Positions 1 to 64,000 of a stretch of 64,000 nt of DNA are shown here, in pieces. Each line of letters starts with the position of its first letter. The first letter of the stretch is position 1. This DNA is from Victivallales bacterium (lineage in GTDB: Bacteria > Verrucomicrobiota > Lentisphaeria > Oligosphaerales > Oligosphaeraceae), in the NCBI GenBank assembly GCA_017554445.1, contig JAFZIJ010000174.1, positions 1-64,000 on the forward strand. The letters run 5' to 3'. The notes beneath the pieces are model-generated. The model saw only the letters and a list, made by a program, of their open reading frames with translations. It was not told the DNA's origin and made no database searches. The position numbers were made by a program, and so were the translations under genes.

Positions 1-108
1 GTCGCCGTTCATCTCATTGACTTTTTTCTCAAAACGATGTCTCGGCATGAAGTGGAAAAGCTGCGAAAAGATGGTATTGTATTGCATGACTCAAGGTTTT
101 GTGCTTAA
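1..108 (+). CDS. C-terminal end of an unidentified protein (cut by window edge)
   Basis: Frame 1 is open from the first base to a TAA at 106-108 and gives 35 residues ending DSRFCA. The composition (HLIDFFLKTMSRHEVEKLRK) is plausible for an amphipathic C-terminal helix, and it faintly resembles the helical tail of the hydrolase encoded next (LELARAFLEYHLKRH). That similarity is too short to assign a family. No start or domain is visible. It may be a real gene end or chance. Confidence 0.3.
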   Translation, partial: VAVHLIDFFLKTMSRHEVEKLRKDGIVLHDSRFCA

Positions 109-425
109 AATACGGTGTTTGGCGATACCATAATTTAATCCCGCCTTGAGTCATTGCATAGTTTTTAAAATTTTAAGCGGACAGTAGTGAAGAACGGTGG
201 CTATTGCAATTAGCGTAATGGCTTATTTTTTACTTTTTGCACTAATATTTATGTCATACAAGATTTCCATGAAGTTTGTCCATAAAATAATACAAAAAGA
301 GCAGTAAGGTAATGTGTTCTCTTGTTGATTTTAGCAAATGTAGCAATAGGAGCTCATATTATTATTTAGAGCTGAACCCAAAATTGGACTCAGCTCTGAT
401 GTACTGAGGTGAAAATAGATGACAT
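109..425. other. Gene-free stretch with a long inverted repeat
   Basis: AT-rich and without a convincing ORF. An 11-bp inverted repeat (ATGACTCAAGG near 89-99, CCTTGAGTCAT near 153-163) brackets a loop of about 53 bases; the left arm overlaps the end of the preceding reading frame. A weak Shine-Dalgarno-like GAGGTG lies about 15-20 bases before the ATG of the next gene. Confidence 0.4.
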
Positions 426-1295
426 ATGAATCGTTTATGCGTTTGTTTCACAGTCTGCTTTTCAATTCTAACATCTTTGGGGGCAGAACTTTCCATAACC
501 ACTTCGGCTTCTAATAATCAGTTAGCGGTCCTTCAGTATCGCATTCCGAAGAACTATGCACAGGATATCCAGTACAATGTTCTCGTTTTCTTCGGGGGCC
601 GCAACACGAATGGGAAGGCTGAGGCCTCGGGCGACAATGGCTGGGGAAAATGGTGCGATGAAAACAACGTCTTCATCCTTGCGCCGGGATTCAAGGACAA
701 CGACTACTGGGAGCCGGGAAAATGGTCAGGACAGGCGCTGCTGGATGCCTTGTTGGAACTGAAGAAGAACTACAATGTGGACACGGAGCACTTGCTGTAC
801 TACGGATATTCTGCGGGGAGCCAGGCAAGCAACCTGTTCGCGGCGTGGCGGCCAGACCTTTGCATTGCCTGGGTTTCCCATGCCTGTGGATATTTCCACA
901 AGCCCACGGAGGCGATGAAGAACACTCCAGGGCTTGTGACCTGCGGCGACGCGGATGCGGCGCGTTATGTCATCAGCAGGAGATTTGTACGTGACTATCG
1001 TTCAATGGGCGTGGAGATACTCTGGAAGACCCTGCCGAACCACCGCCACGAAGTGCCGATGACCTCTTTGGAATTGGCGCGCGCCTTTCTGGAATACCAC
1101 CTCAAGCGCCATCGTCAAAGAGGCAGGGCAGTCAAGGCCACAGAAGAGACAGTTTCCTATCCGTTTGTCGGCAACGACCTTACAGGCGACTACTATCCTG
1201 CCAGTTCACCCAAAGTCCAGGCGATAAAAGAGGAGGAACGCGTCAAGCTTCCTGACAGGAAAATAGCCGAGGCATGGAGGAAGGCGGCGGAATGA
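426..1295 (+). CDS. Secreted alpha/beta-hydrolase, first of two tandem paralogues
   Basis: A 289-residue protein with an N-terminal signal peptide (about residues 1-20) and an alpha/beta-hydrolase core. The nucleophile elbow GYSAGS puts the catalytic Ser near 129; an Asp in TCGDAD (about 175-177) and a His in PNHRHEVP (about 206-208) can complete the triad. The layout resembles extracytoplasmic esterases of the PHB-depolymerase/feruloyl-esterase type, but the substrate cannot be read from sequence. The stop overlaps the next start (ATGA), and the next gene is a diverged copy with the same FFGGRN, DYWEP and GYSAG landmarks, so the pair arose by duplication. About 60 extra residues after the catalytic His are not explained. 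Confidence 0.8.
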   Translation: MNRLCVCFTVCFSILTSLGAELSITTSASNNQLAVLQYRIPKNYAQDIQYNVLVFFGGRNTNGKAEASGDNGWGKWCDENNVFILAPGFKDNDYWEPGKWSGQALLDALLELKKNYNVDTEHLLYYGYSAGSQASNLFAAWRPDLCIAWVSHACGYFHKPTEAMKNTPGLVTCGDADAARYVISRRFVRDYRSMGVEILWKTLPNHRHEVPMTSLELARAFLEYHLKRHRQRGRAVKATEETVSYPFVGNDLTGDYYPASSPKVQAIKEEERVKLPDRKIAEAWRKAAE

Positions 1296-2062
1296 AGTTT
1301 TTGTTGCTTTGCATCGTTTTCTTATGGTTGCCAATGACATTTGCCGACAGCTTCAGGCTTGACGGCGTGGTCTTCCACTATCGGCTGCCCAAAAAACTCG
1401 CAGATGATTCACGGATGCTTGTGCTGTTTGGAGGGCGGAACAGCAGTGGCTTCAGGACACTTCGATTGTTTCGCTTTGACGACTTGGCGGACAGGCATCA
1501 CCTTGTCCTGCTCTCACCCTCCTTCAATGACCACGACTATTGGGAACCAGCCAATGGGACGGGGAATCTTCTGAAACGCGCAATCGCCTTTTTGGAGAAG
1601 AAGCACCACCTTTCATCCAAGCCAGTGTATATGTATGGCTATTCGGCTGGAGGACAATGCGCAGCGCATTTTGCTGCGTGGATGCCCGACAGGACGGCGG
1701 CCTGGGGAGCGCATGGATGCGGCTATTATCCTGATATTCCAGAATCCTCCCGATGCCGTCCGGCATTGATAACCTGCGGCATTGAAGACAGCATACGGTT
1801 TGTCATCAGCAGGCAGTTTGTCTATGGCTATCGTGAAAAGGGCACTGAAGTTCTGTGGAAGCCTGGAGGAGGCGGGCATGAAATGGACAGCCTTTCGCTG
1901 AAACTTGCCGAAACATGGTTCGAGGCATTGCTGAATGCAGACACCGCCAAGGTGTATGGCGAGGATGACACGAAACACATCAGGCAAAGGGCGGAAGACA
2001 TCCAGCCGATGTTCCGCAATCCGCTTGCAAACGACAGAATAAAGGAACTGTGGCTGGAATGA
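1292..2062 (+). CDS. Secreted alpha/beta-hydrolase, second tandem paralogue
   Basis: 256 residues from the ATG that overlaps the upstream stop (ATGA); an in-frame start 18 bases earlier lies inside the upstream gene and is less likely. There is a signal peptide (about 1-18), a GYSAGG nucleophile elbow with Ser near 118, an ITCGIEDS acidic loop and a GGGGHEMD histidine near residue 200. It aligns end to end with the preceding product (LFGGRN, NDHDYWEP, RFVISRQFVYGYREKG). Probably an exported esterase acting on the same or a related substrate. It is coupled in turn to the next membrane protein by another 4-base overlap. Confidence 0.8.
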   Translation: MKFLLLCIVFLWLPMTFADSFRLDGVVFHYRLPKKLADDSRMLVLFGGRNSSGFRTLRLFRFDDLADRHHLVLLSPSFNDHDYWEPANGTGNLLKRAIAFLEKKHHLSSKPVYMYGYSAGGQCAAHFAAWMPDRTAAWGAHGCGYYPDIPESSRCRPALITCGIEDSIRFVISRQFVYGYREKGTEVLWKPGGGGHEMDSLSLKLAETWFEALLNADTAKVYGEDDTKHIRQRAEDIQPMFRNPLANDRIKELWLE

Positions 2063-3240
2063 TGGTGTTCACCGTCAATGGCATCGTAAGACAGGCGTTT
2101 GGCTTCAGCAACCCCAACCACGCCGCCGCGCTCATCTGCGCCCTAATTCCATTGTGCTGGGGCTGGAATAAACATGCGCGGCTTGGCGAATGCCTTTCCC
2201 TTCTGCTGATTGTGCCACTTGCGATGACGTTTTCACGCACGGGAGCGATTGTTCTTGCGTTCGAGTTCGTGGCCTATCTGCTGCTGACACGCAAATACCA
2301 GTGGAAGAAAATCTGCCTGTTTGCATTCGTGGGTCTTCTTGTCTTTGCCCTTGTCGGAATCCAATCTCGTTTCGCATTGGACAAGGCGGTCACGAACCGC
2401 CCGCAGATATGGCTGGCCGGTCTGAAGCTGGCGGCGGCCAATCCGCTTGGCGTGGGTCTTGGCAACTCGGGGAAAATTGCCTCCGCGTTTCTCCTGGACG
2501 GAATCAACGTGCGCACGCTTGTCAACTCCCACCTGACACTGCTTTGCGAATTGGGCATTCCTGCCGCGTTCTTCTGGTTCCTCTTTCTATTCCATGCACT
2601 CGTCAATGGCTGCGGGAGAGTGCCTGCAGTGTGGTGTTCCTTCGCTGGACTGTGCCTCTCGGCGTTCTCCGCAAGCGTGTTTGACTGGCCAGCCCTTTTT
2701 GATTTTCGGGAACATGGTGGACTGTCTGTTTCCAACTTCATCCTGTCGTGGCTGACATTGGGGCTTTTTGTGGTCTCTGGAGTGCTGCTTGGCCTTGGCG
2801 GAATCAAGCGCAGGAAAGTGATGCTTTGCACGATGTCGTCCCTGATGCTTAGCTGTTTCGTATTTGTTTTCTACAGCAGCGAGACTCCTCAAATCAAAGA
2901 CGGCTTTATTGTCCTGAATCGCCGCGAAAAAGACAAACGCCTGTTTCTTTACGACTGCCACTGGAATCTCCGTGATGTGAGGCAATTCGTCCAGTCGCGG
3001 ACAAGTGCAGTCATTCCCGTTGACAGTTGCGAGGGATGGGTGTCCAATGTCTTTCCGAAAACGGACACAATCATTATGTTTGGGGAATGCGCAAGTTTTC
3101 ACACGGCATTCCCAAATGCCCAATTCGTATTTGTCTCCCCTCCCGAGTTCATCGAGTTTCCACCAGGCACAAAGAAGGTATATCTGAAACGTTATGTCGA
3201 AGAACGTTTCCTTCAAGACGTTGAAACAGATTATTACTAA
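2059..3240 (+). CDS. O-antigen ligase/polymerase-like multi-pass membrane protein with a C-terminal soluble domain
   Basis: 393 residues from the ATG overlapping the upstream stop. The first ~270 residues hold many hydrophobic segments. The FSNPNHAA opening, a SRTGA motif and a long loop with NRPQIWLAGLKLAAANPLGVGLGN are typical of Wzy/WaaL O-antigen-ligase-superfamily proteins, which join or transfer glycan chains outside the inner membrane. The final ~110 residues are soluble and contain a Rossmann-like stretch (TDTIIMFGECASFH) resembling an alpha/beta-hydrolase half. The N-terminus is shorter than in most family members, so some membrane segments may be missing. Coupling to two secreted hydrolases suggests a surface-glycan processing unit. 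Confidence 0.65.
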   Translation: MMVFTVNGIVRQAFGFSNPNHAAALICALIPLCWGWNKHARLGECLSLLLIVPLAMTFSRTGAIVLAFEFVAYLLLTRKYQWKKICLFAFVGLLVFALVGIQSRFALDKAVTNRPQIWLAGLKLAAANPLGVGLGNSGKIASAFLLDGINVRTLVNSHLTLLCELGIPAAFFWFLFLFHALVNGCGRVPAVWCSFAGLCLSAFSASVFDWPALFDFREHGGLSVSNFILSWLTLGLFVVSGVLLGLGGIKRRKVMLCTMSSLMLSCFVFVFYSSETPQIKDGFIVLNRREKDKRLFLYDCHWNLRDVRQFVQSRTSAVIPVDSCEGWVSNVFPKTDTIIMFGECASFHTAFPNAQFVFVSPPEFIEFPPGTKKVYLKRYVEERFLQDVETDYY

Positions 3241-3254
3241 TCATAGTGTCCCTC

Positions 3255-3398
3255 CTATCGGTACGTCACGCAGGCGGAGAGTGTCGCGGCGGCGAGCCAG
3301 TAGATGACCTGCCTCCAGTCGCGGCTGAAGCCATAGGCGATGGCCGAAAGCACGTCCAGCGCGATGAGTATGCTTGGGAAGATGTAGGTGTATTTCAT
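3255..3398 (-). CDS. Small two-helix membrane protein of phage type (47 aa)
   Basis: ATG at 3398 preceded by AAGGA at good spacing; stop TAG at 3255-3257. The peptide opens MKYTYIFPSILIALDVLSAI and continues AYGFSRDWRQVIYWLAAATLSACVTYR, giving two short hydrophobic helices around a charged turn. Similar tiny proteins accompany replication genes in many temperate phages of gut bacteria (recalled from family patterns, not searched). It is the last gene of a minus-strand cluster with the two small genes and helicase remnant that follow, which supports it being real. Confidence 0.6.
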   Translation of the reverse strand: MKYTYIFPSILIALDVLSAIAYGFSRDWRQVIYWLAAATLSACVTYR

Positions 3399-3477
3399 CG
3401 TGAATCCTTGCTGTTGTGACATTTTTGCAGCGGAACTTAACAGTATTTGTTGACATTCGCGGCAAAAATGTCGGTGT

Positions 3478-3723
3478 TCATTTGATTCTCATGGCGAGCA
3501 GGACGCCGCCGAAGGGGATGACCGGCTCGCACCAGGAGGCGAACTTCTCCTCGCGCCCCCTCTGCGGGACATAATGGCACTGACCGTCGCCGAAGAAGTT
3601 CACCCACACGCCCCGTTTCCTATCGATTGTGCGGATGACGCCCGGCATCCTGTATGCCAGATAGGGCGGCCTGAACCAGACCATCACGCCGTCCTCAAGA
3701 CTCTCGAACTGCCTTCGTGTCAT
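3478..3723 (-). CDS. Small phage-type protein, unknown function (81 aa)
   Basis: The likely start is the ATG at 3723, which shares a base with the stop of the upstream gene (TGATG), rather than an in-frame start 63 bases earlier inside that gene. The product begins MTRRQFESLEDGVMVWFRPPY and contains an SH3-like pattern (GVIRTIDRKRGVWVNFFGDG). No enzymatic motif is visible. Tight coupling to the 103-residue gene and the neighbouring helicase remnant place it in a prophage replication/accessory module. Confidence 0.6.
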   Translation of the reverse strand: MTRRQFESLEDGVMVWFRPPYLAYRMPGVIRTIDRKRGVWVNFFGDGQCHYVPQRGREEKFASWCEPVIPFGGVLLAMRIK

Positions 3724-4034
3724 CAGCCTTCCTCCACGTCCTCGGGGTGTTCGCGAAGCACCTCGCGGCACTGGTGCAGACGGCACAGGAGATAGGTGTT
3801 CTCCTCCAGCTCCTCCTGGTATTCACGCATCTTCTGGGAGAGGAATTCGCTCCAGGGGTATTCACGTCCCTCGCAGTCCCTGGCGTAGGCGGGCGGTGTC
3901 TGCGCCATATAGGCCAGCATCTCCGCGTAGATGCGGCGGTTGTCGCCCTCGTGCTCCTCGATCTCCTCGTCTATCTGACTCCTGGATATCCGCGAGAGGT
4001 ATCCGTCGTATTTGTAGTATGTTCCCCAGCTCAT
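3723..4034 (-). CDS. Phage-type coiled protein MSWGTYYKYDGYL family (103 aa)
   Basis: ATG at 4034 follows a clear AAGGAG Shine-Dalgarno. The protein is short, acidic and mostly helical, with YPWSEFLSQKM and a Glu-rich middle (EEIEEHEGDNRR); no catalytic motif is recognised. A frameshifted paralogue lies at 25,573-25,883, so the family is present twice in this window. Its position downstream of a truncated phage helicase and upstream of a coupled small gene indicates a prophage origin. Confidence 0.65.
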   Translation of the reverse strand: MSWGTYYKYDGYLSRISRSQIDEEIEEHEGDNRRIYAEMLAYMAQTPPAYARDCEGREYPWSEFLSQKMREYQEELEENTYLLCRLHQCREVLREHPEDVEEG

Positions 4035-4099
4035 GGTTCACTCCTTGGTTTTTGTCAATTTGTTCCCTTGAAAGGGTAGTTATTGGCATGTTTCATTGT

Positions 4100-4882
4100 T
4101 CAGAACGGCAGTTCGTCGTCCCCGATGTTTTCGGGATAGCCGCCAGACGGCGATGTGAGCGGCCCGCTCTCGATGGCGAACATCAGCGCGTCCGTCATCT
4201 CCGGGCGGTCGCCGCACTCGACCTTCACGATGCGGTCGAACTTCTCGCCCGTCACCCAGCGGACCACGATGCCCTTCGGCACGGCCAGTGCTCCCGCGTT
4301 CGCCCAGGCGACCGCCTCGTCCACGGTGTTCGGGACGGGGCAGTCGGGGCAGGCGCGCTCGCGCCACCACCGCTCGAACTTGCTCCGCGCGTATCCCGTG
4401 TGTTCGGGGCAGACCCACTCGGACTTGTACTGCGTCGGCGCGACCTCGTAGTCCACGCGCATCGTCCTGGGCGTCCCAGGTTCTGCGTTCCGCTTGACGT
4501 GCGGCTCGTAGTACACGTTATGCACGTCATAGTGCTCGTCGCGGACCTCGCCCGAAAGGACGCCCTCGCTGGAGGCGTGCTCCGTCAGGTTGCTGCGCTC
4601 TGGCGGCGGGAACTCGTGGCCGCATTCGGGGCACTTGCCGTAGCCGGCGTGGATGATGGCGTGGCACTGCGGGCAGGTCTTCGCGGGTGCGTCGCCGCCA
4701 CCGCCCCTGCCTGGCTCCTTTGCCTTTATCATGTCCAGCGGCCCATGCCGCATGATGTTGCCCCCGTAGTCCAGGACGTTGTCAATCCATTCCCAAAGTG
4801 ACAAGGTTGGCATTCTCGGCGCAAGGAGCCAGTTATTCAGAGAGAATGAAGTTAATGGAATACCCCTGTCGTTGGGAATCAA
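4100..4882 (-). pseudogene. C-terminal remnant of a phage DEAD/DEAH-box helicase
   Basis: The frame contains LDYGGNIMRHGPLD, the signature that follows motif VI in phage-type superfamily 2 helicases, then a zinc ribbon (CPQCHAII, CPECGHEF) and a long tail with CPEH, CPDCP and WWRER. All helicase core motifs (Walker A, DEAH, SAT, QxxGRxxR) are absent. The frame begins only with a TTG at 4882, and the ~25 residues before EWIDNVLDYGG do not look like helicase. I read this as a 5'-truncated gene with the break near 4800. An IS3-family element lies directly upstream and may have been involved. Confidence 0.65.
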
Positions 4883-4918
4883 TAAAAAGAGAATATATTT
4901 TACTGATAAATATTAGTA
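4800..4918 (+). pseudogene. Possible 3' fragment of an unidentified plus-strand gene
   Basis: Plus-strand frame reading DKVGILGARSQLFRENEVN and on through GIPLSLGINKKRIYFTDKY to a TAG near 4916-4918. It begins about where the helicase remnant loses family similarity and is followed by a hairpin with a T tract at 4970-5017. A related reading (LLSENEVTEIPS) occurs near 18,585-18,625. The family is unknown and this may be chance. Confidence 0.25.
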
Positions 4919-4969
4919 TGATTTATGCTTAATAGCATAGAAATATTAGCCTAAAATCTTGCAATTGCT

Positions 4970-5017
4970 GCGACTTTCGGTACAGACCTTGCGGTCCCTT
5001 CCCGAAAGTCGCTTTTT
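4970..5017 (+). terminator. Strong hairpin with T tract beside the IS element
   Basis: Perfect 11-bp stem GCGACTTTCGG (4970-4980) / CCGAAAGTCGC (5002-5012), with a nested GACC/GGTC stem in the loop, followed by TTTTT on the plus strand. It fits a Rho-independent terminator for plus-strand transcription and could also shield the insertion element from read-through. It is not obviously a terminal inverted repeat, because no matching copy was found on the far side of the transposase. Confidence 0.55.
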
Positions 5018-5029
5018 GGTATCACCCCA

Positions 5030-6334
5030 TCATTCAGCATCTTTCGCCTCCCGTCTTGAATATTCCAGTTCACATTGGTCGGGAGTCCGCAATTTCAGTT
5101 TTCGGTGCGGGCGTTTATGGTTGTAGAAGTCGATATAATCCGCCACGGTCTTTTCAAGTTCCTCAAGGCTATAATAGCAGTTATGGGACAGTTCCTCGCG
5201 CTTGAAGGTGCTGAAGAAGGATTCCGCAACCGCGTTGTCATGGGGAGTCCCCGGATTTGACAATGACTGGCGCACGTTCAGGTCCCTCAGCAGTTTTCTG
5301 AAATCATACGCAGTGTATTGTGCCCCCTGGTCGCTGTGGAATGTCAGTCCTTCTGGATGTCCGCGATCTTCAAATGCCTGCTGGAACGTTCTGGACACCA
5401 GTTCGCAGTTGTTCTCCGACGCTATTCCCCAGCCAACTGTTTTTCGGGAGAAGAGGTCGAGAATCGTGCAGATGGCATAGAACTCCTTGTTGACGCGGGC
5501 GTAGGTGATGTCGCTGACCCAGAAAGCATTTGGCTTTGACTGTGTAAAGTTGCGTCTCAGCCTGTTGCGTCTGTAATTGTATTTCCTGCATGTCGTGTTC
5601 CCATGGCAGCGAGGCCTGAATTGCTTGCTGACCAGACCCTCCTGTTTCATCAGCCTGCGGACATGCTCTTTGGAGACGATGATTCCCTTTTCCTTCAACT
5701 TGAGGGCGATCATCGGCGCGGCAAAGCGTTCACCGCTTTCCTTGAACTCGTAGTGGATGCGCGGAATCAGATTCTGGTCGTTGATTTCAAATTGCGTTTT
5801 GCTTTCTTCTCGCAACGATGCGGAAATGCGATAGTATGATTCGTGTGAGACTTTAAGAACCTTGCAAAGGGAATAGATTGTGAAGCGGTCCTTCAGCCGT
5901 TCAATTTCAAGGACACGCTCTTTCATCGGCGACGAGGGCAGGCAATTGCAGGCCTCGACTATTTGCCTGTAAACCGTGTCGCTTTTGATCTGCCGTTTCA
6001 TCTTCTGGATGTCCGCCGCGGTGTATTTCAATCCGGAATGAGTTCTGGCGACAACTGTGCGATTCTTCTTCCAACGGTACAATGTCGTCTTGCCGATTCC
6101 GTACTTTTCCTTGATTGCCTTCGGTGAATGGCTTTCAAGATACTCATTGACGATGGCTTTTTGCTCTTCCGCTGTAGGCCACTTTCCCTTTGGAAGGCGG
6201 TTTATCTCTTCCTCCCTGAACCATCCCTTCAAGGTTGTCATGCCGATTCCTGTCTGGGATGATATTTCCTTTGCAGTCTTTCCCGCTCTTCTGAGTTGAA
6301 TGGCCTCATCTCTTTTTTCTATTGAATGTTTCAT
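5030..6334 (-). CDS. IS3-family transposase, single-ORF version
   Basis: 434 residues from ATG 6334, which has an AGGAGA ribosome site; an in-frame start 36 bases upstream is less likely. Two helix-turn-helix segments lie at about 5-45 (KTAKEISSQTGIGMTTLKGW) and 55-92 (PKAIKEKYGIGKTTLYRW). An HTH_21-like region follows, then an rve integrase core with Asp275 (WVSDITYA), Asp335 (FHSDQGAQYT) and Glu371 (NAVAESFFSTFKREE), the complete DDE triad. Most IS3 elements make this protein by frameshifting between orfA and orfB; here it is one frame. It looks intact. Terminal inverted repeats and target duplications could not be identified. Confidence 0.9.
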   Translation of the reverse strand: MKHSIEKRDEAIQLRRAGKTAKEISSQTGIGMTTLKGWFREEEINRLPKGKWPTAEEQKAIVNEYLESHSPKAIKEKYGIGKTTLYRWKKNRTVVARTHSGLKYTAADIQKMKRQIKSDTVYRQIVEACNCLPSSPMKERVLEIERLKDRFTIYSLCKVLKVSHESYYRISASLREESKTQFEINDQNLIPRIHYEFKESGERFAAPMIALKLKEKGIIVSKEHVRRLMKQEGLVSKQFRPRCHGNTTCRKYNYRRNRLRRNFTQSKPNAFWVSDITYARVNKEFYAICTILDLFSRKTVGWGIASENNCELVSRTFQQAFEDRGHPEGLTFHSDQGAQYTAYDFRKLLRDLNVRQSLSNPGTPHDNAVAESFFSTFKREELSHNCYYSLEELEKTVADYIDFYNHKRPHRKLKLRTPDQCELEYSRREAKDAE

Positions 6335-6524
6335 TACCTTGATCTCCTGAAAAATCTTTTGGGGAATCACTAGCCAAAGAACTCCGCAGACTCCAATTGG
6401 GCATCGAATGAGCAGGCGTTTTGCAAAGTGCTTCCCGATTCGTTATTTGGACAAACAATCATCTCATTTGACGTAGGATGTCGGATCCATTCCAGGAGAA
6501 CAGGACGTTTTCGCAAATCAACGA

Positions 6525-7586
6525 TTAATCCGCTGAATCGTCATTGCGGACATAGAAGGTGGCTCGGCCAACGCCTTCCTTTCGTATGACACCTTCCTCC
6601 GCCAGTTTCTTCAGGCTAGCCAGAACGGTGGAACGTCCAGCGGACGAACAGGCCTCAATGGCGTCAGTGCCGCGGAAACGCCCGACCTTGGACTTGACAT
6701 ACGCGAGAACGACATCATACGCGGAGTGGTCAGCTCCCCCGATAATGTCGGCTCGCGACTCAAACTCAACATAGCAGGACAATATGACCTGGAGCATATA
6801 TCTGATGAAGGGCTTCACGTCGTTCCGTCCTTCGTGCCAGCCTTCACTGACGATCTGGAGCGCATCATAATAAGCGTCTTTGGCTTTGGCAATCTGCGCT
6901 TCTATGCTGACGTACTTCCCGACATCGTATCCATTCTGGTAGAGCATCAGCAGAGTCAGCAGACGGCTCATCCTGCCGTTGCCATCGTTGAAGGGATGGA
7001 TGCACAGGAAGTCGCAGACGAAGACGGGAATCAGAATTAGCGGATCGACAGTCTCCATTGCCAGAGTTCGCCTGTAGCTGGCGCATATCGCCTCAATGGC
7101 GCTCTCCGTCTCGTATGGCGCAACAGGGGTGAATCTGGTCACGACAGTCCCGTCCTCCCTCGTCTCGCTGATGTAGTTCTGGACATTCTTGAAATGCCCG
7201 CCGTATGAAAGGCCTGCAGGCTTCATCAGATCACGGTGCAGCTGCAGGATGTACGACGGCCTGATGGGAATGTATTCGTGGCTCTCGTGGATGGTGTTCA
7301 GGACATCCCTGTATCCCACGATTTCGCGCTCGCTTCTGCTGCGCGGCATGGTTTTCTGCTGAACAAGCTGCCGCAGCCTTGTCGAGGTCGTGACAATCCC
7401 CTCCAGCCGATTGGAGGATTCCGTGCTCTGTATCTTCGCGATTTCCACCAGACGCAATGCCTCTTTCGGATTGCGGTCGGCAAACGCAGTAAGCCGTCCC
7501 TTGTATTCGTGGATTTTCGCGACGTGCCTGAGCTCCTCGTTGTCCCAATGGAGTTCGGCCAGTTTTTCGTAGTCGAAGGTTCTCAT
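6525..7586 (-). CDS. Fic-domain AMP-transferase-like protein with C-terminal winged helix
   Basis: 353 residues. ATG 7586 has an AAGGAAA ribosome site, and operator-like boxes lie between it and upstream in-frame starts, so longer starts are rejected. Domains: an N-terminal helical region with the inhibitory motif SSNRLEG (about 57-63, the class II arrangement); the Fic motif HPFNDGNGRMSR (197-208) with catalytic His and the phosphate-binding GNGR; a C-terminal winged helix (about 285-350) with GRSTVLASLKKLAEEGVI. Fic proteins transfer AMP or related groups to hydroxyl side chains. The DNA-binding tail points to autoregulation through the four boxes upstream. No antitoxin gene is adjacent; inhibition is built in. 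Confidence 0.9.
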   Translation of the reverse strand: MRTFDYEKLAELHWDNEELRHVAKIHEYKGRLTAFADRNPKEALRLVEIAKIQSTESSNRLEGIVTTSTRLRQLVQQKTMPRSRSEREIVGYRDVLNTIHESHEYIPIRPSYILQLHRDLMKPAGLSYGGHFKNVQNYISETREDGTVVTRFTPVAPYETESAIEAICASYRRTLAMETVDPLILIPVFVCDFLCIHPFNDGNGRMSRLLTLLMLYQNGYDVGKYVSIEAQIAKAKDAYYDALQIVSEGWHEGRNDVKPFIRYMLQVILSCYVEFESRADIIGGADHSAYDVVLAYVKSKVGRFRGTDAIEACSSAGRSTVLASLKKLAEEGVIRKEGVGRATFYVRNDDSAD

Positions 7587-7597
7587 GATGCGTTTCC

Positions 7598-7672
7598 TTT
7601 TCGTCCAGTCAATCTTGTTTCCGTCCATAATGTAGCATATTTTGGACGAAAAACCATTCGATTGGACGATTT
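7598..7672 (-). promoter_or_regulatory. Symmetric four-box operator upstream of fic
   Basis: On the plus strand: TTTTCGTCCA (7598-7607), TTTCCGTCCA (7618-7627), TGGACGAAAA (7643-7652), TGGACGATTT (7663-7672). Boxes 1 and 2 are direct repeats 20 bases apart; boxes 3 and 4 are their inverted counterparts, also 20 bases apart. Box 1 and box 3 are perfect 10-bp inverted copies. The array ends 12 bases before the Fic start codon, so occupation would block the promoter or ribosome access. The winged helix of Fic is the obvious candidate ligand (inference). Confidence 0.65.
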
Positions 7673-7911
7673 TTAAGAATTTAGATGCGTAAACATTGGA
7701 GAGCCTCTGCATTTGCTGTAATTTGGACTGTTTCTCCACAATGATCATCTTGAAGCCGTGTTTTTCGACTTCATCATTCACTTGACGGGGGATGGTGGAA
7801 TCAGGATTTAATAACACTTGGAAATACTGCTACATCTTGAAATACAGTGAGTTGGAACTAAAATAGAATCGTGAAAACAGGTCGATTTAGGGGTAGGACT
7901 TCCGCTTAGCA

Positions 7912-8352
7912 GGAGAGAATGATTTGTAAAAATCCCCGCCACCTCGACCATCGCTTTTCCAACAGCCCATTGACGGCTTTCCCGTCAGTGGGCTGTTTCG
8001 TTTCTGCCAACCTCCTCAAACTACGGCACTTGCGCGGATTCTCCGTTTCCAGATATTCCCCTGCGGAGAAGGGAGAAAAGGCCGTTTCGGACGCTTCTCC
8101 AACCGCTTTCCCGCCGTTTTTCTCCGTTTGAAAAGACCGCCGACTTTTCCCCTAAATCGACTTTTTCCGCCTCAAACACCCCAAATTCTCCACTTTTTTC
8201 TTGAATAGCGTCACATGGATGTCAAGAGAAAACACACCAAAATCTTCTCCTTGGAAGAACAGGGAAGGATTTTGAGGCGGGAGAAAAGATTGTTTCAAAC
8301 CTTAAATTAGAGATATGAGATATGAAACGCGGTCTTTTACAAATCGGCTTTT
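7912..8352. repeat. Long degenerate direct repeat, left copy
   Basis: Aligns along its length with 12,790-13,251. Shared landmarks in order: CCATCGCTTTTC, a hairpin (GCCCATTGACGG / CCGTCAGTGGGC at 7965-7993), ACTTGCGCGGATT, GGAGAA, CTCCGTTTGAAAAGACCG, CTTTTCCCCTAAAT, TTTTTTCTTGAATAGC, TGGATGTCAAGAGAAA, GGATTTTGAGG and GCGGTCTTTTACAAATCGG. The two copies flank the 8.5-12.6 kb gene cassette in the same orientation. No ORF runs through either copy intact. Confidence 0.75.
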
Positions 8353-8524
8353 CGGGCAAAAAATGAGCCGCCTGACCTCGCTTCCAATGGTCTGTCCGAC
8401 GAAAAAACTCCCTGACCTCCTCAATTCCGTCCCTCGTGGTTGAAATGTGCCATTGGAGGTTATATTAGATGAGTGACAAAAACGACAACGCACATACCTG
8501 CCAACATAAGGTTAACACAACACC

Positions 8525-8581
8525 ATGAAGCCCCTCCTCCGCAAAATCTTCTTCTGGGACGCGCCCGCGAAGGGGGAATGA
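8525..8581 (+). CDS. 18-codon mini-ORF carrying the LLRKIFFWD signature
   Basis: ATG 8525 to TGA 8581 encodes MKPLLRKIFFWDAPAKGE. The first 15 residues match the N-terminus of the 709-residue membrane protein at 10,468 (MNPLLRKIFFWDEPEQG) and the start of the gene at 34,683, but here the frame stops where the hydrophobic segment should begin. It ends 12 bases before the next start codon. It may be a 5' relic of a deleted gene or a leader peptide. Confidence 0.4.
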   Translation: MKPLLRKIFFWDAPAKGE

Positions 8582-8592
8582 AATAGCAGATA

Positions 8593-9648
8593 ATGATGTT
8601 TGACACAAAAACACAGAATGCAAAGCCTCCTGCTCGCCTGCACGCCATTCTGGCACGACGGGGACCGAATGCAGTTGTCTTTCGGCGTGGTCCGTCCGAC
8701 AAGGTCGCCGTCATCGGCTGGGACCGCAGCAATGACACCTTCGCCTTGGGACAGTGGCTGCGCGGTCGCATCTATCCGCTACGATGCGACTTGTCTCCCA
8801 AGGGAGAGCATCTGATTTACTTCGCTGCAAAGTATGGTCGTGTGAATCCTGTGGAAAAAATCGTCCGCGAGGAAGTGGAACGGAGGGTTGGGAACTTTTA
8901 CAATTGGTATGACGAATGGCAAAGGAATCAAACTTCCGATTTTGAGTCTTTCATCGAGGCAAAGCATCGTGAAGCAGAGCACGAGGAGAAACTGATACGC
9001 GACGAACATCGGCAGGAGTTTCAACGGATGGAGCAGTCTGCCGACTACCACGACTACAGTTGGACGGCAATCTCTCGTACTCCTTATCTCAAGGCGCTCT
9101 CCCTCTGGTGGCACGGCACGGGATGGAATGGAGGCGGGATTTTCGAAAGCGAGAGGGAGTTCTACCTCAATCGTCCGCCTGAATGGATTGCAAAGACCAT
9201 TCCTGGCGTGCAGGACCGCAGATTCAAGGAGCTTACGCTCACGGATTATCTGAAAAAGGAGCAAGGCTGGGGAACTCGGGGAGAATGCATGATGGTCTAT
9301 GACTTTCGCCTGGAACGTGATGGGTGGCAATATTTGGAGAATGCCAAGCCAGGATGGTTTTATGAGAAAACACTTTCCAATGGATGGATTCTGCGGAAGG
9401 AATTCCCTGGCGGCTACGAGTCTCGGCATGAAATCTACTGGGAACGGCATTGTCTTCTGGATGCCGACGGGAAGGTGCTTATGGACGGTATGGACTGGTG
9501 CTGGGCGGAGTACGACACCTACCGCAAACGTATCGTCTATGCCGAAAACGGCGCAATCTACGCGTTGGAATTGAAGTTGCCGCTGGAACCGAAGCAGTTG
9601 TACGATTTCAATGGAATGGCCTACCAGCGGATCACCGCGCCGTATTAG
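8593..9648 (+). CDS. Conserved hypothetical protein (351 aa), cytoplasmic
   Basis: No signal peptide or membrane helix. The N-terminus carries ARRGPNAVVFRRGPSDKVAVIGWD and, a little later, GQWLRGRIYPLRCDLSPKGEHLIYFAAK, a pattern seen in hypothetical proteins of several bacterial phyla (from memory). The rest is rich in Trp and Tyr, with WHGTGWNGGGIF, a charged helical region (about 100-155) and a beta-rich end that could form a propeller-like or WG-repeat-like fold. No catalytic motif is visible. It starts 12 bases after the mini-ORF, with a second in-frame ATG 3 bases on. Confidence 0.7.
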   Translation: MMFDTKTQNAKPPARLHAILARRGPNAVVFRRGPSDKVAVIGWDRSNDTFALGQWLRGRIYPLRCDLSPKGEHLIYFAAKYGRVNPVEKIVREEVERRVGNFYNWYDEWQRNQTSDFESFIEAKHREAEHEEKLIRDEHRQEFQRMEQSADYHDYSWTAISRTPYLKALSLWWHGTGWNGGGIFESEREFYLNRPPEWIAKTIPGVQDRRFKELTLTDYLKKEQGWGTRGECMMVYDFRLERDGWQYLENAKPGWFYEKTLSNGWILRKEFPGGYESRHEIYWERHCLLDADGKVLMDGMDWCWAEYDTYRKRIVYAENGAIYALELKLPLEPKQLYDFNGMAYQRITAPY

Positions 9649-9711
9649 GAAAATGCAAGCAAAAAGGGAAAAGACAGTAGCGGGAAAACAGCAAGAAACG
9701 GAAGAGGCGAC

Positions 9712-10437
9712 ATGCACGCAATAATACGTCAAGGCGAAGGCAAGTACTATGTTTCCGCAGTATTTGGCTACTACAAGGACATAACGGCCACGGATGATTA
9801 CGAGAAGTATCTCCAGAACATACATAATCCTTATTGGATTGTGTGGGATGCTGAAAAGAGGCGTCTGATCAAATGGCTTGCATTCGCTCCCAATACAAAA
9901 TACATCATTCCACAAGTCATTATCATCGATGCCGACCAGAGCAATTGGCGCAAGGATGAGAATGGCGTTGGCTGCGTTGATTTTTTGAATAGGGAACTGC
10001 TTGATTCCTTTCTGGACAGGGACGAACAGCCTAAGGAGATTCTTGACAAATGCCGTGCAATGGATGCAGGATATGTATATGAAGAGACAACGGAAATCAA
10101 GACGGAGGCGGATATTGTCAATCTTTCCTGGGCGTCTGGTGGATTTCACGACGCATTCATCGCAAAAGAGGAACTGATGGAAGATGGCACTCTTTATCTG
10201 CTCTTTGATGGAACCTGGGGCTGCAAGATTGAAGTTTGGTTCTGGGGTGATCTGGAATATGACACTTCCAGCAGACATTCAGACGAATATGACCATTTCT
10301 GGCTTGGTTCAACTGTCATTTTGCAGGATGGATTCGTTTATCTCATTGACGACGATGATATGACTGTCGATAAGATAGCCCCTGGATACTGCTACTTCAA
10401 GGCAAGGCACATGAAGTACAGAATTATCCCTGATTGA
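9712..10437 (+). CDS. Hypothetical protein (241 aa), cytoplasmic
   Basis: ATG 9712 follows GAAGAGGCG. Acidic and aromatic-rich, with no signal peptide or membrane helix. The C-terminal half has SWASGGFHDAFI and LLFDGTWGCKIEVWFWGDLEYD, a beta-strand pattern seen in uncharacterised proteins sometimes found near polymorphic-toxin immunity genes. It ends with a compact domain (APGYCYFKARHMKYRII). Function unknown. It sits between two genes of the same strand, so it is likely part of the cassette operon. Confidence 0.65.
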   Translation: MHAIIRQGEGKYYVSAVFGYYKDITATDDYEKYLQNIHNPYWIVWDAEKRRLIKWLAFAPNTKYIIPQVIIIDADQSNWRKDENGVGCVDFLNRELLDSFLDRDEQPKEILDKCRAMDAGYVYEETTEIKTEADIVNLSWASGGFHDAFIAKEELMEDGTLYLLFDGTWGCKIEVWFWGDLEYDTSSRHSDEYDHFWLGSTVILQDGFVYLIDDDDMTVDKIAPGYCYFKARHMKYRIIPD

Positions 10438-10467
10438 GCGGAATATGAAAACAACAAGAAAAAAACC

Positions 10468-12597
10468 ATGAATCCCCTCCTCCGCAAAATCTTCTTCTGG
10501 GACGAGCCCGAGCAGGGCGCGTTCTTTGGATTGACGCTGCTTTTGCTGACGCTTTGGAGTGCCTTCAGCGTGTTTTGCGCGTGCGTGGCGGCTTACAGCC
10601 GAATCTTCACGTTTACGGCTGTGGCCGTGACATTCTTTTCTTGGCTCATACTTTCTTGTCTCTACAGCCTATTTCTTGTGATCAAGGGAGTGGTCTACAT
10701 CATCAAGCAAACGCCGCGTTTCTGGATGCGACTGCTGAAGATGCTGGCGGCGGTTGCGGTGCTGACGCCGCTCTGTACCGCCTTGGTCTACAACCTGTTG
10801 TCTGACCCTCCGATAACAGCTGTTTTGGCAATTCTGACGGCGTTCTGCCTGGCGTTTTTCGGTTCGGTCTATCTCTTCCGCCCCATCGTTCCTCCTGCGA
10901 AACTTCTGTCCTGTTTGCTGTCCTGGACAGGGGCCTTTCTGGTATTCTCCACCCTCTTCTGCCTTGCAAATCCATTGGAGGACAGAGTGCCTCACGAGTT
11001 TAATCGCTGCCCAGAATGGCTTGGGCAAGACATCCCGTATGTTGTTCCGTTCTGGCGGTGGTTCGGCCTTTCGGGCAAAGGCTGCTTCTGGTTCACGCTT
11101 GCGGGATTCCTGATGCTTGCAATCGCCTATCTCCTGACCTGGTGCATACTGGCGAAATTGTCTGGCGTTTCGATGCGCCGCTTCTGCGGTCGCGACATCC
11201 GCGTCCAATGGGCCATTATGGCGGGAATCTATGTCGTGACGCTGTGCTTTGCCCTTGGGAGCAACGCCCAATACCGAACCTCCGTAAAGGCTTTGGAGAT
11301 GCATTTCGGCTATCCGATGACGGGCGCTGGACTCGGGCAAATCTATTATGACGGGCAAGCACCCGATGCTGCCTACTGGAAACGCCTGGACGCCTCTTTG
11401 GAGCGATATGACCAAGAACAAAAGAAAACAGAGGATAATGGCGAATGCACCTTCGATGCCTATCCAGATGCCGTTCTCCCGAAAGAACTCTATGAAAAGC
11501 GGCGTACAAGCTTCCTGAACAGTTTGAAGACTGCGGGGTTACAGCAATATTATGTCTCTCCGATGCCTCCAGACGAGAAGGATTTTTCGGCTAAATATCT
11601 TTACGGAATGCCATTGCCTGAACTCTCCGAATGCAGGAAGTTGGCACGCATTGAGCAACGCCGCTGTCAGTATGCGATTGATTCGGGTGATTTCAATACG
11701 GCGGCCCAATGCATCGCACATCTTGACATTCTGTGCGATTTTCTCAGCAGGGATTGTTTTCATATCGCATTTTTAATCTGGCGCCAAGTCGGCTTGATTC
11801 GGAATGAAATGCTCGCCAAGTTGCTCGCTTCTGGACTTCCTACGGACAAATGGCTGGAGGAACAGACGAATCAGTTGCTCCACTGGGAGAAGAGTTTTGA
11901 GCAGAAGGAAAAGATGATTCTCTACTCGCAAGCTATCATTAATCTGGAGTTGCTCCAGTTGGTGGTGGGTGAGCATTTGACGGAATGGAAGGCTTACGAT
12001 TTTAATGGCAATTGGAATTATTGGCTCTATTTCAAATCGATTCGGTTCTCCTTTCCACAGGGCTGGTGGCTCGCTGCCAAGAGCGCGAGGGATTGCGCAA
12101 GGGTGATGAAGGTCACGAGTTTCGAACAGTTGCCCCAAAAGGCAACAGGCAGCGTCTTGGCGGATAGGATGATTTCATCACTGTCACGGACAAGTCAAAA
12201 GAAACGCAGTTATATCGCCTCCTGCCGTGTTCTGCGCGGTCTCATTGCGGTGGAACAGCTGAAGCGACGCACGGGAGTTTATCCTGATTCCCCAAACGAC
12301 CTTCCCGCAGACCCGTTCACCAACCAGCCGCTGAAATACCGCAAGGGGCAATGCGAGGTCAGGCGCTACTACGCAAAATGGCTTCCTGGCGAGACAGAGG
12401 AAGGAGCGGAAGACGTCGAACCCTCGCAAAACGGAGAATGGACATTGGAGGACAAGACGGAGACCGTCGAAGCCGTCCAAATCTGGAGCATCGGACCAGA
12501 CGGCATCGACGATGGCGGTCTTGATGTAGTAAAGGAAGAAGGCTCTGACGTATGGCAGCGAACGGACGACATCCGTTTCCTCCTCCCGATTCCGTGA
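10468..12597 (+). CDS. Large hypothetical membrane protein with LLRKIFFWD N-terminus (709 aa)
   Basis: Begins MNPLLRKIFFWDEPEQGAFF. About seven hydrophobic segments occur within residues 15-270, then a soluble helical region (about 280-570) and a C-terminal domain with YPDSPNDLPADPFTNQPLKYR and IWSIGPDGIDDGG. That last pattern is common in uncharacterised PVC-group proteins (family knowledge from memory). No ribosome site is obvious. The same N-terminal signature occurs at 8525, 15,138 and 34,683. Role unknown; an inner-membrane location with a large soluble C-terminus is inferred. Confidence 0.75.
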   Translation: MNPLLRKIFFWDEPEQGAFFGLTLLLLTLWSAFSVFCACVAAYSRIFTFTAVAVTFFSWLILSCLYSLFLVIKGVVYIIKQTPRFWMRLLKMLAAVAVLTPLCTALVYNLLSDPPITAVLAILTAFCLAFFGSVYLFRPIVPPAKLLSCLLSWTGAFLVFSTLFCLANPLEDRVPHEFNRCPEWLGQDIPYVVPFWRWFGLSGKGCFWFTLAGFLMLAIAYLLTWCILAKLSGVSMRRFCGRDIRVQWAIMAGIYVVTLCFALGSNAQYRTSVKALEMHFGYPMTGAGLGQIYYDGQAPDAAYWKRLDASLERYDQEQKKTEDNGECTFDAYPDAVLPKELYEKRRTSFLNSLKTAGLQQYYVSPMPPDEKDFSAKYLYGMPLPELSECRKLARIEQRRCQYAIDSGDFNTAAQCIAHLDILCDFLSRDCFHIAFLIWRQVGLIRNEMLAKLLASGLPTDKWLEEQTNQLLHWEKSFEQKEKMILYSQAIINLELLQLVVGEHLTEWKAYDFNGNWNYWLYFKSIRFSFPQGWWLAAKSARDCARVMKVTSFEQLPQKATGSVLADRMISSLSRTSQKKRSYIASCRVLRGLIAVEQLKRRTGVYPDSPNDLPADPFTNQPLKYRKGQCEVRRYYAKWLPGETEEGAEDVEPSQNGEWTLEDKTETVEAVQIWSIGPDGIDDGGLDVVKEEGSDVWQRTDDIRFLLPIP

Positions 12598-12789
12598 GAC
12601 TTCGCCTGGCGACTGCAAACTGAACACCCCTTCTTCTTTTGTCGTCCATTCTCCGCGCAGATGGTCCATTCGCGCCAATCAAGGACGAAACGACCTTTTC
12701 AACCTTTTCCCCGAGGTAGAAAACAACGGTTTTCCGTTCTCCCGACGGCTGGCTTTCGAAAAGACCGCGGGTTAGCGATTGGAGAACGC

Positions 12790-13251
12790 CGGAGAAGGGT
12801 TCTAAATCACCCATCCTCGTCCGACCATCGCTTTTCACGCAGCCCATTGACGGCTTTCCCGTCAGTGGGCTTTTTCGTTTCCCGCAACTTCCGTAAAATG
12901 CGGCACTTGCGCGGATTATCCGTTCGGCGAGACTCATCTGCGGAGAACGGGGAAAAGGCCGTTGCGGACATCTCTCCAACCGTTTTTCCGCCAGTTTTCT
13001 CCGTTTGAAAAGACCGTCGGCTTTTCCCCTAAATTGACATTTTCCGCCTCAAGACGCCAACATTCTCCGATTTTTTCTTGAATAGCATTGAATGGATGTC
13101 AAGAGAAATGCGATGCTATTCTTCTCCGCTGAAGAACAGAGAAGGATTTTGAGGTGGGGCGGAGAAGGTTTCAAACCTCAAAATGCCAACATGAGATGCG
13201 AAACGCGGTCTTTTACAAATCGGCGTCGGTGGGGCGGTGTCGGGCAACCTG
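12790..13251. repeat. Long degenerate direct repeat, right copy
   Basis: Counterpart of 7912-8352 with the same order of landmarks. Its end (CGGTCTTTTACAAATCGGCGTCGGTGG...) also matches a third short copy at about 18,628-18,690. The ORFs that cross it are low-complexity or inconsistent between copies, so it is treated as non-coding. It separates the hypothetical cassette from the AlbA-type regulator gene. Confidence 0.75.
12841..12875 (+). terminator. Rho-independent terminator inside the right repeat copy
   Basis: Stem GCCCATTGACGG / CCGTCAGTGGGC (12 bp with one G-T pair) and a 5-base loop, followed by TTTTTCGTTT on the plus strand. It lies about 240 bases after the 709-residue gene and would end that transcript. 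The left copy keeps the hairpin but has a weaker T tract (GTTTCG). Confidence 0.7.
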
Positions 13252-13348
13252 TGCAGATAAAACTCCTACTGACGGGAAATTCCGTAAAATACAAAGAACC
13301 AGAAAATACGCTTGAATGTTTGGGAAATAGTGTTTTCCTGACTATATT

Positions 13349-13551
13349 AAGACCCAAGTCAAGACCCAAGTCAAGACCCAAGTCAAGACCCAAGTCAAGA
13401 CCCAAGTCAAGACCCAAGTCAAGACACAAGTCAAGACACAAGTCAAGACACAAGTCAAGACACAAGTCAAGACACAAGTCAAGACACAAGTCAAGACACA
13501 AGTCAAGACACAAGCAAGACACAAGTCAAGACACAAGTCAAGACACAAATC
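13349..13551. repeat. 12-bp minisatellite, 17 units in two variants
   Basis: Six units of AAGACCCAAGTC (13,349-13,420), then seven of AAGACACAAGTC (13,421-13,504), one 11-base unit lacking a T (13,505-13,515), and three more ending in a degenerate unit. Twelve-base units keep the reading frame; the 11-base unit breaks it. One frame reads SQDP/SQDT repeats. It ends 32 bases before the AlbA-type gene. Unit number is likely to vary between strains. Confidence 0.9.
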
Positions 13552-13583
13552 AAACGCAGATAGTTTTTTAGGAGACCAACATT

Positions 13584-15119
13584 ATGGCATTGCCAGTCAA
13601 CATAAAGGAACTTATTGAACAGCGGGTTGTGGAATCCACGAGGATTGAGTACAAGTCCGATTGGAATCCAGAGTCCGTCGTTCACAGTATCTGCGCTTTT
13701 GCGAATGACATCGACAACTGTGGAGGCGGTTATATCATCTTGGGAATCGAGGAGCGTGACGGACGTCCTCTTCTGCCGGTCAAGGGACTTGCGAAGGGTG
13801 CCATTGACAGAATCAACAAGGATATCCTGAACAAGTGCAATCTCATTGAGCCGCGTTATCTTCCTGCGGTCGAACCGATGGAATATGATGGAAAGGACAT
13901 TGTCGTCATTTGGATTCCAGGCGGGGAGGATCGTCCATACAAATGTCCAGTCCATTTCCCTTCAGACAAGTCGCGGGATTGGGAGAGGGCATATTATATC
14001 CGCAAGATGGCAAGCACGATTCGGGCCAATGCAAAGGAGGAGCGTGAGCTTGTGCTTATGACGCACCGCATCCCCTTTGATGACAGGCTGAACCAGTTTG
14101 CGGAAATCACGGATTTGAAGACATCGCTGATTTCCGAGTTCCTCCACACGGTGAAAAGCGAACTGTATGGCGAGGCACTTGAAAAGCCCCTGCTGGACAT
14201 TGCCAGGAATATGCGTCTTGTAGGCGGCACGACCGAGTTCTGCAAACCGCTGAATGTTGGACTTATGTTCTTTAATAACGCCCCGGAGAACTTCTTCCGC
14301 TATGCCCAGATTGAAGTGGTCGACAAGCCCGAACCGACTGGCGAGCGAATGGTGGAGAAGTATTTTCGCGGCCCATTGGACAAGCAGCTCAGGGATGCTC
14401 TGGCATACATCAAGAACTATATGCTGAAGATGCAGATCACCAAAGTCGATGGACAGGCCGAGGCCATCCACACATGGAACATTCCCTTCAAGGCAATTGA
14501 GGAGGCGCTCTCCAATGCCGTGTACCATAAATCATACGAAATTCCAGAGCCTATCACCGTCACGCTGACACCCGAGAAAATGGAGATATTGAGTCTTCCA
14601 GGGCCAGACCTGTCCATTTCGGATGAGGATCTTCGCAAGTGCCACCTTGTCTCGCGACAAAATCGCAACCGTCGCATTGGCGACTTTCTGAAGGAACTGG
14701 ATCTGGTCGAGGGGCGGAACACTGGCATTCCCGCCATTCTGAGGGCAATGCGGCAGAATGGCTCCAAACCTCCGATTTTTGAAACTGATACGGAAAGAAG
14801 TTATTTCCTGGTGACACTGCCAGTACATGACGACTTCATTCCCAAACAGTCAAACGAGAGGCTATCCTCTGGAGGCGCGACTTCCAAAGCAATTCAGCCG
14901 AAAAAACGCAGAAGTCACGACGAAACCAAGAAACTGGTCGTCAAGGCCTTGAAGTCAAAAGGTGATTTGTCCATAGCGGAAATAGCGTCGGTTGTCGGCT
15001 ATGCCCAGATCACCACAACACTCAAGAACATTGTCAAGGAGTTGATTGCCGAGGGAAAAGCCGAGAAGACGAAACCAGACAAGCCTCATAGCCAGAATCA
15101 GAAGATTCATCTGAAATGA
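13584..15119 (+). CDS. AlbA_2/Schlafen-type DNA-binding protein with GHKL-like ATPase region
   Basis: 511 residues; ATG 13,584 has AGGAGA at good spacing. The N-terminal AlbA_2 domain (about 1-130) shows ESTRIEYKSDWNPESVVHSI and CGGGYIILGIEE. A middle region (about 290-420) with AIEEALSNAVYHKSYEIPEPI and MEILSLPGP resembles the HATPase_c_4 module of these RecG-like regulators. The C-terminus (about 440-490) is a winged helix. Such proteins are annotated as transcriptional regulators or putative helicases; many sit near defence or mobile genes. A 12-bp array lies immediately upstream. A distant relative is at 18,724. Confidence 0.85.
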   Translation: MALPVNIKELIEQRVVESTRIEYKSDWNPESVVHSICAFANDIDNCGGGYIILGIEERDGRPLLPVKGLAKGAIDRINKDILNKCNLIEPRYLPAVEPMEYDGKDIVVIWIPGGEDRPYKCPVHFPSDKSRDWERAYYIRKMASTIRANAKEERELVLMTHRIPFDDRLNQFAEITDLKTSLISEFLHTVKSELYGEALEKPLLDIARNMRLVGGTTEFCKPLNVGLMFFNNAPENFFRYAQIEVVDKPEPTGERMVEKYFRGPLDKQLRDALAYIKNYMLKMQITKVDGQAEAIHTWNIPFKAIEEALSNAVYHKSYEIPEPITVTLTPEKMEILSLPGPDLSISDEDLRKCHLVSRQNRNRRIGDFLKELDLVEGRNTGIPAILRAMRQNGSKPPIFETDTERSYFLVTLPVHDDFIPKQSNERLSSGGATSKAIQPKKRRSHDETKKLVVKALKSKGDLSIAEIASVVGYAQITTTLKNIVKELIAEGKAEKTKPDKPHSQNQKIHLK

Positions 15120-15137
15120 ACTGACCAGTGAAATAGT

Positions 15138-15197
15138 ATGAATCCCCTCCTTCGCAGACTTGTCTTCTGGGACGCACCCGCACAGGAAAGCAGTTGA
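15138..15197 (+). CDS. 19-codon mini-ORF carrying the LLRKIFFWD-type signature
   Basis: ATG 15,138 to TGA 15,197 encodes MNPLLRRLVFWDAPAQESS. It matches the first residues of the 709-residue membrane protein (10,468) and stops at the same relative point as the mini-ORF at 8525. It begins 18 bases after the stop of the AlbA-type gene and ends 60 bases before the next gene. It may be a decayed gene start or a translated leader. Confidence 0.4.
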   Translation: MNPLLRRLVFWDAPAQESS

Positions 15198-15257
15198 TAG
15201 TTAAGAGAGTGCTTTATGTGGGAAATCGACGATGTAGAGTCATGATAGGAGATTATC

Positions 15258-15782
15258 ATGCAGTTTTTTAAGGATCCGAAGAATTGGAGAAACGAACTCG
15301 CAGCCATCGGTCTGTCCGCTGGAACGGTAATGTTCTTTTTGAGTTTTCTTGTGCTCGGCAATCCTACCATCTGGCTGCTGGTGGCTTGTGTGCCGTTATT
15401 ATTGCCGTTGCTTTTCGGCTCTTGGTTGAAAATGAAAGTCCCCGCCTTGCTGATTTTGTCGATTTCTATATGGATTATCGTTTTGGAAACAACAAGGTTT
15501 AATCCGATAAAAGTAGCTTCACCTGACAAGCAAACAGCCGCAATCCTTTTGGTTAAGGGAAACAACAACTGCTATACGGTGATAATTGGCGAACAGACTT
15601 TTTATACAGCCGCTTCCATTTACCATAATGCCCGCGGAGTGTGGAAGGGCAACGATTTGTTTGTGCTTGAAAGTTCCGACATCGGTCCAACGGAGTTCCG
15701 CAGGGAAAATGGATTATGGCGAGCAACGCCAGAGGAACATTTACACCGCATGCCGTTGAAAGCCAAAGAGACAAATCCATAA
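15258..15782 (+). CDS. Small membrane-anchored hypothetical protein (174 aa)
   Basis: ATG 15,258 follows TAGGAGATTATC, a good ribosome site. Three hydrophobic stretches fall within residues 15-90 (MFFLSFLVLGNPTIWLLVACV and following), and then a soluble domain of ~85 residues with LLVKGNNNCYTVIIGEQTFYTA and RRENGLWRATPEEHL. No known motif. It lies downstream of the second mini-ORF, repeating the order mini-ORF then hypothetical gene seen at 8525-8593. Confidence 0.65.
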   Translation: MQFFKDPKNWRNELAAIGLSAGTVMFFLSFLVLGNPTIWLLVACVPLLLPLLFGSWLKMKVPALLILSISIWIIVLETTRFNPIKVASPDKQTAAILLVKGNNNCYTVIIGEQTFYTAASIYHNARGVWKGNDLFVLESSDIGPTEFRRENGLWRATPEEHLHRMPLKAKETNP

Positions 15783-15963
15783 CACACATAACAAGTTGGT
15801 ATTACATCAATTGAGAAATATCTTGTTACCCCCTACACGCAATCCAGAAGCGGCTTGTATCGAGGGATGAAATGCCCCCATGATATAGCACACGGGGCGC
15901 GCCACGAAAAACAGTCAACAAGAATCAAATTATATAAGGCCAGCACAGTAATGCAACTATGTC

Positions 15964-16875
15964 CTACCGAGATGGCGGCAAATGGCTGGCTTCCTCATAG
16001 GTCAGAGCACCGTGCTTGCGCATTGCCTCTATCAGCCTGTCCTTCTCCGTCGGGTCCATTGCCGTGTTTGCCATCACGACATCAAGAGGATACAGATTCG
16101 GTGGTGAACAGGGAAGATCCCCTCTCCGATTGTTCCACTCGTTGGGAGAAAAACCGTTCTCCAATAGCAAAATCATGAAGTCTACAAGCAGCCTGTCATT
16201 GGGCGACGACTGCTCCTCATGCATCAAGTACTTCAGAATCCAATAGGAAAAACAATCTTTCAGTTCCTGACATTGGAGTTCTTCCGGACAACCATCCCTG
16301 AACACCCTTTGCAACATTCTGTAGGTGAATTCGTCCAGATTTTCCTCAACTTGAAGTAACGTGAACGGGATCTTTGCGCCATAGTTGAGAAGCAACTCAA
16401 AAGCTTCTTCATGATGATTCTCGTATGCCTGGTACAGCAATGGCTCTCTTTCATGGAACCAAGGAGAGACGACATTCGGCGAAACGCCCTCCTTCAATTT
16501 CTTTTCCAGTCCTTTCAGGTCGTTGTCTCTCAGATACTTGTCCAACGGGGGATCTTTGCAATACTGCACACAATGTACGAGATCAACTGGCAGGCAGATG
16601 GTGTCCACCGCAAGTTCCAGAGGAAGATCCACGACAAATAGCGGTAATTGTACTATCGGCAAAAGCACCTTTTCGCGAAAACCCTCCCCCGTTACAGCCG
16701 CATTGACAGGAAAGCCAACAAGCCCCATTGTGCCAGAATAAATGCAATATGGTGGTGGAAGCCCCCCTACGGTTATTGTCTCGGCAATGCGCACGCATCC
16801 CCCCCCACAGAGAGACAAAAGCAACAGCGACATGAATGAAATGAACAGGATAATCGCTTTTTTTATATTTTGCAT
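15964..16875 (-). CDS. Exported lipoprotein with YceK/YidQ-like N-terminus and ankyrin-like repeats
   Basis: 303 residues; ATG 16,875 preceded by CGGAG. A hydrophobic signal ends in LLLLSLCGGGC, so lipid attachment at the Cys near 27 is likely. Residues ~75-100 hold the PLELAVDTICLPVDL pattern of YceK/YidQ-type small lipoproteins. After that come ankyrin-like helices (KGLEKKLKEGVSPNVVS, AFELLLNYGAKI, ILLLENGFSPNEW). It is preceded by a sigma-54-type promoter and paired 22-bp repeats shared with the gene at 58,298-59,269. The function may be protein binding at the cell envelope; the partner is unknown. Confidence 0.75.
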   Translation of the reverse strand: MQNIKKAIILFISFMSLLLLSLCGGGCVRIAETITVGGLPPPYCIYSGTMGLVGFPVNAAVTGEGFREKVLLPIVQLPLFVVDLPLELAVDTICLPVDLVHCVQYCKDPPLDKYLRDNDLKGLEKKLKEGVSPNVVSPWFHEREPLLYQAYENHHEEAFELLLNYGAKIPFTLLQVEENLDEFTYRMLQRVFRDGCPEELQCQELKDCFSYWILKYLMHEEQSSPNDRLLVDFMILLLENGFSPNEWNNRRGDLPCSPPNLYPLDVVMANTAMDPTEKDRLIEAMRKHGALTYEEASHLPPSR

Positions 16876-16954
16876 ATTGAACTCCGTTTGTTGTCATATC
16901 ATCATTTGACCGACTTCCACTTTCACCGAAATCAGCAACGTCATATTTCAATAC

Positions 16955-16970
16955 GCAAGAATCATGCCAA
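16955..16970 (-). promoter_or_regulatory. Sigma-54 (RpoN)-type promoter of the ankyrin lipoprotein gene
   Basis: Minus strand TTGGCATG-ATTC-TTGC fits the -24/-12 consensus TTGGCAYG-N4-TTGC. The conserved box TGCCTGAAAA sits four bases upstream (minus-strand 16,984-16,975). The predicted start is near 16,943, leaving about 67 bases before the ATG. Spacing, flanking box and upstream repeats are matched at 59,341-59,356. Confidence 0.75.
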
Positions 16971-17014
16971 CTTCTTTTCAGGCACAAAAAGTGGCGCAAA
17001 AGACCTTTGCTATA

Positions 17015-17055
17015 CATTTTTTGTACATCTGCCTGACATTTTTTGTACATTTGCC
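17015..17055 (-). promoter_or_regulatory. Paired 22-bp repeats, candidate enhancer site for a sigma-54 activator
   Basis: Two tandem units beginning CATTTTTTGTACAT on the plus strand (17,015-17,036 and 17,037-17,055), 60 bases upstream of the -12 element. The same pair occurs at 59,402-59,442 at almost the same distance from an equivalent promoter. A 22-base period is about two helical turns, as expected for adjacent activator dimers. Confidence 0.65.
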
Positions 17056-17062
17056 ATCAAAA

Positions 17063-17112
17063 AACAAAAAGGAAGCCCTTCTTCACATCCAATCATGCGA
17101 GAGGGCTTCCTT
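17063..17112 (-). terminator. Rho-independent terminator after the yhcG pseudogene
   Basis: Minus strand: stem AAGGAAGCCCT (17,112-17,102) / AGGGCTTCCTT (17,079-17,069), then a T-rich run (TTTTTGTTTTTTG). It lies 60 bases past the stop of the YhcG-type frame and insulates the sigma-54 promoter downstream. Confidence 0.75.
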
Positions 17113-17172
17113 CCAATTCCACAAGCCCAGAAATGATGAACAGTTTTCTCATAATAATATGTCCTGTAGCCT

Positions 17173-18398
17173 TCATTCGCTTTTGCTTTCCTCCAAATCA
17201 CCAGTGTTGGAAAGCTGTCGTTTGAGTTCCTCGATGTCAGGCAATGCCTTGCGCAACTGTTCCGGCATTTCGTCTGCAGTGCGGTATGTCGCCACTTCCA
17301 TCGGATTCTTGTAGTCGCGGACGGCATATTCGACGAAGGCCCTGTTTGCCGACTTGCAGAGGATGATGCCGATGGGAGGATTCTCGTGGGGCTTGCGCAC
17401 CTGGTCATCCAGCGCCTGAAGGTAAAGATTCAGCTGCCCAAGATAGGAGGACTTGAAATGCCCCTTCTTCAGTTCCACGGCGACAAGGCAGTTCAGTTCG
17501 CGGTTGAAGAAAAGCAGGTCGATGAACTGCTCCTCCCCCATCACTTCCAGTCTGTATTGGTTGGAGATGAAACTGAAGTCTCGTCCGAAGGTCAGGATGA
17601 ATTGACGGATATGCGCCACGATGGCGTGCTCGATGACAGGCTCGTCAATGTCCTCTGGATTGGTGACGTCGAGTTCCTCGGTGTTTATGAAGTCCAGCAG
17701 ATATTCGTCCCTGAACATTCCAAGAGCCTTCATCGCCAGTTTCGTCTCTGTGATTGCCGAACTGAAGTTGCTTGGCATTTTTCCAGAATGATGATAGATG
17801 TCAGCCTTCAGTTGTGACCGTAGAACATCCTTGTTCCAGTGATTAATGACCGCCTCATGGATGTAGAAAAGGCACTCATCAAGTTCCTTGGCCTTGACGA
17901 TTATTTCCATGTGGTGAGTGAAGCTGATTGCAAAGAACTCGTTCTCGTTTATTTTGTTCGCCAACGGTTAGCAAATTGACCATTCAGCAAGGATAGGAAG
18001 AGGCGTTTGCAAGATTTCTGGCATAGCGATTAGTCTTTGTGAGGAGTCAGTCGAGTTGGTGACAACTAATTTGTTCGCCAATGGCGAACAAATTAAGGAA
18101 TGATGCCATTCCTCGTAGAATTGCCGCATTCGCCTTAACTGGACACCACTGAATCCACGCAATCCTGGCATTTCACGTTGGAGTTGCTCTGCAATGGCAT
18201 TGGTGGCTCCGTCTCCCCATATTCCATTGCGTGTCTTATGCGAGATGAAACGACCAATTCCAAGATATAGCATCAGCATCACGCGCGGTTTCCATCTGCT
18301 GCTACGGCATGTTGCGCCTGTAGTATCGCCAATTTCAATGCTTTGACAGAATTGGCAAGTTCGACACTTGCGTCTTGTTGAGTATCTCGTTTTCTCAT
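17173..18398 (-). pseudogene. YhcG/DUF1016-type PD-(D/E)XK nuclease, broken
   Basis: The intact C-terminal part (17,173-17,964) shows the full YhcG C-terminal domain: FFAISFTHHMEI, IHEAVINHWNKDVLR, FRDEYLLDFI, and the nuclease core DLLFFNRELNCLVAVELKKGHFK...LGQLNLYL. The N-terminal domain (17,968-18,282; IGRFISHKTRNGIWGDGA, RRMRQFYEEW) is in the same frame but separated by a TAA at 17,968-17,970. The natural start is probably ATG 18,398 with an AGGGGAGA ribosome site; that 5' segment runs into a stop and is one base out of frame with the rest near 18,287. So there is a frameshift plus a nonsense codon. YhcG proteins are linked to restriction systems and DNA-damage nuclease activity. Residual expression of the C-terminal half from TTG 17,964 cannot be excluded. 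Confidence 0.8.
18067..18095. repeat. 29-bp perfect palindrome inside the yhcG pseudogene
   Basis: Arms TAATTTGTTCGCCA (18,067-18,080) and TGGCGAACAAATTA (18,082-18,095) with a single central base. A degenerate partial copy (ATTTTGTTCGCCAA..TTAGCAAAT) lies about 115 bases away at 17,951-17,976, and the premature TAA falls within it. Both encode versions of ICSPLANK. Confidence 0.7.
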
Positions 18399-18723
18399 TT
18401 CACTATTCTCCCCTCATATTCAAAAGCAAACGACAGTGCAGTCTGGCATGAGGCCATTGTTAGATTCTTAATGTAGCATTCTTGCGGTTGTTTATCCAAC
18501 GTTAATCAACAAATAATCTAAAACGCCAATGAATGAAGAAAAGCGACAGTATTCAGGTTGATTATCGCCGTTCTCTCGTCAAAGGATCATTTATTAAGCG
18601 AGAATGAAGTGACAGAAATACCTTCGCCGTGCGGTCTTTTACAAATCGGTGTCGATGGATGCCGTAGGGTAACCTATGCAGAGAATAAGCACGCCAGTCA
18701 AGCATAAGATTAATGATTGTGAC
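18399..18723. other. Intergenic region between two minus-strand genes
   Basis: No gene found. Near 18,628-18,690 is a third, short copy of the end of the long repeat (CGGTCTTTTACAAATCGGTGTCG, then GTAACCTATGCAGA). Just before it, the plus strand reads LLSENEVTEIPS, resembling the fragment at 4800-4918. No terminator with a clear T tract was seen after the AlbA-type gene that ends at 18,724. Confidence 0.4.
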
Positions 18724-20142
18724 TCAATCCACTATTTCCCAATGGCCACTATACCCACTGCCAACATACCTGATGGCCGGCATTTTAGCGATATGACGCT
18801 TAATGGTTTTGGCACTTACAGACAGTTTTTCCGCTATGCGCTCGGCACTTATTCTGTTGTCTTCGCGAATCAACCTTACAATGGATGAATCAATGTCATC
18901 TTGAGGGACACCTTGAGGGACACCCTGAGGGACACCTTGGGGGACATCAGTTCGATTGTCTGTGGTACTCATCTTGCGGAAGACAATGACAATCGTCCCG
19001 TCTGCCCATATCTGGTAAACAGGCTCTGGCAGTTCCTGATTCAAGCAGGCGTTGATCATTCGTTGTATTCCAGACCCCCAATTTTCGATACGGGTTGCCT
19101 TGTACAGAACCTGGGCGAGTTTAGGGTTGTATGGACGGGATGTGTGAAAGGTCTTGATGTTCTCTGGGGTAACGCCTGGCGGAAGGTGACCGGGATTGCT
19201 TATCTCCACGCGATCGTCATAGATGGCAAGCCCTATGCTTTCTCTTGGATCGTCATATCGGCGGTGACACAGTGCATTGACCAACGCCTCCCTCAGAGCC
19301 TCCACGGGTATCTCAAGATGTTCTTCGCGGAGAAGTCCCCTGATGCGCCCATTCAGATTTAAGTGCTTGAAGCAGAAGGCCATTCCCATATCCAGCAGTT
19401 CGAAGATGTTGCCGCGTTCCCATTTGCTGTCGATAAACTCCTCCATGTTCGTCCCTTTGAAGCGCGCCATGCGAAGACTCAATTGCGGAAACGGATTCGA
19501 TGTGCCGGCAAACAAAGCCACAGCGGCATTGACGGGCTTACCATCCTTGAGCAACTCCCAGCGGGAAAGAATAGCCTCAACTGGCTCGTCCAAGGCACTA
19601 TCAGGCATTCTTCCGCCTCGAATTCCCCCACGAACTGCATTGTAAATGACGGTCTTGTTCAAGTCGCCAACTTCCACATCGGAAGTAGTCTGGTTTTCCC
19701 ACGCATATTGCAACGGGGCACTTTCACGAATGCGCGCCTCAAACACTTCGCGCGGCATCACCCTGGTGGTGCTCTCAACACGCCAATATGGGCAGCCGTG
19801 AAAAGTGTATGGTCGCTTGCCATGAACCCAACCGTCAAATTGCATGATTATGAGTTTGAATCCTGGGCGTCCTGGGATATCAATATATTCGGGGCGAACA
19901 TCCAATGCAGGTTCAAGACCGCTGATGGCCTCGGAGATTTCCCGACGGGTGCTGTCCGTCACCTGTTCGCCAAGTACTTTCAGCGACTTTGAAGTGATGC
20001 CAAATATGAGCCAACCGCCATCTGTGTTAAGAAAGGCGCATGCCGAATGCATCCCGTCCTTCAACTCGCCGGTGCTCTTTTTCACTTCCAACTCACGGTT
20101 CTCATCGTCTGCTATCAATCTCTGGATGTCCTCTATCGTCAT
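18724..20142 (-). CDS. AlbA_2/Schlafen-type ATP-binding regulator with VPQG repeats
   Basis: 472 residues from ATG 20,142, chosen because GGGAGG lies 8 bases upstream; the longer TTG start is less likely. The N-terminal AlbA_2 domain has ENRELEVKKSTGELKDGMHS and GGWLIFGIT. A HATPase_c_4-like region (about 250-385) has ALREALVNALCHRRYDDPRE and DDRVEISNPGHLPPG. A linker of four VPQ(G/D) units, encoded by 12-bp repeats at 18,901-18,948, precedes a winged helix (ISAERIAEKLSVSAKTIKRHI). This is the classic layout of the RecG-like/AlbA_2 regulator group. It shares a ~100-bp upstream element with the next gene cluster. Confidence 0.85.
   Translation of the reverse strand: MTIEDIQRLIADDENRELEVKKSTGELKDGMHSACAFLNTDGGWLIFGITSKSLKVLGEQVTDSTRREISEAISGLEPALDVRPEYIDIPGRPGFKLIIMQFDGWVHGKRPYTFHGCPYWRVESTTRVMPREVFEARIRESAPLQYAWENQTTSDVEVGDLNKTVIYNAVRGGIRGGRMPDSALDEPVEAILSRWELLKDGKPVNAAVALFAGTSNPFPQLSLRMARFKGTNMEEFIDSKWERGNIFELLDMGMAFCFKHLNLNGRIRGLLREEHLEIPVEALREALVNALCHRRYDDPRESIGLAIYDDRVEISNPGHLPPGVTPENIKTFHTSRPYNPKLAQVLYKATRIENWGSGIQRMINACLNQELPEPVYQIWADGTIVIVFRKMSTTDNRTDVPQGVPQGVPQGVPQDDIDSSIVRLIREDNRISAERIAEKLSVSAKTIKRHIAKMPAIRYVGSGYSGHWEIVD
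18901..18948. repeat. In-frame 12-bp tandem repeat (4 units)
   Basis: Plus-strand units TTGAGGGACACC, TTGAGGGACACC, CTGAGGGACACC, TTGGGGGACATC. On the coding (minus) strand each gives V-P-Q-G/D, forming a linker between the ATPase-like region and the winged helix. Unit gain or loss would change linker length without a frameshift. Confidence 0.85.
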
Positions 20143-20520
20143 GGAGCCAACCTCCCTCCTCTGGTTCGAGCGGGGCAAATGGCATCATTATGCCAGTCTG
20201 AATATTTTCACCCTATAAAAAAAACCATTAGATTTGAATTATGCTAATTATTTTGACTAATAATAGCATTATCCTTCTCCTTTTCAAGTCAATTTTCTGA
20301 GAAAAAGTTTTATCCTGAAAAACGAATCCCCATCTCCTATTGGATAGTGTCATTTTGGACAAATATGGTCATAATTTCAGCTTGAAAATACTCGCCCACG
20401 GCAAATGGAAATAGGATGCCAAGACGCAGATGATGCCGAACTTCCAGAGCTTTCAGAATTTCCAGAAGCTCCAGTTGCCAAGCGTCGCTTGGCGGCGGTA
20501 AAACTTTCGCCAGCTTTGTC
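20143..20520. other. Intergenic region with an AT-rich shared element
   Basis: Contains the element at 20,227-20,325 described separately. The remaining ~190 bases before the GH172 stop codon hold a minus-strand reading (AKVLPPPSDAWQLELLEILKA and onwards) with no start and no recognised family; I do not accept it as a gene. Confidence 0.4.
20227..20325 (-). promoter_or_regulatory. AT-rich element shared with 21,797-21,895
   Basis: Aligns with 21,797-21,895 with no gap for about 95 bases. Shared blocks are ATTAGAT, CTARTTATTTT, CTTCTCCTTTT, AAGTC, GAGAAAAAGT and CTGAAAA. Each copy lies upstream of a minus-strand gene (AlbA-type at 20,142; GH172 at 21,585). On the minus strand a TTGACT-like hexamer is followed by AAAAGGAGAAG and an AT-rich stretch, consistent with a promoter but not proof of one. 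Confidence 0.5.
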
Positions 20521-21585
20521 TTACGGGATGTCGTTGAGTTTGATGACGTCGTAGTCGGGTAGCGGGGCAAGGGGCTGCGAAGGCAGGGTCTGATACCAGT
20601 AGGCGACGGAGACAAAATCGTCCTTCCGGCAGACGGACTCTCTTTGTTCAGTGCTATAATCGATCCCGAAATCCTGTACGGTCATGCGGAAGCTCTTCTT
20701 GAAATACACCGGATCCGGGATGTGCCAGCGATAGGCCATGAAGCGATTCGGGGCATAGAGGCGGCACATTCGGTATGAGATGTTGTACATGCCGCAGAAG
20801 GGTCCGGAGAAATCATGGTACTGCCGAAGCTGGTCCGCCCCGAAATTGTAGGAGCCGCAGAAATAGTCTTCCGTGCCCGTATAGTTCAGCGACGCGTTTG
20901 TCTCGCCATCAAGGAACATCTTCACTTCGCCTTCACACCAGCAGGCCCCGTCATTGACTTCGATGCCAAGCGACGTCCCGACATAATGGCCCTGGCCGCG
21001 GATGCCGTCAATGATTGTATAGACCTGTTGATCGGGAACGGGTCTCGCCGAGCGATAGGAGGCGTGGAAATACACTGTGTTCTCCGGAAGGGGCTTGCGA
21101 ATTCCTGTTATCATCCAGTAGAGAGGCCAGCGCACCTTGCCGATGTTGGTCACCGTGATTCGGCAGTGTTTTCTGAAGGGCATGGGCCAGAAGCAGTTCA
21201 ACCCTTTGTAGGCCGTCACAAGCACGGGTATCGAGTTGAGGACGGGGAACTTACGCGTATGATCCTGCGTCACGCCGTTGAACGGGAAGCCGAAAAAGGC
21301 GCAGAGGGGCGATTCCACGGAGGGATGCTTCTGGCCGTCCCAGTAGATGCGGAGAATGAAGTCGGAACCGGAATAGCCTCCACACCACCAGCTGCGGAGT
21401 TCCGCTGGACCTTCGCAATCCACTATCGTGGCGGTTTCGCCGGGGGCGATTGAAATGCACGCCGAATCCTTCATCGTCGGGTGGTCCGGCTTGCCGCCGC
21501 CACGCGTCCCAGTCGGGTTTTCGGGTGAAAAGGCGAATGTCTCGTAATCCGCCGTCGTTGCAAGTTCTTCTAATGGATATGACAT
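20521..21585 (-). CDS. GH172 (DUF2961) glycoside hydrolase
   Basis: 354 residues, single domain, no signal peptide. It carries the DUF2961 landmarks: an RSWWCGGYSGSDFILRIYWDG beta-sandwich start, SPLCAFFGFPF, YWMITGIRKPLPENTVYFHA, and GTEDYFCGSYNF near residues 245-256. The Glu in GTEDYF is the conserved acidic residue of the family. GH172 enzymes act on fructofuranosyl or arabinofuranosyl linkages and work as multimers; the exact substrate here is not evident. It is divergent from the metallo-beta-lactamase-fold gene across a 423-base intergenic region. Confidence 0.9.
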   Translation of the reverse strand: MSYPLEELATTADYETFAFSPENPTGTRGGGKPDHPTMKDSACISIAPGETATIVDCEGPAELRSWWCGGYSGSDFILRIYWDGQKHPSVESPLCAFFGFPFNGVTQDHTRKFPVLNSIPVLVTAYKGLNCFWPMPFRKHCRITVTNIGKVRWPLYWMITGIRKPLPENTVYFHASYRSARPVPDQQVYTIIDGIRGQGHYVGTSLGIEVNDGACWCEGEVKMFLDGETNASLNYTGTEDYFCGSYNFGADQLRQYHDFSGPFCGMYNISYRMCRLYAPNRFMAYRWHIPDPVYFKKSFRMTVQDFGIDYSTEQRESVCRKDDFVSVAYWYQTLPSQPLAPLPDYDVIKLNDIP

Positions 21586-22008
21586 TCTGTAGTGTTTCCT
21601 CTAACGTAACTATTCAGATCCCCACATCATGTGAGGTTGTTGACCAATGCTTAAATTAATGGCGCAATATGTCTTTGCAAGCTGTCATGGGCCGAAAAGT
21701 TACAGCGGGGACTCATGTAAGTATTTTCAATCTAAAAACATCATCGTATTCACTCAAAAGCCACCTTCTTCATATGCATTACCCTTGACAACCACCATTA
21801 GATGCTTTTTAGACTAGTTATTTTTGTAAATAGTAGTACAATGCTTCTCCTTTTTAAGTCTATTCTCGGAGAAAAAGTGTTTTTTCTGAAAATTCTGCTA
21901 TTCCATTAAATTGCCAATTAGCCGCCTTTTAGGTTGATTATTCCACACACAATGCTAAATTTGCCATGACAACTTAGTTACACATCATCAAAACAAGGCA
22001 AAACAATC
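21586..22008. other. Divergent intergenic region (GH172 / metallo-hydrolase)
   Basis: AT-rich, no ORF. It contains the second copy of the shared ~100-bp element at 21,797-21,895. No hairpin with a T tract was found. Promoters for both divergent genes should lie here, but no convincing sigma-70 or sigma-54 consensus pair can be named. Confidence 0.4.
21797..21895 (-). promoter_or_regulatory. AT-rich element, second copy
   Basis: Gapless match to 20,227-20,325 over about 95 bases. It lies about 210 bases upstream of the GH172 start on the minus strand and about 115 bases upstream of the divergent metallo-hydrolase start at 22,009, so it could serve either gene. Confidence 0.45.
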
Positions 22009-22812
22009 ATGGCAGCTGATCTTCTCGCACCCTGGACCTATTACAAGCGTCCATTCCGTATCTACGGCAACCTGTACTTTGTGGGTTTTCAGCCTGCTTC
22101 CACCCACATCATTGACACTGGGGAGGGGCTTGTAATCATCGATCCAGGCTATCAGGAATTCCTCTACATGGTGCTTGAAAACATTCGCATTCTAGGCTTT
22201 GATCCCAAGGACATCCGCTACATCGTGCATTCACATGCTCATCTGGACCATGCAGGAGCCACTTTTGCACTAAAGCAACTCACTGGGGCAAAGACCTTCA
22301 TGGGTGAAAAAGACTGCTCAATCGCCAATGGAAAACATCCTACGCTCTCCGGCGTCGGCAACAGGCACTACAACCACTTTGAGCCAGACCAACACATCCA
22401 CGACGGCGACCATATACGCCTGGGCAATCTTGACATGGAATGCGTCGAAACTCCCGGACATACACTAGGCACAATCTCATTCTTCTGGAACATAACCCAG
22501 AATGGACGCACCCTTCGCGCTGGCATGATGGGCGGCGCCGGATTCAACACACTTACTTCCAAGTATATCCACGAACACCAGCTTGAAGCTGAAGACAGAA
22601 GAGGCCTATACCAGAAAAGCATCCTGCGCTGCCGTCAGGAGCATGTGGATATCTTTGTCGGTAACCATACAGGGCAAAATGACACCTTTGGCAAGCAGGA
22701 ACGTATGGAAGCAGGCGACACCGAGGCATTCCTGCACTCAGAGGATTGGCCGAATTTCCTGTCAAGCCTTCAGAAACAGCTTGATGAAATAAACATCAGC
22801 GACCCATTATAA
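22009..22812 (+). CDS. Metallo-beta-lactamase-fold hydrolase (subclass B3-like)
   Basis: 267 residues, no signal peptide. The zinc-binding motif HSHAHLDHAG (about 74-83) supplies two His, Asp80 and His81; PGHTLGTISFF near 150 supplies the next His, and VGNHTGQNDT near 217-226 a further one. Order and spacing resemble B3 metallo-beta-lactamases and related lactonases. Without an export signal, a cytoplasmic hydrolase of an ester, lactone or thioester is more likely than antibiotic resistance. It is followed on the same strand by a secreted glycosidase-like gene. Confidence 0.85.
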   Translation: MAADLLAPWTYYKRPFRIYGNLYFVGFQPASTHIIDTGEGLVIIDPGYQEFLYMVLENIRILGFDPKDIRYIVHSHAHLDHAGATFALKQLTGAKTFMGEKDCSIANGKHPTLSGVGNRHYNHFEPDQHIHDGDHIRLGNLDMECVETPGHTLGTISFFWNITQNGRTLRAGMMGGAGFNTLTSKYIHEHQLEAEDRRGLYQKSILRCRQEHVDIFVGNHTGQNDTFGKQERMEAGDTEAFLHSEDWPNFLSSLQKQLDEINISDPL

Positions 22813-22920
22813 CTGTCCGCAGAGTTAATTTCACAAAAACAGGATCTATCAGCCGCTATTGGCGAGGGATGTGTCTTCCCCCAAAAAATTCTTCCTAATT
22901 CATATTTTGAGGTGTTTTCA

Positions 22921-25398
22921 ATGAAAAAACTGCTTTTTCTGATTACATCTGCCGTGGCGATGCTAGCCTGTGGTTGCCGCCAGTTCTCCAACCTATCTAC
23001 AGAAGCCACGCCTGTGATTGCGCCTATATTCACACGACTAGAGCAAGGTATCATCAACGAAGACGGCGCACTGCGCATCGGCCCCAAATTCGTCAGCAGT
23101 ACGACAATTGATTTTGCGAAAATGGACAGTGCCGAAAAGCTCTCCGAGAAGTGGACAATCACGAATAATTACGGCAACAAACTGGAAATCGCCTTGGGGA
23201 AACGCGACGGCAAGTCCGGGCTTCTGGTCACCCGCCGCGATCAGCCGAACACCTCGGACGATACCTGTTTCTTCATGGGGTCGAAGTCCTTCGCAGTCGC
23301 GCCTGGCGGCCGTTTCCGCCTGTCGATTGGCGTCTGCTCCGACCTGAACCTTGATCAAGTCACCTACCGTGGCTGGGGTGAATCCAGACCCAATTTCATC
23401 ATGTGGATGGATGAAAACGACAACGACGTGAAGCAGGATTTCATCACGTTGCCGCGTGTCAGAAGTGACCGTGCCAGCGAAAATGTCATCACGGGTGACG
23501 TCCCGCCAAACGCCGCCAAGGCATATATTCAGCTTGGCGCCGACGCGCCGAATCTGAGGAGCTGGAACTTTATCCTCTACACGCATGTCGATTTCGAATG
23601 CACTGAAGGCGGCGGCGCACTCGCGCCTTCATGCACTGCCGTGTCAAGGCCGATATTCGTCGGCAAGGGCTCAGGGCAGGCCTTCTCGTGGGATGCGGAC
23701 GTTCCCGAAGGCACGTCCATTGCCTTCAAGCTGTTCCGTTGCGCCGACAAGAACGGCACGCCTGACGGCCAGTGGGAAGAGTCGCAAACCAAGGAGCGGC
23801 TGCGTGGGGCGGCAGGCTCTGTCAAGCTCCCCTTTGCCAATTGCTGGATGCGCTACGAAGCCACGTTGACCACCACGAACGATGCCACGCCGACGCTGAG
23901 ACGCGTTGTCTGCGGCAAGACCGTGGACACCAAATGGAGCGGTGCGGACAACGCGGCGCCTGTCATTCGCCAGATTTCGCCTGTCAGAGTTCGTGACGCA
24001 AAGACGCCTGTCGAACTTGAAATCACCGATGATTCAACCATTGACTGGAGCAGCCTCAACGTGACGTTGGACAACATCGACATCACCTCCGCCATGAAGC
24101 GGACGCAAGGCGGCCACCTGACCTATGCGCCCGCTGATGGTCTGGCACCCAACGAAGAGTCCCAGAAAACGCACGGCGATGCGAATTTCCATATGCTGAA
24201 GATCACGGTCAAGGATGAACTCGGCCACGAGGCATCGGACATCGGCTTTGTCCATGTGACGGACAAGATGTCGCCGAATCACCTCTCCCTGCGGAAGGAC
24301 GGCGCGGTGTTGCTGAATGGCAAGCCCTTCTTCCCCATCGGTTTCTATGGCTTCAACAGATGTGACTTCAATGACAACGACTTCGACAAGGCTTTCGCGG
24401 GCCTGAAGGAAGCGGGCGTCAACACCGTCCACACCTACTTGGCGAATCCATATGAAGGATCGAAAGACATTCAGGAGTTACTGGCGGCGGCGGAACGCCA
24501 CGGCGTGATGGTGTTCACCAACGCAGGGCACACCGCCATGAACTATTCATTGAACTTCAGCAACATCCTGCGCCAGTTCTCCAGCCCCGCCATGATGGCA
24601 TGGTATGTCGGCGATGACACGGCCACCTTTGTCAACGCGGACGATGTCCGCCGTTGGAGCGAGCTTCTCCATCGGATTGATCCCGACCATCTCACTATAC
24701 AGGCGGACTGGATCAGCCCGAATCCCGAGGGCTACTCAAACTACTATCCGTTCGTCCATTCGACGGATGGCATTAATCCCGAAATCTACAGCTTCTACCA
24801 GAAGAGGGATGAAGACGCCGCAGCCGCCAAAATCATCAGGACCCTGGCGAATGTGCGCCGTGACATTGAGCGCAACGGCAATCCGACCAAGACGGTCTGG
24901 CCCATCATCCAAAATTTCAAGGGCGGCGACTGGCACCGTTTCCCAAACGCCGACGAACTGCGCGTCATGTGCTACGAGGCGATCATCCACGGCGCCAACG
25001 GCATCACATGGTTTGCCTACACGGCCAAAAGCTTTGAAGGCGCGACCATTAGCGAGGAGATTTGGAAGAACAATTGCCGCGTAAGCAAGGAGCTCAGTGC
25101 GCTGTCGGATGTGATATTGGAGGAAGGCTGTCTGCCAATCAAGGCGACCGTCACGGAAGGCCCCGAGAAGGACATGTACGACTATCCCTCCATCAGCGTG
25201 CTGGCCAAGCGCCACAACGGCCATCTCTTCCTCATTTGCGCCAATTCGGCCAAGGCGGATGTCACCATGAAAATCGACTGCCCGAAGATGTCACGCGCCC
25301 GCGTCTGGTTTGAGGACCGTGAGGTCACACTGTCGGACGGTATACTTCAAGACCGCTTCGCGCCATTTGGCGTGCATGTTTACGAAGTGGTGGAGTGA
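22921..25398 (+). CDS. Secreted lipoprotein with C-terminal glycoside-hydrolase-like barrel (825 aa)
   Basis: ATG 22,921 is chosen over an in-frame GTG 9 bases earlier because TGAGGTG lies at correct spacing. The signal peptide ends in AMLACGC, suggesting lipid attachment. Residues ~40-260 form a beta-sandwich module; ~260-440 another beta-rich region. The last ~380 residues start with LRKDGAVLLNGKPFFPIGFYG and continue with LKEAGVNTVHTYL, MAWYVGDDTA and AIIHGANGITWFAYT, the pattern of (beta/alpha)8 glycosidases related to GH2/GH42-type barrels. The exact family and catalytic pair cannot be fixed by eye. Probably surface-anchored glycan degradation. Confidence 0.75.
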   Translation: MKKLLFLITSAVAMLACGCRQFSNLSTEATPVIAPIFTRLEQGIINEDGALRIGPKFVSSTTIDFAKMDSAEKLSEKWTITNNYGNKLEIALGKRDGKSGLLVTRRDQPNTSDDTCFFMGSKSFAVAPGGRFRLSIGVCSDLNLDQVTYRGWGESRPNFIMWMDENDNDVKQDFITLPRVRSDRASENVITGDVPPNAAKAYIQLGADAPNLRSWNFILYTHVDFECTEGGGALAPSCTAVSRPIFVGKGSGQAFSWDADVPEGTSIAFKLFRCADKNGTPDGQWEESQTKERLRGAAGSVKLPFANCWMRYEATLTTTNDATPTLRRVVCGKTVDTKWSGADNAAPVIRQISPVRVRDAKTPVELEITDDSTIDWSSLNVTLDNIDITSAMKRTQGGHLTYAPADGLAPNEESQKTHGDANFHMLKITVKDELGHEASDIGFVHVTDKMSPNHLSLRKDGAVLLNGKPFFPIGFYGFNRCDFNDNDFDKAFAGLKEAGVNTVHTYLANPYEGSKDIQELLAAAERHGVMVFTNAGHTAMNYSLNFSNILRQFSSPAMMAWYVGDDTATFVNADDVRRWSELLHRIDPDHLTIQADWISPNPEGYSNYYPFVHSTDGINPEIYSFYQKRDEDAAAAKIIRTLANVRRDIERNGNPTKTVWPIIQNFKGGDWHRFPNADELRVMCYEAIIHGANGITWFAYTAKSFEGATISEEIWKNNCRVSKELSALSDVILEEGCLPIKATVTEGPEKDMYDYPSISVLAKRHNGHLFLICANSAKADVTMKIDCPKMSRARVWFEDREVTLSDGILQDRFAPFGVHVYEVVE

Positions 25399-25572
25399 GA
25401 ACTGAGTGAGTATTTTCACTTTTGAGAAGCTCTCAATCGTGCAATAATTCTTGACAAAAACAAAAATGAACCATAGTAGAGGGAAATAGTATATGGAATA
25501 ATTTGCATATTCTATATCTTGGCTTATATTATCAGTATTTTTTAGTCAAAATACAAACTAAAAGGAAACGAT

Positions 25573-25883
25573 ATGAGCTGGGGAACTTACTACAAATACC
25601 ATGGTTATCTGATACGCATCGCCAAAAACGAACTGGATGAGAAAATCGAGGAATGTACGGAGAATATCGAACGTATCTTTAGGGAGATTCTCGCATATAT
25701 GGCAATGAAACCTCCTTCTATGCCAAAGATTGCGAAAATGAAAAATATCCGTGGGCTGAACACATTGCCATGCAGATAAAACAATATCAGGATGAATTGG
25801 AAGAGACCATCGCGCTTCGTACTCATCTCTACGACTGTAAGGAAACCATGCAGGAAAACCTAGAAGACGTGACAGAAGGATGA
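25573..25883 (+). pseudogene. Frameshifted paralogue of the 3723-4034 phage-type gene
   Basis: ATG 25,573 with AAAGGAAA upstream. The first ~50 residues (MSWGTYYKYHGYLIRIAKNE...LAYMAMKPPS) match the intact protein encoded at 3723-4034. At about 25,720 one base is missing in the Ser codon of KPPSY, and the matching reading continues in another frame (YAKDCENEKYPWAEH ... CKETMQENLEDVTEG) to a TGA at 25,881-25,883. The next possible start (25,880) overlaps this stop in an ATGA arrangement, preserving the ancestral coupling. Confidence 0.8.
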
Positions 25884-25942
25884 TAACAAGCAGTACCGTT
25901 CTTCTGAATTGCCAAATTACTGAAAAAACAGGGGGATTGTCG

Positions 25943-26245
25943 ATGGATGAAAAAAACATGTCCGAAATCAAAATAATCGCCTCCGAAATGAAAAAATTAT
26001 ATGACATGGCCTATCATGCTTATTTACCAATTGTAACAGAACTTTGTGAAAGAACAGCCAGCCAGAATGAAATTGAACACACTCTTGACAGCCTTCTGGA
26101 TTTTGCTTGTGAAGAAAAATGTTTAAGGCTTTTCAAAAAACTCTGTAGAAAATATTATCCCTTGTATCCCCAATGCATAGCTGACTATGTTGGTTTTTAT
26201 AGAGAAACATGGGACACACCCGCCGAGCAAAACAATGGAGAATGA
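25943..26245 (+). CDS. Small phage-associated helical protein (100 aa)
   Basis: ATG 25,943 is preceded by GGGGGA at good spacing; an alternative ATG at 25,880 overlaps the stop of the preceding pseudogene. The product is helical and Cys-rich: AYLPIVTELCERTASQNEI, LLDFACEEKCLRLFKKLC, KYYPLYPQCIADYVGFYRE. Similar short proteins follow MSWGTYYK-type genes in phage replication clusters (from memory). No function is known. With the upstream pseudogene it marks a second prophage scar. Confidence 0.6.
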   Translation: MDEKNMSEIKIIASEMKKLYDMAYHAYLPIVTELCERTASQNEIEHTLDSLLDFACEEKCLRLFKKLCRKYYPLYPQCIADYVGFYRETWDTPAEQNNGE

Positions 26246-26269
26246 ACCTCAATCCATTGGAGAATAAAC

Positions 26270-27043
26270 ATGAAAATACTATGCCTTTCAGACCTGCATC
26301 TGCAAATGAATGATGTCTTTGATGCAATTCATCGGCAGCGGTTCACACCATTCCTCCAAAACATTCGAGATTTAGTGGAAGACACTATGCCCGATGTAAT
26401 TGCGGTAACTGGTGATACCGTGCCTACGTCATTCGTCTCCAGTTTGAACGCCTTCTTCAGCAGTCTATTTTCCACTGAATGTCCAGTTGTGGCGACATTA
26501 GGTAACCATGAGTTTTGGGATAGACCGTTCGAAAAGACATTGGAGGCAGTCGGCAACCAAAATACGGATGCGCCAAACATCCATATTCTGGATGCGGACC
26601 CCGCTGTCGAAATCAATGGCTACAATTTTGTCGGAGGCTGTCTTTTTTTCGATGGAAGCATGCGCTATCGTGAAAATGACGACCTTCTTCCATGGAACGG
26701 CTGGCAGGATTGGCGCATTCTTGATATTGAAACGCGCTATAAAGAATTCAACACTTTCTATGTCGAGCGCATCAAAAAGGCAATGAAACCCAACATGCCG
26801 AACATCCTCTGCACGCATCATCTTCCGCATATTGCATTGAACGGACATGAGCCAAACCACTACAGTTACTATTCCGGAATGAAGGATCTCGTATCACAGC
26901 TTCCTTTCGACGACACTTTCCCCAATGCGCTCATCTGCGGTCATACACACAAACGTGTCATCGGCGAGGTTGTTCCTGGCTTTTACTGTGTAAATGTCGG
27001 AAGCGACTACGGTGTACTCATGCACTATCTGCTGGAATTGTGA
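26270..27043 (+). CDS. Calcineurin-like metallophosphoesterase
   Basis: 257 residues. The metal-binding motifs are in order: SDLHL (Asp8, His10), VTGDT (about 46-50), LGNHEFW (about 77-83), THHLPH (about 182-187) and CGHTHKR (about 225-231). This set is complete for a dinuclear phosphoesterase. No signal peptide, so it is cytoplasmic. The substrate may be a nucleotide or phosphoprotein and cannot be inferred. It starts 24 bases after the small phage-type gene and converges with sfsA. Confidence 0.88.
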   Translation: MKILCLSDLHLQMNDVFDAIHRQRFTPFLQNIRDLVEDTMPDVIAVTGDTVPTSFVSSLNAFFSSLFSTECPVVATLGNHEFWDRPFEKTLEAVGNQNTDAPNIHILDADPAVEINGYNFVGGCLFFDGSMRYRENDDLLPWNGWQDWRILDIETRYKEFNTFYVERIKKAMKPNMPNILCTHHLPHIALNGHEPNHYSYYSGMKDLVSQLPFDDTFPNALICGHTHKRVIGEVVPGFYCVNVGSDYGVLMHYLLEL

Positions 27044-27089
27044 CCAGTCACTTTCCGCCAATCGTCAAGTTCCTATTGCTTCCTCTGTT

Positions 27090-27767
27090 TCAATCATGTG
27101 GAAACTGGATTACCAGTTCATCAGGCCGGACAGCGCAAGGCAGGCAGAGAATCTTCACTCCTGCCTTGACGGCGGCGTCCAAGACATCGCCGAATTCCGG
27201 ATGCGTCATGCGGTTTGGCAGCACTTTCGTCACGCGGGGCATGGCGATGACAAACGCGATATAACATTCATAGCCGTCTTCCACCGCCTTCATCAGCTCA
27301 TGCAGATGCTTGACGCCGCGTTCCGTCGGCGCATCGGGAAAATATCCGATTCCATCTATTTCAAGCGTGCATCCCTTGACTTCAATGAATATTTTTCTTT
27401 GACCGCATTCCAGATAGAAATCCACTCTGGAATTGCCATGGACGTATTCAGGCTTCAGCGTCGTGATATTTGGAAATACCTGCTGTCCAGACATCAACCA
27501 TTCTTTCACGACAACATTCGGAGCCTGGCTGTCGATGTTGACCCACCCCAGATTCTTCTTATATACTGAAATCAGATCGTATTTCGTCTTGCGTGACGGG
27601 CTGTCAGAAACAGCAAGCATCACATCCGCTCCAGGAAGAAGGAGTTCCATACAGCGACCAGTATTCTTGACGTGGACCGTCTCCATGACGCCGTCGATCT
27701 CCACATGGGCGATGAAGCGGTTTGGACGGTCGATGAACCTGCCGGAAACGATGTTTGCGTATTTCAT
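27090..27767 (-). CDS. sfsA: SfsA-family protein (sugar fermentation stimulation)
   Basis: 225 residues, usual family length. Diagnostic segments are FIDRPNRFIAHVEIDG, VHVKNTGRCMELLLPGADV, LISVYKKNLGWVNIDSQAPN and FIEVKGCTLEIDGIGYFPDAPTERGVKHLHEL. The latter holds the PD-(D/E)XK-like core (Asp in VDFYLE, EVKG). Members have an OB-fold plus a nuclease-like domain; the physiological role beyond maltose-gene stimulation in E. coli is unclear. Convergent with the metallophosphoesterase gene. Confidence 0.93.
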   Translation of the reverse strand: MKYANIVSGRFIDRPNRFIAHVEIDGVMETVHVKNTGRCMELLLPGADVMLAVSDSPSRKTKYDLISVYKKNLGWVNIDSQAPNVVVKEWLMSGQQVFPNITTLKPEYVHGNSRVDFYLECGQRKIFIEVKGCTLEIDGIGYFPDAPTERGVKHLHELMKAVEDGYECYIAFVIAMPRVTKVLPNRMTHPEFGDVLDAAVKAGVKILCLPCAVRPDELVIQFPHD

Positions 27768-27811
27768 TGTTTCATGCCCTGTTCAGGCAAAAAGATTGAA
27801 AACTTTACTGT

Positions 27812-28231
27812 CTATACGTTAAAATCCGTTGATTTGAAGTTGGAATAATAGCGGACTTTCTGGACGGTGATTTTGATGACACAGTAGTCAGGATCAGTAA
27901 CGCCTTTGCTGTAATACTGTTCGTCGCCTTCCCGCCAGATTCGTTCTTTTGTGGCGGCATCCTCCAGAATCTCGGCGACGCCTGCCAGGCTGACGCCTCG
28001 GAAAAAACGTCTATCGACAAAATATAAGCTGGCTTTGGGATTGTTCCTTAGTGCACTCACTTTTTCGCTGGAAGTGTTGGTCGTGAAATAGAACTCCCGA
28101 AGGTCGTGCCGTTCACGAGGTTTCAGCATGGCGCGTGTAACGGGAAAACCATCCTTGTCAAGATAGCAAAGTTGCGCTATTGAGCATTTGTCTATCAAAG
28201 CGCCAACTGTCTTTTGCAGATCGCGAATCAT
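27812..28231 (-). CDS. Pyridoxamine 5'-phosphate oxidase-like flavin-fold protein
   Basis: 139 residues; ATG 28,231 follows a perfect AGGAGG. The split-barrel pattern is visible: IAQLCYLDKDGFPVTRAML, FYFTTNTSSEKVSALRNNPKASLYFVD and GVSLAGVAEILEDAATKERIW. This matches the PNPOx-like general stress protein 26 group, which binds FMN or F420 but often has no assigned substrate. Likely a cytoplasmic flavoprotein or heme/FMN chaperone; not the biosynthetic PdxH, whose C-terminal extension is missing. Confidence 0.85.
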   Translation of the reverse strand: MIRDLQKTVGALIDKCSIAQLCYLDKDGFPVTRAMLKPRERHDLREFYFTTNTSSEKVSALRNNPKASLYFVDRRFFRGVSLAGVAEILEDAATKERIWREGDEQYYSKGVTDPDYCVIKITVQKVRYYSNFKSTDFNV

Positions 28232-28284
28232 TTTTCCTCCTGATATTCACGAAAAACATCTTTCAAACATTATATGCAGGATGT

Positions 28285-28328
28285 TAAAAGGGGCCGTTGC
28301 TTTCCTTTTGAGTTTTTGCAACAGCCCC
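28285..28328 (-). terminator. Rho-independent terminator after the serine hydrolase gene
   Basis: Minus strand: GGGGCTGTTGC (28,328-28,318), a 17-base loop, GCAACGGCCCC (28,300-28,290), then TTTT. Ten of eleven stem positions pair and the remaining one is mismatched. It lies about 70 bases past the stop of the serine hydrolase gene. Confidence 0.75.
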
Positions 28329-28399
28329 AAATACGAGCTACGTGATATAAATGTCTCTGCTATAGTCGCTTATTTCAAGCATGAGCATTCTGCATAGGG

Positions 28400-29626
28400 T
28401 TATTTCATTCTTCCCGAATATTCGTCCGTGGATTTGTCAATTTGGGTTTTGAAGAACTTGTCAGCCCCCTCATTGAAGGCGCCCGTGAATTTGCCGGGGG
28501 CATTGACAAACTGCACGGCAATCAGCTTCAACTGACGTTTGTGCCAATTGACAACGCAATTGGTCGCCCAGGCGCCGCCATGGCCGAACCACTGGTCTTC
28601 AGCATCGGTCTCCGGCGCCGAAAGGCCAAGAGAATAGCCGCCCAGCCCTTTCGGACGCGTCGAGACGGCGAGAATCGATTTGACGGTCTCTTCCTTCAGA
28701 ATCCTGACGCCGTTCTCGCCGATACCGAGATTCATCAGCATCTTGTAGAATTTGAGCTGATCACGAACGGTCGTCCAGAGACCCGCACCCGCCGACGGGA
28801 ACACGCGGTCATCGCCGTAAGGACGTTGCATCGCCGAATTCTGTTCAACCCATTTGGCCTCTTCGCCTGGCTTGACGCTGTAAATCTCAATCTTGTTAGC
28901 AAGCTGCGCATCGGTCGGCCAGAAAGTCGTTTCCTTCATGCCGAGCGGATCCAGAACACGCTCTTTGAGGAAGGCTTCCCAACGTTTGCCAGTGACCACC
29001 TCAACGACAGCCGCGCCGATGTCGATGCCGACATTGGAATACTGCGCCTTCGTGCCCGGCTCAAAGGCAATTGGCTGCGATGCAGCCGTCGCCGCCACGG
29101 AACGCAACGGCATTCTGCGGGACCAGCCGCCCATCGCCGTGTAGTTCGGGAGTTCGAATCCGAAACCGCCCGTGTGATTCATGACCATTCTCACCGTGAG
29201 AACATTCTTTGCCTTGACAAGCGTTTGCACACCATCTTTATTCGACTGCCGTACCCACAGATCTTTGAACTCAGGAAGGTATTTCGACACAGGATCGTCA
29301 AGCGACAGCTTGCCTTCTTCAACAAGAATAGCGATGGTTACGCCGCAGAAGCCCTTCGTCTGCGAGCACTGCATGTAATGGTCGTCAATCGTGATCGGGC
29401 GTTGCGTCCGTGCATCCGCATAACCGATGCAGGCAGTCTCCTGAACACCGTTGTCGTAATAGACACAGATTGCACCCGGTATCTCTTTGGAATCGACATA
29501 CTTCTGCAAGGCATCCTTCGCGAATGTCGTGCCGGAATCTTTAACGCAACTGGTTTCGCATTGCTTGACACAGCAGCAGCCCGCGATCAAAAAGGACAAC
29601 GCTGCAAACAAAATCATCTTTTTCAT
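28400..29626 (-). CDS. Exported serine hydrolase of the beta-lactamase class C / EstB type
   Basis: 408 residues; AAGGAG precedes ATG 29,626. A lipoprotein signal (LSFLIAGCCC) anchors it to the envelope. Catalytic motifs: SxxK as SQTK (near residue 88), YxN as YSN (near 200), and the HGG motif in FGHGGAW, which replaces KTG. Together these define the class C beta-lactamase/esterase superfamily. Most such proteins in environmental bacteria are esterases or D-aminopeptidase-like enzymes; antibiotic hydrolysis is not implied. It is divergent from the riboswitch-controlled symporter. Confidence 0.88.
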   Translation of the reverse strand: MKKMILFAALSFLIAGCCCVKQCETSCVKDSGTTFAKDALQKYVDSKEIPGAICVYYDNGVQETACIGYADARTQRPITIDDHYMQCSQTKGFCGVTIAILVEEGKLSLDDPVSKYLPEFKDLWVRQSNKDGVQTLVKAKNVLTVRMVMNHTGGFGFELPNYTAMGGWSRRMPLRSVAATAASQPIAFEPGTKAQYSNVGIDIGAAVVEVVTGKRWEAFLKERVLDPLGMKETTFWPTDAQLANKIEIYSVKPGEEAKWVEQNSAMQRPYGDDRVFPSAGAGLWTTVRDQLKFYKMLMNLGIGENGVRILKEETVKSILAVSTRPKGLGGYSLGLSAPETDAEDQWFGHGGAWATNCVVNWHKRQLKLIAVQFVNAPGKFTGAFNEGADKFFKTQIDKSTDEYSGRMK

Positions 29627-30019
29627 CTTTTACTCCTTGGGTTGGTTTCATTCTTTCCGCTACGTGTTTTTTAAATATGTTACTCATAATATACATACGG
29701 ATGCCCAGCCACGCAAACATCCCATACAAACTTCCAATGGGTATTGATGCCCAAATGCCAGCCGCATTCATTTGAAAAACACACAGATCGCAGTATAGTA
29801 AATATAGAAACCGCCCCGATGAAGTCCGCAGGGGAACTTGCGGATGGAGGGAACTCTGGAGAATCTCCCCATGGAGTGCCGAAGGTGCAAGGTCTGGCGA
29901 CAGACTGAATCTCTCAGGCAAAAGGAAAGAGTCGGCAAATGGCAAATGCCTTTTTCTTCAGAGAGCCGTCAGAATGTCTGGCGGCTTCGTCATTTCAAAA
30001 GCAGGAAAGGAATTTGCAC
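29627..30019. other. Divergent intergenic region containing a glycine riboswitch
   Basis: Between the serine hydrolase gene (minus) and the symporter gene (plus). About 29,630-29,820 shows nothing recognisable. 29,825-29,844 is a small hairpin, 29,850-29,932 is the aptamer, and 29,963-29,986 a further hairpin that may belong to the expression platform. The in-frame extension of the symporter ORF into this RNA is not coding. Confidence 0.7.
29850..29932 (+). promoter_or_regulatory. Glycine riboswitch (single aptamer) upstream of the symporter gene
   Basis: Core consensus elements in order: CTCTGGAGA, GCCGAAGGTGCAA, a P3 hairpin GTCTG-GCGA-CAGAC with a GNRA loop, and CTCTCAGGCAAAAGGAAAGAG, whose end pairs back to the start (ACTCT/AGAGT). 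Only one aptamer is present; a short hairpin before it (TCCGCA/TGCGGA, 29,825-29,844) may play the ghost-aptamer role seen in singlet types. A downstream stem GCCGTCAGA/TCTGGCGGC (29,965-29,985) is a candidate expression platform. The regulated gene begins at 30,020. Confidence 0.92.
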
Positions 30020-31564
30020 ATGGAAGCGTTTTTGTCAAAACTTGCGGCCTTCAACGATGCCCTGAACACCTTTATCTGGGTAAAAATCGGCCTGGCGCTG
30101 CTTCTGGGAACGGGTGTCCTCATGAGTGTCGCCACCAATTTCTTCCAGATCACCCATTTACGCCATTGGTGGTCGAAGACATTCATGGGGCTGTTCCGTG
30201 CGGATTCCCACGACAAATCAGACAAACGCTCCGTTTCCCAATTCCAGGCGCTCTGCACGGCATTGGCCGCCACTATTGGCACGGGAAACATCGCAGGTGT
30301 CGCCGCCGCCATCGCACTTGGCGGGCCTGGCGCCGTCTTCTGGATGTGGGTCGCCGCGTTTCTCGGCATGATGACGAATTTTTCTGAAAATGTGCTGGGC
30401 ATCTACTATCGTCGCCGCAACAAGGAAAACGAATGGAGCGGCGGCCCCATGTACTATTTGAATGAAGGGCTGGGCTCCTATCGCGGCTGCAAGACGCTTG
30501 GCAAAATCCTTAGCGTCTTCTTCGCGTTTTCCGCCATTCTTGCGTCTTTCGGCATCGGCAACATGGGACAGGTCAACAAAATCGTCAAGAACGTTGAATC
30601 CGCCTTTTTCGCCAACATGCATCCGGTTGTCCTGTGGGGGAGCGGTAATTCACAAGTAACGCTTGTCGCGTTGCTTATCGGTGTTGCCTTGGTCATCATC
30701 GGCGCATTGGTCATCATCGGCGGACTGCACCGCATCGCCAATGTGGCTGAAAAAGTCGTCCCCTTCATGGCCGCCCTATATGTGATCGGCGCGCTCATCG
30801 TCTGTGCCGCCCATGTCTCGCTGCTGCCCGCCGCCATCATGTCCATCTTCAAGTTCGCCTTCGGCATCAAGGCCGTCGCCGGCGGCGCCGCGGGAACCGC
30901 CATCGCCACCGTCATCACGCAAGGCTGCAAACGCGGCGTTTTCTCCAACGAAGCGGGCCTCGGCTCCTCCGTCATGGTCCATTCCAACTCCAACGCAAAG
31001 GAGCCTGTCAAACAAGGCATCTGGGGCATCTTTGAAGTCTTTGCGGATACGATGGTTGTCTGCACCATGACCGCTCTGGTCGTCCTGACCTCCGGCGTCA
31101 TCGACCTGCAGACCGGCGTGATCGCAGCGGGTACGGACGACGCCACGCTGGTGGCAAAATCCTTCACAAGCGTTTTCGGCGCATGCGGCGGCGCGTTTGT
31201 CGCCATCGCCATGTTCCTCTTCGCCTTCACGACGGTTCTGGGATGGTCCCACTATGGCAGCAAAGTCATCGAATATCTCTTCGGACTCAAAGCCGTCAAA
31301 TACTACCGCATCTTCTTCTGTCTGCTCATCATCTCCGGTGCGTTGCTCACCTCCTCCCTCGCATGGGACATTTCGGACACCTTCAACGGGCTGATGCTCA
31401 TCCCAAACCTTATCGGCGTCATTTCCCTCATGCCGCTTGTCCGCAAAATCACCAAAAACTATATCGAGAGGCGCATTTTGAACAAAGATGTCGCGCCCAT
31501 CCTGTCCTATGATCCTGAAATCCAGAAGGAAATGGCGGAAGCCGTCGCAAAGGGCAGCTTCTAA
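30020..31564 (+). CDS. Sodium:alanine/glycine symporter (AGCS family)
   Basis: 514 residues from ATG 30,020, preceded by AAAGGAAT; a longer in-frame start runs into the riboswitch. Family signatures: [28 protein letters not shown]-type loop (reads [14 protein letters not shown] here), [27 protein letters not shown], and [16 protein letters not shown]. About ten to eleven membrane helices. It imports glycine or alanine with sodium. The glycine aptamer in its leader strongly suggests glycine as the physiological substrate. Ten bases separate it from the amidohydrolase gene. Confidence 0.92.
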   Translation: [514 protein letters not shown]

Positions 31565-31573
31565 AGGAACAAT

Positions 31574-32446
31574 ATGTTCATCGACATCCACACGCATACC
31601 TATTTGTATCCATGCCCGCCGCAGGATGGAAGAACGCAGTTCTGCACGCCTGAACAGGTTCTGAAGCGATATGACGAACTGGACATCGACAAGGGAATCA
31701 TCCTCCCGCTCATAGGCCCGGAGGAATATCTGCCGCAGTCGAATCAGGAAATATTGGAAATCTGCCGCAAGTATCCCGACCGTTTCATCCCCTTCTGCAA
31801 TATCGACCCGCGTGGCATCCACAACAGCGACCAAAGCGATTTCACGCCATGGCTTTCATGGTACAAGGAGCATGGATACAAAGGCGTGGGCGAGTTCATG
31901 CCGAACATGTCCTTCAAAGATCCCAAAGTATTGAACCTTTTCCGCCAGCTGGAGGCCTTCGGCTTTCCGCTGATTTTCGACGTGAACACGCGCCTTGGCC
32001 TCGGCTATGGACTTGTCGATCAGCCCGGCCTGCCAGAGCTCGAATTCTGCCTCAATCAATTTCCTAAACTGATGATTTTTGGCCATGGCGTCGCCTTCTG
32101 GTCGGAAATCAGCACATTGGACAAGCCAGAAGACAAAGGCACCTATCCCAAATATCCTGTGCGAGCCGAAGGCGCAGTCGTCAGACTACTTCGAAAATAT
32201 CCAAACATGTGGGGCGACTTGTCCGCCACGAGCGGTTACAACGCATTGGCAAGAGATCCAGACTATGCTGTGAAATTCCTCAACGAATTTCAGGACAAGC
32301 TCTGCTTCGGAACGGATATCTGCTACTACGAACAAAAACTGCCATTGGCCGCCTTCCTGAAAGATCTGAACAAGAAAGGCTTGCTCTCCAACACGGCGTT
32401 TGAAAAAATCGCCCGTGGGAATATCATCAGACTGCTGAAACTGTAG
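31574..32446 (+). CDS. Amidohydrolase_2-type metal-dependent hydrolase
   Basis: 290 residues; AAGGAACAAT precedes the ATG. TIM-barrel hydrolase features: MFIDIHTHTY at the N-terminus (metal His pair), FCNIDPRG, KGVGEFMPN (Glu after strand 3), MIFGHGVAFW, and CFGTDICYY (Asp at strand 8). This is the Amidohydrolase_2 arrangement found in decarboxylases and lactonases. The substrate is unknown. Short spacing to the glycine-controlled symporter suggests co-transcription and a role in amino-acid or amide metabolism. Confidence 0.85.
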   Translation: MFIDIHTHTYLYPCPPQDGRTQFCTPEQVLKRYDELDIDKGIILPLIGPEEYLPQSNQEILEICRKYPDRFIPFCNIDPRGIHNSDQSDFTPWLSWYKEHGYKGVGEFMPNMSFKDPKVLNLFRQLEAFGFPLIFDVNTRLGLGYGLVDQPGLPELEFCLNQFPKLMIFGHGVAFWSEISTLDKPEDKGTYPKYPVRAEGAVVRLLRKYPNMWGDLSATSGYNALARDPDYAVKFLNEFQDKLCFGTDICYYEQKLPLAAFLKDLNKKGLLSNTAFEKIARGNIIRLLKL

Positions 32447-32600
32447 CCTTGCGTCAAGAAAATTTTATGTCCATTTTCATGTTTTTTGCTCTTTAATTCA
32501 CCAAAAAACTGAAGGATTTATTGAATTGATTCCAAAATTCCTTATATTTTTCAATGGAATTGAAAGATAAGCGACATAAGACGAACACTAAAAAAACATT

Positions 32601-33368
32601 ATGAAAAAATCCTCAATAGTCATTCTGGCAATATTAGGATTTGTTTTGCTTTTCTGGATTTCATGTAGTCCGAAAGTCTCTTACTGCAATACCCTTCCGT
32701 GCTGCTTTTATCTTGCAACCGAAGAACATCTGTATCTTCTTTTAACAATTAACAAAATGGAAGATCAAGACCATTCGTTGTTTGTTGAACCGGAGCTATG
32801 CCATGCTGTTGCCAATCAATTGTTCTACTTGCTCAATATTTCAGCGGATGGCACTTGCCGGGCGATTCCTTTCACGCCATTCAAGGAGATGCACGGTACA
32901 AGAAGCGTGTTTGGAATCGAGTTTGTCCAATGCGATGACGGACTGGCATTCTTTGATTGCTGTTCCGCATATTGGTTTGACGGAGAAAAGATAGGTCAAC
33001 TTCCTGCGAAAAACGCCGTTGCTTTGTCGAAAATCTTTGAGGAAATTCGCGGAAAGGAATGTTCAAGGAAGCTGTTGGATGAGTGGAATCATGCGCATGG
33101 TGTGATTAGCGAAGGAAAAGGTGAAAGAAACGACTTACGTGAACCTAGGCAACTGGATTGGAAACAGCATCATTTTGAATTTACAATAACCGAATCTTGG
33201 CCCAAATACTATGAACTCACCATATCTGCTCCAAGTCTTTGGCAGAATGATTTTCAGATGAAAGTACCCTACGACAAATTGCCCCGAAGATCGCATCCCA
33301 AGAAAGAGCCCGATTTCGGTCCTGTCGAGGTTAAATTGCCAAGTTCAAAGAATTTATTAAACAAATGA
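32601..33368 (+). CDS. Exported or membrane-anchored hypothetical protein (255 aa)
   Basis: Begins MKKSSIVILAILGFVLLFWI followed by SCSPKVSYC, a signal or lipoprotein-like anchor. The mature part is Cys-containing with no recognised domain (LFYLLNISADGTCRAIPF, GLAFFDCCSAYWFDGEKIG). A- and T-richer than its neighbours, and no clear ribosome site. Together with the gene on the opposite strand it forms a patch of hypothetical genes inside an otherwise metabolic region. Confidence 0.6.
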   Translation: MKKSSIVILAILGFVLLFWISCSPKVSYCNTLPCCFYLATEEHLYLLLTINKMEDQDHSLFVEPELCHAVANQLFYLLNISADGTCRAIPFTPFKEMHGTRSVFGIEFVQCDDGLAFFDCCSAYWFDGEKIGQLPAKNAVALSKIFEEIRGKECSRKLLDEWNHAHGVISEGKGERNDLREPRQLDWKQHHFEFTITESWPKYYELTISAPSLWQNDFQMKVPYDKLPRRSHPKKEPDFGPVEVKLPSSKNLLNK

Positions 33369-33447
33369 CAGTTAAGTTAACTCCTTGAAGTGGCACCGCC
33401 CGAAGAGCGCAACTATTCATCCGCATCATAATTATTAATTTTATGCA

Positions 33448-34683
33448 TCATTCCAATATTGCTGTCGCGCCGAAACCTTTGGCAAGCAAGGCGATGCGTC
33501 TTGTTTTGTAATCAAAGAGGCAAAGTTGCTTGTTCATTTCCAAAAGAACAATGTCATTGGGCAGTTGAATGACATTGAAGATATTCCATGCAACAAGCGG
33601 AGAAGCAAGGGCCAATACGCATCCTTCATTTTTCCATTCACTACGATTGAATCCATATTTATCCGGCTTGCCATTATAGTACAGATCTTTATCTTCAGGC
33701 ATACACTTTGTCAACAAAGACATTCCTCTGTCAGGATAATAAGTTGGAGCCTCAAATCTATGATTGGAATTCACGACATCCCCAAGCGGGCGGCTATACC
33801 AATGGTTCCTCGAAAACTCATATTGTCCTTTCTCATTGAGGGGTTCTAACAGAGATTTATTTGCATCGGCAAACTGCGGAAAAATAGGAATTTGCGTATT
33901 CGGGCCAAAGAAGTGAAAATTTACTGCAACAAGATCTGCCTTTTCCGACTCAGGTGTCTCTTGTATGGCAAACAACTTGACCTCCTCCCCTGACAGAATT
34001 TGATCCGAAACCAAGATGGATTCACCTTTTACAAGATGCATCTTGTAAACCTTCATGTCTTGTGAGCTAATATAATAGATACAAATTCCATCAGGAATAT
34101 TGATCTCTTCAGGCTTGACAACCTTGCAAGTCATCAACGAATTGCTGCCGCAAAATATATACCAGCCAATCAAAAGGACATAGGAAATGCTCTGAATGAC
34201 AAACGAATATTTCAGTGCCTTCTGCCAATTCCGTATGGTTTTCTCCATAGCCCACCGCACAAAGGGCAATTCCAGAACAATTGTCAGTAGCCATAAGACG
34301 ATGGCAAGCAGAAGAGCGTTGATTCGAAAATTGTTCAATGTCCATGCGTCAACCCATCTTCTTTGCAGAAATATACGGAAAAACAACCCGCAGAATGCGG
34401 AGAAATAATTAGCGAATATCATCAAGAACACAGCATGAAAGCACTTGCCATGAAACATTCTCTTCAGTAACTTACCCTCTAATATGCCTATCAGAGCATT
34501 GCCAATATATAGATGAAAATATCCTCCCCATATAAGGGGAGTCCCTGCATTTGCATGCGCAACACAAGGCAATCCAAACAACAGCGCAACAACCCAAATG
34601 AGTTTCGATGGCCTCATGGAAGGCATGAATGCGCATATGGAGGATTCATCCCAGAAGAAGATTTTTCGAAGAATGCTTTTCAT
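33448..34683 (-). CDS. Hypothetical membrane protein with LRKIFFWDES N-terminus (411 aa)
   Basis: Starts MKSILRKIFFWDESSICAFM, the same signature as at 8525, 10,468 and 15,138. A hydrophobic stretch follows at about 28-45 (LIWVVALLFGLPCVAHA), with further membrane segments to about 200. The C-terminal ~200 residues are soluble with beta-rich patterns (EEVKLFAIQETPE, VIQLPNDIVLLEMNKQLCLFDYKTRRIALLAKGFG) that look propeller-like. Function unknown. It is divergent from the Ntn-hydrolase gene. Confidence 0.65.
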   Translation of the reverse strand: MKSILRKIFFWDESSICAFMPSMRPSKLIWVVALLFGLPCVAHANAGTPLIWGGYFHLYIGNALIGILEGKLLKRMFHGKCFHAVFLMIFANYFSAFCGLFFRIFLQRRWVDAWTLNNFRINALLLAIVLWLLTIVLELPFVRWAMEKTIRNWQKALKYSFVIQSISYVLLIGWYIFCGSNSLMTCKVVKPEEINIPDGICIYYISSQDMKVYKMHLVKGESILVSDQILSGEEVKLFAIQETPESEKADLVAVNFHFFGPNTQIPIFPQFADANKSLLEPLNEKGQYEFSRNHWYSRPLGDVVNSNHRFEAPTYYPDRGMSLLTKCMPEDKDLYYNGKPDKYGFNRSEWKNEGCVLALASPLVAWNIFNVIQLPNDIVLLEMNKQLCLFDYKTRRIALLAKGFGATAILE

Positions 34684-34899
34684 TTCATTTCCACATATGG
34701 CTCCAGATTAAAATTTTTAAAATATAGCATTGAGCCCCATTCTCGCCAATTTGGAAATATAGTTTTCAAAAAAGAATTGGCGCCCAAGGCATTCATAACC
34801 ATGATAGTAGGGGATAAATCATTTGATAAATGGATGTTCTCCATATATAGTTATAGTATTTTAATCTCAAACTTGACACTCTTGAACCAATTTTCAAAT

Positions 34900-36081
34900 A
34901 TGAAAACAACAACTCACAAACTTGTGTCTGAATCCACTTCAAGCATCCGATTCGGCTTGCATCTCCTTCCCGTGTTGTTGGTTGCAGGATGTATGAGTTC
35001 AAACGTTCAAGGCGAGCAAAACCACGCTGATGCCCCTGTGATAACCGTGTTGCATCTCAAAGGAACATGGTTTGAGATGGGCAGACAGTATGGCAAGGCG
35101 ATGGTCAAACCGATGCGGCAAGTGCTTCAATATGCAGACAAACGCGCAACCGAAGCGTCGGACCACTATCTGCTACCAAACGGCTTTCCATGCGGAATCG
35201 ACTTTCTCGACCGCTTTGTGGAAGGCGTTTCTGCCGGATCTGGCTTGTCCATGGCGGAATTGATGCGCATCAACGGCGTGGAAGTCGCCTACGGGAATGA
35301 TTTGCTGAAATATTTTGGCCCTGAAGCCGCTGGACAATGTTCCGCATTAGCGTTGTTCGGTGACAAGACGCAAAATGGTCAGATGATCTACGGTCGCAAC
35401 TACGACTGGCTGCCTGCTTTTTCCGAACTCGGTTTTGTATTGACATTTTTCCAACCTGAAGGTTCGGAGCTGGAATTCGCCACGATCAACTACCCTGGAT
35501 GCTTCTATCTTACGACTGGCATGAATTCCACTGGCGTGTTTGTCGAACTCAATGCCGGCATATTCGCTTCTGCAGAAGACAATCCCAAAATCCTTCATAA
35601 TGCATGGGCCCTATGGCATGTTCTCACACAAGCCAAAAGCACCGACCAAGCCGTCAAAATACTGAACACCCTGCCGTCACGAAGCGCCTACATCATCGGT
35701 GTTGCCGATTCGCGGAAAAGTGTTTCGTTTGAATGGGGCTGCCATAAATCATGCGCACTTTCCGAACCGAATTCCAAGGGATTTCTGGCCATGACCAACC
35801 ATTTTGTCCAGCTTGGCTGGCAGAATCTGCCGATTGCCGACGGCGGCAAAATCTCATCGGTAAGCCGCCGTTGCGCCATCGTGCGTCTGGCAGAAAAAGT
35901 CCCGCCGCATTCCGCCGATCTTGATACGATGAAGCGAATCATTTCCACGACAGTGGATTCCGGCGGCGCGATGTGGGACGGAACGTTGTTTCAAGTCGTC
36001 GCCATTCCTGAGAAAAAGGAAATGCACATTCGCTGCCGTGGCAACAACACATGGGAACAGTTCACATTTTCAAAACCATGA
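34900..36081 (+). CDS. Exported C45-type Ntn-hydrolase (acyl-coenzyme A:6-APA acyltransferase-like)
   Basis: 393 residues from ATG 34,900 (MKTTTHKLVSESTSS); an upstream in-frame reading of ~130 residues lacks family similarity and is dropped. The lipoprotein signal is LLPVLLVAGC. The mature protein shows GTWFEMGRQYG, and the likely autocatalytic Cys in GQCSALALFG (near 150), followed by YGRNYDW and TINYPGCFYLTTGMNSTGV, all typical of the C45/choloylglycine-hydrolase-like superfamily. Such enzymes cleave amide bonds after self-processing. Location is periplasmic or outer-membrane-facing; the substrate is unknown. Confidence 0.85.
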   Translation: MKTTTHKLVSESTSSIRFGLHLLPVLLVAGCMSSNVQGEQNHADAPVITVLHLKGTWFEMGRQYGKAMVKPMRQVLQYADKRATEASDHYLLPNGFPCGIDFLDRFVEGVSAGSGLSMAELMRINGVEVAYGNDLLKYFGPEAAGQCSALALFGDKTQNGQMIYGRNYDWLPAFSELGFVLTFFQPEGSELEFATINYPGCFYLTTGMNSTGVFVELNAGIFASAEDNPKILHNAWALWHVLTQAKSTDQAVKILNTLPSRSAYIIGVADSRKSVSFEWGCHKSCALSEPNSKGFLAMTNHFVQLGWQNLPIADGGKISSVSRRCAIVRLAEKVPPHSADLDTMKRIISTTVDSGGAMWDGTLFQVVAIPEKKEMHIRCRGNNTWEQFTFSKP

Positions 36082-36106
36082 CTGCTCCCATGATTTAAAC
36101 CATTTG

Positions 36107-37270
36107 TCACTTCCAGTACGGAGAGATTTCCCGCAGGCGGGCAATGATCGGAGGCAGTTTCTCCAACGTAAACTGAACCTCCTCCATCGTATTGTAACGC
36201 GAGAAACTGAAGCGGATCGCACCATGCGCGGCCGTATAGGGCAACGCCATTGCGCGAAGCACATGGGACGGTTCCAAACTGCCTGTCGTGCAAGCACTTC
36301 CGCTAGAGGCGCAGATTCCGAACTGATCCAACAGCATGAGAATCGATTCCCCTTCAATGTATTCGAAGGAGATATTCGTCGTGTTGGGCAGACGATTGGC
36401 GACGTCGCCGTTGACGCGCACGTCTTTAATCGCGGCCACAACGCCCTGCTCCAGCGTGTCACGAAGCGAACGCACAAACGTGTTTTCCTTTTCCATGTTC
36501 GCCTTCGCCAATTCAGCTGCCGCACCCAGACCGACAAGCGACGCGACGTTTTCCGTTCCTGCCCGCCGTCCATTTTCCTGATGGCCGCCGATGACAAACG
36601 GATGGAAACGGATGCCACGACGGACGTAAAGCGCCCCTACACCTTTGGGAGCGTGGAGTTTATGTCCGGAAAGGCTTAGAAAATCAATACCGTCGGTGGC
36701 GAGATTGATTGGCACCTTGCCCACTGCCTGCACGGCGTCGGTATGGAAAAGAGCGCCTTTTGCATGGGCCATCTCCGCCAGTTCGCGAACGGGAAATATA
36801 TTGCCGATTTCATTATTGGCCCACATCACGGAAACGAGCGCGGTATTTTCGTCGATTTCCTCTTTGGCAAAATCCATGTCCAGCCGTCCATGTTCGTCCA
36901 CCGGAATGACGGCGACCGTCACGCCGCTCCGTTCCAAATCTTTGGCGGTGTTCAGGATAGCGGGATGCTCGATCTGGCTGATGACGATTTTCGTGCGTTT
37001 CGGCTGTGTGAAGACCGCGCTCCGCAAGGCGGCGTTGTCCGACTCCGTCCCGCAGGAGGTGAAGATGATTTCGGAAGGTGCCGCGCCCAGCAGGCTAGCC
37101 AGTTGTTCACGCGCCTTATCGACATATGCCATCACCTGTCCGCCGAAATGGTGGATGCTGGAGGGATTGCCGTACAGCGTCGTCAGAAACGGCAACATCG
37201 CATCAACGACTTCCGGTGCGACGGCCGTGGTGGCATTGTTGTCAAAATAAATGGTGTCTTGCATCGTCAT
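36107..37270 (-). CDS. nifS: Cysteine desulfurase NifS
   Basis: 387 residues. FDNNATT at the N-terminus, the PLP-binding Lys204 in SLSGHKLHAPKG, and the sulfur-carrying Cys327 in CASSGSACTTG are all present, with HTDAVQAVGK and GGHQENGRRAGTEN of the NifS/IscS group. The enzyme takes sulfur from cysteine for Fe-S assembly. Its start overlaps the stop of nifU by 4 bases (ATGA), so the two are translationally coupled. No nitrogenase genes are nearby; this pair probably serves general Fe-S cluster assembly. Confidence 0.95.
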   Translation of the reverse strand: MTMQDTIYFDNNATTAVAPEVVDAMLPFLTTLYGNPSSIHHFGGQVMAYVDKAREQLASLLGAAPSEIIFTSCGTESDNAALRSAVFTQPKRTKIVISQIEHPAILNTAKDLERSGVTVAVIPVDEHGRLDMDFAKEEIDENTALVSVMWANNEIGNIFPVRELAEMAHAKGALFHTDAVQAVGKVPINLATDGIDFLSLSGHKLHAPKGVGALYVRRGIRFHPFVIGGHQENGRRAGTENVASLVGLGAAAELAKANMEKENTFVRSLRDTLEQGVVAAIKDVRVNGDVANRLPNTTNISFEYIEGESILMLLDQFGICASSGSACTTGSLEPSHVLRAMALPYTAAHGAIRFSFSRYNTMEEVQFTLEKLPPIIARLREISPYWK

Positions 37271-38142
37271 CTCACCTGCTCAACTTTGATTCTAGGGGAA
37301 AGATCCTTGCGGAGTTGCGCTTCAACGAAGGAACCAATCGTCAAGGAAGAACGTGCGCAAGCGGAGCAGTGCCCCGTAAGCCGAACTTTCACCACATCGC
37401 CGTCGATATCCTCCAGTTCGATTCCGCCGCCGTCCTTCTGCAAAGCGGGAAGGATTTTCTCCTCAAGCACAGCGCTGACGCGAAGAATCTTCTTGACCGG
37501 TGAAAGGCTGTCGAAGTCATTTGCAGTGGATGCCTTCTTCTCTTCCGCCATTTTATGCTCATGCCACAAATCGTCCAGAATCTGTTGGATTTCATCGAGA
37601 CAACGACCGCAGGCGCCGCCGGCCTTCGTATAGTCCGTGATCTGTTCGACTGTATGCAAATTGTTGGCCAATGCGATCTTGCGGATTTTCGCATCCGTGA
37701 CATTGAAGCATTTGCAGACGATACGGCCTTCATGGTCATCGTCTGATTCGGCCATTTCGTAAGTCTCGCCGTGCCGTTTCTTGTAATCGGCGATGGCGGC
37801 CTGTAACGCCTCCATGCCCATGACGGAGCAGTGCATCTTCTCTTCTGGCAATGAGCCCAGAAGCGCCACGATATCTTTGTTCGTGACCTTCGCGGCCTCT
37901 TCCAGCGTCTTGCCTTTGATAAGTTCCGTGAGGGCCGATGAAGACGCAATGGCGCTTGCGCAACCAAACGTGCGGAACTTCGCGTCCACAATCCGCCCTT
38001 CTGAATCCAACTTCAGATACAGCTTGAGCGCGTCACCGCAGGTGATGTTGCCGACTTCGGCAACGGCATCCGCATCCTCTATCTCCCCGACATTCTTCGG
38101 GTTCAGAAAATGCTCCATGACTTTCGGCGTATAGTTCCACAT
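37267..38142 (-). CDS. nifU: Fe-S scaffold protein NifU, full three-domain form
   Basis: 291 residues; AAGGAG precedes ATG 38,142. Domain 1 is IscU-like (1-125) with cluster ligands Cys35, Cys61 and Cys105. Domain 2 is the permanent [2Fe-2S] BFD-like region (about 138-190) with CKC (143, 145) and CGRC (178, 181). Domain 3 is the NifU C-terminal domain (about 215-291) with HCSAC (259, 262). All ligands are intact. It is first in a two-gene operon with nifS. The complete NifU architecture outside a nif cluster is typical of some non-proteobacterial anaerobes. Confidence 0.95.
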   Translation of the reverse strand: MWNYTPKVMEHFLNPKNVGEIEDADAVAEVGNITCGDALKLYLKLDSEGRIVDAKFRTFGCASAIASSSALTELIKGKTLEEAAKVTNKDIVALLGSLPEEKMHCSVMGMEALQAAIADYKKRHGETYEMAESDDDHEGRIVCKCFNVTDAKIRKIALANNLHTVEQITDYTKAGGACGRCLDEIQQILDDLWHEHKMAEEKKASTANDFDSLSPVKKILRVSAVLEEKILPALQKDGGGIELEDIDGDVVKVRLTGHCSACARSSLTIGSFVEAQLRKDLSPRIKVEQVR

Positions 38143-38430
38143 AATCTGGCTCCTTCACATGCAGACCAAATTTTCACTACTAAAATAATTGCTTTTTTCA
38201 TCCTATTAATATACATGATTCTTACAAAAACTCCAATTTTACTCTATTTGTAAAGTTGTGTTTTTTCGATGTCTGACATAGTCTTCCCAATTTGAAAATA
38301 CAGGTTTTAAACATTATAGTAATTAGTTTGCCCGTTTGGCGAAAACTCGATTTTCGTCATTTTTCATCCTTGTAAGTAACAAAGCAATCCGCTTGACAAG
38401 CAAGTAAAATCACCTTCATCTATTCAAACC

Positions 38431-39435
38431 ATGAAAACGAAACTTTTCCTCCTCGCCTCCATCATGCTTCTTCTGGCCGGTTGTTCCCGCAAAGAAGGAG
38501 ACGCCGTCATCGAACTCAGTTACGCGAACTTCCCGCCGCCGGAAACCTTCCCCTGCGTTCAGATGGAACGGTGGAAGGAAGAAGTGGAACGGCGCACGAA
38601 TGGCCGCGTCCGCATCAAGACCTATCCAGGCGGCACACTGCTCGGCGCGAAAGCCATTTATGACGGCGTTGCGGACGGAACCGCCGCCATCGGCAACTTC
38701 GCCATGAGCTACCAGCCCGGCCGCTTCCCCGTCTCCGAAGCCACGGATCTTCCGCATTTCTTCCCGGACTCCAAGACCGCCAGCCATCGTCTTGCCGCCC
38801 TCCTCAAGCAGGAAAATCCCAAAGAATTCGAAGAGACGAAAATCCTTACCGCCTTCACCTGCCCGCCTGGCGTCATCATGAGCAACACGCCTGTCGAAGA
38901 TGTCACCAACCTCAAGAACGCCACGCTCCGCAGCTCAGGAACGAGTCTTGAAGCGCTCAAACTGCTTGGTGCGGCCCCTATCGCCATGCCGCAGTCCGAC
39001 ATTCCCGACGCGCTCCACAAAGGCGTCATCAGCGGCATCGTCTCCTCCGGCGAAGTCATGAAGGATATGAACTACGCCGTTTATTGCAAACATGTTGTGG
39101 AAGCCCGTCTTCCCGTCATCAGCTTCGCCGTCGTCATGAACAAGAAGAAGTGGGAAGCCCTGCCGGACGATGTGAAAAAAGTCTTCGAAGACCTCTATTT
39201 CGAACAGGCCGATTGGACTGGCGAATATGTTGACAAGCATGTGGAAGACGCCCTGGCATGGTCGAAAGAGACGCACGGCGTCACCGTCACCCGTCTGGAT
39301 GACGCGCAAGTCGCCGCAATCAAAGCGAAACTCGCACCCATGATGGACGCCTACGTCAAACGCGTCGCGCAGAACGGCATCGACGGACAGAAACTCATCG
39401 ACTTCCTCCAGAAAGGCGAAGGAAACGACAAATGA
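38431..39435 (+). CDS. dctP: TRAP transporter solute-binding protein DctP
   Basis: 334 residues with a lipoprotein signal (MLLLAGCS), unlike the soluble periplasmic form of most TRAP systems. Body landmarks: LSYANFPPPETFPCVQMERW, RIKTYPGGTLLGAKAIYDGVADG, and LRSSGTSLEALKLLGAAPIAMPQSDIPDALHKGVISG, the DctP ligand-anchoring region in which an Arg normally binds the substrate carboxylate. The first of three overlapping genes. The ligand is probably an organic or sugar acid; identity is not evident. Confidence 0.92.
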   Translation: MKTKLFLLASIMLLLAGCSRKEGDAVIELSYANFPPPETFPCVQMERWKEEVERRTNGRVRIKTYPGGTLLGAKAIYDGVADGTAAIGNFAMSYQPGRFPVSEATDLPHFFPDSKTASHRLAALLKQENPKEFEETKILTAFTCPPGVIMSNTPVEDVTNLKNATLRSSGTSLEALKLLGAAPIAMPQSDIPDALHKGVISGIVSSGEVMKDMNYAVYCKHVVEARLPVISFAVVMNKKKWEALPDDVKKVFEDLYFEQADWTGEYVDKHVEDALAWSKETHGVTVTRLDDAQVAAIKAKLAPMMDAYVKRVAQNGIDGQKLIDFLQKGEGNDK

Positions 39436-40043
39436 ACAAGTTAGTCCGTCTGGAGCGCTATCTCTGCCTTGCGGGGCTGTGGATCGCCGCCTTCCTCCTC
39501 TGTGCTCTTGTTTTGCTTTCAGGCCTTAATGTCTTCGGCCGAATCTTCGGCCATCCCATCGGCGGCAGCTATGAGCTGTCAGGCTTTTTGGGCGCGCTCA
39601 TCGCGGCATTGGCATTGGCGGATACGCAGCGCAAGCGCGGCCATGTCGAACTGGACATGTTCACAAAGCAATACAAGCCAATTGTGAAGCGTCTTGTCGG
39701 CGCCTTCAACATGTTATTCGGCTTCATGCTGCTGCTTGTTCTCGCCATCCAGCAAGTCAACCGCGCCAAACGGCTTCTTGCGGCGGGAGAGCTTTCCGAA
39801 ACGCTCCGCCTCCCCTATCCATGGCTGATGTACATTTGCGCAGGAGGGCTTCTTCTGCTCGCCTGCGCCTATCTGACGGACTGCGTCTATCTGCTCACAC
39901 GAAAAGATCCTGATACGGAAGCGCTTACGAGCAGTGAACGCAACGGTGTCGTCACCTCCATCCGCAACGATGTCGTGCTACCGAACGCACAAGATGGTGG
40001 TAAACCGTCAGAAGCCCCTGCGGCAAAGGAGGATGCGAAATGA
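39432..40043 (+). CDS. dctQ: TRAP transporter small membrane subunit DctQ
   Basis: 203 residues with four predicted membrane helices; its start overlaps the dctP stop by 4 bases. FGRIFGHPIGGSYELSGFLGALIAALALADTQRKRGHVELD is the DctQ core. The C-terminal ~45 residues are a charged cytoplasmic tail that is longer than usual. It carries the ribosome site of the next gene (AGGAGG) in its last codons. Confidence 0.92.
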   Translation: MNKLVRLERYLCLAGLWIAAFLLCALVLLSGLNVFGRIFGHPIGGSYELSGFLGALIAALALADTQRKRGHVELDMFTKQYKPIVKRLVGAFNMLFGFMLLLVLAIQQVNRAKRLLAAGELSETLRLPYPWLMYICAGGLLLLACAYLTDCVYLLTRKDPDTEALTSSERNGVVTSIRNDVVLPNAQDGGKPSEAPAAKEDAK

Positions 40044-41362
40044 ACGCGGAAATGCTTTTCGGTCTTTTCGGCATTCTCGTGATGCTGTTGCTCATTCTTT
40101 TCACAGGCATGTCGCCCGGACTCGCCATGCTTCTGGTCGGCACGATAGGTTGCATCTCGCTCATGCCGGAAATCACGTTGCACACGATCTTTGCGGGAAC
40201 AACCGGCATGGAGGTCTGGAGCGTCTTCTCCAACTACGGCTTCACCGTCATCCCGCTGTTCGTGCTACTTGGCGAAGCAATGTTCCATGCGGGCTACAGT
40301 GAACGGCTCTTCATGGCTGCGAAGACATGGTTTGGTGAAAAGCGCGGCGGACTGGCCGTCACGACGCTTCTCGCGTCCGCGGGTTTCTCCGCGATTTGCG
40401 GTTCCAATACCGCCACGGCCGCCACGATGGGCTGCGTGGCATTACCGCCCATGACGGAAGCGGGCTACCGCAATGAACTCAAAACCGGCAGTATCGCCGT
40501 CGGCTCCACGCTTGGCGTCGTCATCCCCCCGTCCATCGTGCTCGTCGTCTATGGACTCTATACAGGCGTCAGCATTTCGAAGCTCTTCGCAGGCAGCATC
40601 CTGCCCGGCGGACTGCTCGTGGTCGCCTTCATTCTGACCGTTCTCGTGCTTTGCGCCGTCCATAAGGACTGGGCGCCCGGTGGAGAGGCCCACACCATCG
40701 GTGAACGTATCCGTTGCTTGGGCGGCGTTTTGGAAGTCGCCGTCCTTTTCGTCATCATCATGGGCGCCATGTTCACAGGCATCGTGACGCCGACGGAAGC
40801 CGCCGGTTTCGGCACGTTCTGCGGTATCGGCTGGTGCCTCCTCCGCCGACATCTTGACTGGCGCGGCCTCATGCAGTCGTTGACGGAAACGCTGCACATC
40901 TCCGGCATGGTCTTTCTCATTCTGGCAGGCGCCACCATCTTCGGCAAGTTCCTGGTCATGACGCGTTTGCCGTTCCAGTTGGCGGACGTCGTCTCCCGCT
41001 CCAACCTCCCCCCGACGCTTGTTCTGGCGGCCATCGCCATCTGTTATCTGATCGGCGGCTGCCTGATGGATTCACTGGCGTTTTTGATGATCTCTTTGCC
41101 GCTGTTCCAACCGCTCATCACGCATCTTGGATACGATCCCGTATGGTTCGGACAGGTTGTCTGTCTCGTCACCACGTTGGGTGCCGTGACGCCGCCCGTC
41201 GGCGTCTCCTGCTTTATCGTCGCAGGCATCAGCAAAGACTCCAGCGCCGCGCAGGTCTTCAAAGGCTGCATGCTCTTCCTGCCCGCCTATATCTTCTGCT
41301 TCCTCATGCTCGTGCTCTTCCCGCACGGCATGGTCACTTGGCTTGCAGGATTGGTGAAATAA
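40040..41362 (+). CDS. dctM: TRAP transporter large permease DctM
   Basis: 440 residues, about 12 membrane helices, 4-base overlap with dctQ. Landmarks include SGFSAICGSNTATAATMG-type sequence (here AGFSAICGSNTATAAT), LGVVIPPSIVLVVYG, GIVTPTEAAGFG, and a C-terminal TPPVGVSCF. These are the ion/substrate sites of the DctM family. Together with DctP and DctQ it forms a complete sodium-driven importer. Confidence 0.94.
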   Translation: MNAEMLFGLFGILVMLLLILFTGMSPGLAMLLVGTIGCISLMPEITLHTIFAGTTGMEVWSVFSNYGFTVIPLFVLLGEAMFHAGYSERLFMAAKTWFGEKRGGLAVTTLLASAGFSAICGSNTATAATMGCVALPPMTEAGYRNELKTGSIAVGSTLGVVIPPSIVLVVYGLYTGVSISKLFAGSILPGGLLVVAFILTVLVLCAVHKDWAPGGEAHTIGERIRCLGGVLEVAVLFVIIMGAMFTGIVTPTEAAGFGTFCGIGWCLLRRHLDWRGLMQSLTETLHISGMVFLILAGATIFGKFLVMTRLPFQLADVVSRSNLPPTLVLAAIAICYLIGGCLMDSLAFLMISLPLFQPLITHLGYDPVWFGQVVCLVTTLGAVTPPVGVSCFIVAGISKDSSAAQVFKGCMLFLPAYIFCFLMLVLFPHGMVTWLAGLVK

Positions 41363-41373
41363 GCCTAAAAAAT

Positions 41374-41416
41374 GTTGCAATTCGCCAATAGCGTTTTACC
41401 GTTGGCGGATTGCAAC
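41374..41416 (+). terminator. Hairpin after the TRAP operon
   Basis: Stem GTTGCAATTCGCCAA (41,374-41,388) / TTGGCGGATTGCAAC (41,402-41,416), 15 bp with one wobble, about 12 bases after the dctM stop. The following sequence (TTATTCGCTTGCTTTTAC) is only moderately T-rich, so termination efficiency is uncertain. Confidence 0.6.
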
Positions 41417-41524
41417 TTATTCGCTTGCTTTTACTTAAATCAATAGCGATACAGCCTTATCTGTATTTCTCCAAACGGACCAATCCTTCTTCTTCTGCCT
41501 CCAACTTGCCGTTTTAATGATCTT

Positions 41525-41995
41525 TTACTGCAGGTTCTTGCAAACATCAATCCAGGAGACATAGCCTGAATACTGTTCCAATTCGGCGATTGTCAGTTCA
41601 ATGGCGCTGTTGCTGCTTCCGCAGGCGGGAAAAACCGTCGTGAACCGCTTCAGGGAATCGTCGAGATAGACCATCACGCCATCGTTGACGGCAAACGGGC
41701 AGACACCGCCAACGGCATGGCCGATCATCGCCTCCACTTCGTCCGGCGTGAGCATCTTCGCCTTGCATCCAAATTGCGCCTTGTATTTTGCATTGTCGAT
41801 TTTTACGTCACCAGCCGTGACAATCAGAATGGCGTGTCCGTCCACCAGAAACGACATCGTCTTGGCAATTCGGCATGGTTCGCAACCCAACGCCTGGGCG
41901 GCCAATGCGACGGTCGCGCTGGACATCTCCAATTCCCTGATTTTATCTGCGATTCCGTATTTCGCAAAAAAAGCTTTCACCTTTTCAATCGCCAT
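41525..41995 (-). CDS. YbaK/EbsC-family aminoacyl-tRNA deacylase-like protein
   Basis: 156 residues; TAGGAGG precedes ATG 41,995. Family features: TVALAAQALGCEPCRIAKTMSF, GHAILIVTAGDVKIDNAKYKAQFG, the catalytic-type Lys in this segment, and GHAVGGVCPFAV. These free-standing editing domains remove mischarged amino acids, typically Cys or Ala on tRNA-Pro. It follows the alpha-galactosidase gene by 32 bases on the same strand, so the two may share a transcript without a functional link. Confidence 0.9.
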   Translation of the reverse strand: MAIEKVKAFFAKYGIADKIRELEMSSATVALAAQALGCEPCRIAKTMSFLVDGHAILIVTAGDVKIDNAKYKAQFGCKAKMLTPDEVEAMIGHAVGGVCPFAVNDGVMVYLDDSLKRFTTVFPACGSSNSAIELTIAELEQYSGYVSWIDVCKNLQ

Positions 41996-42027
41996 AACAG
42001 CCTCCTATGCAGACGGTTTCTGCCGCC

Positions 42028-44058
42028 TCAATCCTTCACCAGCCGATAGAACAGAATGACGGCGCTGCGCGGCTGTGGCAGACGGATGACAAAATTCCGC
42101 AATGCGTTGCCGGAAAGCCTCTGTTTCTTGCCCGACAAGGCGTTTTCCAATTCGTATGTTCCGTCCAATTTGATGGCGCGTGTTTTCAAAGAGAGAACCT
42201 TTTGCTTCGTGTCTGGACGGCGGCAGGCGACAATCACGCCATGGTCGCCGTCGTCGAACTGCACGGCAACCATATTTCCCATAATTTCAGGCGATTCCGT
42301 CAAAAGATAGAAATCCTTCAAGCAGCAATCACGAATACGGCGACTCAACGCCGCCCGCTGCTTCACATCCTTCAGAAGTTTCCGCGTTTCCGCATCATCC
42401 TGTTCGGGACGGAACCAGTTGTGGTCACAATTGTTGAAAATCGTCGTCGGGACGCAGGCACTTGCATAATCATAGACTTCTGCAGGTTTCAGCATGTGGC
42501 CGCTGGCATGGAACGGCAGCCATCTGGAGAGATACGCCACGGCGATCTGGTTCGCCTCCGCATTGTGATCCGATATCACGCAGGAGAAGTCCGAACGCCA
42601 CATCGGAATGCTGAGGGAAATTGTCATCCAGTCGATGCGGCGGCCGCCGGACGCGCAATTGTCGATCAAGAGATTCGGGAAATTGCGCCGCAACGTACGC
42701 CAGAAACGGTAGAAGCCATTGATGAAACGAATTTCCGCCAAGCCTTTCGTGTGCATGGCTTTATCCTGCTCACGCCAGAAGGGAATCGTGTCGAAATTGA
42801 AATCCTCCCGATAGCAGTCGATATGTTCATTCTCCAGAAGATTGCTGACCGTTTCGATGGCGTAGTCACACGCCTCCGCCTTGCCGAGATCCAACATGCA
42901 GTTGTCGCCGCCCGCTTCGATGAACCATTCCGGATGCTGTTGAACGACAGGCGATTTCTTCACAGCGCGTTCCATTTCAACCCACAGGAGCATCTTCATG
43001 CCCGCCTTGTGCACGGCATCGGCAACAGGCTTCAGACCGCCCGGATGAATGGTCTGGTTGACATGCCAGTCGCCGACATTCGGATACCAGTCGCTGTCAT
43101 GAAGCTCCCATGCGACAGCGCGGTCACGCCCAAACCATCCTGCATCCAGCCAGAACACTTCCAGCGGAATGCCCTCCTTCTGGAAACGCTTCACATAGCC
43201 CTGCAACGACTCCGTCGGGACGGTGCCGCTGAACATCATCGGAATCGGCGGCAGGATGACGCGGCCACGGGCGTCCCGCGGCACGTGGTACTCTAACGTA
43301 TAGCGGCGGAACACGTTCTGGATTTTCTCCAAATCGTCTCCTTCCGCAAACTGCACGGCAACCGTCGGCAGTTCGAAGGCCTCGTCCGGCTGCAAGCTGA
43401 ACTCCGTCTCCTGAAGACCGACGGCAAACGACATGACGCCACGAGACGTTCTGACAACGGCTTTCCAAGCTCCCGACCAGCCGACCGCCACATTGAAATG
43501 GATGTCATTGCCGACATCGATGCCGAAAAACGGCAGCCAGTCATTGGAACTGCGGCCTTGCGACGCCTCCATGACGCATGTATCATGTTGCGGCACAGGA
43601 GCCAACGTCACATCGTTCGGGATGAAATCAAGTAACGAACATTGCGAACCATATTGACGACGGACGCGGACATACGCCAACTGCCGTTGAAACGTAATCA
43701 AACGATCGATGTTCTTATTGAAGCCAACCCATTGGAATGACAACGACTGAAAATCCCTTACAATTCCAGTCGCGCCTTTTTTCGACAAGCTTCTAAGAAC
43801 TGGCGTGTATTCGACGAAGCCGTATTTGGGCGTGACGTTCAATAACAATTCCAACGCAAGTTTCTTGTCTGGAGAAACATACGTGATTTTCAGACGATTC
43901 TGTCCACGCTTTTCCGTAGGAAGCGTCTCGACAGTTCTCTTCCATGTTTCAGCCGAAAAAGGCTCCCCGTCATACGTGAACGTCGGAACCGCATGGTCAT
44001 TTTCACCACCGATGGTGTTCAGCAAATTCAATACAAAATCATTGTCGAGGCGTTTCAT
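42028..44058 (-). CDS. GH36-type alpha-galactosidase
   Basis: 676 residues from ATG 44,058 (MKRLDNDFV), with AGAGAGAAC just before it; longer in-frame starts add a sequence without similarity. The N-terminal beta-supersandwich is followed by a (beta/alpha)8 barrel with VFWLDAGWFG, YREDFNFD (the Asp nucleophile position) and DNCASGGRRIDWMTISLSIPMWRSDF (acid/base Asp in the RSD). These identify clan GH-D, family 36. No signal peptide, so it acts on imported galactosides. The linker and C-terminal beta domain are complete. Confidence 0.9.
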   Translation of the reverse strand: MKRLDNDFVLNLLNTIGGENDHAVPTFTYDGEPFSAETWKRTVETLPTEKRGQNRLKITYVSPDKKLALELLLNVTPKYGFVEYTPVLRSLSKKGATGIVRDFQSLSFQWVGFNKNIDRLITFQRQLAYVRVRRQYGSQCSLLDFIPNDVTLAPVPQHDTCVMEASQGRSSNDWLPFFGIDVGNDIHFNVAVGWSGAWKAVVRTSRGVMSFAVGLQETEFSLQPDEAFELPTVAVQFAEGDDLEKIQNVFRRYTLEYHVPRDARGRVILPPIPMMFSGTVPTESLQGYVKRFQKEGIPLEVFWLDAGWFGRDRAVAWELHDSDWYPNVGDWHVNQTIHPGGLKPVADAVHKAGMKMLLWVEMERAVKKSPVVQQHPEWFIEAGGDNCMLDLGKAEACDYAIETVSNLLENEHIDCYREDFNFDTIPFWREQDKAMHTKGLAEIRFINGFYRFWRTLRRNFPNLLIDNCASGGRRIDWMTISLSIPMWRSDFSCVISDHNAEANQIAVAYLSRWLPFHASGHMLKPAEVYDYASACVPTTIFNNCDHNWFRPEQDDAETRKLLKDVKQRAALSRRIRDCCLKDFYLLTESPEIMGNMVAVQFDDGDHGVIVACRRPDTKQKVLSLKTRAIKLDGTYELENALSGKKQRLSGNALRNFVIRLPQPRSAVILFYRLVKD

Positions 44059-44206
44059 CTTGTTCTCTCTTGATAGGATGTCCATCATGGCATGGTTCAT
44101 TACAAAACAAATAACGACTAATATATCACAATTTCGATTCATGGGAAACCGCTCATTTCGCCTCCCCCTGCCCTGCGAAAAGAAAAATTTTCATTCTGGC
44201 TTGCAT

Positions 44207-44224
44207 TAGTTAGACATCTAACTA
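44207..44224 (+). promoter_or_regulatory. Perfect operator palindrome of the MarR gene
   Basis: TAGTTAGA-CA-TCTAACTA, 8-bp arms around a 2-base centre, ending 5 bases before the marR start codon. The arm sequence and 16-18 bp size are typical of MarR operators. Its position would allow repression of the marR-cupin-monooxygenase operon, and possibly of the divergent alpha-galactosidase gene 150 bases away. Confidence 0.8.
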
Positions 44225-44229
44225 TATTA

Positions 44230-44685
44230 ATGGACATGACACACTCAACCGCCATGTTAATCGGCCGAATCCACGACCAAACGCACAAATGGTTGACCGA
44301 CGAGCTTGCCGCCGCCGGCCTGCCAGGCGTGGCGCCGTCGCATGGTGACGTGCTGGCGTTGCTCTTCCAGAGAGGCGAAGCCACCATGCAGGAGCTCGCG
44401 GCATTCGCGCACCGCACGAAACCGACGACGACCGTTCTGGTTGACAAGCTGGAGCAGATGGGGCTCGTCAGCCGAACCAAATCGAAAGATGACGCACGGA
44501 GCACCATCATCACGCTGACGGATAAAGGCGAAGCCCTGCGACCGACATTTGAATCAATTTCACACCGTCTCATTCATTTTGTCCATTCTGGCCTTACGGA
44601 AGAAGAAACGGAAACACTTGAAAAACTGCTCGTGAAAATGCTTTCGGGCATGAACAACTCAACAACCAAAAGGAGCGCAACATGA
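44230..44685 (+). CDS. MarR-family transcriptional regulator
   Basis: 151 residues. Winged-helix pattern: HGDVLALLFQRGEATMQELAAFAHRTKPTTTVLVDKLEQMGLVSRTKSKDDARSTIITLTDKGEAL, with the DDAR wing and dimerisation helices at both ends. No ribosome site is visible; the start lies 5 bases after a perfect palindrome. It probably represses its own operon until a small phenolic or oxidant ligand or thiol change releases it. The stop overlaps the cupin start (ATGA). Confidence 0.92.
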   Translation: MDMTHSTAMLIGRIHDQTHKWLTDELAAAGLPGVAPSHGDVLALLFQRGEATMQELAAFAHRTKPTTTVLVDKLEQMGLVSRTKSKDDARSTIITLTDKGEALRPTFESISHRLIHFVHSGLTEEETETLEKLLVKMLSGMNNSTTKRSAT

Positions 44686-45131
44686 AGGAAATCAAGACTA
44701 TCGCCGACATCGCCAACGCGACGGCCATCGACCTCGGCCCCCTGAATGAAATCAAAGACTACGTTCTCGAACTTGGCCCGAATGTCAAGATTCCGGGCAA
44801 AGTATTCGGTGGCGCGGCGATAAAGGCCGGCGGAGCGGACTTCTCGTTCCAAGTCTTCGCACCAGGCACGGAAGGCGGCTTCTACCACGTCCATAAAGAT
44901 CATGAAGAGCTTTATTTCTTCCTGTCTGGTGAAGGCGAATACCAGGTCGATGGGAAGAACATTCCCGTGAAGGAAGGTTCCGTCGTTCGCGTCGCCCCCG
45001 CCGGCAAACGCACCGTCCGCAACACTGGTTCCACGCCGCTGACGATGCTCTGCATCCAATACAAGAAAGCGGAGCCCGGCAGCGTCAATCCATCAGACGG
45101 CACGATCCTCCCCGATCCCGTCAAGTGGTAA
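44682..45131 (+). CDS. Cupin-domain protein
   Basis: 149 residues; AAGGAG lies inside the marR end, and starts overlap by 4 bases. The cupin motifs are GGFYHVHKDHEELYFFLSGEGEYQVDG (His, His, Glu) and GSVVRVAPAGKRTVRNTG (second motif, with the usual His replaced). A small single-domain beta-barrel that may bind a metal. In a MarR operon with an ABM-type monooxygenase it probably takes part in detoxifying quinones or similar electrophiles (inference). Confidence 0.88.
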   Translation: MKEIKTIADIANATAIDLGPLNEIKDYVLELGPNVKIPGKVFGGAAIKAGGADFSFQVFAPGTEGGFYHVHKDHEELYFFLSGEGEYQVDGKNIPVKEGSVVRVAPAGKRTVRNTGSTPLTMLCIQYKKAEPGSVNPSDGTILPDPVKW

Positions 45132-45163
45132 TGATTTGAACAGCAACAAACAAGGAGAAAACA

Positions 45164-45439
45164 ATGATTCGATTGAACTGTTTCTACCAGGCGAAAGAAA
45201 ACCGCCTTTCCGATGCATTGGAAGCCGCAAAAGCCTTGACCGCCGCATCGCTGAAGCAGGACGGCTGCGTTTCGTACGACGTCTTTGAAAGCGCCACCCG
45301 TCCGGGCGTTCTGCTCATCTGCGAGACATGGCGTGATGAAAAGGCACTTGCCGACCATTCGGCATCCGCGCCATTCGTCAAATATCTTGCCGTGCTGAAT
45401 GACGCAGGAACAATCAAAATCGAAAAATTTGACTTCTGA
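45164..45439 (+). CDS. Antibiotic-biosynthesis-monooxygenase (ABM) domain protein
   Basis: 91 residues; AAGGAGAAAACA precedes ATG 45,164. Ferredoxin-like dimeric alpha/beta-barrel pattern: NCFYQAKENRLSDALEAAKALTAASLKQDGCVSYDVFES and LLICETWRDEKALADHSASAPFVKYL. This is the YgiN/quinol-monooxygenase-like ABM family, which acts without cofactors. Last gene of the marR operon and followed by a strong terminator. Confidence 0.9.
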   Translation: MIRLNCFYQAKENRLSDALEAAKALTAASLKQDGCVSYDVFESATRPGVLLICETWRDEKALADHSASAPFVKYLAVLNDAGTIKIEKFDF

Positions 45440-45484
45440 TATCGTTCGTTAGCATTCACCGTTGACATCAAAATTCAGTCATCA

Positions 45485-45527
45485 TCGGTTCAGGCATGGT
45501 TCATCCGCCATGTCTGAACCGATTTTT
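45485..45527 (+). terminator. Rho-independent terminator of the marR operon
   Basis: Stem TCGGTTCAGGCATGG / CCATGTCTGAACCGA (15 bp with one G-T pair) and an 8-base loop, then TTTTTAT on the plus strand. It lies about 45 bases after the ABM gene and just before the convergent MATE gene end. Confidence 0.85.
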
Positions 45528-45548
45528 ATGCACGGACATGCCCAACGG

Positions 45549-46901
45549 CTAACGCGTCAAGTTCTTCACCCACTTGTATTTGCGATAATGGTGCATGACC
45601 CACGGAATCTTGCCGACTTCGTCCAGGCATGTGCAGGAATACACGATCAACACATGCCAATGGAGCCAGAAGGCACTGATCAATGCGCATGGCACCGCCA
45701 AGCCCCACATGCAGACGGCCAGGCTGTAGAAGTCGAACATCGTGTCACCACCGGCGGAAAAGATTCCGTTGATGATGATCGTGTTCACGCAACGACCGAT
45801 CATGTAGATACTTAAAATGACGAACATGCCAACCAGATAGTCCTGTGCTTTGTCCGTCAGTTTCATGTAATGCTTGACGACTGGAATGATCGCCAGTATG
45901 ACAAATGTGCAGAAGAAACCAATAATATATGACAGAATGGCGAGGCGGTCGCCATATTTGCGGCCCTGCTCCAGCCGTCCCGCGCCCAATTCGTTGCCGA
46001 TAAGAATGCCGCCCGCCGTGCACAAACCGTTGCAGAGACAGCACATGAGATCGCGGACACCGGCGGCGATGGCGTTGGCTGCCGCCGCGTCCGGCCCAAG
46101 TTGGCCGATGATGGCGGTATAGGACGTAAATCCCACGCCCCAGAAGAGATAGGCCCCCAATAACGGCAAAGCGCAGCGCCAATAGTCTTTCGCCAACAAG
46201 CGCTCGAAACTGAACAGATTACGCAATTCAAGGCGGATGAAGCTGTTCTGATACGACGATATGACACACCATAAGACTTCGATGACGCGTGCGATCAACG
46301 TCGCGATGGCCGCGCCTTCCGCGCCGTAGGCGGGAACGCCGAACAGGCCGAAGATGAAAACGGAATTCAAAATGATGTTGATGACGACGGTTACGGAACT
46401 GATCCACGCCGTCCGCGGCACATGATCGCTGACCTTCATGATCGCCATATAGCATTGCGAGACTCCCGTCAGCAAATACGACCAGCCCGCGATTTTCAGA
46501 TATTTGACGCCGATGGCGATGAGCGTCTCGTCATTGGCGAACAACCGCATGAGATAACGTGGGAAAAAGACACAGCCGATGAAAAACGCCACGGAAATCA
46601 CGACACAATGGCGGATGCCCATGCCGAATAGCTTGCCCAGCACGACCTTGTCACCCTTCCCCCAGTACTGAGCCCCGAGAATGCCGATCACAGAGACGAC
46701 AACGCCGAGTATCATGTTCTGTACGAACTGGATCTGCGTCGCCAACGAGACGGCCGCCATGGCGTTCTGATCGACACGACCGAGCATGACAGTATCCGCC
46801 GCCGCCACCATCGCCAGCATGAGGTTCTGCAAGGCGATCGGAGCCATTATGGCGACCAGCTTCCGGTAGAACGGTCTGTCGTCAAACAATCCTTTCAGCA
46901 T
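45549..46901 (-). CDS. MATE-family multidrug/cation antiporter
   Basis: 450 residues with 12 predicted helices in two homologous halves. Landmarks: MAPIALQNLMLAMVAAADTVMLGRVDQNAMAAVSLATQIQF near the start and GFTSYTAIIGQLGPDAAAANAIA in the second half, both typical of the NorM/DinF-type fold. It exports organic cations or metabolites using Na+ or H+. It follows the large symporter gene by 30 bases on the same strand, so they may be co-transcribed. Confidence 0.92.
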   Translation of the reverse strand: MLKGLFDDRPFYRKLVAIMAPIALQNLMLAMVAAADTVMLGRVDQNAMAAVSLATQIQFVQNMILGVVVSVIGILGAQYWGKGDKVVLGKLFGMGIRHCVVISVAFFIGCVFFPRYLMRLFANDETLIAIGVKYLKIAGWSYLLTGVSQCYMAIMKVSDHVPRTAWISSVTVVINIILNSVFIFGLFGVPAYGAEGAAIATLIARVIEVLWCVISSYQNSFIRLELRNLFSFERLLAKDYWRCALPLLGAYLFWGVGFTSYTAIIGQLGPDAAAANAIAAGVRDLMCCLCNGLCTAGGILIGNELGAGRLEQGRKYGDRLAILSYIIGFFCTFVILAIIPVVKHYMKLTDKAQDYLVGMFVILSIYMIGRCVNTIIINGIFSAGGDTMFDFYSLAVCMWGLAVPCALISAFWLHWHVLIVYSCTCLDEVGKIPWVMHHYRKYKWVKNLTR

Positions 46902-46931
46902 GGGAGCATTCCGTTATGGTATGGCGGAGAA

Positions 46932-49283
46932 TTACTTATCGTCCTTCTTTTTGGCATCAACCTCTTCCAGCTGCGCCTTGTCAGCCAGCGACATATTGCC
47001 TTCGACACGGCCATCATCCAGATAATTGGCCGTGCGTTTCTCCAGATCACGGAACAGACGGAACAGATCGACGATGCCGCCGATGCCGAACCAGAAGGTC
47101 GTGATGAAGGCGATGCAACCAGGCACGAGCAGGTTGACGACGAAGAAGTAGCGGCTCCAGTAGGAGATGGGCCACGGCGAGAAGGAATTCCACAAAACCG
47201 TGCCCAGGAAGCACAGGACGAAGCCATAGACGAAGGAATGGCCGAAGATACCGTAGGCGATGAGGCGGTCGCCTTTCGTGTATTCGGGCGTGATACCGAT
47301 GATGTTCTTGAAGATGCTCTTCAGATCCCACTTCAGTTTCAGGTCGCGCTTTTCGCCGAGATCGTATTTGCCGCGGTGGAGCATGCGGTCCAGATTGAAC
47401 GGCTCCTTGCAGGTCAGCTTGGAGACGATGCAGTAGAGCGCAAGCGTCAGCAGATTCGTGAAGAAGGAGAATTCATATGGGTTGACGGGGCATTTGACGG
47501 CGTCCATCTTCCATGTGATCCATTGGCCGAACGGCGCGGAGAGGATATGCAGCAGCTTGTCGCAGAAATCGACGAGTTCGGCCTTGGCGAGGAAGGGATA
47601 GACATAATCCGCCCAATAGAATTTGACGAACGTGTAGATGATGGAGGCGATCATGCCTGTAAGTAATGCCGTCCATGCACCTTTCGTCGTGCCGAAGCGG
47701 CTGTAGAGACCGAAGACCATGACCGGTGCGCAGCCTGTCAGCCACATGGCGCAGGTCAACGTGACGTACATATTGATGAAATCCAGCTGCGCCATGAAGT
47801 GGGAGCCGAACGCGAAAAATACTCCGATGCAGATGGCCACGATGCGGATCATCCAGACATGCCCTTTCGGCGTGAACGGCTTCTTCTTCAGCGGCAGAAC
47901 ACAGTCCTGCGCGATGGTCAGCGTGGCGGAATAGATTCGCGTGTCGTCCGTGGAGAGCATGGCCAGGAAGAGCAGCAGGCAGAACATGCCGAACATACCG
48001 GTCGGCAACAGCTTGCGCATGGTGACGGACAGCGTCAACTGATTGTAGAGCGTACGGCACTGCTGGAAGAGGTCATTGGCCTTGCCTTCCGCGTCGATCT
48101 GCGCCTTGCGGTCTTCCGGGGCGCGGCTACGGGCGTCTTCTTTCAACGATTCATGGATTTTGTCTAGGAACGCGCTGTCCAGATTCTTGTCCTGCGAAAG
48201 CGGTTCATCGACGCCGATGTTGTGGATGAGCGGCTGGATGCCGTCAATGGTCTTCTTCAGCGAAGCACGGGTCGTTTCGTCTTTGATGACGTCGTCCGCC
48301 ACACGTGTCGCCAATTCCTTGCGGACTTGGTTGGCTTCCGTCGCGAAGTCCTTGTGATTCAGGAAAGTAATGAGAGCAATGGAAATCAGCAGATAGAAGA
48401 CGGTGATCAACGAATGGCGCCAGCCGCCCAACAGGGAGGCCATCTTTTGCTCATGGGGCGAACGCGCGGCACAGGAGGTACCCGCGCCGATCCATGACGC
48501 GCGATGCATGACGGTGTTGTAAGCCGCCACAATAACCATCGAGAACAGGTTGAAATCGCGTAACTTCTTGATGTCGTATGGATTAATGAAAGATTCGTCC
48601 TTAACGCGATCCGCCATGACAGGCATGATTTCAGATGTCCATGAAAATTTATAGAGGATGAAAATGACGAAGAAGGCCAACAATGGATAGAGGAACATGC
48701 CTTGAATCGTGTCCGTGATGACCAGGCAGAGCGTACCGCCCAGGCAGATGAGCGTGATGGCCATGACAAGGAAGAGGATGATCAGGATATCAAACGTCGG
48801 AATGTGCATTCCGAACACGGAAATGGTCGCGGGAAGATCCAGCATCTGGATGAAGAAACGCGCCGCCACGGCGGGCATGATCATATTCGCAAGCATCTCG
48901 GCAATCGAACGCAGCCCAGATGCGAAAATACGGAATTTACGGCTGTAGCGCATTTCGAGGAACTGTCCGAGACTCATGGCCCGTGTCTCGCGGAAACGGT
49001 AGTTGCAGAAGCCTGTCAACCCCAAAACGATGCTCAATGGCGCCAAGATGCTTCCCCAGAAACCGACAGAGAAACCTGTCTTGTAGTGTGCTTCGATGTA
49101 AGCCACCAGACCGATGATGGACAGCGCGTTCGCCACGTCGCCCAGACTCAGCACATAGCGGCCGCATATGCGCCCCGCCGCCAGATAGTCCGTGATATCG
49201 CGGATATATTTCCGCGAATAGAATCCCATGCCCATGACGACGCACACAGGCAGCACCAAGACCAGCCAGTCAATCCAACTCAT
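46932..49283 (-). CDS. Large sodium/solute symporter (SSS family, 783 aa)
   Basis: AAGGA precedes ATG 49,283. The first ~290 residues and those after ~430 show SSS helices: DYLAAGRICGRYVLSLGDVANALSIIG, ANMIMPAVAARFF, LVITDTIQGMFL, LSTDDTRIYSATL. Between them (about 305-425) is a polar, helical insertion of roughly 100 residues not found in standard SSS proteins. A long C-terminal extension brings it to 783 residues against the usual 500-550. Likely import of a sugar, sugar acid or similar solute. It is in tandem with the MATE gene. Confidence 0.88.
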   Translation of the reverse strand: MSWIDWLVLVLPVCVVMGMGFYSRKYIRDITDYLAAGRICGRYVLSLGDVANALSIIGLVAYIEAHYKTGFSVGFWGSILAPLSIVLGLTGFCNYRFRETRAMSLGQFLEMRYSRKFRIFASGLRSIAEMLANMIMPAVAARFFIQMLDLPATISVFGMHIPTFDILIILFLVMAITLICLGGTLCLVITDTIQGMFLYPLLAFFVIFILYKFSWTSEIMPVMADRVKDESFINPYDIKKLRDFNLFSMVIVAAYNTVMHRASWIGAGTSCAARSPHEQKMASLLGGWRHSLITVFYLLISIALITFLNHKDFATEANQVRKELATRVADDVIKDETTRASLKKTIDGIQPLIHNIGVDEPLSQDKNLDSAFLDKIHESLKEDARSRAPEDRKAQIDAEGKANDLFQQCRTLYNQLTLSVTMRKLLPTGMFGMFCLLLFLAMLSTDDTRIYSATLTIAQDCVLPLKKKPFTPKGHVWMIRIVAICIGVFFAFGSHFMAQLDFINMYVTLTCAMWLTGCAPVMVFGLYSRFGTTKGAWTALLTGMIASIIYTFVKFYWADYVYPFLAKAELVDFCDKLLHILSAPFGQWITWKMDAVKCPVNPYEFSFFTNLLTLALYCIVSKLTCKEPFNLDRMLHRGKYDLGEKRDLKLKWDLKSIFKNIIGITPEYTKGDRLIAYGIFGHSFVYGFVLCFLGTVLWNSFSPWPISYWSRYFFVVNLLVPGCIAFITTFWFGIGGIVDLFRLFRDLEKRTANYLDDGRVEGNMSLADKAQLEEVDAKKKDDK

Positions 49284-49425
49284 AGCCTAAATCCTTTTGA
49301 TTTATTATTTAAAGTAAAAAAGTCTTTTGGGCAAAATGATAAATTTACGTCTTTTTGACGGATTATCAATCTCGCCATGTCACAAATCATCGGAATACTG
49401 GTAAAAAAGTTTTTAAAACAATTAT

Positions 49426-50514
49426 TCACCGTCCACCGGTCAATGTTCGATAAATCTTTGGAAGATACCGTTCAAGAATAATAGCCACGCCAAATGAAAT
49501 GGAAAGTGGCACAAGGAAACGTAAAAAGTATATCAACCAATCACTGTCCATGACGTGTTTTCTCAGAAAATTGCATCCTTTCAGGCAGAACAAGATATTC
49601 AATACCGCAAAATGGGAGGCATAAATGAAGAAAGAGTATCGGATGCCATGCCAGGACTCCAGTTTTTCTCGCCATGGGATGTAATCATAGATGCTCCACA
49701 AGGCCATGCAACCGATGCTTATGGAAATTTGAAGGATGATAAACCGCCAATTTGGAGAGAATTTCCACGGCAATGCCAATACGAGCCAGCCCAAAGACAA
49801 CAATAAAGAGAATAAGAATCCAGGCTTCCATGTCACTGGAAATCTTTTCAAATACATGCCGATTGAAAAAAACAACAGGCCTCTAAATGAAAAACCTGTC
49901 ATGAAAAACTGCCACCATGGTTTAGGTATTAGGAAATGAAACAAATAAAAAACGAAAGCGAAGACAATAAACATTTGTCCTGTTGTCTTGTTCTTCATTG
50001 CCGTGATTAAAACCGGAGACAAAAGAACTAGCAAAAACAAATTACGAACATACCACAGTGGACCGTCTGCAGGAAAATCAAACAAGTCAAAACCGAATAT
50101 TCGACATGCCTCCATCCATGGATGCAATGGCGTTGCCAAAAATGTATTCTCAGTTAATGGACGTCCTGATAAATAATTGCCCAAAATGGCGAAAAGAAGA
50201 TAGGCCAAAGCATATAGGATGCACCAATAGACGTACGGTTTGCCTAGGGAAATGAGACGCTTTTTCACCAGCTGGGGATATGGTACATCATCGTCATATT
50301 GACACGCCAGCAAAAATCCCGAGATAATAAAGAAAAACGGCGTCGCTATTTCACATATGCCTAACGACAAGAACCTTGCAACATAAAAGGAGCAATGATT
50401 GGATTCAGATAAAAGACTTTGTTCGTAAGCATGCAGCAACGCAATCAAGACGGTACATAGAAATGAAACCGTCTTGATCTTGGAACTTAAAGTCTTTGAT
50501 ATCGAAACAGACAT
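49426..50514 (-). CDS. Acyltransferase-3-family membrane protein
   Basis: 362 residues, about ten membrane helices. FLSLGICEIATPFFFIISGFLLACQYDDD is the family opening, with RFLVPLSISFGVAIILERYLPKIY at the end. These proteins transfer acetyl or succinyl groups to surface or secreted glycans. The usual catalytic His near the first helix (in RxxxxxH) is not evident here. It begins 6 bases after the stop of the upstream glycosidase-like gene, so they form an operon. Confidence 0.82.
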   Translation of the reverse strand: MSVSISKTLSSKIKTVSFLCTVLIALLHAYEQSLLSESNHCSFYVARFLSLGICEIATPFFFIISGFLLACQYDDDVPYPQLVKKRLISLGKPYVYWCILYALAYLLFAILGNYLSGRPLTENTFLATPLHPWMEACRIFGFDLFDFPADGPLWYVRNLFLLVLLSPVLITAMKNKTTGQMFIVFAFVFYLFHFLIPKPWWQFFMTGFSFRGLLFFSIGMYLKRFPVTWKPGFLFSLLLSLGWLVLALPWKFSPNWRFIILQISISIGCMALWSIYDYIPWREKLESWHGIRYSFFIYASHFAVLNILFCLKGCNFLRKHVMDSDWLIYFLRFLVPLSISFGVAIILERYLPKIYRTLTGGR

Positions 50515-50520
50515 CTTTTG

Positions 50521-52896
50521 TTACCATTTATACTGGTATCTGAACCGTCCACCGGGCGCGACATCGCCGCTGATATAGAAGTCCATGATGTCACCGGAGA
50601 AACGGCTGTATTTCCAGCGGCCGTCCGCGCCTTGCACGCCCGTGTCGGATTCGTCATGGACGTTGTCCGTCCATGCGAATTTCAGCGTGCCACCGTCCGC
50701 TTTCAGTGATGATTTTGGAATGGCAATCATCAGCCGTTTGCCTTCCACACGATAGGTGACATCCACGACTTTTTCGCTGTCATATCCATTTCCCGTAAAA
50801 CGTTCCAAGACGACGCGATTCGCGGACGGAGCCGTTTTGTTGACAACGTAATCATATCCGTTCCAGCCAGTTCCATCTTCCGTGCAGTCGATGTACAGCG
50901 TCATCCACAACGCATCGGTATAGGGCGTGATCGCTTCCGCGCATTCCACCATGAAATAGACGAACGCGTCGTCCCTCGCGACCTTCGCGCCGACGATGTC
51001 GTTGCGGCCCGAATGCTCCGTGTAGTGGCACGTCTTGTAGCCGTCTGCATCACGATCTTCCGTATTGCCTTGATAGGCGGCGAAATACGGAAGAACATCG
51101 TCCCATTGCGCAAAGCTTCCGTTGACATCGATGGATTTCGGCGCGCTCGGTGTCGGCACGGGGCGGACGCCTTTGTAACGCCGCGCGTAATTGACGAACT
51201 GATAGTAGTAGTGGTCTTTCAAATCGCCTTTCGACGGCTCCAGATCACGGCTGAATTCGTCGGAAAATTCGTCAGGGAAGGCATTTGGGACGCTGGTCTT
51301 ATGTCCTTCGGGCCACTCCTTGTAGCGTCCAGCGATCCATTCGTTCCAGCCTGTCACGAATACGACTTTCGGATCTTTCTTCAGAGCGTAATCGAACTGT
51401 TCCGCGAAATTGTATCCATATTTCTTCGCGTCTTTTTCACGATGGTAACCCGTTGACGTGTAGGAACGTCCCATGATGTCACGGCCATTCATGGCGGCCA
51501 GTCCATGCAACTTGTAGTCGTGGTTGTGTGCGACGCCGACGGTTGTCTGCTCAGGCTTGCCGGCCGCCTTATCCGCTTCGTTCAGGTAATACACGGCCTG
51601 AGGATAGATGGACAGCCACCCCCAGTTGCCAAGGCCTGGATTGCCATCCACATACCATGGGATATTTGGACGATATGTAAAGTACTTTGTCAGAGCATTT
51701 TCCGTTTTATCATCCTTCAGCAGGCTCTCAGGATGGGCCATCAGCATCGGCTTGCCGTCCCAATAGAACCACAACGGCTGATATTTGACATTGCGGTAGA
51801 TGTCCGTATAGAGTGATTTAATCTGTTCACGTGTATCCGGCCCTGGTGCAAACGGCAGCATGAACGAGACTTTCGGCACGTTCACGCCGTCATCCAACGC
51901 TTTCATCCACGTCTTGTATAAAGGGATGTAGCTGTCCCTCCACGTTGCCGTGGCATTTGTGTTGTCTGTGAAAATCGCATCGACGCCTGCGTTGGCGAGC
52001 AACTCGCCCTGCCGCCGCATGACCCATGGATCGTTCGTCAGATAGTAGCCGTAAATCGGCTCATTCCAGAAGTTTTTGACAGCTCCCGTCTTCCAGACAG
52101 GATGTTTGAAATCGTTTTGAGCTTCCGGAAACTTATCGATGACCTGCTGATTGTTCTGCGGCTCGCAATGACGGCCCTGCCCGACATGCCACGTCCAATA
52201 GAACATGGCCAGTGTCTTGCCGTCACGCGGGCCGCCAACGTCTTCGTATCCAAGGCTTTTACGCCCCAATCCATCAACGAACGCCCACGTGTCCGGCATG
52301 ACGTCATGCGTTCGGACGCGGCTGTCCGCCGGTAGCACGTATTCCGCAGGAGCCGCCGCGACCGCCACCGTCGGCTTCGCGCAGACGCCAAACGGATTTT
52401 CCGGAGCGTCGCCTTCGAAGCGGATGGTCAGCTGCGGAGTCTTCGGAAACGGAATCCCGCATTCATACATGTTCGAACCAGACGTCTTCTCTCTGGCAAC
52501 TGTCCAGCAGCCAAGCGAACCTTTGACTTCCGATATCATAAACAAATATTCGCCCGCCGGCAGAGCGTCAAACTCCACCCAGTTGCGCGCGTTATCGACA
52601 CAATTCTCGAACACCTTCTCATGCAACGGCTTGCCTTTCAGCGTCTCAATGTATTCGCCCGCCCAGCGATAAACCGACAACTTGCCGGAGCTGTTCTTTT
52701 GGTAGTATGTCGGCATGTCAAAAGCAAATCCCGAGAACGGCCCGTTGACGATCAGTTGCAGGCCTATCGCGCCATCATCCCCGGCTATCTGCACGGAAGA
52801 ATGCTTCGCCTCCTGATTCCAAATCGGCACATCCGCCGCATGGCTTCCCAAACCGACCAGCCCCATCATCACAAGCAATCCAAGAGACATCCGCAT
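50521..52896 (-). CDS. Secreted GH99/GH71-like glycosidase with C-terminal CBM9-like module
   Basis: 791 residues from ATG 52,896 (AAGGAA at good spacing; an ATG 6 bases earlier is possible). A signal peptide ends in GLGSHA. Residues ~20-170 are a beta-sandwich. The catalytic-type barrel follows with TLAMFYWTWHVGQGRH, GYYLTNDPWVMRRQGELLANAGVDAIFTDNTNA, and VVFVTGWNEWIAGRY, whose WNEW motif is typical of GH71/GH99-related barrels. The last ~180 residues (SIDVNGSFAQWDDVLPYFA...) resemble CBM9. Probably degradation of an exotic polysaccharide outside the inner membrane. Confidence 0.75.
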   Translation of the reverse strand: MRMSLGLLVMMGLVGLGSHAADVPIWNQEAKHSSVQIAGDDGAIGLQLIVNGPFSGFAFDMPTYYQKNSSGKLSVYRWAGEYIETLKGKPLHEKVFENCVDNARNWVEFDALPAGEYLFMISEVKGSLGCWTVAREKTSGSNMYECGIPFPKTPQLTIRFEGDAPENPFGVCAKPTVAVAAAPAEYVLPADSRVRTHDVMPDTWAFVDGLGRKSLGYEDVGGPRDGKTLAMFYWTWHVGQGRHCEPQNNQQVIDKFPEAQNDFKHPVWKTGAVKNFWNEPIYGYYLTNDPWVMRRQGELLANAGVDAIFTDNTNATATWRDSYIPLYKTWMKALDDGVNVPKVSFMLPFAPGPDTREQIKSLYTDIYRNVKYQPLWFYWDGKPMLMAHPESLLKDDKTENALTKYFTYRPNIPWYVDGNPGLGNWGWLSIYPQAVYYLNEADKAAGKPEQTTVGVAHNHDYKLHGLAAMNGRDIMGRSYTSTGYHREKDAKKYGYNFAEQFDYALKKDPKVVFVTGWNEWIAGRYKEWPEGHKTSVPNAFPDEFSDEFSRDLEPSKGDLKDHYYYQFVNYARRYKGVRPVPTPSAPKSIDVNGSFAQWDDVLPYFAAYQGNTEDRDADGYKTCHYTEHSGRNDIVGAKVARDDAFVYFMVECAEAITPYTDALWMTLYIDCTEDGTGWNGYDYVVNKTAPSANRVVLERFTGNGYDSEKVVDVTYRVEGKRLMIAIPKSSLKADGGTLKFAWTDNVHDESDTGVQGADGRWKYSRFSGDIMDFYISGDVAPGGRFRYQYKW

Positions 52897-53095
52897 AACC
52901 ATTTCCTTTTGATTATATGATCAAGATTTTGTTCATCAAATCGTGCGACCACCATGGTCGCCACATGCATTTCCAATAATAAAATACATTCATGTCATCG
53001 AAAATCCATCTGCTTGTTTGACAGTCCATCCCTTTTATGCCACATTAATGAATCTGTATTATTGTAATCCCCTTCAATCCAACCAATCCAATACC

Positions 53096-54544
53096 ATGTT
53101 GACCGTTGAAATCAAAGGCATGCCGACGCAGGATACGCTTTACGCCGCGCTTTTCCATGTCATGCGGCAGTTTCCAGGCAAGGCGGCATATGTCAAATCC
53201 ATCGACCAGGCTGTCATAGACGTCCTCAAGCAACTTCCGGACTTCGACGAAAAAGTCACCGTCATCCTTCACAAAGGAGGCGGCACGGAACTCGAATACC
53301 GCCTTCGCGAGGCGAGACGCGAATTCAAGGAATGCGGGATTCTCGTCAATCCGTTGCAATCATTCTGGGCCATCGCGCCGCAGTTCCAAGACGTCGAATA
53401 TCTTCAACGGAGCCATCTCGTCCACAAACCGCAAGAAGAATTGCAAGCTACTGAAGGCAAGCAGGATGCACCAAAAGTCAAACCGTTGCAGAAAATCTTC
53501 TTCGGGGCGCCGGGCACTGGCAAATCCTATCTCATCAACAGCATCCTGCCGGACAGAGGCGACGATCCGAATAAAAACGCCATGCAGGAGACCGCCACAA
53601 AGGACTGCCCGCGCGTCTTTCGCACAACTTTCCATCCGGACTACGACTACGCCACGTTCGTCGGCGCATACAAGCAGGTCGAAGTCGTTGAAAGAGATGA
53701 ATTTGACCGTGAAACACGGAAGCTCACCTTCCGCTACGTGCCGCAAATTTTCACGCTCGCCTATGTGACCGCATGGAAAATCCTCTGCGACACGACTGTC
53801 CCCAACGACGACAAACAAGTATGGCTCATCATCGAAGAAATCAACCGCGGCAATCCCGCTACCATATTCGGCGACATCTTCCAATTGCTCGACCGAAGCA
53901 ACGGCAAACCAGGCTGCCAAATGCCCTACGGCTTCTCCGAATACATGATCACCGCCAACACGGAAATGGCCAAGTGGCTGGAAGACAACGAAGACTATCA
54001 GAAAGTCTGCGAACAGTACGAGATGCTGCGCGGCGGCCGCCTCTGCCTCCCGCCAAACCTCTCCATTCTCGCCACCATGAACACGTCGGACAAGTCGCTC
54101 TTCCCGCTCGACACCGCTTTCAAACGTCGTTGGGAATGGGCATACATTCCAATCAACTACGACGATCCGAAAGCGGCCAATATCACCATTTCCATTGGCG
54201 ACAAACAGTACCGCTGGCTTGATTTTTTGAAACGCGCCAACGCCATGATTCGTGATCTCACCTACTCGGAAGACAAGCAGATGGGTACGTTTTTCATCAA
54301 CTGCGACATGTCTGAAACAGATTTCATCAGCAAAGTGATTTTCTTCCTGTGGAGCGACGTCTGCAAAGACGAATTCCACAAGAATCCCGCCAATTTCATG
54401 CGTTGGAAAACGCCGCAGGGCGACACGCCTGAATTCACCTTCAACGACCTTTTCAACAAGCCTTCCGCCGATGCACCGTCCGCTTCGGAGATTCTCACAG
54501 GCTTCATGGATTATCTCAACGTCCAGCCGATTTCAAATCAATAA
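53096..54544 (+). CDS. Orphan McrB-like AAA+ GTPase with Mrr-N-like winged helix
   Basis: 482 residues from ATG 53,096 (start uncertain; no clear ribosome site, and an ATG at 53,048 is possible). The N-terminal ~100 residues (LYAALFHVMRQFPGKAAYVKSIDQAVIDVL, YRLREARREFKECGILVNPLQSFWAI) look like the Mrr-N winged helix. The AAA+ module has Walker A GAPGTGKS (137-144), Walker B WLIIEEINRG (243-251) and the McrB signature MNTSDKS (328-334). McrB normally works with the nuclease McrC to cut modified DNA; no mcrC is adjacent. It may be an orphan or use another effector. Confidence 0.85.
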   Translation: MLTVEIKGMPTQDTLYAALFHVMRQFPGKAAYVKSIDQAVIDVLKQLPDFDEKVTVILHKGGGTELEYRLREARREFKECGILVNPLQSFWAIAPQFQDVEYLQRSHLVHKPQEELQATEGKQDAPKVKPLQKIFFGAPGTGKSYLINSILPDRGDDPNKNAMQETATKDCPRVFRTTFHPDYDYATFVGAYKQVEVVERDEFDRETRKLTFRYVPQIFTLAYVTAWKILCDTTVPNDDKQVWLIIEEINRGNPATIFGDIFQLLDRSNGKPGCQMPYGFSEYMITANTEMAKWLEDNEDYQKVCEQYEMLRGGRLCLPPNLSILATMNTSDKSLFPLDTAFKRRWEWAYIPINYDDPKAANITISIGDKQYRWLDFLKRANAMIRDLTYSEDKQMGTFFINCDMSETDFISKVIFFLWSDVCKDEFHKNPANFMRWKTPQGDTPEFTFNDLFNKPSADAPSASEILTGFMDYLNVQPISNQ

Positions 54545-54587
54545 TTCATTTATTTTCAAATAAATAAACAAACAAACGGAGCATCCC

Positions 54588-55625
54588 ATGAAAAAATTCA
54601 AGAAGATTTCGGACATCAAGGTCGGTGCCGTCGGCTACGGCGCCTCATTCATGATCGCCAGACAGCATCTGAACGAAATGAAACGCGCAGGCATGACGTT
54701 GACATGCGTCACCGACATCGACAAATCGCGTCTCGTCGCCGCCAAGAAAGACTTCCCCGAAGTGGAAGTCTATGATTCCGTTGCGTCTATGCTGAAACAG
54801 AGCGACGTCGATCTCGTCTGCATCGCCACGCCGCACAACACCCATGCCAAACTCGCCATCCAATGCATGAACGGCGGCCTCAATGTCGTCACGGAGAAGC
54901 CGTTCGCCATTACCACGAAGGAATGCGACAATATGATCGCCGCCCGCGACGCCAACAAAGTCATGCTCTCCACCTACCACAACCGCCATTGGGACGGCTG
55001 GATTCTCAGCGCCGTCGATCTCATCCGCGAAGAGAAAATCATCGGCGACGTCATCAAAGTCGAAGCCCACATGAGCGGCTACGGCCCGCAGCGCAACTGG
55101 TGGCGTTCCTCCTTCAGCATCTCCGGCGGCATCATGTATGACTGGGGCGCCCACCTGCTCGAATACTCCCTCCAACTGCTCGACGGCAAGATGACGGAAG
55201 TCTCCGGTTACAACCACCGCGGCTTCTGGGCGAAAAAAGGCCCGTACGGCGTAAAAGACGGTATCGAAGACGAAGCATTCGGTGTCGTGCGTTTCGACAA
55301 CGGCCAGTGGCTCTCCATTCTCAGTTCCTCCATCGACTCCAAGCCGCGCGAAGGCTGGCTGACCGTTACGGGAACGCTTGGGCAATACATTGTCCAGCCC
55401 GATACATGGAAAGCCTATACCCATCACGATGGCGACTATGTTTTCCGCCAAGGCCCCGTCCGCCCGAGCGAAGGCTACCGTTTCTATGAAAACATCGCGG
55501 CGCATCTCACGAAAGGCGCGAAACTCATCATCACGCCTGAATATGCGCGCCGCCCCATCCACATCCTGGATCTTGTGAAACGCAGCGCGGCCGAAGGCCA
55601 CGCCATTCCGACGATTTACGGCTAA
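54588..55625 (+). CDS. Gfo/Idh/MocA-family NAD(P)-dependent oxidoreductase
   Basis: 345 residues; ACGGAGC precedes ATG. Rossmann domain with VGAVGYGASFMIARQHLNEM and DVDLVCIATPHNTHAKLAIQCMNGGLNVVTEKPFAI, where EKP holds the catalytic Lys. The C-terminal sheet domain (GGIMYDWGAHLLEYSLQLLDG, with the usual D..H pair) binds the substrate. Typical roles are oxidation or reduction of sugars and inositols. It stands at the head of a carbohydrate gene series and is followed by a REP-like element. Confidence 0.92.
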   Translation: MKKFKKISDIKVGAVGYGASFMIARQHLNEMKRAGMTLTCVTDIDKSRLVAAKKDFPEVEVYDSVASMLKQSDVDLVCIATPHNTHAKLAIQCMNGGLNVVTEKPFAITTKECDNMIAARDANKVMLSTYHNRHWDGWILSAVDLIREEKIIGDVIKVEAHMSGYGPQRNWWRSSFSISGGIMYDWGAHLLEYSLQLLDGKMTEVSGYNHRGFWAKKGPYGVKDGIEDEAFGVVRFDNGQWLSILSSSIDSKPREGWLTVTGTLGQYIVQPDTWKAYTHHDGDYVFRQGPVRPSEGYRFYENIAAHLTKGAKLIITPEYARRPIHILDLVKRSAAEGHAIPTIYG

Positions 55626-55630
55626 GAATC

Positions 55631-55681
55631 TGGGAGGGTCACGCTCCTGCGTGACCGGACGCGCTTTGCGCGTCCTTCCAA
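55631..55681 (+). repeat. REP-like double-hairpin element, copy A
   Basis: GGGAGGG, hairpin TCACGC-TCCT-GCGTGA, CCGG, hairpin ACGCGC-TTT-GCGCGT, then CCTTCC pairing with the start. It is the reverse-oriented relative of 63,404-63,457. The stems differ between copies but stay paired (TCACGC/GCGTGA here; TCGCGC/GCGCGA there). Located just after the oxidoreductase gene. Confidence 0.85.
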
Positions 55682-55715
55682 TCTTGAATCCTTTCATTTA
55701 CAATCTTTTACTATT

Positions 55716-58247
55716 ATGAAAAAACTACTTTTTTATTCCCTCTGCCTTCTTGGGCTGGCGGCTTTCGCGCAAGTCAAGCCAGGCGAAAATCTTCTCGTCA
55801 ACGGCAAGTTCGAAGCCGATCAAGAAGACTTCCCGCCATTCTGGGCGAATCAGGCGGGCCGTTATCTCTCCTACAACTCCTCTGGCGGCCCCAACGGCAT
55901 TCCGTCCATCAAGATGACCTCTCCCGAGCCGTCCAACACGGAATCTACATTCCGCCAATACGATTTGGAACTCGTTGCAGGCGAGACATATCGCGTTTCC
56001 GCATGGGTCCGCACGAAGGACTTCAAAAGCAAACACTACGGCATCACCGTCTGCAACAACGGATGGTTCTCCGAACAGGGCATCAAGGAATTCGAGCCCA
56101 CGCAGGACTGGACATTGATGACCAACGAATTCAAAGCTGAAAAGTCCAACAACGGCAAACACATGATGATCTTCTTCGCCGTCAACTTCCAAGGCGAAGT
56201 CGAAATCGCGGACATCAAGCTCGAAGCCATCTCCAAAGGCGCTCTCGAAGGCTCTCATCGTCCGCAGATTTCCTCCCTCCTGCTGTCGCCACAGCTCATC
56301 CCGACGGCTCCGTTGCTCAACCAAATCCCCTTGTCCAAGCCTGAACTGACGTTCCGCTATTTCGGCAAACTGCCCGAAGGAACGTTCGACGACTACTGGT
56401 TCATTCTTTATTTCGATGATGACGCCGCCTTGCGGCAGCAACTCCAGCGCGGCATGAACACCGCCAAACTGCCGCCCCGAGCAGGCAAGCATCACATCAG
56501 CGTCGAAATCCTTCCCAAGACGGCAGCGCTTCCCATCTGGAAGGAGGAATTCGACATTACGATCGTCAACATTCCGAAAGTCTCCGCAGAAGGCCATCGC
56601 CGCCTGAACAATCTCGTCACGGAAATCCTCAACGCCAAGCTTGCGGAAGATGCGTCCGATCAAACCTTTAGCATCTCCCATACCCGCAACGGCTGGCTCT
56701 ATATCGCCGCGAAAGACACGCAGGATGCCGACATCGCCGTTGCCGTCGATGGATCGCCCGTCATCGGAAGGGATTCCCTCAACAACGAGACGTTCCGAGA
56801 ACTGTCCGCCGGCGGCCATACGGTCACTGTCAAAGGCGCCGACAAAGGCGGACGACTCGTCGTCCGCTCCATCGTCGATATCTTCAACTACTGCCCGGGC
56901 GCCAACAGTTACGTCGGCGAAAACGGCAAATACAATTGGCCGCTCATGCAGAAATTCGTCCTGCCTGCCGTCACGACGCTTAACGGCGGCTCCATTCCCG
57001 AAGAAAACCGCGCATGGCTCCGCCAGAACGGCTACCATTGGCTCGCCAACGCCAACACGACGCAAATCGGCAAGGCGCAGGATCTTGTGGATATCCTTAA
57101 GAAGAACGGCGGCTTCACCGCGCCGCACTACGACGGCGTGACTTGCGACGAGCAGTTCTTCAGCCGTCTCTCCACGCTGAAATACTACACCGACGGCGTC
57201 AAGCAGTTCGAAAAGGATAATCCGAGCGACCGCCTCATCTACACATGGATTGTCGGAAAGCCCGCCACAAACGCAGTTTCCTTCGATTTCATCTCCACTA
57301 GCGTCAACGCCTCCAAGAGCCGCGGCAAACTGCTCTTCGAAATCTACTGCCGCACGAAGGAGACGGAGGAACAGGCCGCCGCCTATCTGCGCGACTACGC
57401 CGTCGAAACGTTGGAGAACATGAAAGCCATCTATCCGGGCGTCGAATCCTCCACAGGCATTATCTTCGGCAATTTCAACCAGATACCGATTCTTTCGCTC
57501 GCCCACCATCCCGCCGTCGATTTCAAGTACTATCTGGACATGCAGTTGCATCTGGTCGCCACCGATCCCGCCTTCGTAAATCTCGGTGCGACAGGCTACT
57601 GGGGAAGCTACTACGCGGATCGCGAACTCTACCGCTGGGCGTTCATGCTTCTCCGCCACTACTGCGTCGAAGGCAACACGGAGATGCTCTCCAAACAGTA
57701 CGGCTTCTCTTACACGCCCAACCACTTGCAGAACGGCGATTTCGTCGGCAAACTTGATCCATGGACGGCCAGCGGCGATGTTCGCGCCGACAAGGTCAAC
57801 GGCTTTGCCGCCACCAGCCAGAACCGTTGGGGCGGCAGCAGCGTCGGCGACACGTTCGCCGTCTTCAAGAAGGCCAATGCCGAAACCAGCACGCTGACGC
57901 AGACCGTCAAGAATCTCATCCCCGGCAAGATGTACTGCCTGCAGTTCTCCACAGGCGACTACAACGACATCGTCGCCAAACGCCACAAACCGCGCAAGTA
58001 CGGTATTGAAGCCAACTTGGGCGACGGTGCCGTCATCGACGACGCCCAATCATGGGTTCACATCGACAAACGCGAGAAAGGCCGTTACGCCCACAACAAC
58101 AATGTGGCGCGTATCAATCTCCATCATATCGTCTTCAAGGCGACGAAACCCGAGACGACGCTCGTCTTCTCCAACGCCGCCGCCCTGCCTGGTGAAGAAT
58201 TGGTTCTGAACTACGTCATGCTCAATCCTTTCCTGTCGGAAGAATAA
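55716..58247 (+). CDS. Secreted protein with two jelly-roll carbohydrate-binding modules (843 aa)
   Basis: Signal peptide (FYSLCLLGLAAFA). The first ~160 residues (ENLLVNGKFEADQEDFPPFWAN ... VSAWVRTKDF) and the last ~165 (NHLQNGDFVGKLDPWTASG ... MLNPF) both have the NxxxNGxFE plus Trp signature of CBM4/9-like modules. The middle (about 380-670) looks barrel-like with WLRQNGYHWLANAN, HYDGVTCDEQFF and LGATGYWGSYYADREL. Acidic residues such as those in CDEQFF could be catalytic, but no GH family is recognised. Likely an uncharacterised secreted glycan-active enzyme. Confidence 0.72.
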   Translation: MKKLLFYSLCLLGLAAFAQVKPGENLLVNGKFEADQEDFPPFWANQAGRYLSYNSSGGPNGIPSIKMTSPEPSNTESTFRQYDLELVAGETYRVSAWVRTKDFKSKHYGITVCNNGWFSEQGIKEFEPTQDWTLMTNEFKAEKSNNGKHMMIFFAVNFQGEVEIADIKLEAISKGALEGSHRPQISSLLLSPQLIPTAPLLNQIPLSKPELTFRYFGKLPEGTFDDYWFILYFDDDAALRQQLQRGMNTAKLPPRAGKHHISVEILPKTAALPIWKEEFDITIVNIPKVSAEGHRRLNNLVTEILNAKLAEDASDQTFSISHTRNGWLYIAAKDTQDADIAVAVDGSPVIGRDSLNNETFRELSAGGHTVTVKGADKGGRLVVRSIVDIFNYCPGANSYVGENGKYNWPLMQKFVLPAVTTLNGGSIPEENRAWLRQNGYHWLANANTTQIGKAQDLVDILKKNGGFTAPHYDGVTCDEQFFSRLSTLKYYTDGVKQFEKDNPSDRLIYTWIVGKPATNAVSFDFISTSVNASKSRGKLLFEIYCRTKETEEQAAAYLRDYAVETLENMKAIYPGVESSTGIIFGNFNQIPILSLAHHPAVDFKYYLDMQLHLVATDPAFVNLGATGYWGSYYADRELYRWAFMLLRHYCVEGNTEMLSKQYGFSYTPNHLQNGDFVGKLDPWTASGDVRADKVNGFAATSQNRWGGSSVGDTFAVFKKANAETSTLTQTVKNLIPGKMYCLQFSTGDYNDIVAKRHKPRKYGIEANLGDGAVIDDAQSWVHIDKREKGRYAHNNNVARINLHHIVFKATKPETTLVFSNAAALPGEELVLNYVMLNPFLSEE

Positions 58248-58280
58248 CCATCCAGCCGACACATTCAATGATTTGTTCAC

Positions 58281-58314
58281 ACCCGTCACGGAAAACACTA
58301 TTTCCGTGACGGGT
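58281..58314. terminator. Perfect 14-bp-stem hairpin between convergent genes
   Basis: ACCCGTCACGGAAA (58,281-58,294) / TTTCCGTGACGGGT (58,301-58,314) with a 6-base loop. It overlaps the last codons and stop of the minus-strand gene ending at 58,298 and lies 34 bases past the plus-strand gene. The A/T-rich part sits inside the stem next to the loop, not as a 3' tail. It may act in both directions. Confidence 0.6.
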
Positions 58315-59269
58315 CAATACCGATGGACTTCAACCATTTCATGGTCATTTTCGACTGCTGCGCAGGAGTGTAGCGTTTGCGCTTCAAACCGTTCTCCTCC
58401 CATTTGATTATATCCGCAGGGGCGAGAAGCTGATGTTTGGAATATTCCTGCAACCCCATGTTCTTGTAAAATTGGACATGCAACAGGGAATGGGACCATT
58501 TGTCCAAAAACGACGCCTGAAAAATGCAATGTCCCAGCCAAGTTCCACTGGGAGCCCTGTTCAAAATATAATAGGCGATTTTTGGATCGCTCATTGTATG
58601 GTCACGCTTCCTGAAGCCAAAAACGTATAAGTGATGCAACACACCGTCGATGAACCTAAAATGCACTGTCAACGGCTTGTCGGGGAATTCCATCCGGCCG
58701 ATGAAAGCCCGTTTTTGCCGTTCGTATGCATTCGTTTCCATCAATCGGATTTCGGCCACATGCCGTCCAGTCGGCAACCGTAGCCACAGGCATTCCCCTG
58801 TGCAGATCTTCAAATAGGACTCACGGGAAAGACGCGTGTATTCCTCATCCTTGAAATCCAGACGGTCAAGCCAATGCAGAAGAGTCTGGTAGTAAACACG
58901 CAATTCACCGGACGGATCCGTATGTTCTATCTTCATGACCAGATCATCCTTCACAAGCAATCTGAAGACATACCCAGAAGGTTTGTCGAATGTGACTTCC
59001 ACAATCCGATCATACTCCCTCTCCTCCTCCCGCGGCTTGCATTCCCTCGTCTCGAACACACATGCCACAGGAGGTCCTTCAGGCGGTTCCGTAAATGTTC
59101 CTCCCGAAGATTTTGGGGTATCTGATGGTTCCTCTCTGCTCTGAATATCCATCAGAACAGGCTCCAAAATAATCGGCATGGTGCAGTCAAACGGTTTCGA
59201 CTCCTCACTCGCCGCCCACAGCGACAGAAATGTGACACACAACATGATTTGGATTTTGCTGATATTCAT
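58298..59269 (-). CDS. Exported hypothetical protein under a sigma-54-type promoter (323 aa)
   Basis: ATG 59,269 (MNISKIQIMLCVTFLSLWAA) has GGAG at good spacing; the longer ORF upstream is out because the promoter lies there. A signal peptide of about 19 residues is followed by a Pro/Glu-rich stretch and a soluble region with FRLLVKDDLVMKIEHTDPSG, TGRHVAEIRLME and YILNRAPSGTWLGHCIFQASF. The C-terminus is basic and ends KWLKSIGIDPSRK. No family recognised. Its promoter architecture is nearly identical to that of the ankyrin lipoprotein gene at 15,964-16,875, though the proteins are unrelated. Confidence 0.7.
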   Translation of the reverse strand: MNISKIQIMLCVTFLSLWAASEESKPFDCTMPIILEPVLMDIQSREEPSDTPKSSGGTFTEPPEGPPVACVFETRECKPREEEREYDRIVEVTFDKPSGYVFRLLVKDDLVMKIEHTDPSGELRVYYQTLLHWLDRLDFKDEEYTRLSRESYLKICTGECLWLRLPTGRHVAEIRLMETNAYERQKRAFIGRMEFPDKPLTVHFRFIDGVLHHLYVFGFRKRDHTMSDPKIAYYILNRAPSGTWLGHCIFQASFLDKWSHSLLHVQFYKNMGLQEYSKHQLLAPADIIKWEENGLKRKRYTPAQQSKMTMKWLKSIGIDPSRK

Positions 59270-59340
59270 GGTAATCTCCAAGGTTGCCTTGTTTTGTCTT
59301 TTCAATCGGTTCCCGCTTTTTGCAGGACGATTATTCAAAA

Positions 59341-59356
59341 GCAAAATCCATGCCAA
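59341..59356 (-). promoter_or_regulatory. Sigma-54 (RpoN)-type promoter of the 58,298-59,269 gene
   Basis: Minus strand TTGGCATG-GATT-TTGC, matching the -24/-12 consensus. TGCCTGAAAA lies four bases upstream (minus-strand 59,370-59,361), as at the other locus. The predicted start is near 59,329, leaving about 60 bases to the ATG. Confidence 0.75.
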
Positions 59357-59401
59357 GCCATTTTCAGGCATGCCTGATTGACTTCAACAGCCTTCACCTG
59401 A

Positions 59402-59442
59402 CATTTTTTGTACACCTGCCTGACATTTTTTGTACATTTGCC
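59402..59442 (-). promoter_or_regulatory. Paired 22-bp repeats, second enhancer-like site
   Basis: Units CATTTTTTGTACACCTGCCTGA... (first 22 bases, 59,402-59,423) and CATTTTTTGTACATTTGCC (59,424-59,442). Their start is 61 bases upstream of the -12 element at 59,341, against 60 bases at the other locus. The pattern TGTACAAAAAATG on the minus strand is the conserved core. Confidence 0.65.
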
Positions 59443-59478
59443 ATAGCCATAGGCCATAAGCCATAAGCCTTAAGCCCC

Positions 59479-59501
59479 TTACAGCCGCTTAGCGGCTGTA
59501 A
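59479..59501. repeat. Perfect palindrome covering a stop codon
   Basis: TTACAGCCGCT-T-AGCGGCTGTAA; one more pair (C/G) extends it each side. It includes the last three codons and TAA of the CehA-like gene. No T tract follows, so a canonical terminator is doubtful. Immediately beyond are short CCATAAGCC-type repeats. Confidence 0.65.
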
Positions 59502-60739
59502 GGCTGCGTCCATGCCTTTTCGTTCGGCGCGGCGCCTGGCGCGTCATGACGGACATGCGACGGCGCATCCGAATCAATGACAGCGCGCACATACAGATCA
59601 TCATCGGCCAGCGTGTATTCCGCCTCCGAACCGTCCGTCGTCTGGAAGATCCGGCCGATATCGTCTGAATACATGCGCAAGTCACGGTTGAAATTCGGAC
59701 GCGCATTCTCCTGCACACAATCAAAATGGCACAATGTCCAGTCGGCATTGAAGCCGCGTTTCGTGCCGATGAATGTGATCTTGTATTTCACACCGTCCTT
59801 TTCAGCGACCTTCACGCGAAGCTTACCGTCCATGAATTCCACCATGTCCAATTCCACACCGTTCGACGCATAATAATCGCCGCGGTTCATGGCCTCGATA
59901 ACACGATCCGCCGTGAATTCGCCTGGACAGTGGACCGTCACCCAGCCGTTGCCGCAGCCGCAGTTGTCGTGGATGCGTTCATCATAGAAATGCGAATCGT
60001 CCGTTGCTGTTCCAAACATCAGCGGCAAGTCTTTCGCACAACGGAAGGCGTTGACGACATCCCAGAATTTGTCTATCGTCGGCATCCCGTCGGCAGGCAC
60101 GTATTCAAAACCGCCGTTGCAGACTTCAAAATGGCGGACAATCGGCAGATCGGCCACTTGATGCGGGCTGACGTCCCAATAGCGCCATTGCGGATGGTTT
60201 AGCATGAACAACGTCGGATGCGGCCAGCCATTGATCGCCTTCTTGTAGGCTTCGATATAGCGGTCGATCATTTCCTCCACCGTGCCCGACGGCGGCAGCG
60301 GGATGTCCTTTTCCAAATTCAAAATGTTGAAATGCACGTCGAAACGGCCTTCGGGCAGTTGAGTGCCTCCCGTAAACTCTTCTCCGCCAATCACAAGAAA
60401 CTTGCCAGGCTCTTCGAACATCGGCTTCACTTCATCATATGTCTTAAGACGCACCATCGGGCGGTAGGAGACATCACGCCGTTCCACGCATTTCGGATAT
60501 TCGCTCTGATAAGCTTTGAAACGCTCCCATGTCACCATGGGCGGCCAATGGCCTTCGTCGCCACGAACTGGAAGCCAGAAGTTCTTGTCAACAGGAAAGA
60601 TATTGTGGTCCGAAAAACATACGAAATCATAGCCAATCCCTTTGTAGGCCCCGACCATCTGTTCGGGGAAGCCACGTCCATCTGACCAATATGTATGGGT
60701 ATGCAACGACCCGCGTTTCCAATTGCCCTGTAATTTCAT
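59489..60739 (-). CDS. CehA/McbA-type PHP-fold metallohydrolase
   Basis: 416 residues from ATG 60,739 (MKLQGNWKRGSLHTHTYWSD) with CAGGTG upstream; the longer reading frame overlaps the divergent promoter region and is rejected. PHP metal motifs: HTHTYWSDG (12-20), FVCFSDHN, IGGEEFTGG, and TATDDSHFYDE near the C-terminal third. No signal peptide. Such enzymes hydrolyse phosphoesters or other esters with two or three metal ions. Divergent from the GH105-like gene, suggesting a shared role in processing glycan-derived compounds. Confidence 0.85.
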   Translation of the reverse strand: MKLQGNWKRGSLHTHTYWSDGRGFPEQMVGAYKGIGYDFVCFSDHNIFPVDKNFWLPVRGDEGHWPPMVTWERFKAYQSEYPKCVERRDVSYRPMVRLKTYDEVKPMFEEPGKFLVIGGEEFTGGTQLPEGRFDVHFNILNLEKDIPLPPSGTVEEMIDRYIEAYKKAINGWPHPTLFMLNHPQWRYWDVSPHQVADLPIVRHFEVCNGGFEYVPADGMPTIDKFWDVVNAFRCAKDLPLMFGTATDDSHFYDERIHDNCGCGNGWVTVHCPGEFTADRVIEAMNRGDYYASNGVELDMVEFMDGKLRVKVAEKDGVKYKITFIGTKRGFNADWTLCHFDCVQENARPNFNRDLRMYSDDIGRIFQTTDGSEAEYTLADDDLYVRAVIDSDAPSHVRHDAPGAAPNEKAWTQPYSR

Positions 60740-60895
60740 GTGATTCACCTGCTTGATTTTTATGTTTAATGGAAAGAAAAAGCCTTTTGAATACTGTAAT
60801 TCATTTTGCTGATTTTCATAAATGGATTTTTGCATTTTATGCGGGATATTATCATAAAAAACGCAGTAAAGCTCAAACAACATCAATATATTCTT

Positions 60896-63403
60896 ATGAA
60901 ACATATCCTGTCCATCCTGTTAATATTAGCATGTTTTCTGCATGCGGAGCCATTGGTCGGCCTGAAACATGTACAGGAAGCCGTTCTGTCACCGAAACAG
61001 GACATACGCCTTCGCGTCATCAGTGATGGCGAACTGATACAGGAAGCCGTCAACCGTCTTGTCATCAACAAATTGAGGCCTGGCGACGCCGTCGTTGCAG
61101 AAGCGGATTACCAATATATATGGTTCTCCATGTCCTGTTTCGAAGGCGAGACGCTGTTGTTCGTCCCAACGGGGCAGTTCGAATTCATCGTTCCCGATCA
61201 AGCCATCGCCTATCCGAAAAACGCTTTTTTGGAAGACATTGCCATTTCGGCACGTATCGCTTCGACACAAGATTTGCAAACTGCCCGTAACATCGCCTGC
61301 AATCCATACGATTTCCGCTACCGTGCGGAATGTGGCACCCCAAACGAAAAAATGCCGTCGGATTCGCCAGTCATCGCCAACGGCGAACTACGCGCCTTCC
61401 CGCATGCCTACGCCAACCGCGTCACGCGAAACGAAGCCATTTTCCATCCGCGAAACGCCATCGACGGCATCATCACGACAGGCTCCGGTCATTCCACATT
61501 TCCCTATCAATCATGGGGTTATGGACAACATGACGATTCCGAATTCATCGTCTATTTCGGCCGCCCTATCGTCATCGAAAACATCTCGCTCGTCCTCCGC
61601 GCGGACTATTCAGGCAAGCAGAAAGAACATGACACCTACTGGCAGTCCGACGATATCGTCTTTTCGGATGGCTCATATGAAACGGTCCATCCCGTAAAAG
61701 GCGGCCAGCCACAGACTTTCACCATCAAGCCACGCAAGACGGAAAGCATCCGCCTGCGCAATCTCATCCGCGCCATGAATGATCAATCCGAAAATTGGGC
61801 GGCTCTCGTCGAACTTCAGGCATGGGGCCATGAAGTCGATCTCAAAGAAAATCCCGTCGCCATCAGACGTGGATACCGTTTAGATCCGATGACAGAAGTT
61901 CCTCTGGTCAAGACAGATGCGTTCCATGCCGCAGACATCGCCGCCGTCATGCGAAACGTTCTCTCATATACCAAAACAACCGTCTATGCAGACGGCAATT
62001 CGTGGGAGGACGGCGTCTTCCATATCGGCAACATGGACGCCTTCCTCACGACCGGCGAATGGCCCTACTACCTCTATTCACGCCATATCGCCGAAAAGCA
62101 CCGCTATCTTGTCAACAACGGCAATATGACGACGAACGGCGATTTCTATTGTCTCGGACAGGCCTACATCACGCTTGCGCAACTCGCGCCGCGAGACGAC
62201 AAACTGCGCAACATCATCGCCTGCACGGACTTCAATCTCAAACGGAACGCCGTTGACTACCATTGGGTCGATGCAATTTTCATGTCCAACATCGTCTATA
62301 CGCAATTGGCGCGGCTTACAGGCCGCATGGAATACATCGACTGCGAATTCAATTCCTACAAGACATGGCGTGAAAAACTTTTCGATGAAACGTCAGGATT
62401 GTGGTACCGCGATTTGCGTTTCGTCAACAAACGCACCAAGCAGAACCGCAAGATATTCTGGTCGCGCGGCGACGCTTGGGCGTTCGCCGCCTTGTCCCGT
62501 CAACTCGTTTATCTACCACATGATACGGACGCCTTCCGTCAATATGAAAAGGATTTCAAAATCATGGCGAAGGCTTTGAAATCATGCCAACGCGAAGACG
62601 GCACGTGGAATTCCAATCTTGACGATCCGCAACACGCGGGCGGCATGGAAACCACAGGCACTTGCGGCTTCCTCTACGGCTTCGCCATCGGCGTCCAATA
62701 CGGCTATTTGGACAAGACGGAATACCTGCCCGTCGCCCTGAAAGCCTACAACGCCCTCACGACCACTTGCATGCTCGCTCCGGGCCGCATCGGCTACATG
62801 CAGCTCGGCTCCGATTCGCCCGACAACTACCGCAATGAAGCTTTCACAAAAACACGCACAAACCGCTTCGGAAACGGCCTATTCCTGCTCGCCGCTTCCG
62901 CCCTCATGCGGATGTGTGACGACTATCAGCCGCCGCTTCTGACCGTCCCGTTGGACTTCCAATCGCAAGTGCCTTCTTTCATGCGGCCTGACAGCGGTTT
63001 CTACAAGAAGAAAATCACCATCACATCGCCAAATACCTTCCAGCCAGGCAATTCGCCCGACAAACTTTGCGACGGCAAATGGTCGGAAGCCATGGGCGAA
63101 CGCTGGTCAACGGATACATGGCCAGCCGTCGTCAATTTTGATTTCGGTTCGCAACTGACGTTCAGAAAAGTCGCCGTCATCCCGTTGCAGGCCCGCAATT
63201 ACGCCTTTACCATCGAATTCTCCGACGACGGCCTCGCGTGGAAGACAGTCATCGACCACACGAAGCCACATCGAACCGCCATCATCAGCAATTTTGATTT
63301 ACCGCCGCAGACAGCGCGCTTCGCCCGCCTAACGGTCAAGAAGGCGCGCGGTTGCTACAATGGCCCATGGATTAGTTTGAAAGAGATATGTTTCTATGAA
63401 TAA
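60896..63403 (+). CDS. Secreted GH105/GH88-like hydrolase with discoidin modules (835 aa)
   Basis: ATG 60,896 opens a signal peptide (LSILLILACFLHAEP). Residues ~20-150 form an unassigned domain; ~155-310 a discoidin-like region (RNAIDGIITTGSG, SWGYGQHDDSEFIVYFGRPIVIENISLVLRAD). The (alpha/alpha)6 barrel (about 340-670) shows WEDGVFHIGNMDAF, KIFWSRGDAWAFAALS and REDGTWNSNLDDP, typical of GH105/GH88 unsaturated glucuronyl or rhamnogalacturonyl hydrolases. A second discoidin/CBM32-like module ends the protein (ITITSPNTFQPGNSPDKLCDGKWSE). It probably removes terminal unsaturated uronic acids from lyase products. Confidence 0.82.
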   Translation: MKHILSILLILACFLHAEPLVGLKHVQEAVLSPKQDIRLRVISDGELIQEAVNRLVINKLRPGDAVVAEADYQYIWFSMSCFEGETLLFVPTGQFEFIVPDQAIAYPKNAFLEDIAISARIASTQDLQTARNIACNPYDFRYRAECGTPNEKMPSDSPVIANGELRAFPHAYANRVTRNEAIFHPRNAIDGIITTGSGHSTFPYQSWGYGQHDDSEFIVYFGRPIVIENISLVLRADYSGKQKEHDTYWQSDDIVFSDGSYETVHPVKGGQPQTFTIKPRKTESIRLRNLIRAMNDQSENWAALVELQAWGHEVDLKENPVAIRRGYRLDPMTEVPLVKTDAFHAADIAAVMRNVLSYTKTTVYADGNSWEDGVFHIGNMDAFLTTGEWPYYLYSRHIAEKHRYLVNNGNMTTNGDFYCLGQAYITLAQLAPRDDKLRNIIACTDFNLKRNAVDYHWVDAIFMSNIVYTQLARLTGRMEYIDCEFNSYKTWREKLFDETSGLWYRDLRFVNKRTKQNRKIFWSRGDAWAFAALSRQLVYLPHDTDAFRQYEKDFKIMAKALKSCQREDGTWNSNLDDPQHAGGMETTGTCGFLYGFAIGVQYGYLDKTEYLPVALKAYNALTTTCMLAPGRIGYMQLGSDSPDNYRNEAFTKTRTNRFGNGLFLLAASALMRMCDDYQPPLLTVPLDFQSQVPSFMRPDSGFYKKKITITSPNTFQPGNSPDKLCDGKWSEAMGERWSTDTWPAVVNFDFGSQLTFRKVAVIPLQARNYAFTIEFSDDGLAWKTVIDHTKPHRTAIISNFDLPPQTARFARLTVKKARGCYNGPWISLKEICFYE

Positions 63404-63457
63404 TTGGGAGGGACGCGCTCCCGCGCGTCCGGTCGCGCAGGAGCGCGACCCTCCCAA
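63404..63457 (-). repeat. REP-like double-hairpin element, copy B (inverted)
   Basis: TTGGGAGGG, hairpin ACGCGC-TCCC-GCGCGT, CCGG, hairpin TCGCGC-AGGA-GCGCGA, CCCTCCCAA. Its reverse complement has the same order as 55,631-55,681. It begins right after the GH105-like stop codon (TAA) and ends shortly before the end of the convergent gene. Confidence 0.85.
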
Positions 63458-63468
63458 CCATGAAACCA

Positions 63469-64000
63469 TTACACAACTTGCACGACGCCATGCAGTTTCA
63501 CCTGCGATAGCGTCACTTCCAACACGCCTGATTCGCCTTCCAGAATCTCGCCACAGCAATCATCGCCATGCTCATGGTCATGGCCACAATCACACTTTTC
63601 GCCATGCTCGTGGTGATGGCCACAGTCGCAGTGTTCATCATGCTCATGCTCATGCTCAGCTTCGCCATCGAAATCCACGGGCGTCCATGTCCACGTCATG
63701 GCGGCTTCGTCTTCGAAATGCCATTTGACCAATTCAGGCTTCCAGCCCATGCGCAGCGTCAGCTTCACAGGACCAAGCGGCGGAATTTCCTCCACCATCC
63801 CCTGCCCCGGCCGCGTCGGATTGCCGGATATGCGGTTGATGAAATGGAACAGCAGGCCATTTTCGCCGCAACGCGCCACGAAATCAAGCCCGACTGGCGC
63901 GTCTACGACCACCGGTTGTTCCGTGAACAAACGGTCCATGAGCTCTTTCATGAACTTGCGCGTTTCCGGATAGCGGTTGACTTGATAATCGTGGCAGATG
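63469..64000 (-). CDS. C-terminal part of a glycosidase-like protein with a His/Cys-rich insert (runs off the window)
   Basis: The frame is open to the window edge (upstream ICHDYQVNRYPETRKF reads on without a stop), so the start lies outside. FVARCGENGLLFHFINRISGNPTRPGQGMVEEIPPLGPVKLTL resembles the C-terminal beta domain of alpha-amylase-type or beta-galactosidase-trimerisation proteins. After WTWTPVDFDG comes a 40-residue block with 11 His and 6 Cys in two CDCGH repeats (63,545-63,666). The closing strand VLEVTLSQVKLHGVVQVV then completes the beta domain. The insert is likely to bind metal ions. Confidence 0.75.
   Translation of the reverse strand, partial: ICHDYQVNRYPETRKFMKELMDRLFTEQPVVVDAPVGLDFVARCGENGLLFHFINRISGNPTRPGQGMVEEIPPLGPVKLTLRMGWKPELVKWHFEDEAAMTWTWTPVDFDGEAEHEHEHDEHCDCGHHHEHGEKCDCGHDHEHGDDCCGEILEGESGVLEVTLSQVKLHGVVQVV

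Follow-up and report, generated by a model that had tools for sequence, protein, structure and literature searches.

Tandem palindromes upstream of predicted sigma-54 promoters of exported-protein genes in a Victivallales genome, and their candidate activator

Two modules in the window

The stretch of DNA analysed (64 kb, hereafter the window) belongs to a draft assembly of 4.92 Mb in 234 contigs that is approximately 90% complete. On its minus strand lie two genes for exported proteins, each preceded by a predicted sigma-54 promoter, a short third element and two palindromes in tandem (Table 1). An earlier note on this DNA had claimed three elements at both loci, namely TTGGCATG-N4-TTGC, TGCCTGAAAA and two copies of TGTACAAAAAATG placed 22 bp apart, and all were found again on the minus strand, with the TGTACAAAAAATG pairs at 17015-17049 and 59402-59436. 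The 13-mer TGTACAAAAAATG was present in four exact copies in the window, which constitute these two pairs. Exact pairs at the 22-bp spacing were found at these two loci alone, against a random expectation of about 3e-11, and comparison of the observed and expected counts ruled out a chance repeat as their origin. The perfect -24/-12 pattern was likewise present in the window at both module promoters and nowhere else. Given the terminator-like hairpin upstream of module 1, simple read-through into this module from the gene upstream is improbable.

Target gene 1 had been described as an ankyrin lipoprotein gene. The product is probably a lipoprotein, but a Pfam search at E<=0.1 returned no ankyrin repeats. 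A weak YceK/DUF1375 lipoprotein-like stretch (residues 77-99) scored just under the cut-off, and the single-sequence structure model of the protein was poor and of low confidence.

Table 1. Coordinates of the two modules and of the genes downstream of them in the window.
Feature	Position	Strand	Basis
Distal activator palindrome, module 1, ATGTACAAAAAATGTCAGG, centre 17041	17032..17050	minus	sequence and motif model from 36 sites
Proximal activator palindrome, module 1, ATGTACAAAAAATGTATAG, centre 17019, 49 bp upstream of the -24 box	17010..17028	minus	sequence and motif model
Third element, module 1, TGCCTGAAAA	16975..16984	minus	sequence; relaxed G-x-CT conservation
Sigma-54 -24/-12 promoter, module 1, TTGGCATGATTCTTGC; predicted start near 16943	16955..16970	minus	pattern match; rpoN present
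Hairpin upstream of module 1, terminator-like, GGAAGCCCT...AGGGCTTCC with a T run after it	17071..17110	minus	read directly in the sequence
Target gene 1, 303 aa, exported, probably a lipoprotein	15964..16875	minus	translation, profile searches
Distal activator palindrome, module 2, ATGTACAAAAAATGTCAGG, centre 59428	59419..59437	minus	sequence and motif model
Proximal activator palindrome, module 2, GTGTACAAAAAATGTCAGG, centre 59406, 50 bp upstream of the -24 box	59397..59415	minus	sequence and motif model
Third element, module 2, TGCCTGAAAA	59361..59370	minus	sequence; relaxed G-x-CT conservation
Sigma-54 -24/-12 promoter, module 2, TTGGCATGGATTTTGC; predicted start near 59329	59341..59356	minus	pattern match
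Target gene 2, 323 aa, exported, lineage-specific family (FDCTMPII...)	58298..59269	minus	translation, profile searches

Copies in the genome and architecture of the module

The two modules had been presented as a matched pair; they are instead two of seven copies in the genome. The core 14-mer TGTACAAAAAATGT occurred exactly six times, at four places, and a search for CAAAAAATG-N13-CAAAAAATG with at most one mismatch returned seven pairs, beyond which only noise was seen. The same seven were recovered with a looser pattern (two ACA-N5-TGT cores at 22 bp with any spacer), the remaining matches being unrelated. In addition to the two window modules, pairs were located on C173, C186, C216, C232 and C157. 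Every one of the seven had a -24/-12 match (at most one mismatch) within approximately 130 bp. At this stringency the entire genome held 73 such matches, compared to 23 for a reversed control, so that the presence of one beside each pair is an association far beyond chance. The consensus TGGCAY-N5-TTGC was near-invariant in all 21 aligned regulon promoters, which had been chosen by GG-N10-GC with the other positions of the box left free.

The earlier note had read the repeats as 22-bp units with a TGTACAAAAAATG/TGTACA core. The 22-bp spacing was upheld, but the natural unit is an imperfect 19-bp palindrome with the core ACA-N5-TGT and an A/T spacer, as defined by a motif model of 36 sites in 18 modules of three genomes from which the gltB sites and those at the locus of the enhancer-binding protein (bEBP) described below were excluded. 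Two interchangeable kinds of arm were observed, CCTGACA and GTGTACA/GTATACA. The pure forms of the palindrome are GTGTACAAAAAATGTACAC and CCTGACAAAAAATGTCAGG, and the window sites are mostly hybrids (ATGTACA-AAAAA-TGTCAGG or -TGTATAG). Paired palindromes lie 22 bp apart from centre to centre, about two helical turns, which places them in tandem on the same face of the helix as is looked for in a bEBP enhancer.

An offset of 60 bases between repeats and promoter had been proposed; in the window the -24 box lies 49-50 bp from the centre of the closest palindrome upstream and approximately 80 bp from the outermost edge of the pair. Measured from the proximal centre, the distance was 49-50 bp at most promoters in the genus, 60-61 bp in the VIT and C186 groups, and 71 bp at two others. 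Steps of one helical turn such as these had a chance probability of about 0.003-0.006, counting just three distance classes; given the simplicity of the null model and the possible shared descent of many of the 50-bp sites, the statistic is supportive rather than decisive. The VIT promoters of more distant relatives were often at 82-88 bp, off the one-turn series.

The third element was shared in the form TGCCTGAAAA by both window modules as claimed, but elsewhere it was found only in a relaxed form, G-x-CT, ending 10 nt before the -24 box. Strict TGCCTGAAAA was confined to the two window promoters, their orthologues in G002 and G003:C2. Of 21 regulon members, 20 had the dinucleotide CT at -11/-10 relative to the -24 box, whereas among 12 sigma-54-like promoters of this genome outside the regulon a single one had it. 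The pair at C157, upstream of gltB, lacks the CT element and is out of phase at 86 bp, which makes its membership of the regulon doubtful.

The proposal of a dispersed envelope regulon was supported by the additional copies, as the downstream genes are mostly exported or lipoprotein-like. The C173 target is a VIT/VWA protein operon; the C186 and C216 targets are related to one another and are weakly carboxypeptidase-regulatory-like; and target 2, the 59-kb gene of C159, has a paralogue at C232 beneath the same type of module. Additional exported or lipoprotein-like genes were found under such modules in the congeneric genomes G002 and G003. Most targets had no match in Pfam or NCBIfam profile searches. 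They are lineage-specific and differ between sister species, a turnover that would fit rapidly evolving surface proteins.

Paralogy of targets raises the explanation that the modules are repeat copies left by duplication or recombination and have no regulatory role. Indeed, both the target 2 and C232 genes and the C186 and C216 genes are paralogous, and the two window modules can be aligned around the pair and promoter. However, between families the conservation is mainly in the palindromes, the CT element and the -24/-12 box, the C216 and C186 paralogues differ in spacing by one helical turn, and a genome without the bEBP described below is also without modules even where a target family persists. 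We consider this explanation extremely improbable.

Sigma-54-like promoters of other groups were also noted in the genome. Those at C58:11523 (L040), C60:72039 (L042), C85:1458 (L047) and C80:11425 (L046) precede the chaperone genes hsp20, clpB and dnaK and one other gene and have TGTGNCA-N3-TGNCACA palindromes 58-100 bp upstream, which looks like a sigma-54-dependent heat-shock regulon. Others precede the nitrogen genes glnB, gdhA, glnA and gltB (C51:8764, L020; C140:101897, L024; C157:27470 and 27806, L026), the first three with TTTACA-N5-TGTAAA-like palindromes that are near to, yet distinct from, the envelope motif. Several divergent -24/-12 promoters with TGGTAAAATATTCACCA-like palindromes lie near the C164 bEBP gene (L061, L029), before related genes of about 371 aa, and are perhaps a further small sigma-54 regulon.

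The candidate activator

Sigma-54 promoters need both the sigma factor and a bEBP. The genome encodes rpoN (Sigma54_DBD E=5e-53) and, by PF00158 search, five true bEBPs, in agreement with the expectation of the earlier note. Weak PF00158 matches at C41, C60, C43 and C140 had low scores and were treated as other AAA proteins.

The best candidate for the activator is a 502-aa bEBP encoded on contig C173 (L064:6565-8073). Its gene is divergent from an operon for a VIT/VWA surface protein and a rhombosortase, and one of the seven pairs sits between them. Here the sigma-54 promoter has two perfect palindromes and drives the VIT/VWA gene followed by the rhombosortase gene. The VIT/VWA protein (Pfam VIT E=2.7e-28) ends in a Gly-rich, hydrophobic and basic tail, and the rhombosortase scored 84.9 bits with TIGR03902, marginally above the cut-off of 84. 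Upstream of the bEBP gene is a sigma-70-like promoter, TTGACA-N17-TATAGT, with its -35 box within the second palindrome. This overlap suggests that the bEBP most likely represses its own gene, and the layout, typical of self-repressing activators, makes autorepression probable.

The same overlap could be read differently, with an unrelated DNA-binding protein, for instance a repressor, on the pairs and the -24/-12 boxes activated through other sites. The perfect or near-perfect palindromes, as in many repressor sites, and the covered -35 box would suit such a protein. The tandem 22-bp spacing, the one-turn steps and the -24/-12 box downstream at every copy suit enhancers better, and we regard this reading as very unlikely.

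The AAA+ domain of the C173 bEBP (PF00158, 151.9 bits) has the Walker A motif GESGTGKE and a GAFTGA-like loop, GSYTGA. For a putative Fis-type C-terminal HTH, the match to HTH_8 was weak (E=0.027) and under the curated cut-off. Pfam and NCBIfam searches gave no family for the N-terminal 200 residues; an AlphaFold model from 11 sequences predicted an all-helical domain (mean pLDDT 79), for which no fold match was found in the PDB (best E 0.96). In the PEP-CTERM PrsR/PrsK circuit, too, a sigma-54 activator is associated with envelope proteins that undergo sorting. PrsR (TIGR02915) belongs to the response regulators with a receiver domain, whereas the C173 bEBP has no receiver domain, and its identity with PrsR was rejected on a TIGR02915 score of 170.5 bits (cut-off 502.6) over the AAA+ and HTH part only.

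The distribution of pairs in five genomes of the genus was compared with that of the bEBPs. Pairs numbered seven in G000, seven in G002 and nine in G003, and none were found in G001 or G004; a single pair-like match in G001 was without any flanking motif. The C173-type bEBP was present in G000, G002 and G003 and absent from G001 and G004. Among the bEBPs of these genomes it alone occurs exactly where pairs do, a co-occurrence of three versus two genomes, all drafts of 85-90% completeness in which a bEBP or further sites may have been missed.

These comparisons bear on whether the pairs are read by another bEBP, such as the GAF-domain, NifA-like protein encoded on C157 or a different regulator of nitrogen genes. 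The glnB, gdhA and glnA genes of the same genome have similar TTTACA-N5-TGTAAA palindromes and gltB has a CCTGACA pair, and since nitrogen-group promoters share ACA-N5-TGT with TTT/AAA flanks, cross-recognition is possible. However, the C136 and C85 types (by sequence clustering) and apparently the C157 type (by matching length and score, two members having been read) are present in all five genomes, including the two without pairs, and are disfavoured as activators; the C164 type has a distribution that differs from that of the pairs; and the C173 locus alone carries a pair between the divergent genes, an arrangement kept across orders. Another bEBP as the reader of the pairs is therefore unlikely. 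In the NifA upstream activator sequence, TGT-N10-ACA, a sigma-54 activator also recognises short half sites of the TGT/ACA type. The sites described here differ from it, with ACA-N5-TGT within a site and TGT-N11-ACA between sites, and the NifA-like protein of the genome fails the co-occurrence test.

Taken together, the modules with their copies, the presence of rpoN and of the bEBP, the sites between the divergent genes, and the observed co-occurrence and conservation, all read from sequence, make it highly probable that the two window loci are enhancer-promoter modules and belong to a small sigma-54 regulon activated by the C173 bEBP. The small gene set that includes both window promoters is probably run by this one, previously undescribed activator. 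We infer that the protein binds the pairs, activates with the help of ATP, represses its own gene and answers one inducing signal common to the targets. It would bind two adjacent palindromes 22 bp apart, probably as dimers, and make contact, 49-71 bp downstream, with sigma-54 RNA polymerase on the -24/-12 box, where ATP would power the opening of the promoter. At C173 the pair would activate the divergent VIT/rhombosortase operon, and bEBP bound to the palindrome over its own -35 box would repress its own gene.

Conservation of the circuit and relation to known systems

Relatives of target 2 persist in G004, where their promoters have neither palindromes nor a -24/-12 box and two of three have, by eye, a sigma-70-like TTGACA-N17-AATACT. 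Beyond the genus, homologues of the C173 bEBP (39-92% identical) were found in Victivallales, other Lentisphaeria, Opitutaceae, Planctomycetota and one Deltaproteobacteria bin. In many of these loci, including Opitutaceae and one planctomycete, a VIT gene is divergent from the bEBP gene, and the VIT proteins have mostly Gly-rich tails where the end could be read. We scanned 31 such loci with a motif model in which the spacer carried no weight and whose training set excluded bEBP-locus sites. In most of them the tandem pair upstream of the bEBP homologue beat 60 of 60 dinucleotide shuffles, in other orders, Opitutaceae and Planctomycetota as well, and the failures were chiefly the most distant or differently arranged loci. 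In some relatives approximately 50% identical to the activator (L159, L160 and L162, of G028, G019 and G025) the divergent gene is acyl-CoA-synthetase-like rather than a VIT gene, which marks a second subfamily directed at a different target.

Three 99%-complete genomes (G051, G054 and G059) each had one pair locus by a specific pattern search, at the bEBP gene; in G056 an exact-pattern search gave no pair, and a weaker pair is present at its bEBP locus. The regulon outside the genus thus seems limited to the activator/VIT locus. The single pair locus beside the bEBP gene suggests that the ancestral circuit was probably the bEBP with VIT/rhombosortase, and the spread onto fast-evolving envelope proteins looks recent.

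Control by sigma-54 and a bEBP is itself well known. With NtrC/NifA/PspF-type systems the present one shares the GG-N10-GC -24/-12 box, tandem upstream palindromes, an AAA+ activator with a GAFTGA-type loop (here GSYTGA) and a divergent, probably autorepressed activator gene. It differs from them in the palindrome (ACA-N5-TGT with CCTGACA or GTGTACA arms), in the extra G-x-CT element and in the N-terminal domain of the activator, an unrecognised helical domain rather than a receiver, GAF, PAS or CARF domain.

GlyGly-CTERM has been reported on VIT/VWA proteins, and Opitutus terrae is among the species reported to have rhombosortase/GlyGly-CTERM members (Haft and Varghese 2011, PMC3237569). A VIT/VWA protein with a Gly-rich, hydrophobic, basic tail beside a rhombosortase is common to those systems and the C173 locus. 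A word search of that paper found no mention of sigma factors, and its rhombosortase system is linked here to a divergent sigma-54 activator and regulon. In open-licence papers we found nothing joining sigma-54 with VIT domains or rhombosortase, no sigma-54 regulon of Lentisphaerota or Verrucomicrobiota covering this case, and nothing relevant in Planctomycetes. Neither the activator family nor its link to surface-protein sorting was found described in these papers.

A broader and rather doubtful reading, offered tentatively, is that the activator represents an undescribed multi-phylum bEBP family whose orphan helical N-terminal domain would sense the state of VIT/VWA-rhombosortase sorting, and that the circuit expanded in this rumen genus, recruiting fast-evolving exported proteins by gain of pairs.

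With the operator defined, the targets listed and a candidate family of activators named, whose sensory domain is unrecognised, the circuit can be tested directly. The sites described here also connect sigma-54 control with a rhombosortase system dedicated to surface proteins, and present a case of a regulon apparently growing from one locus to several within one genus.
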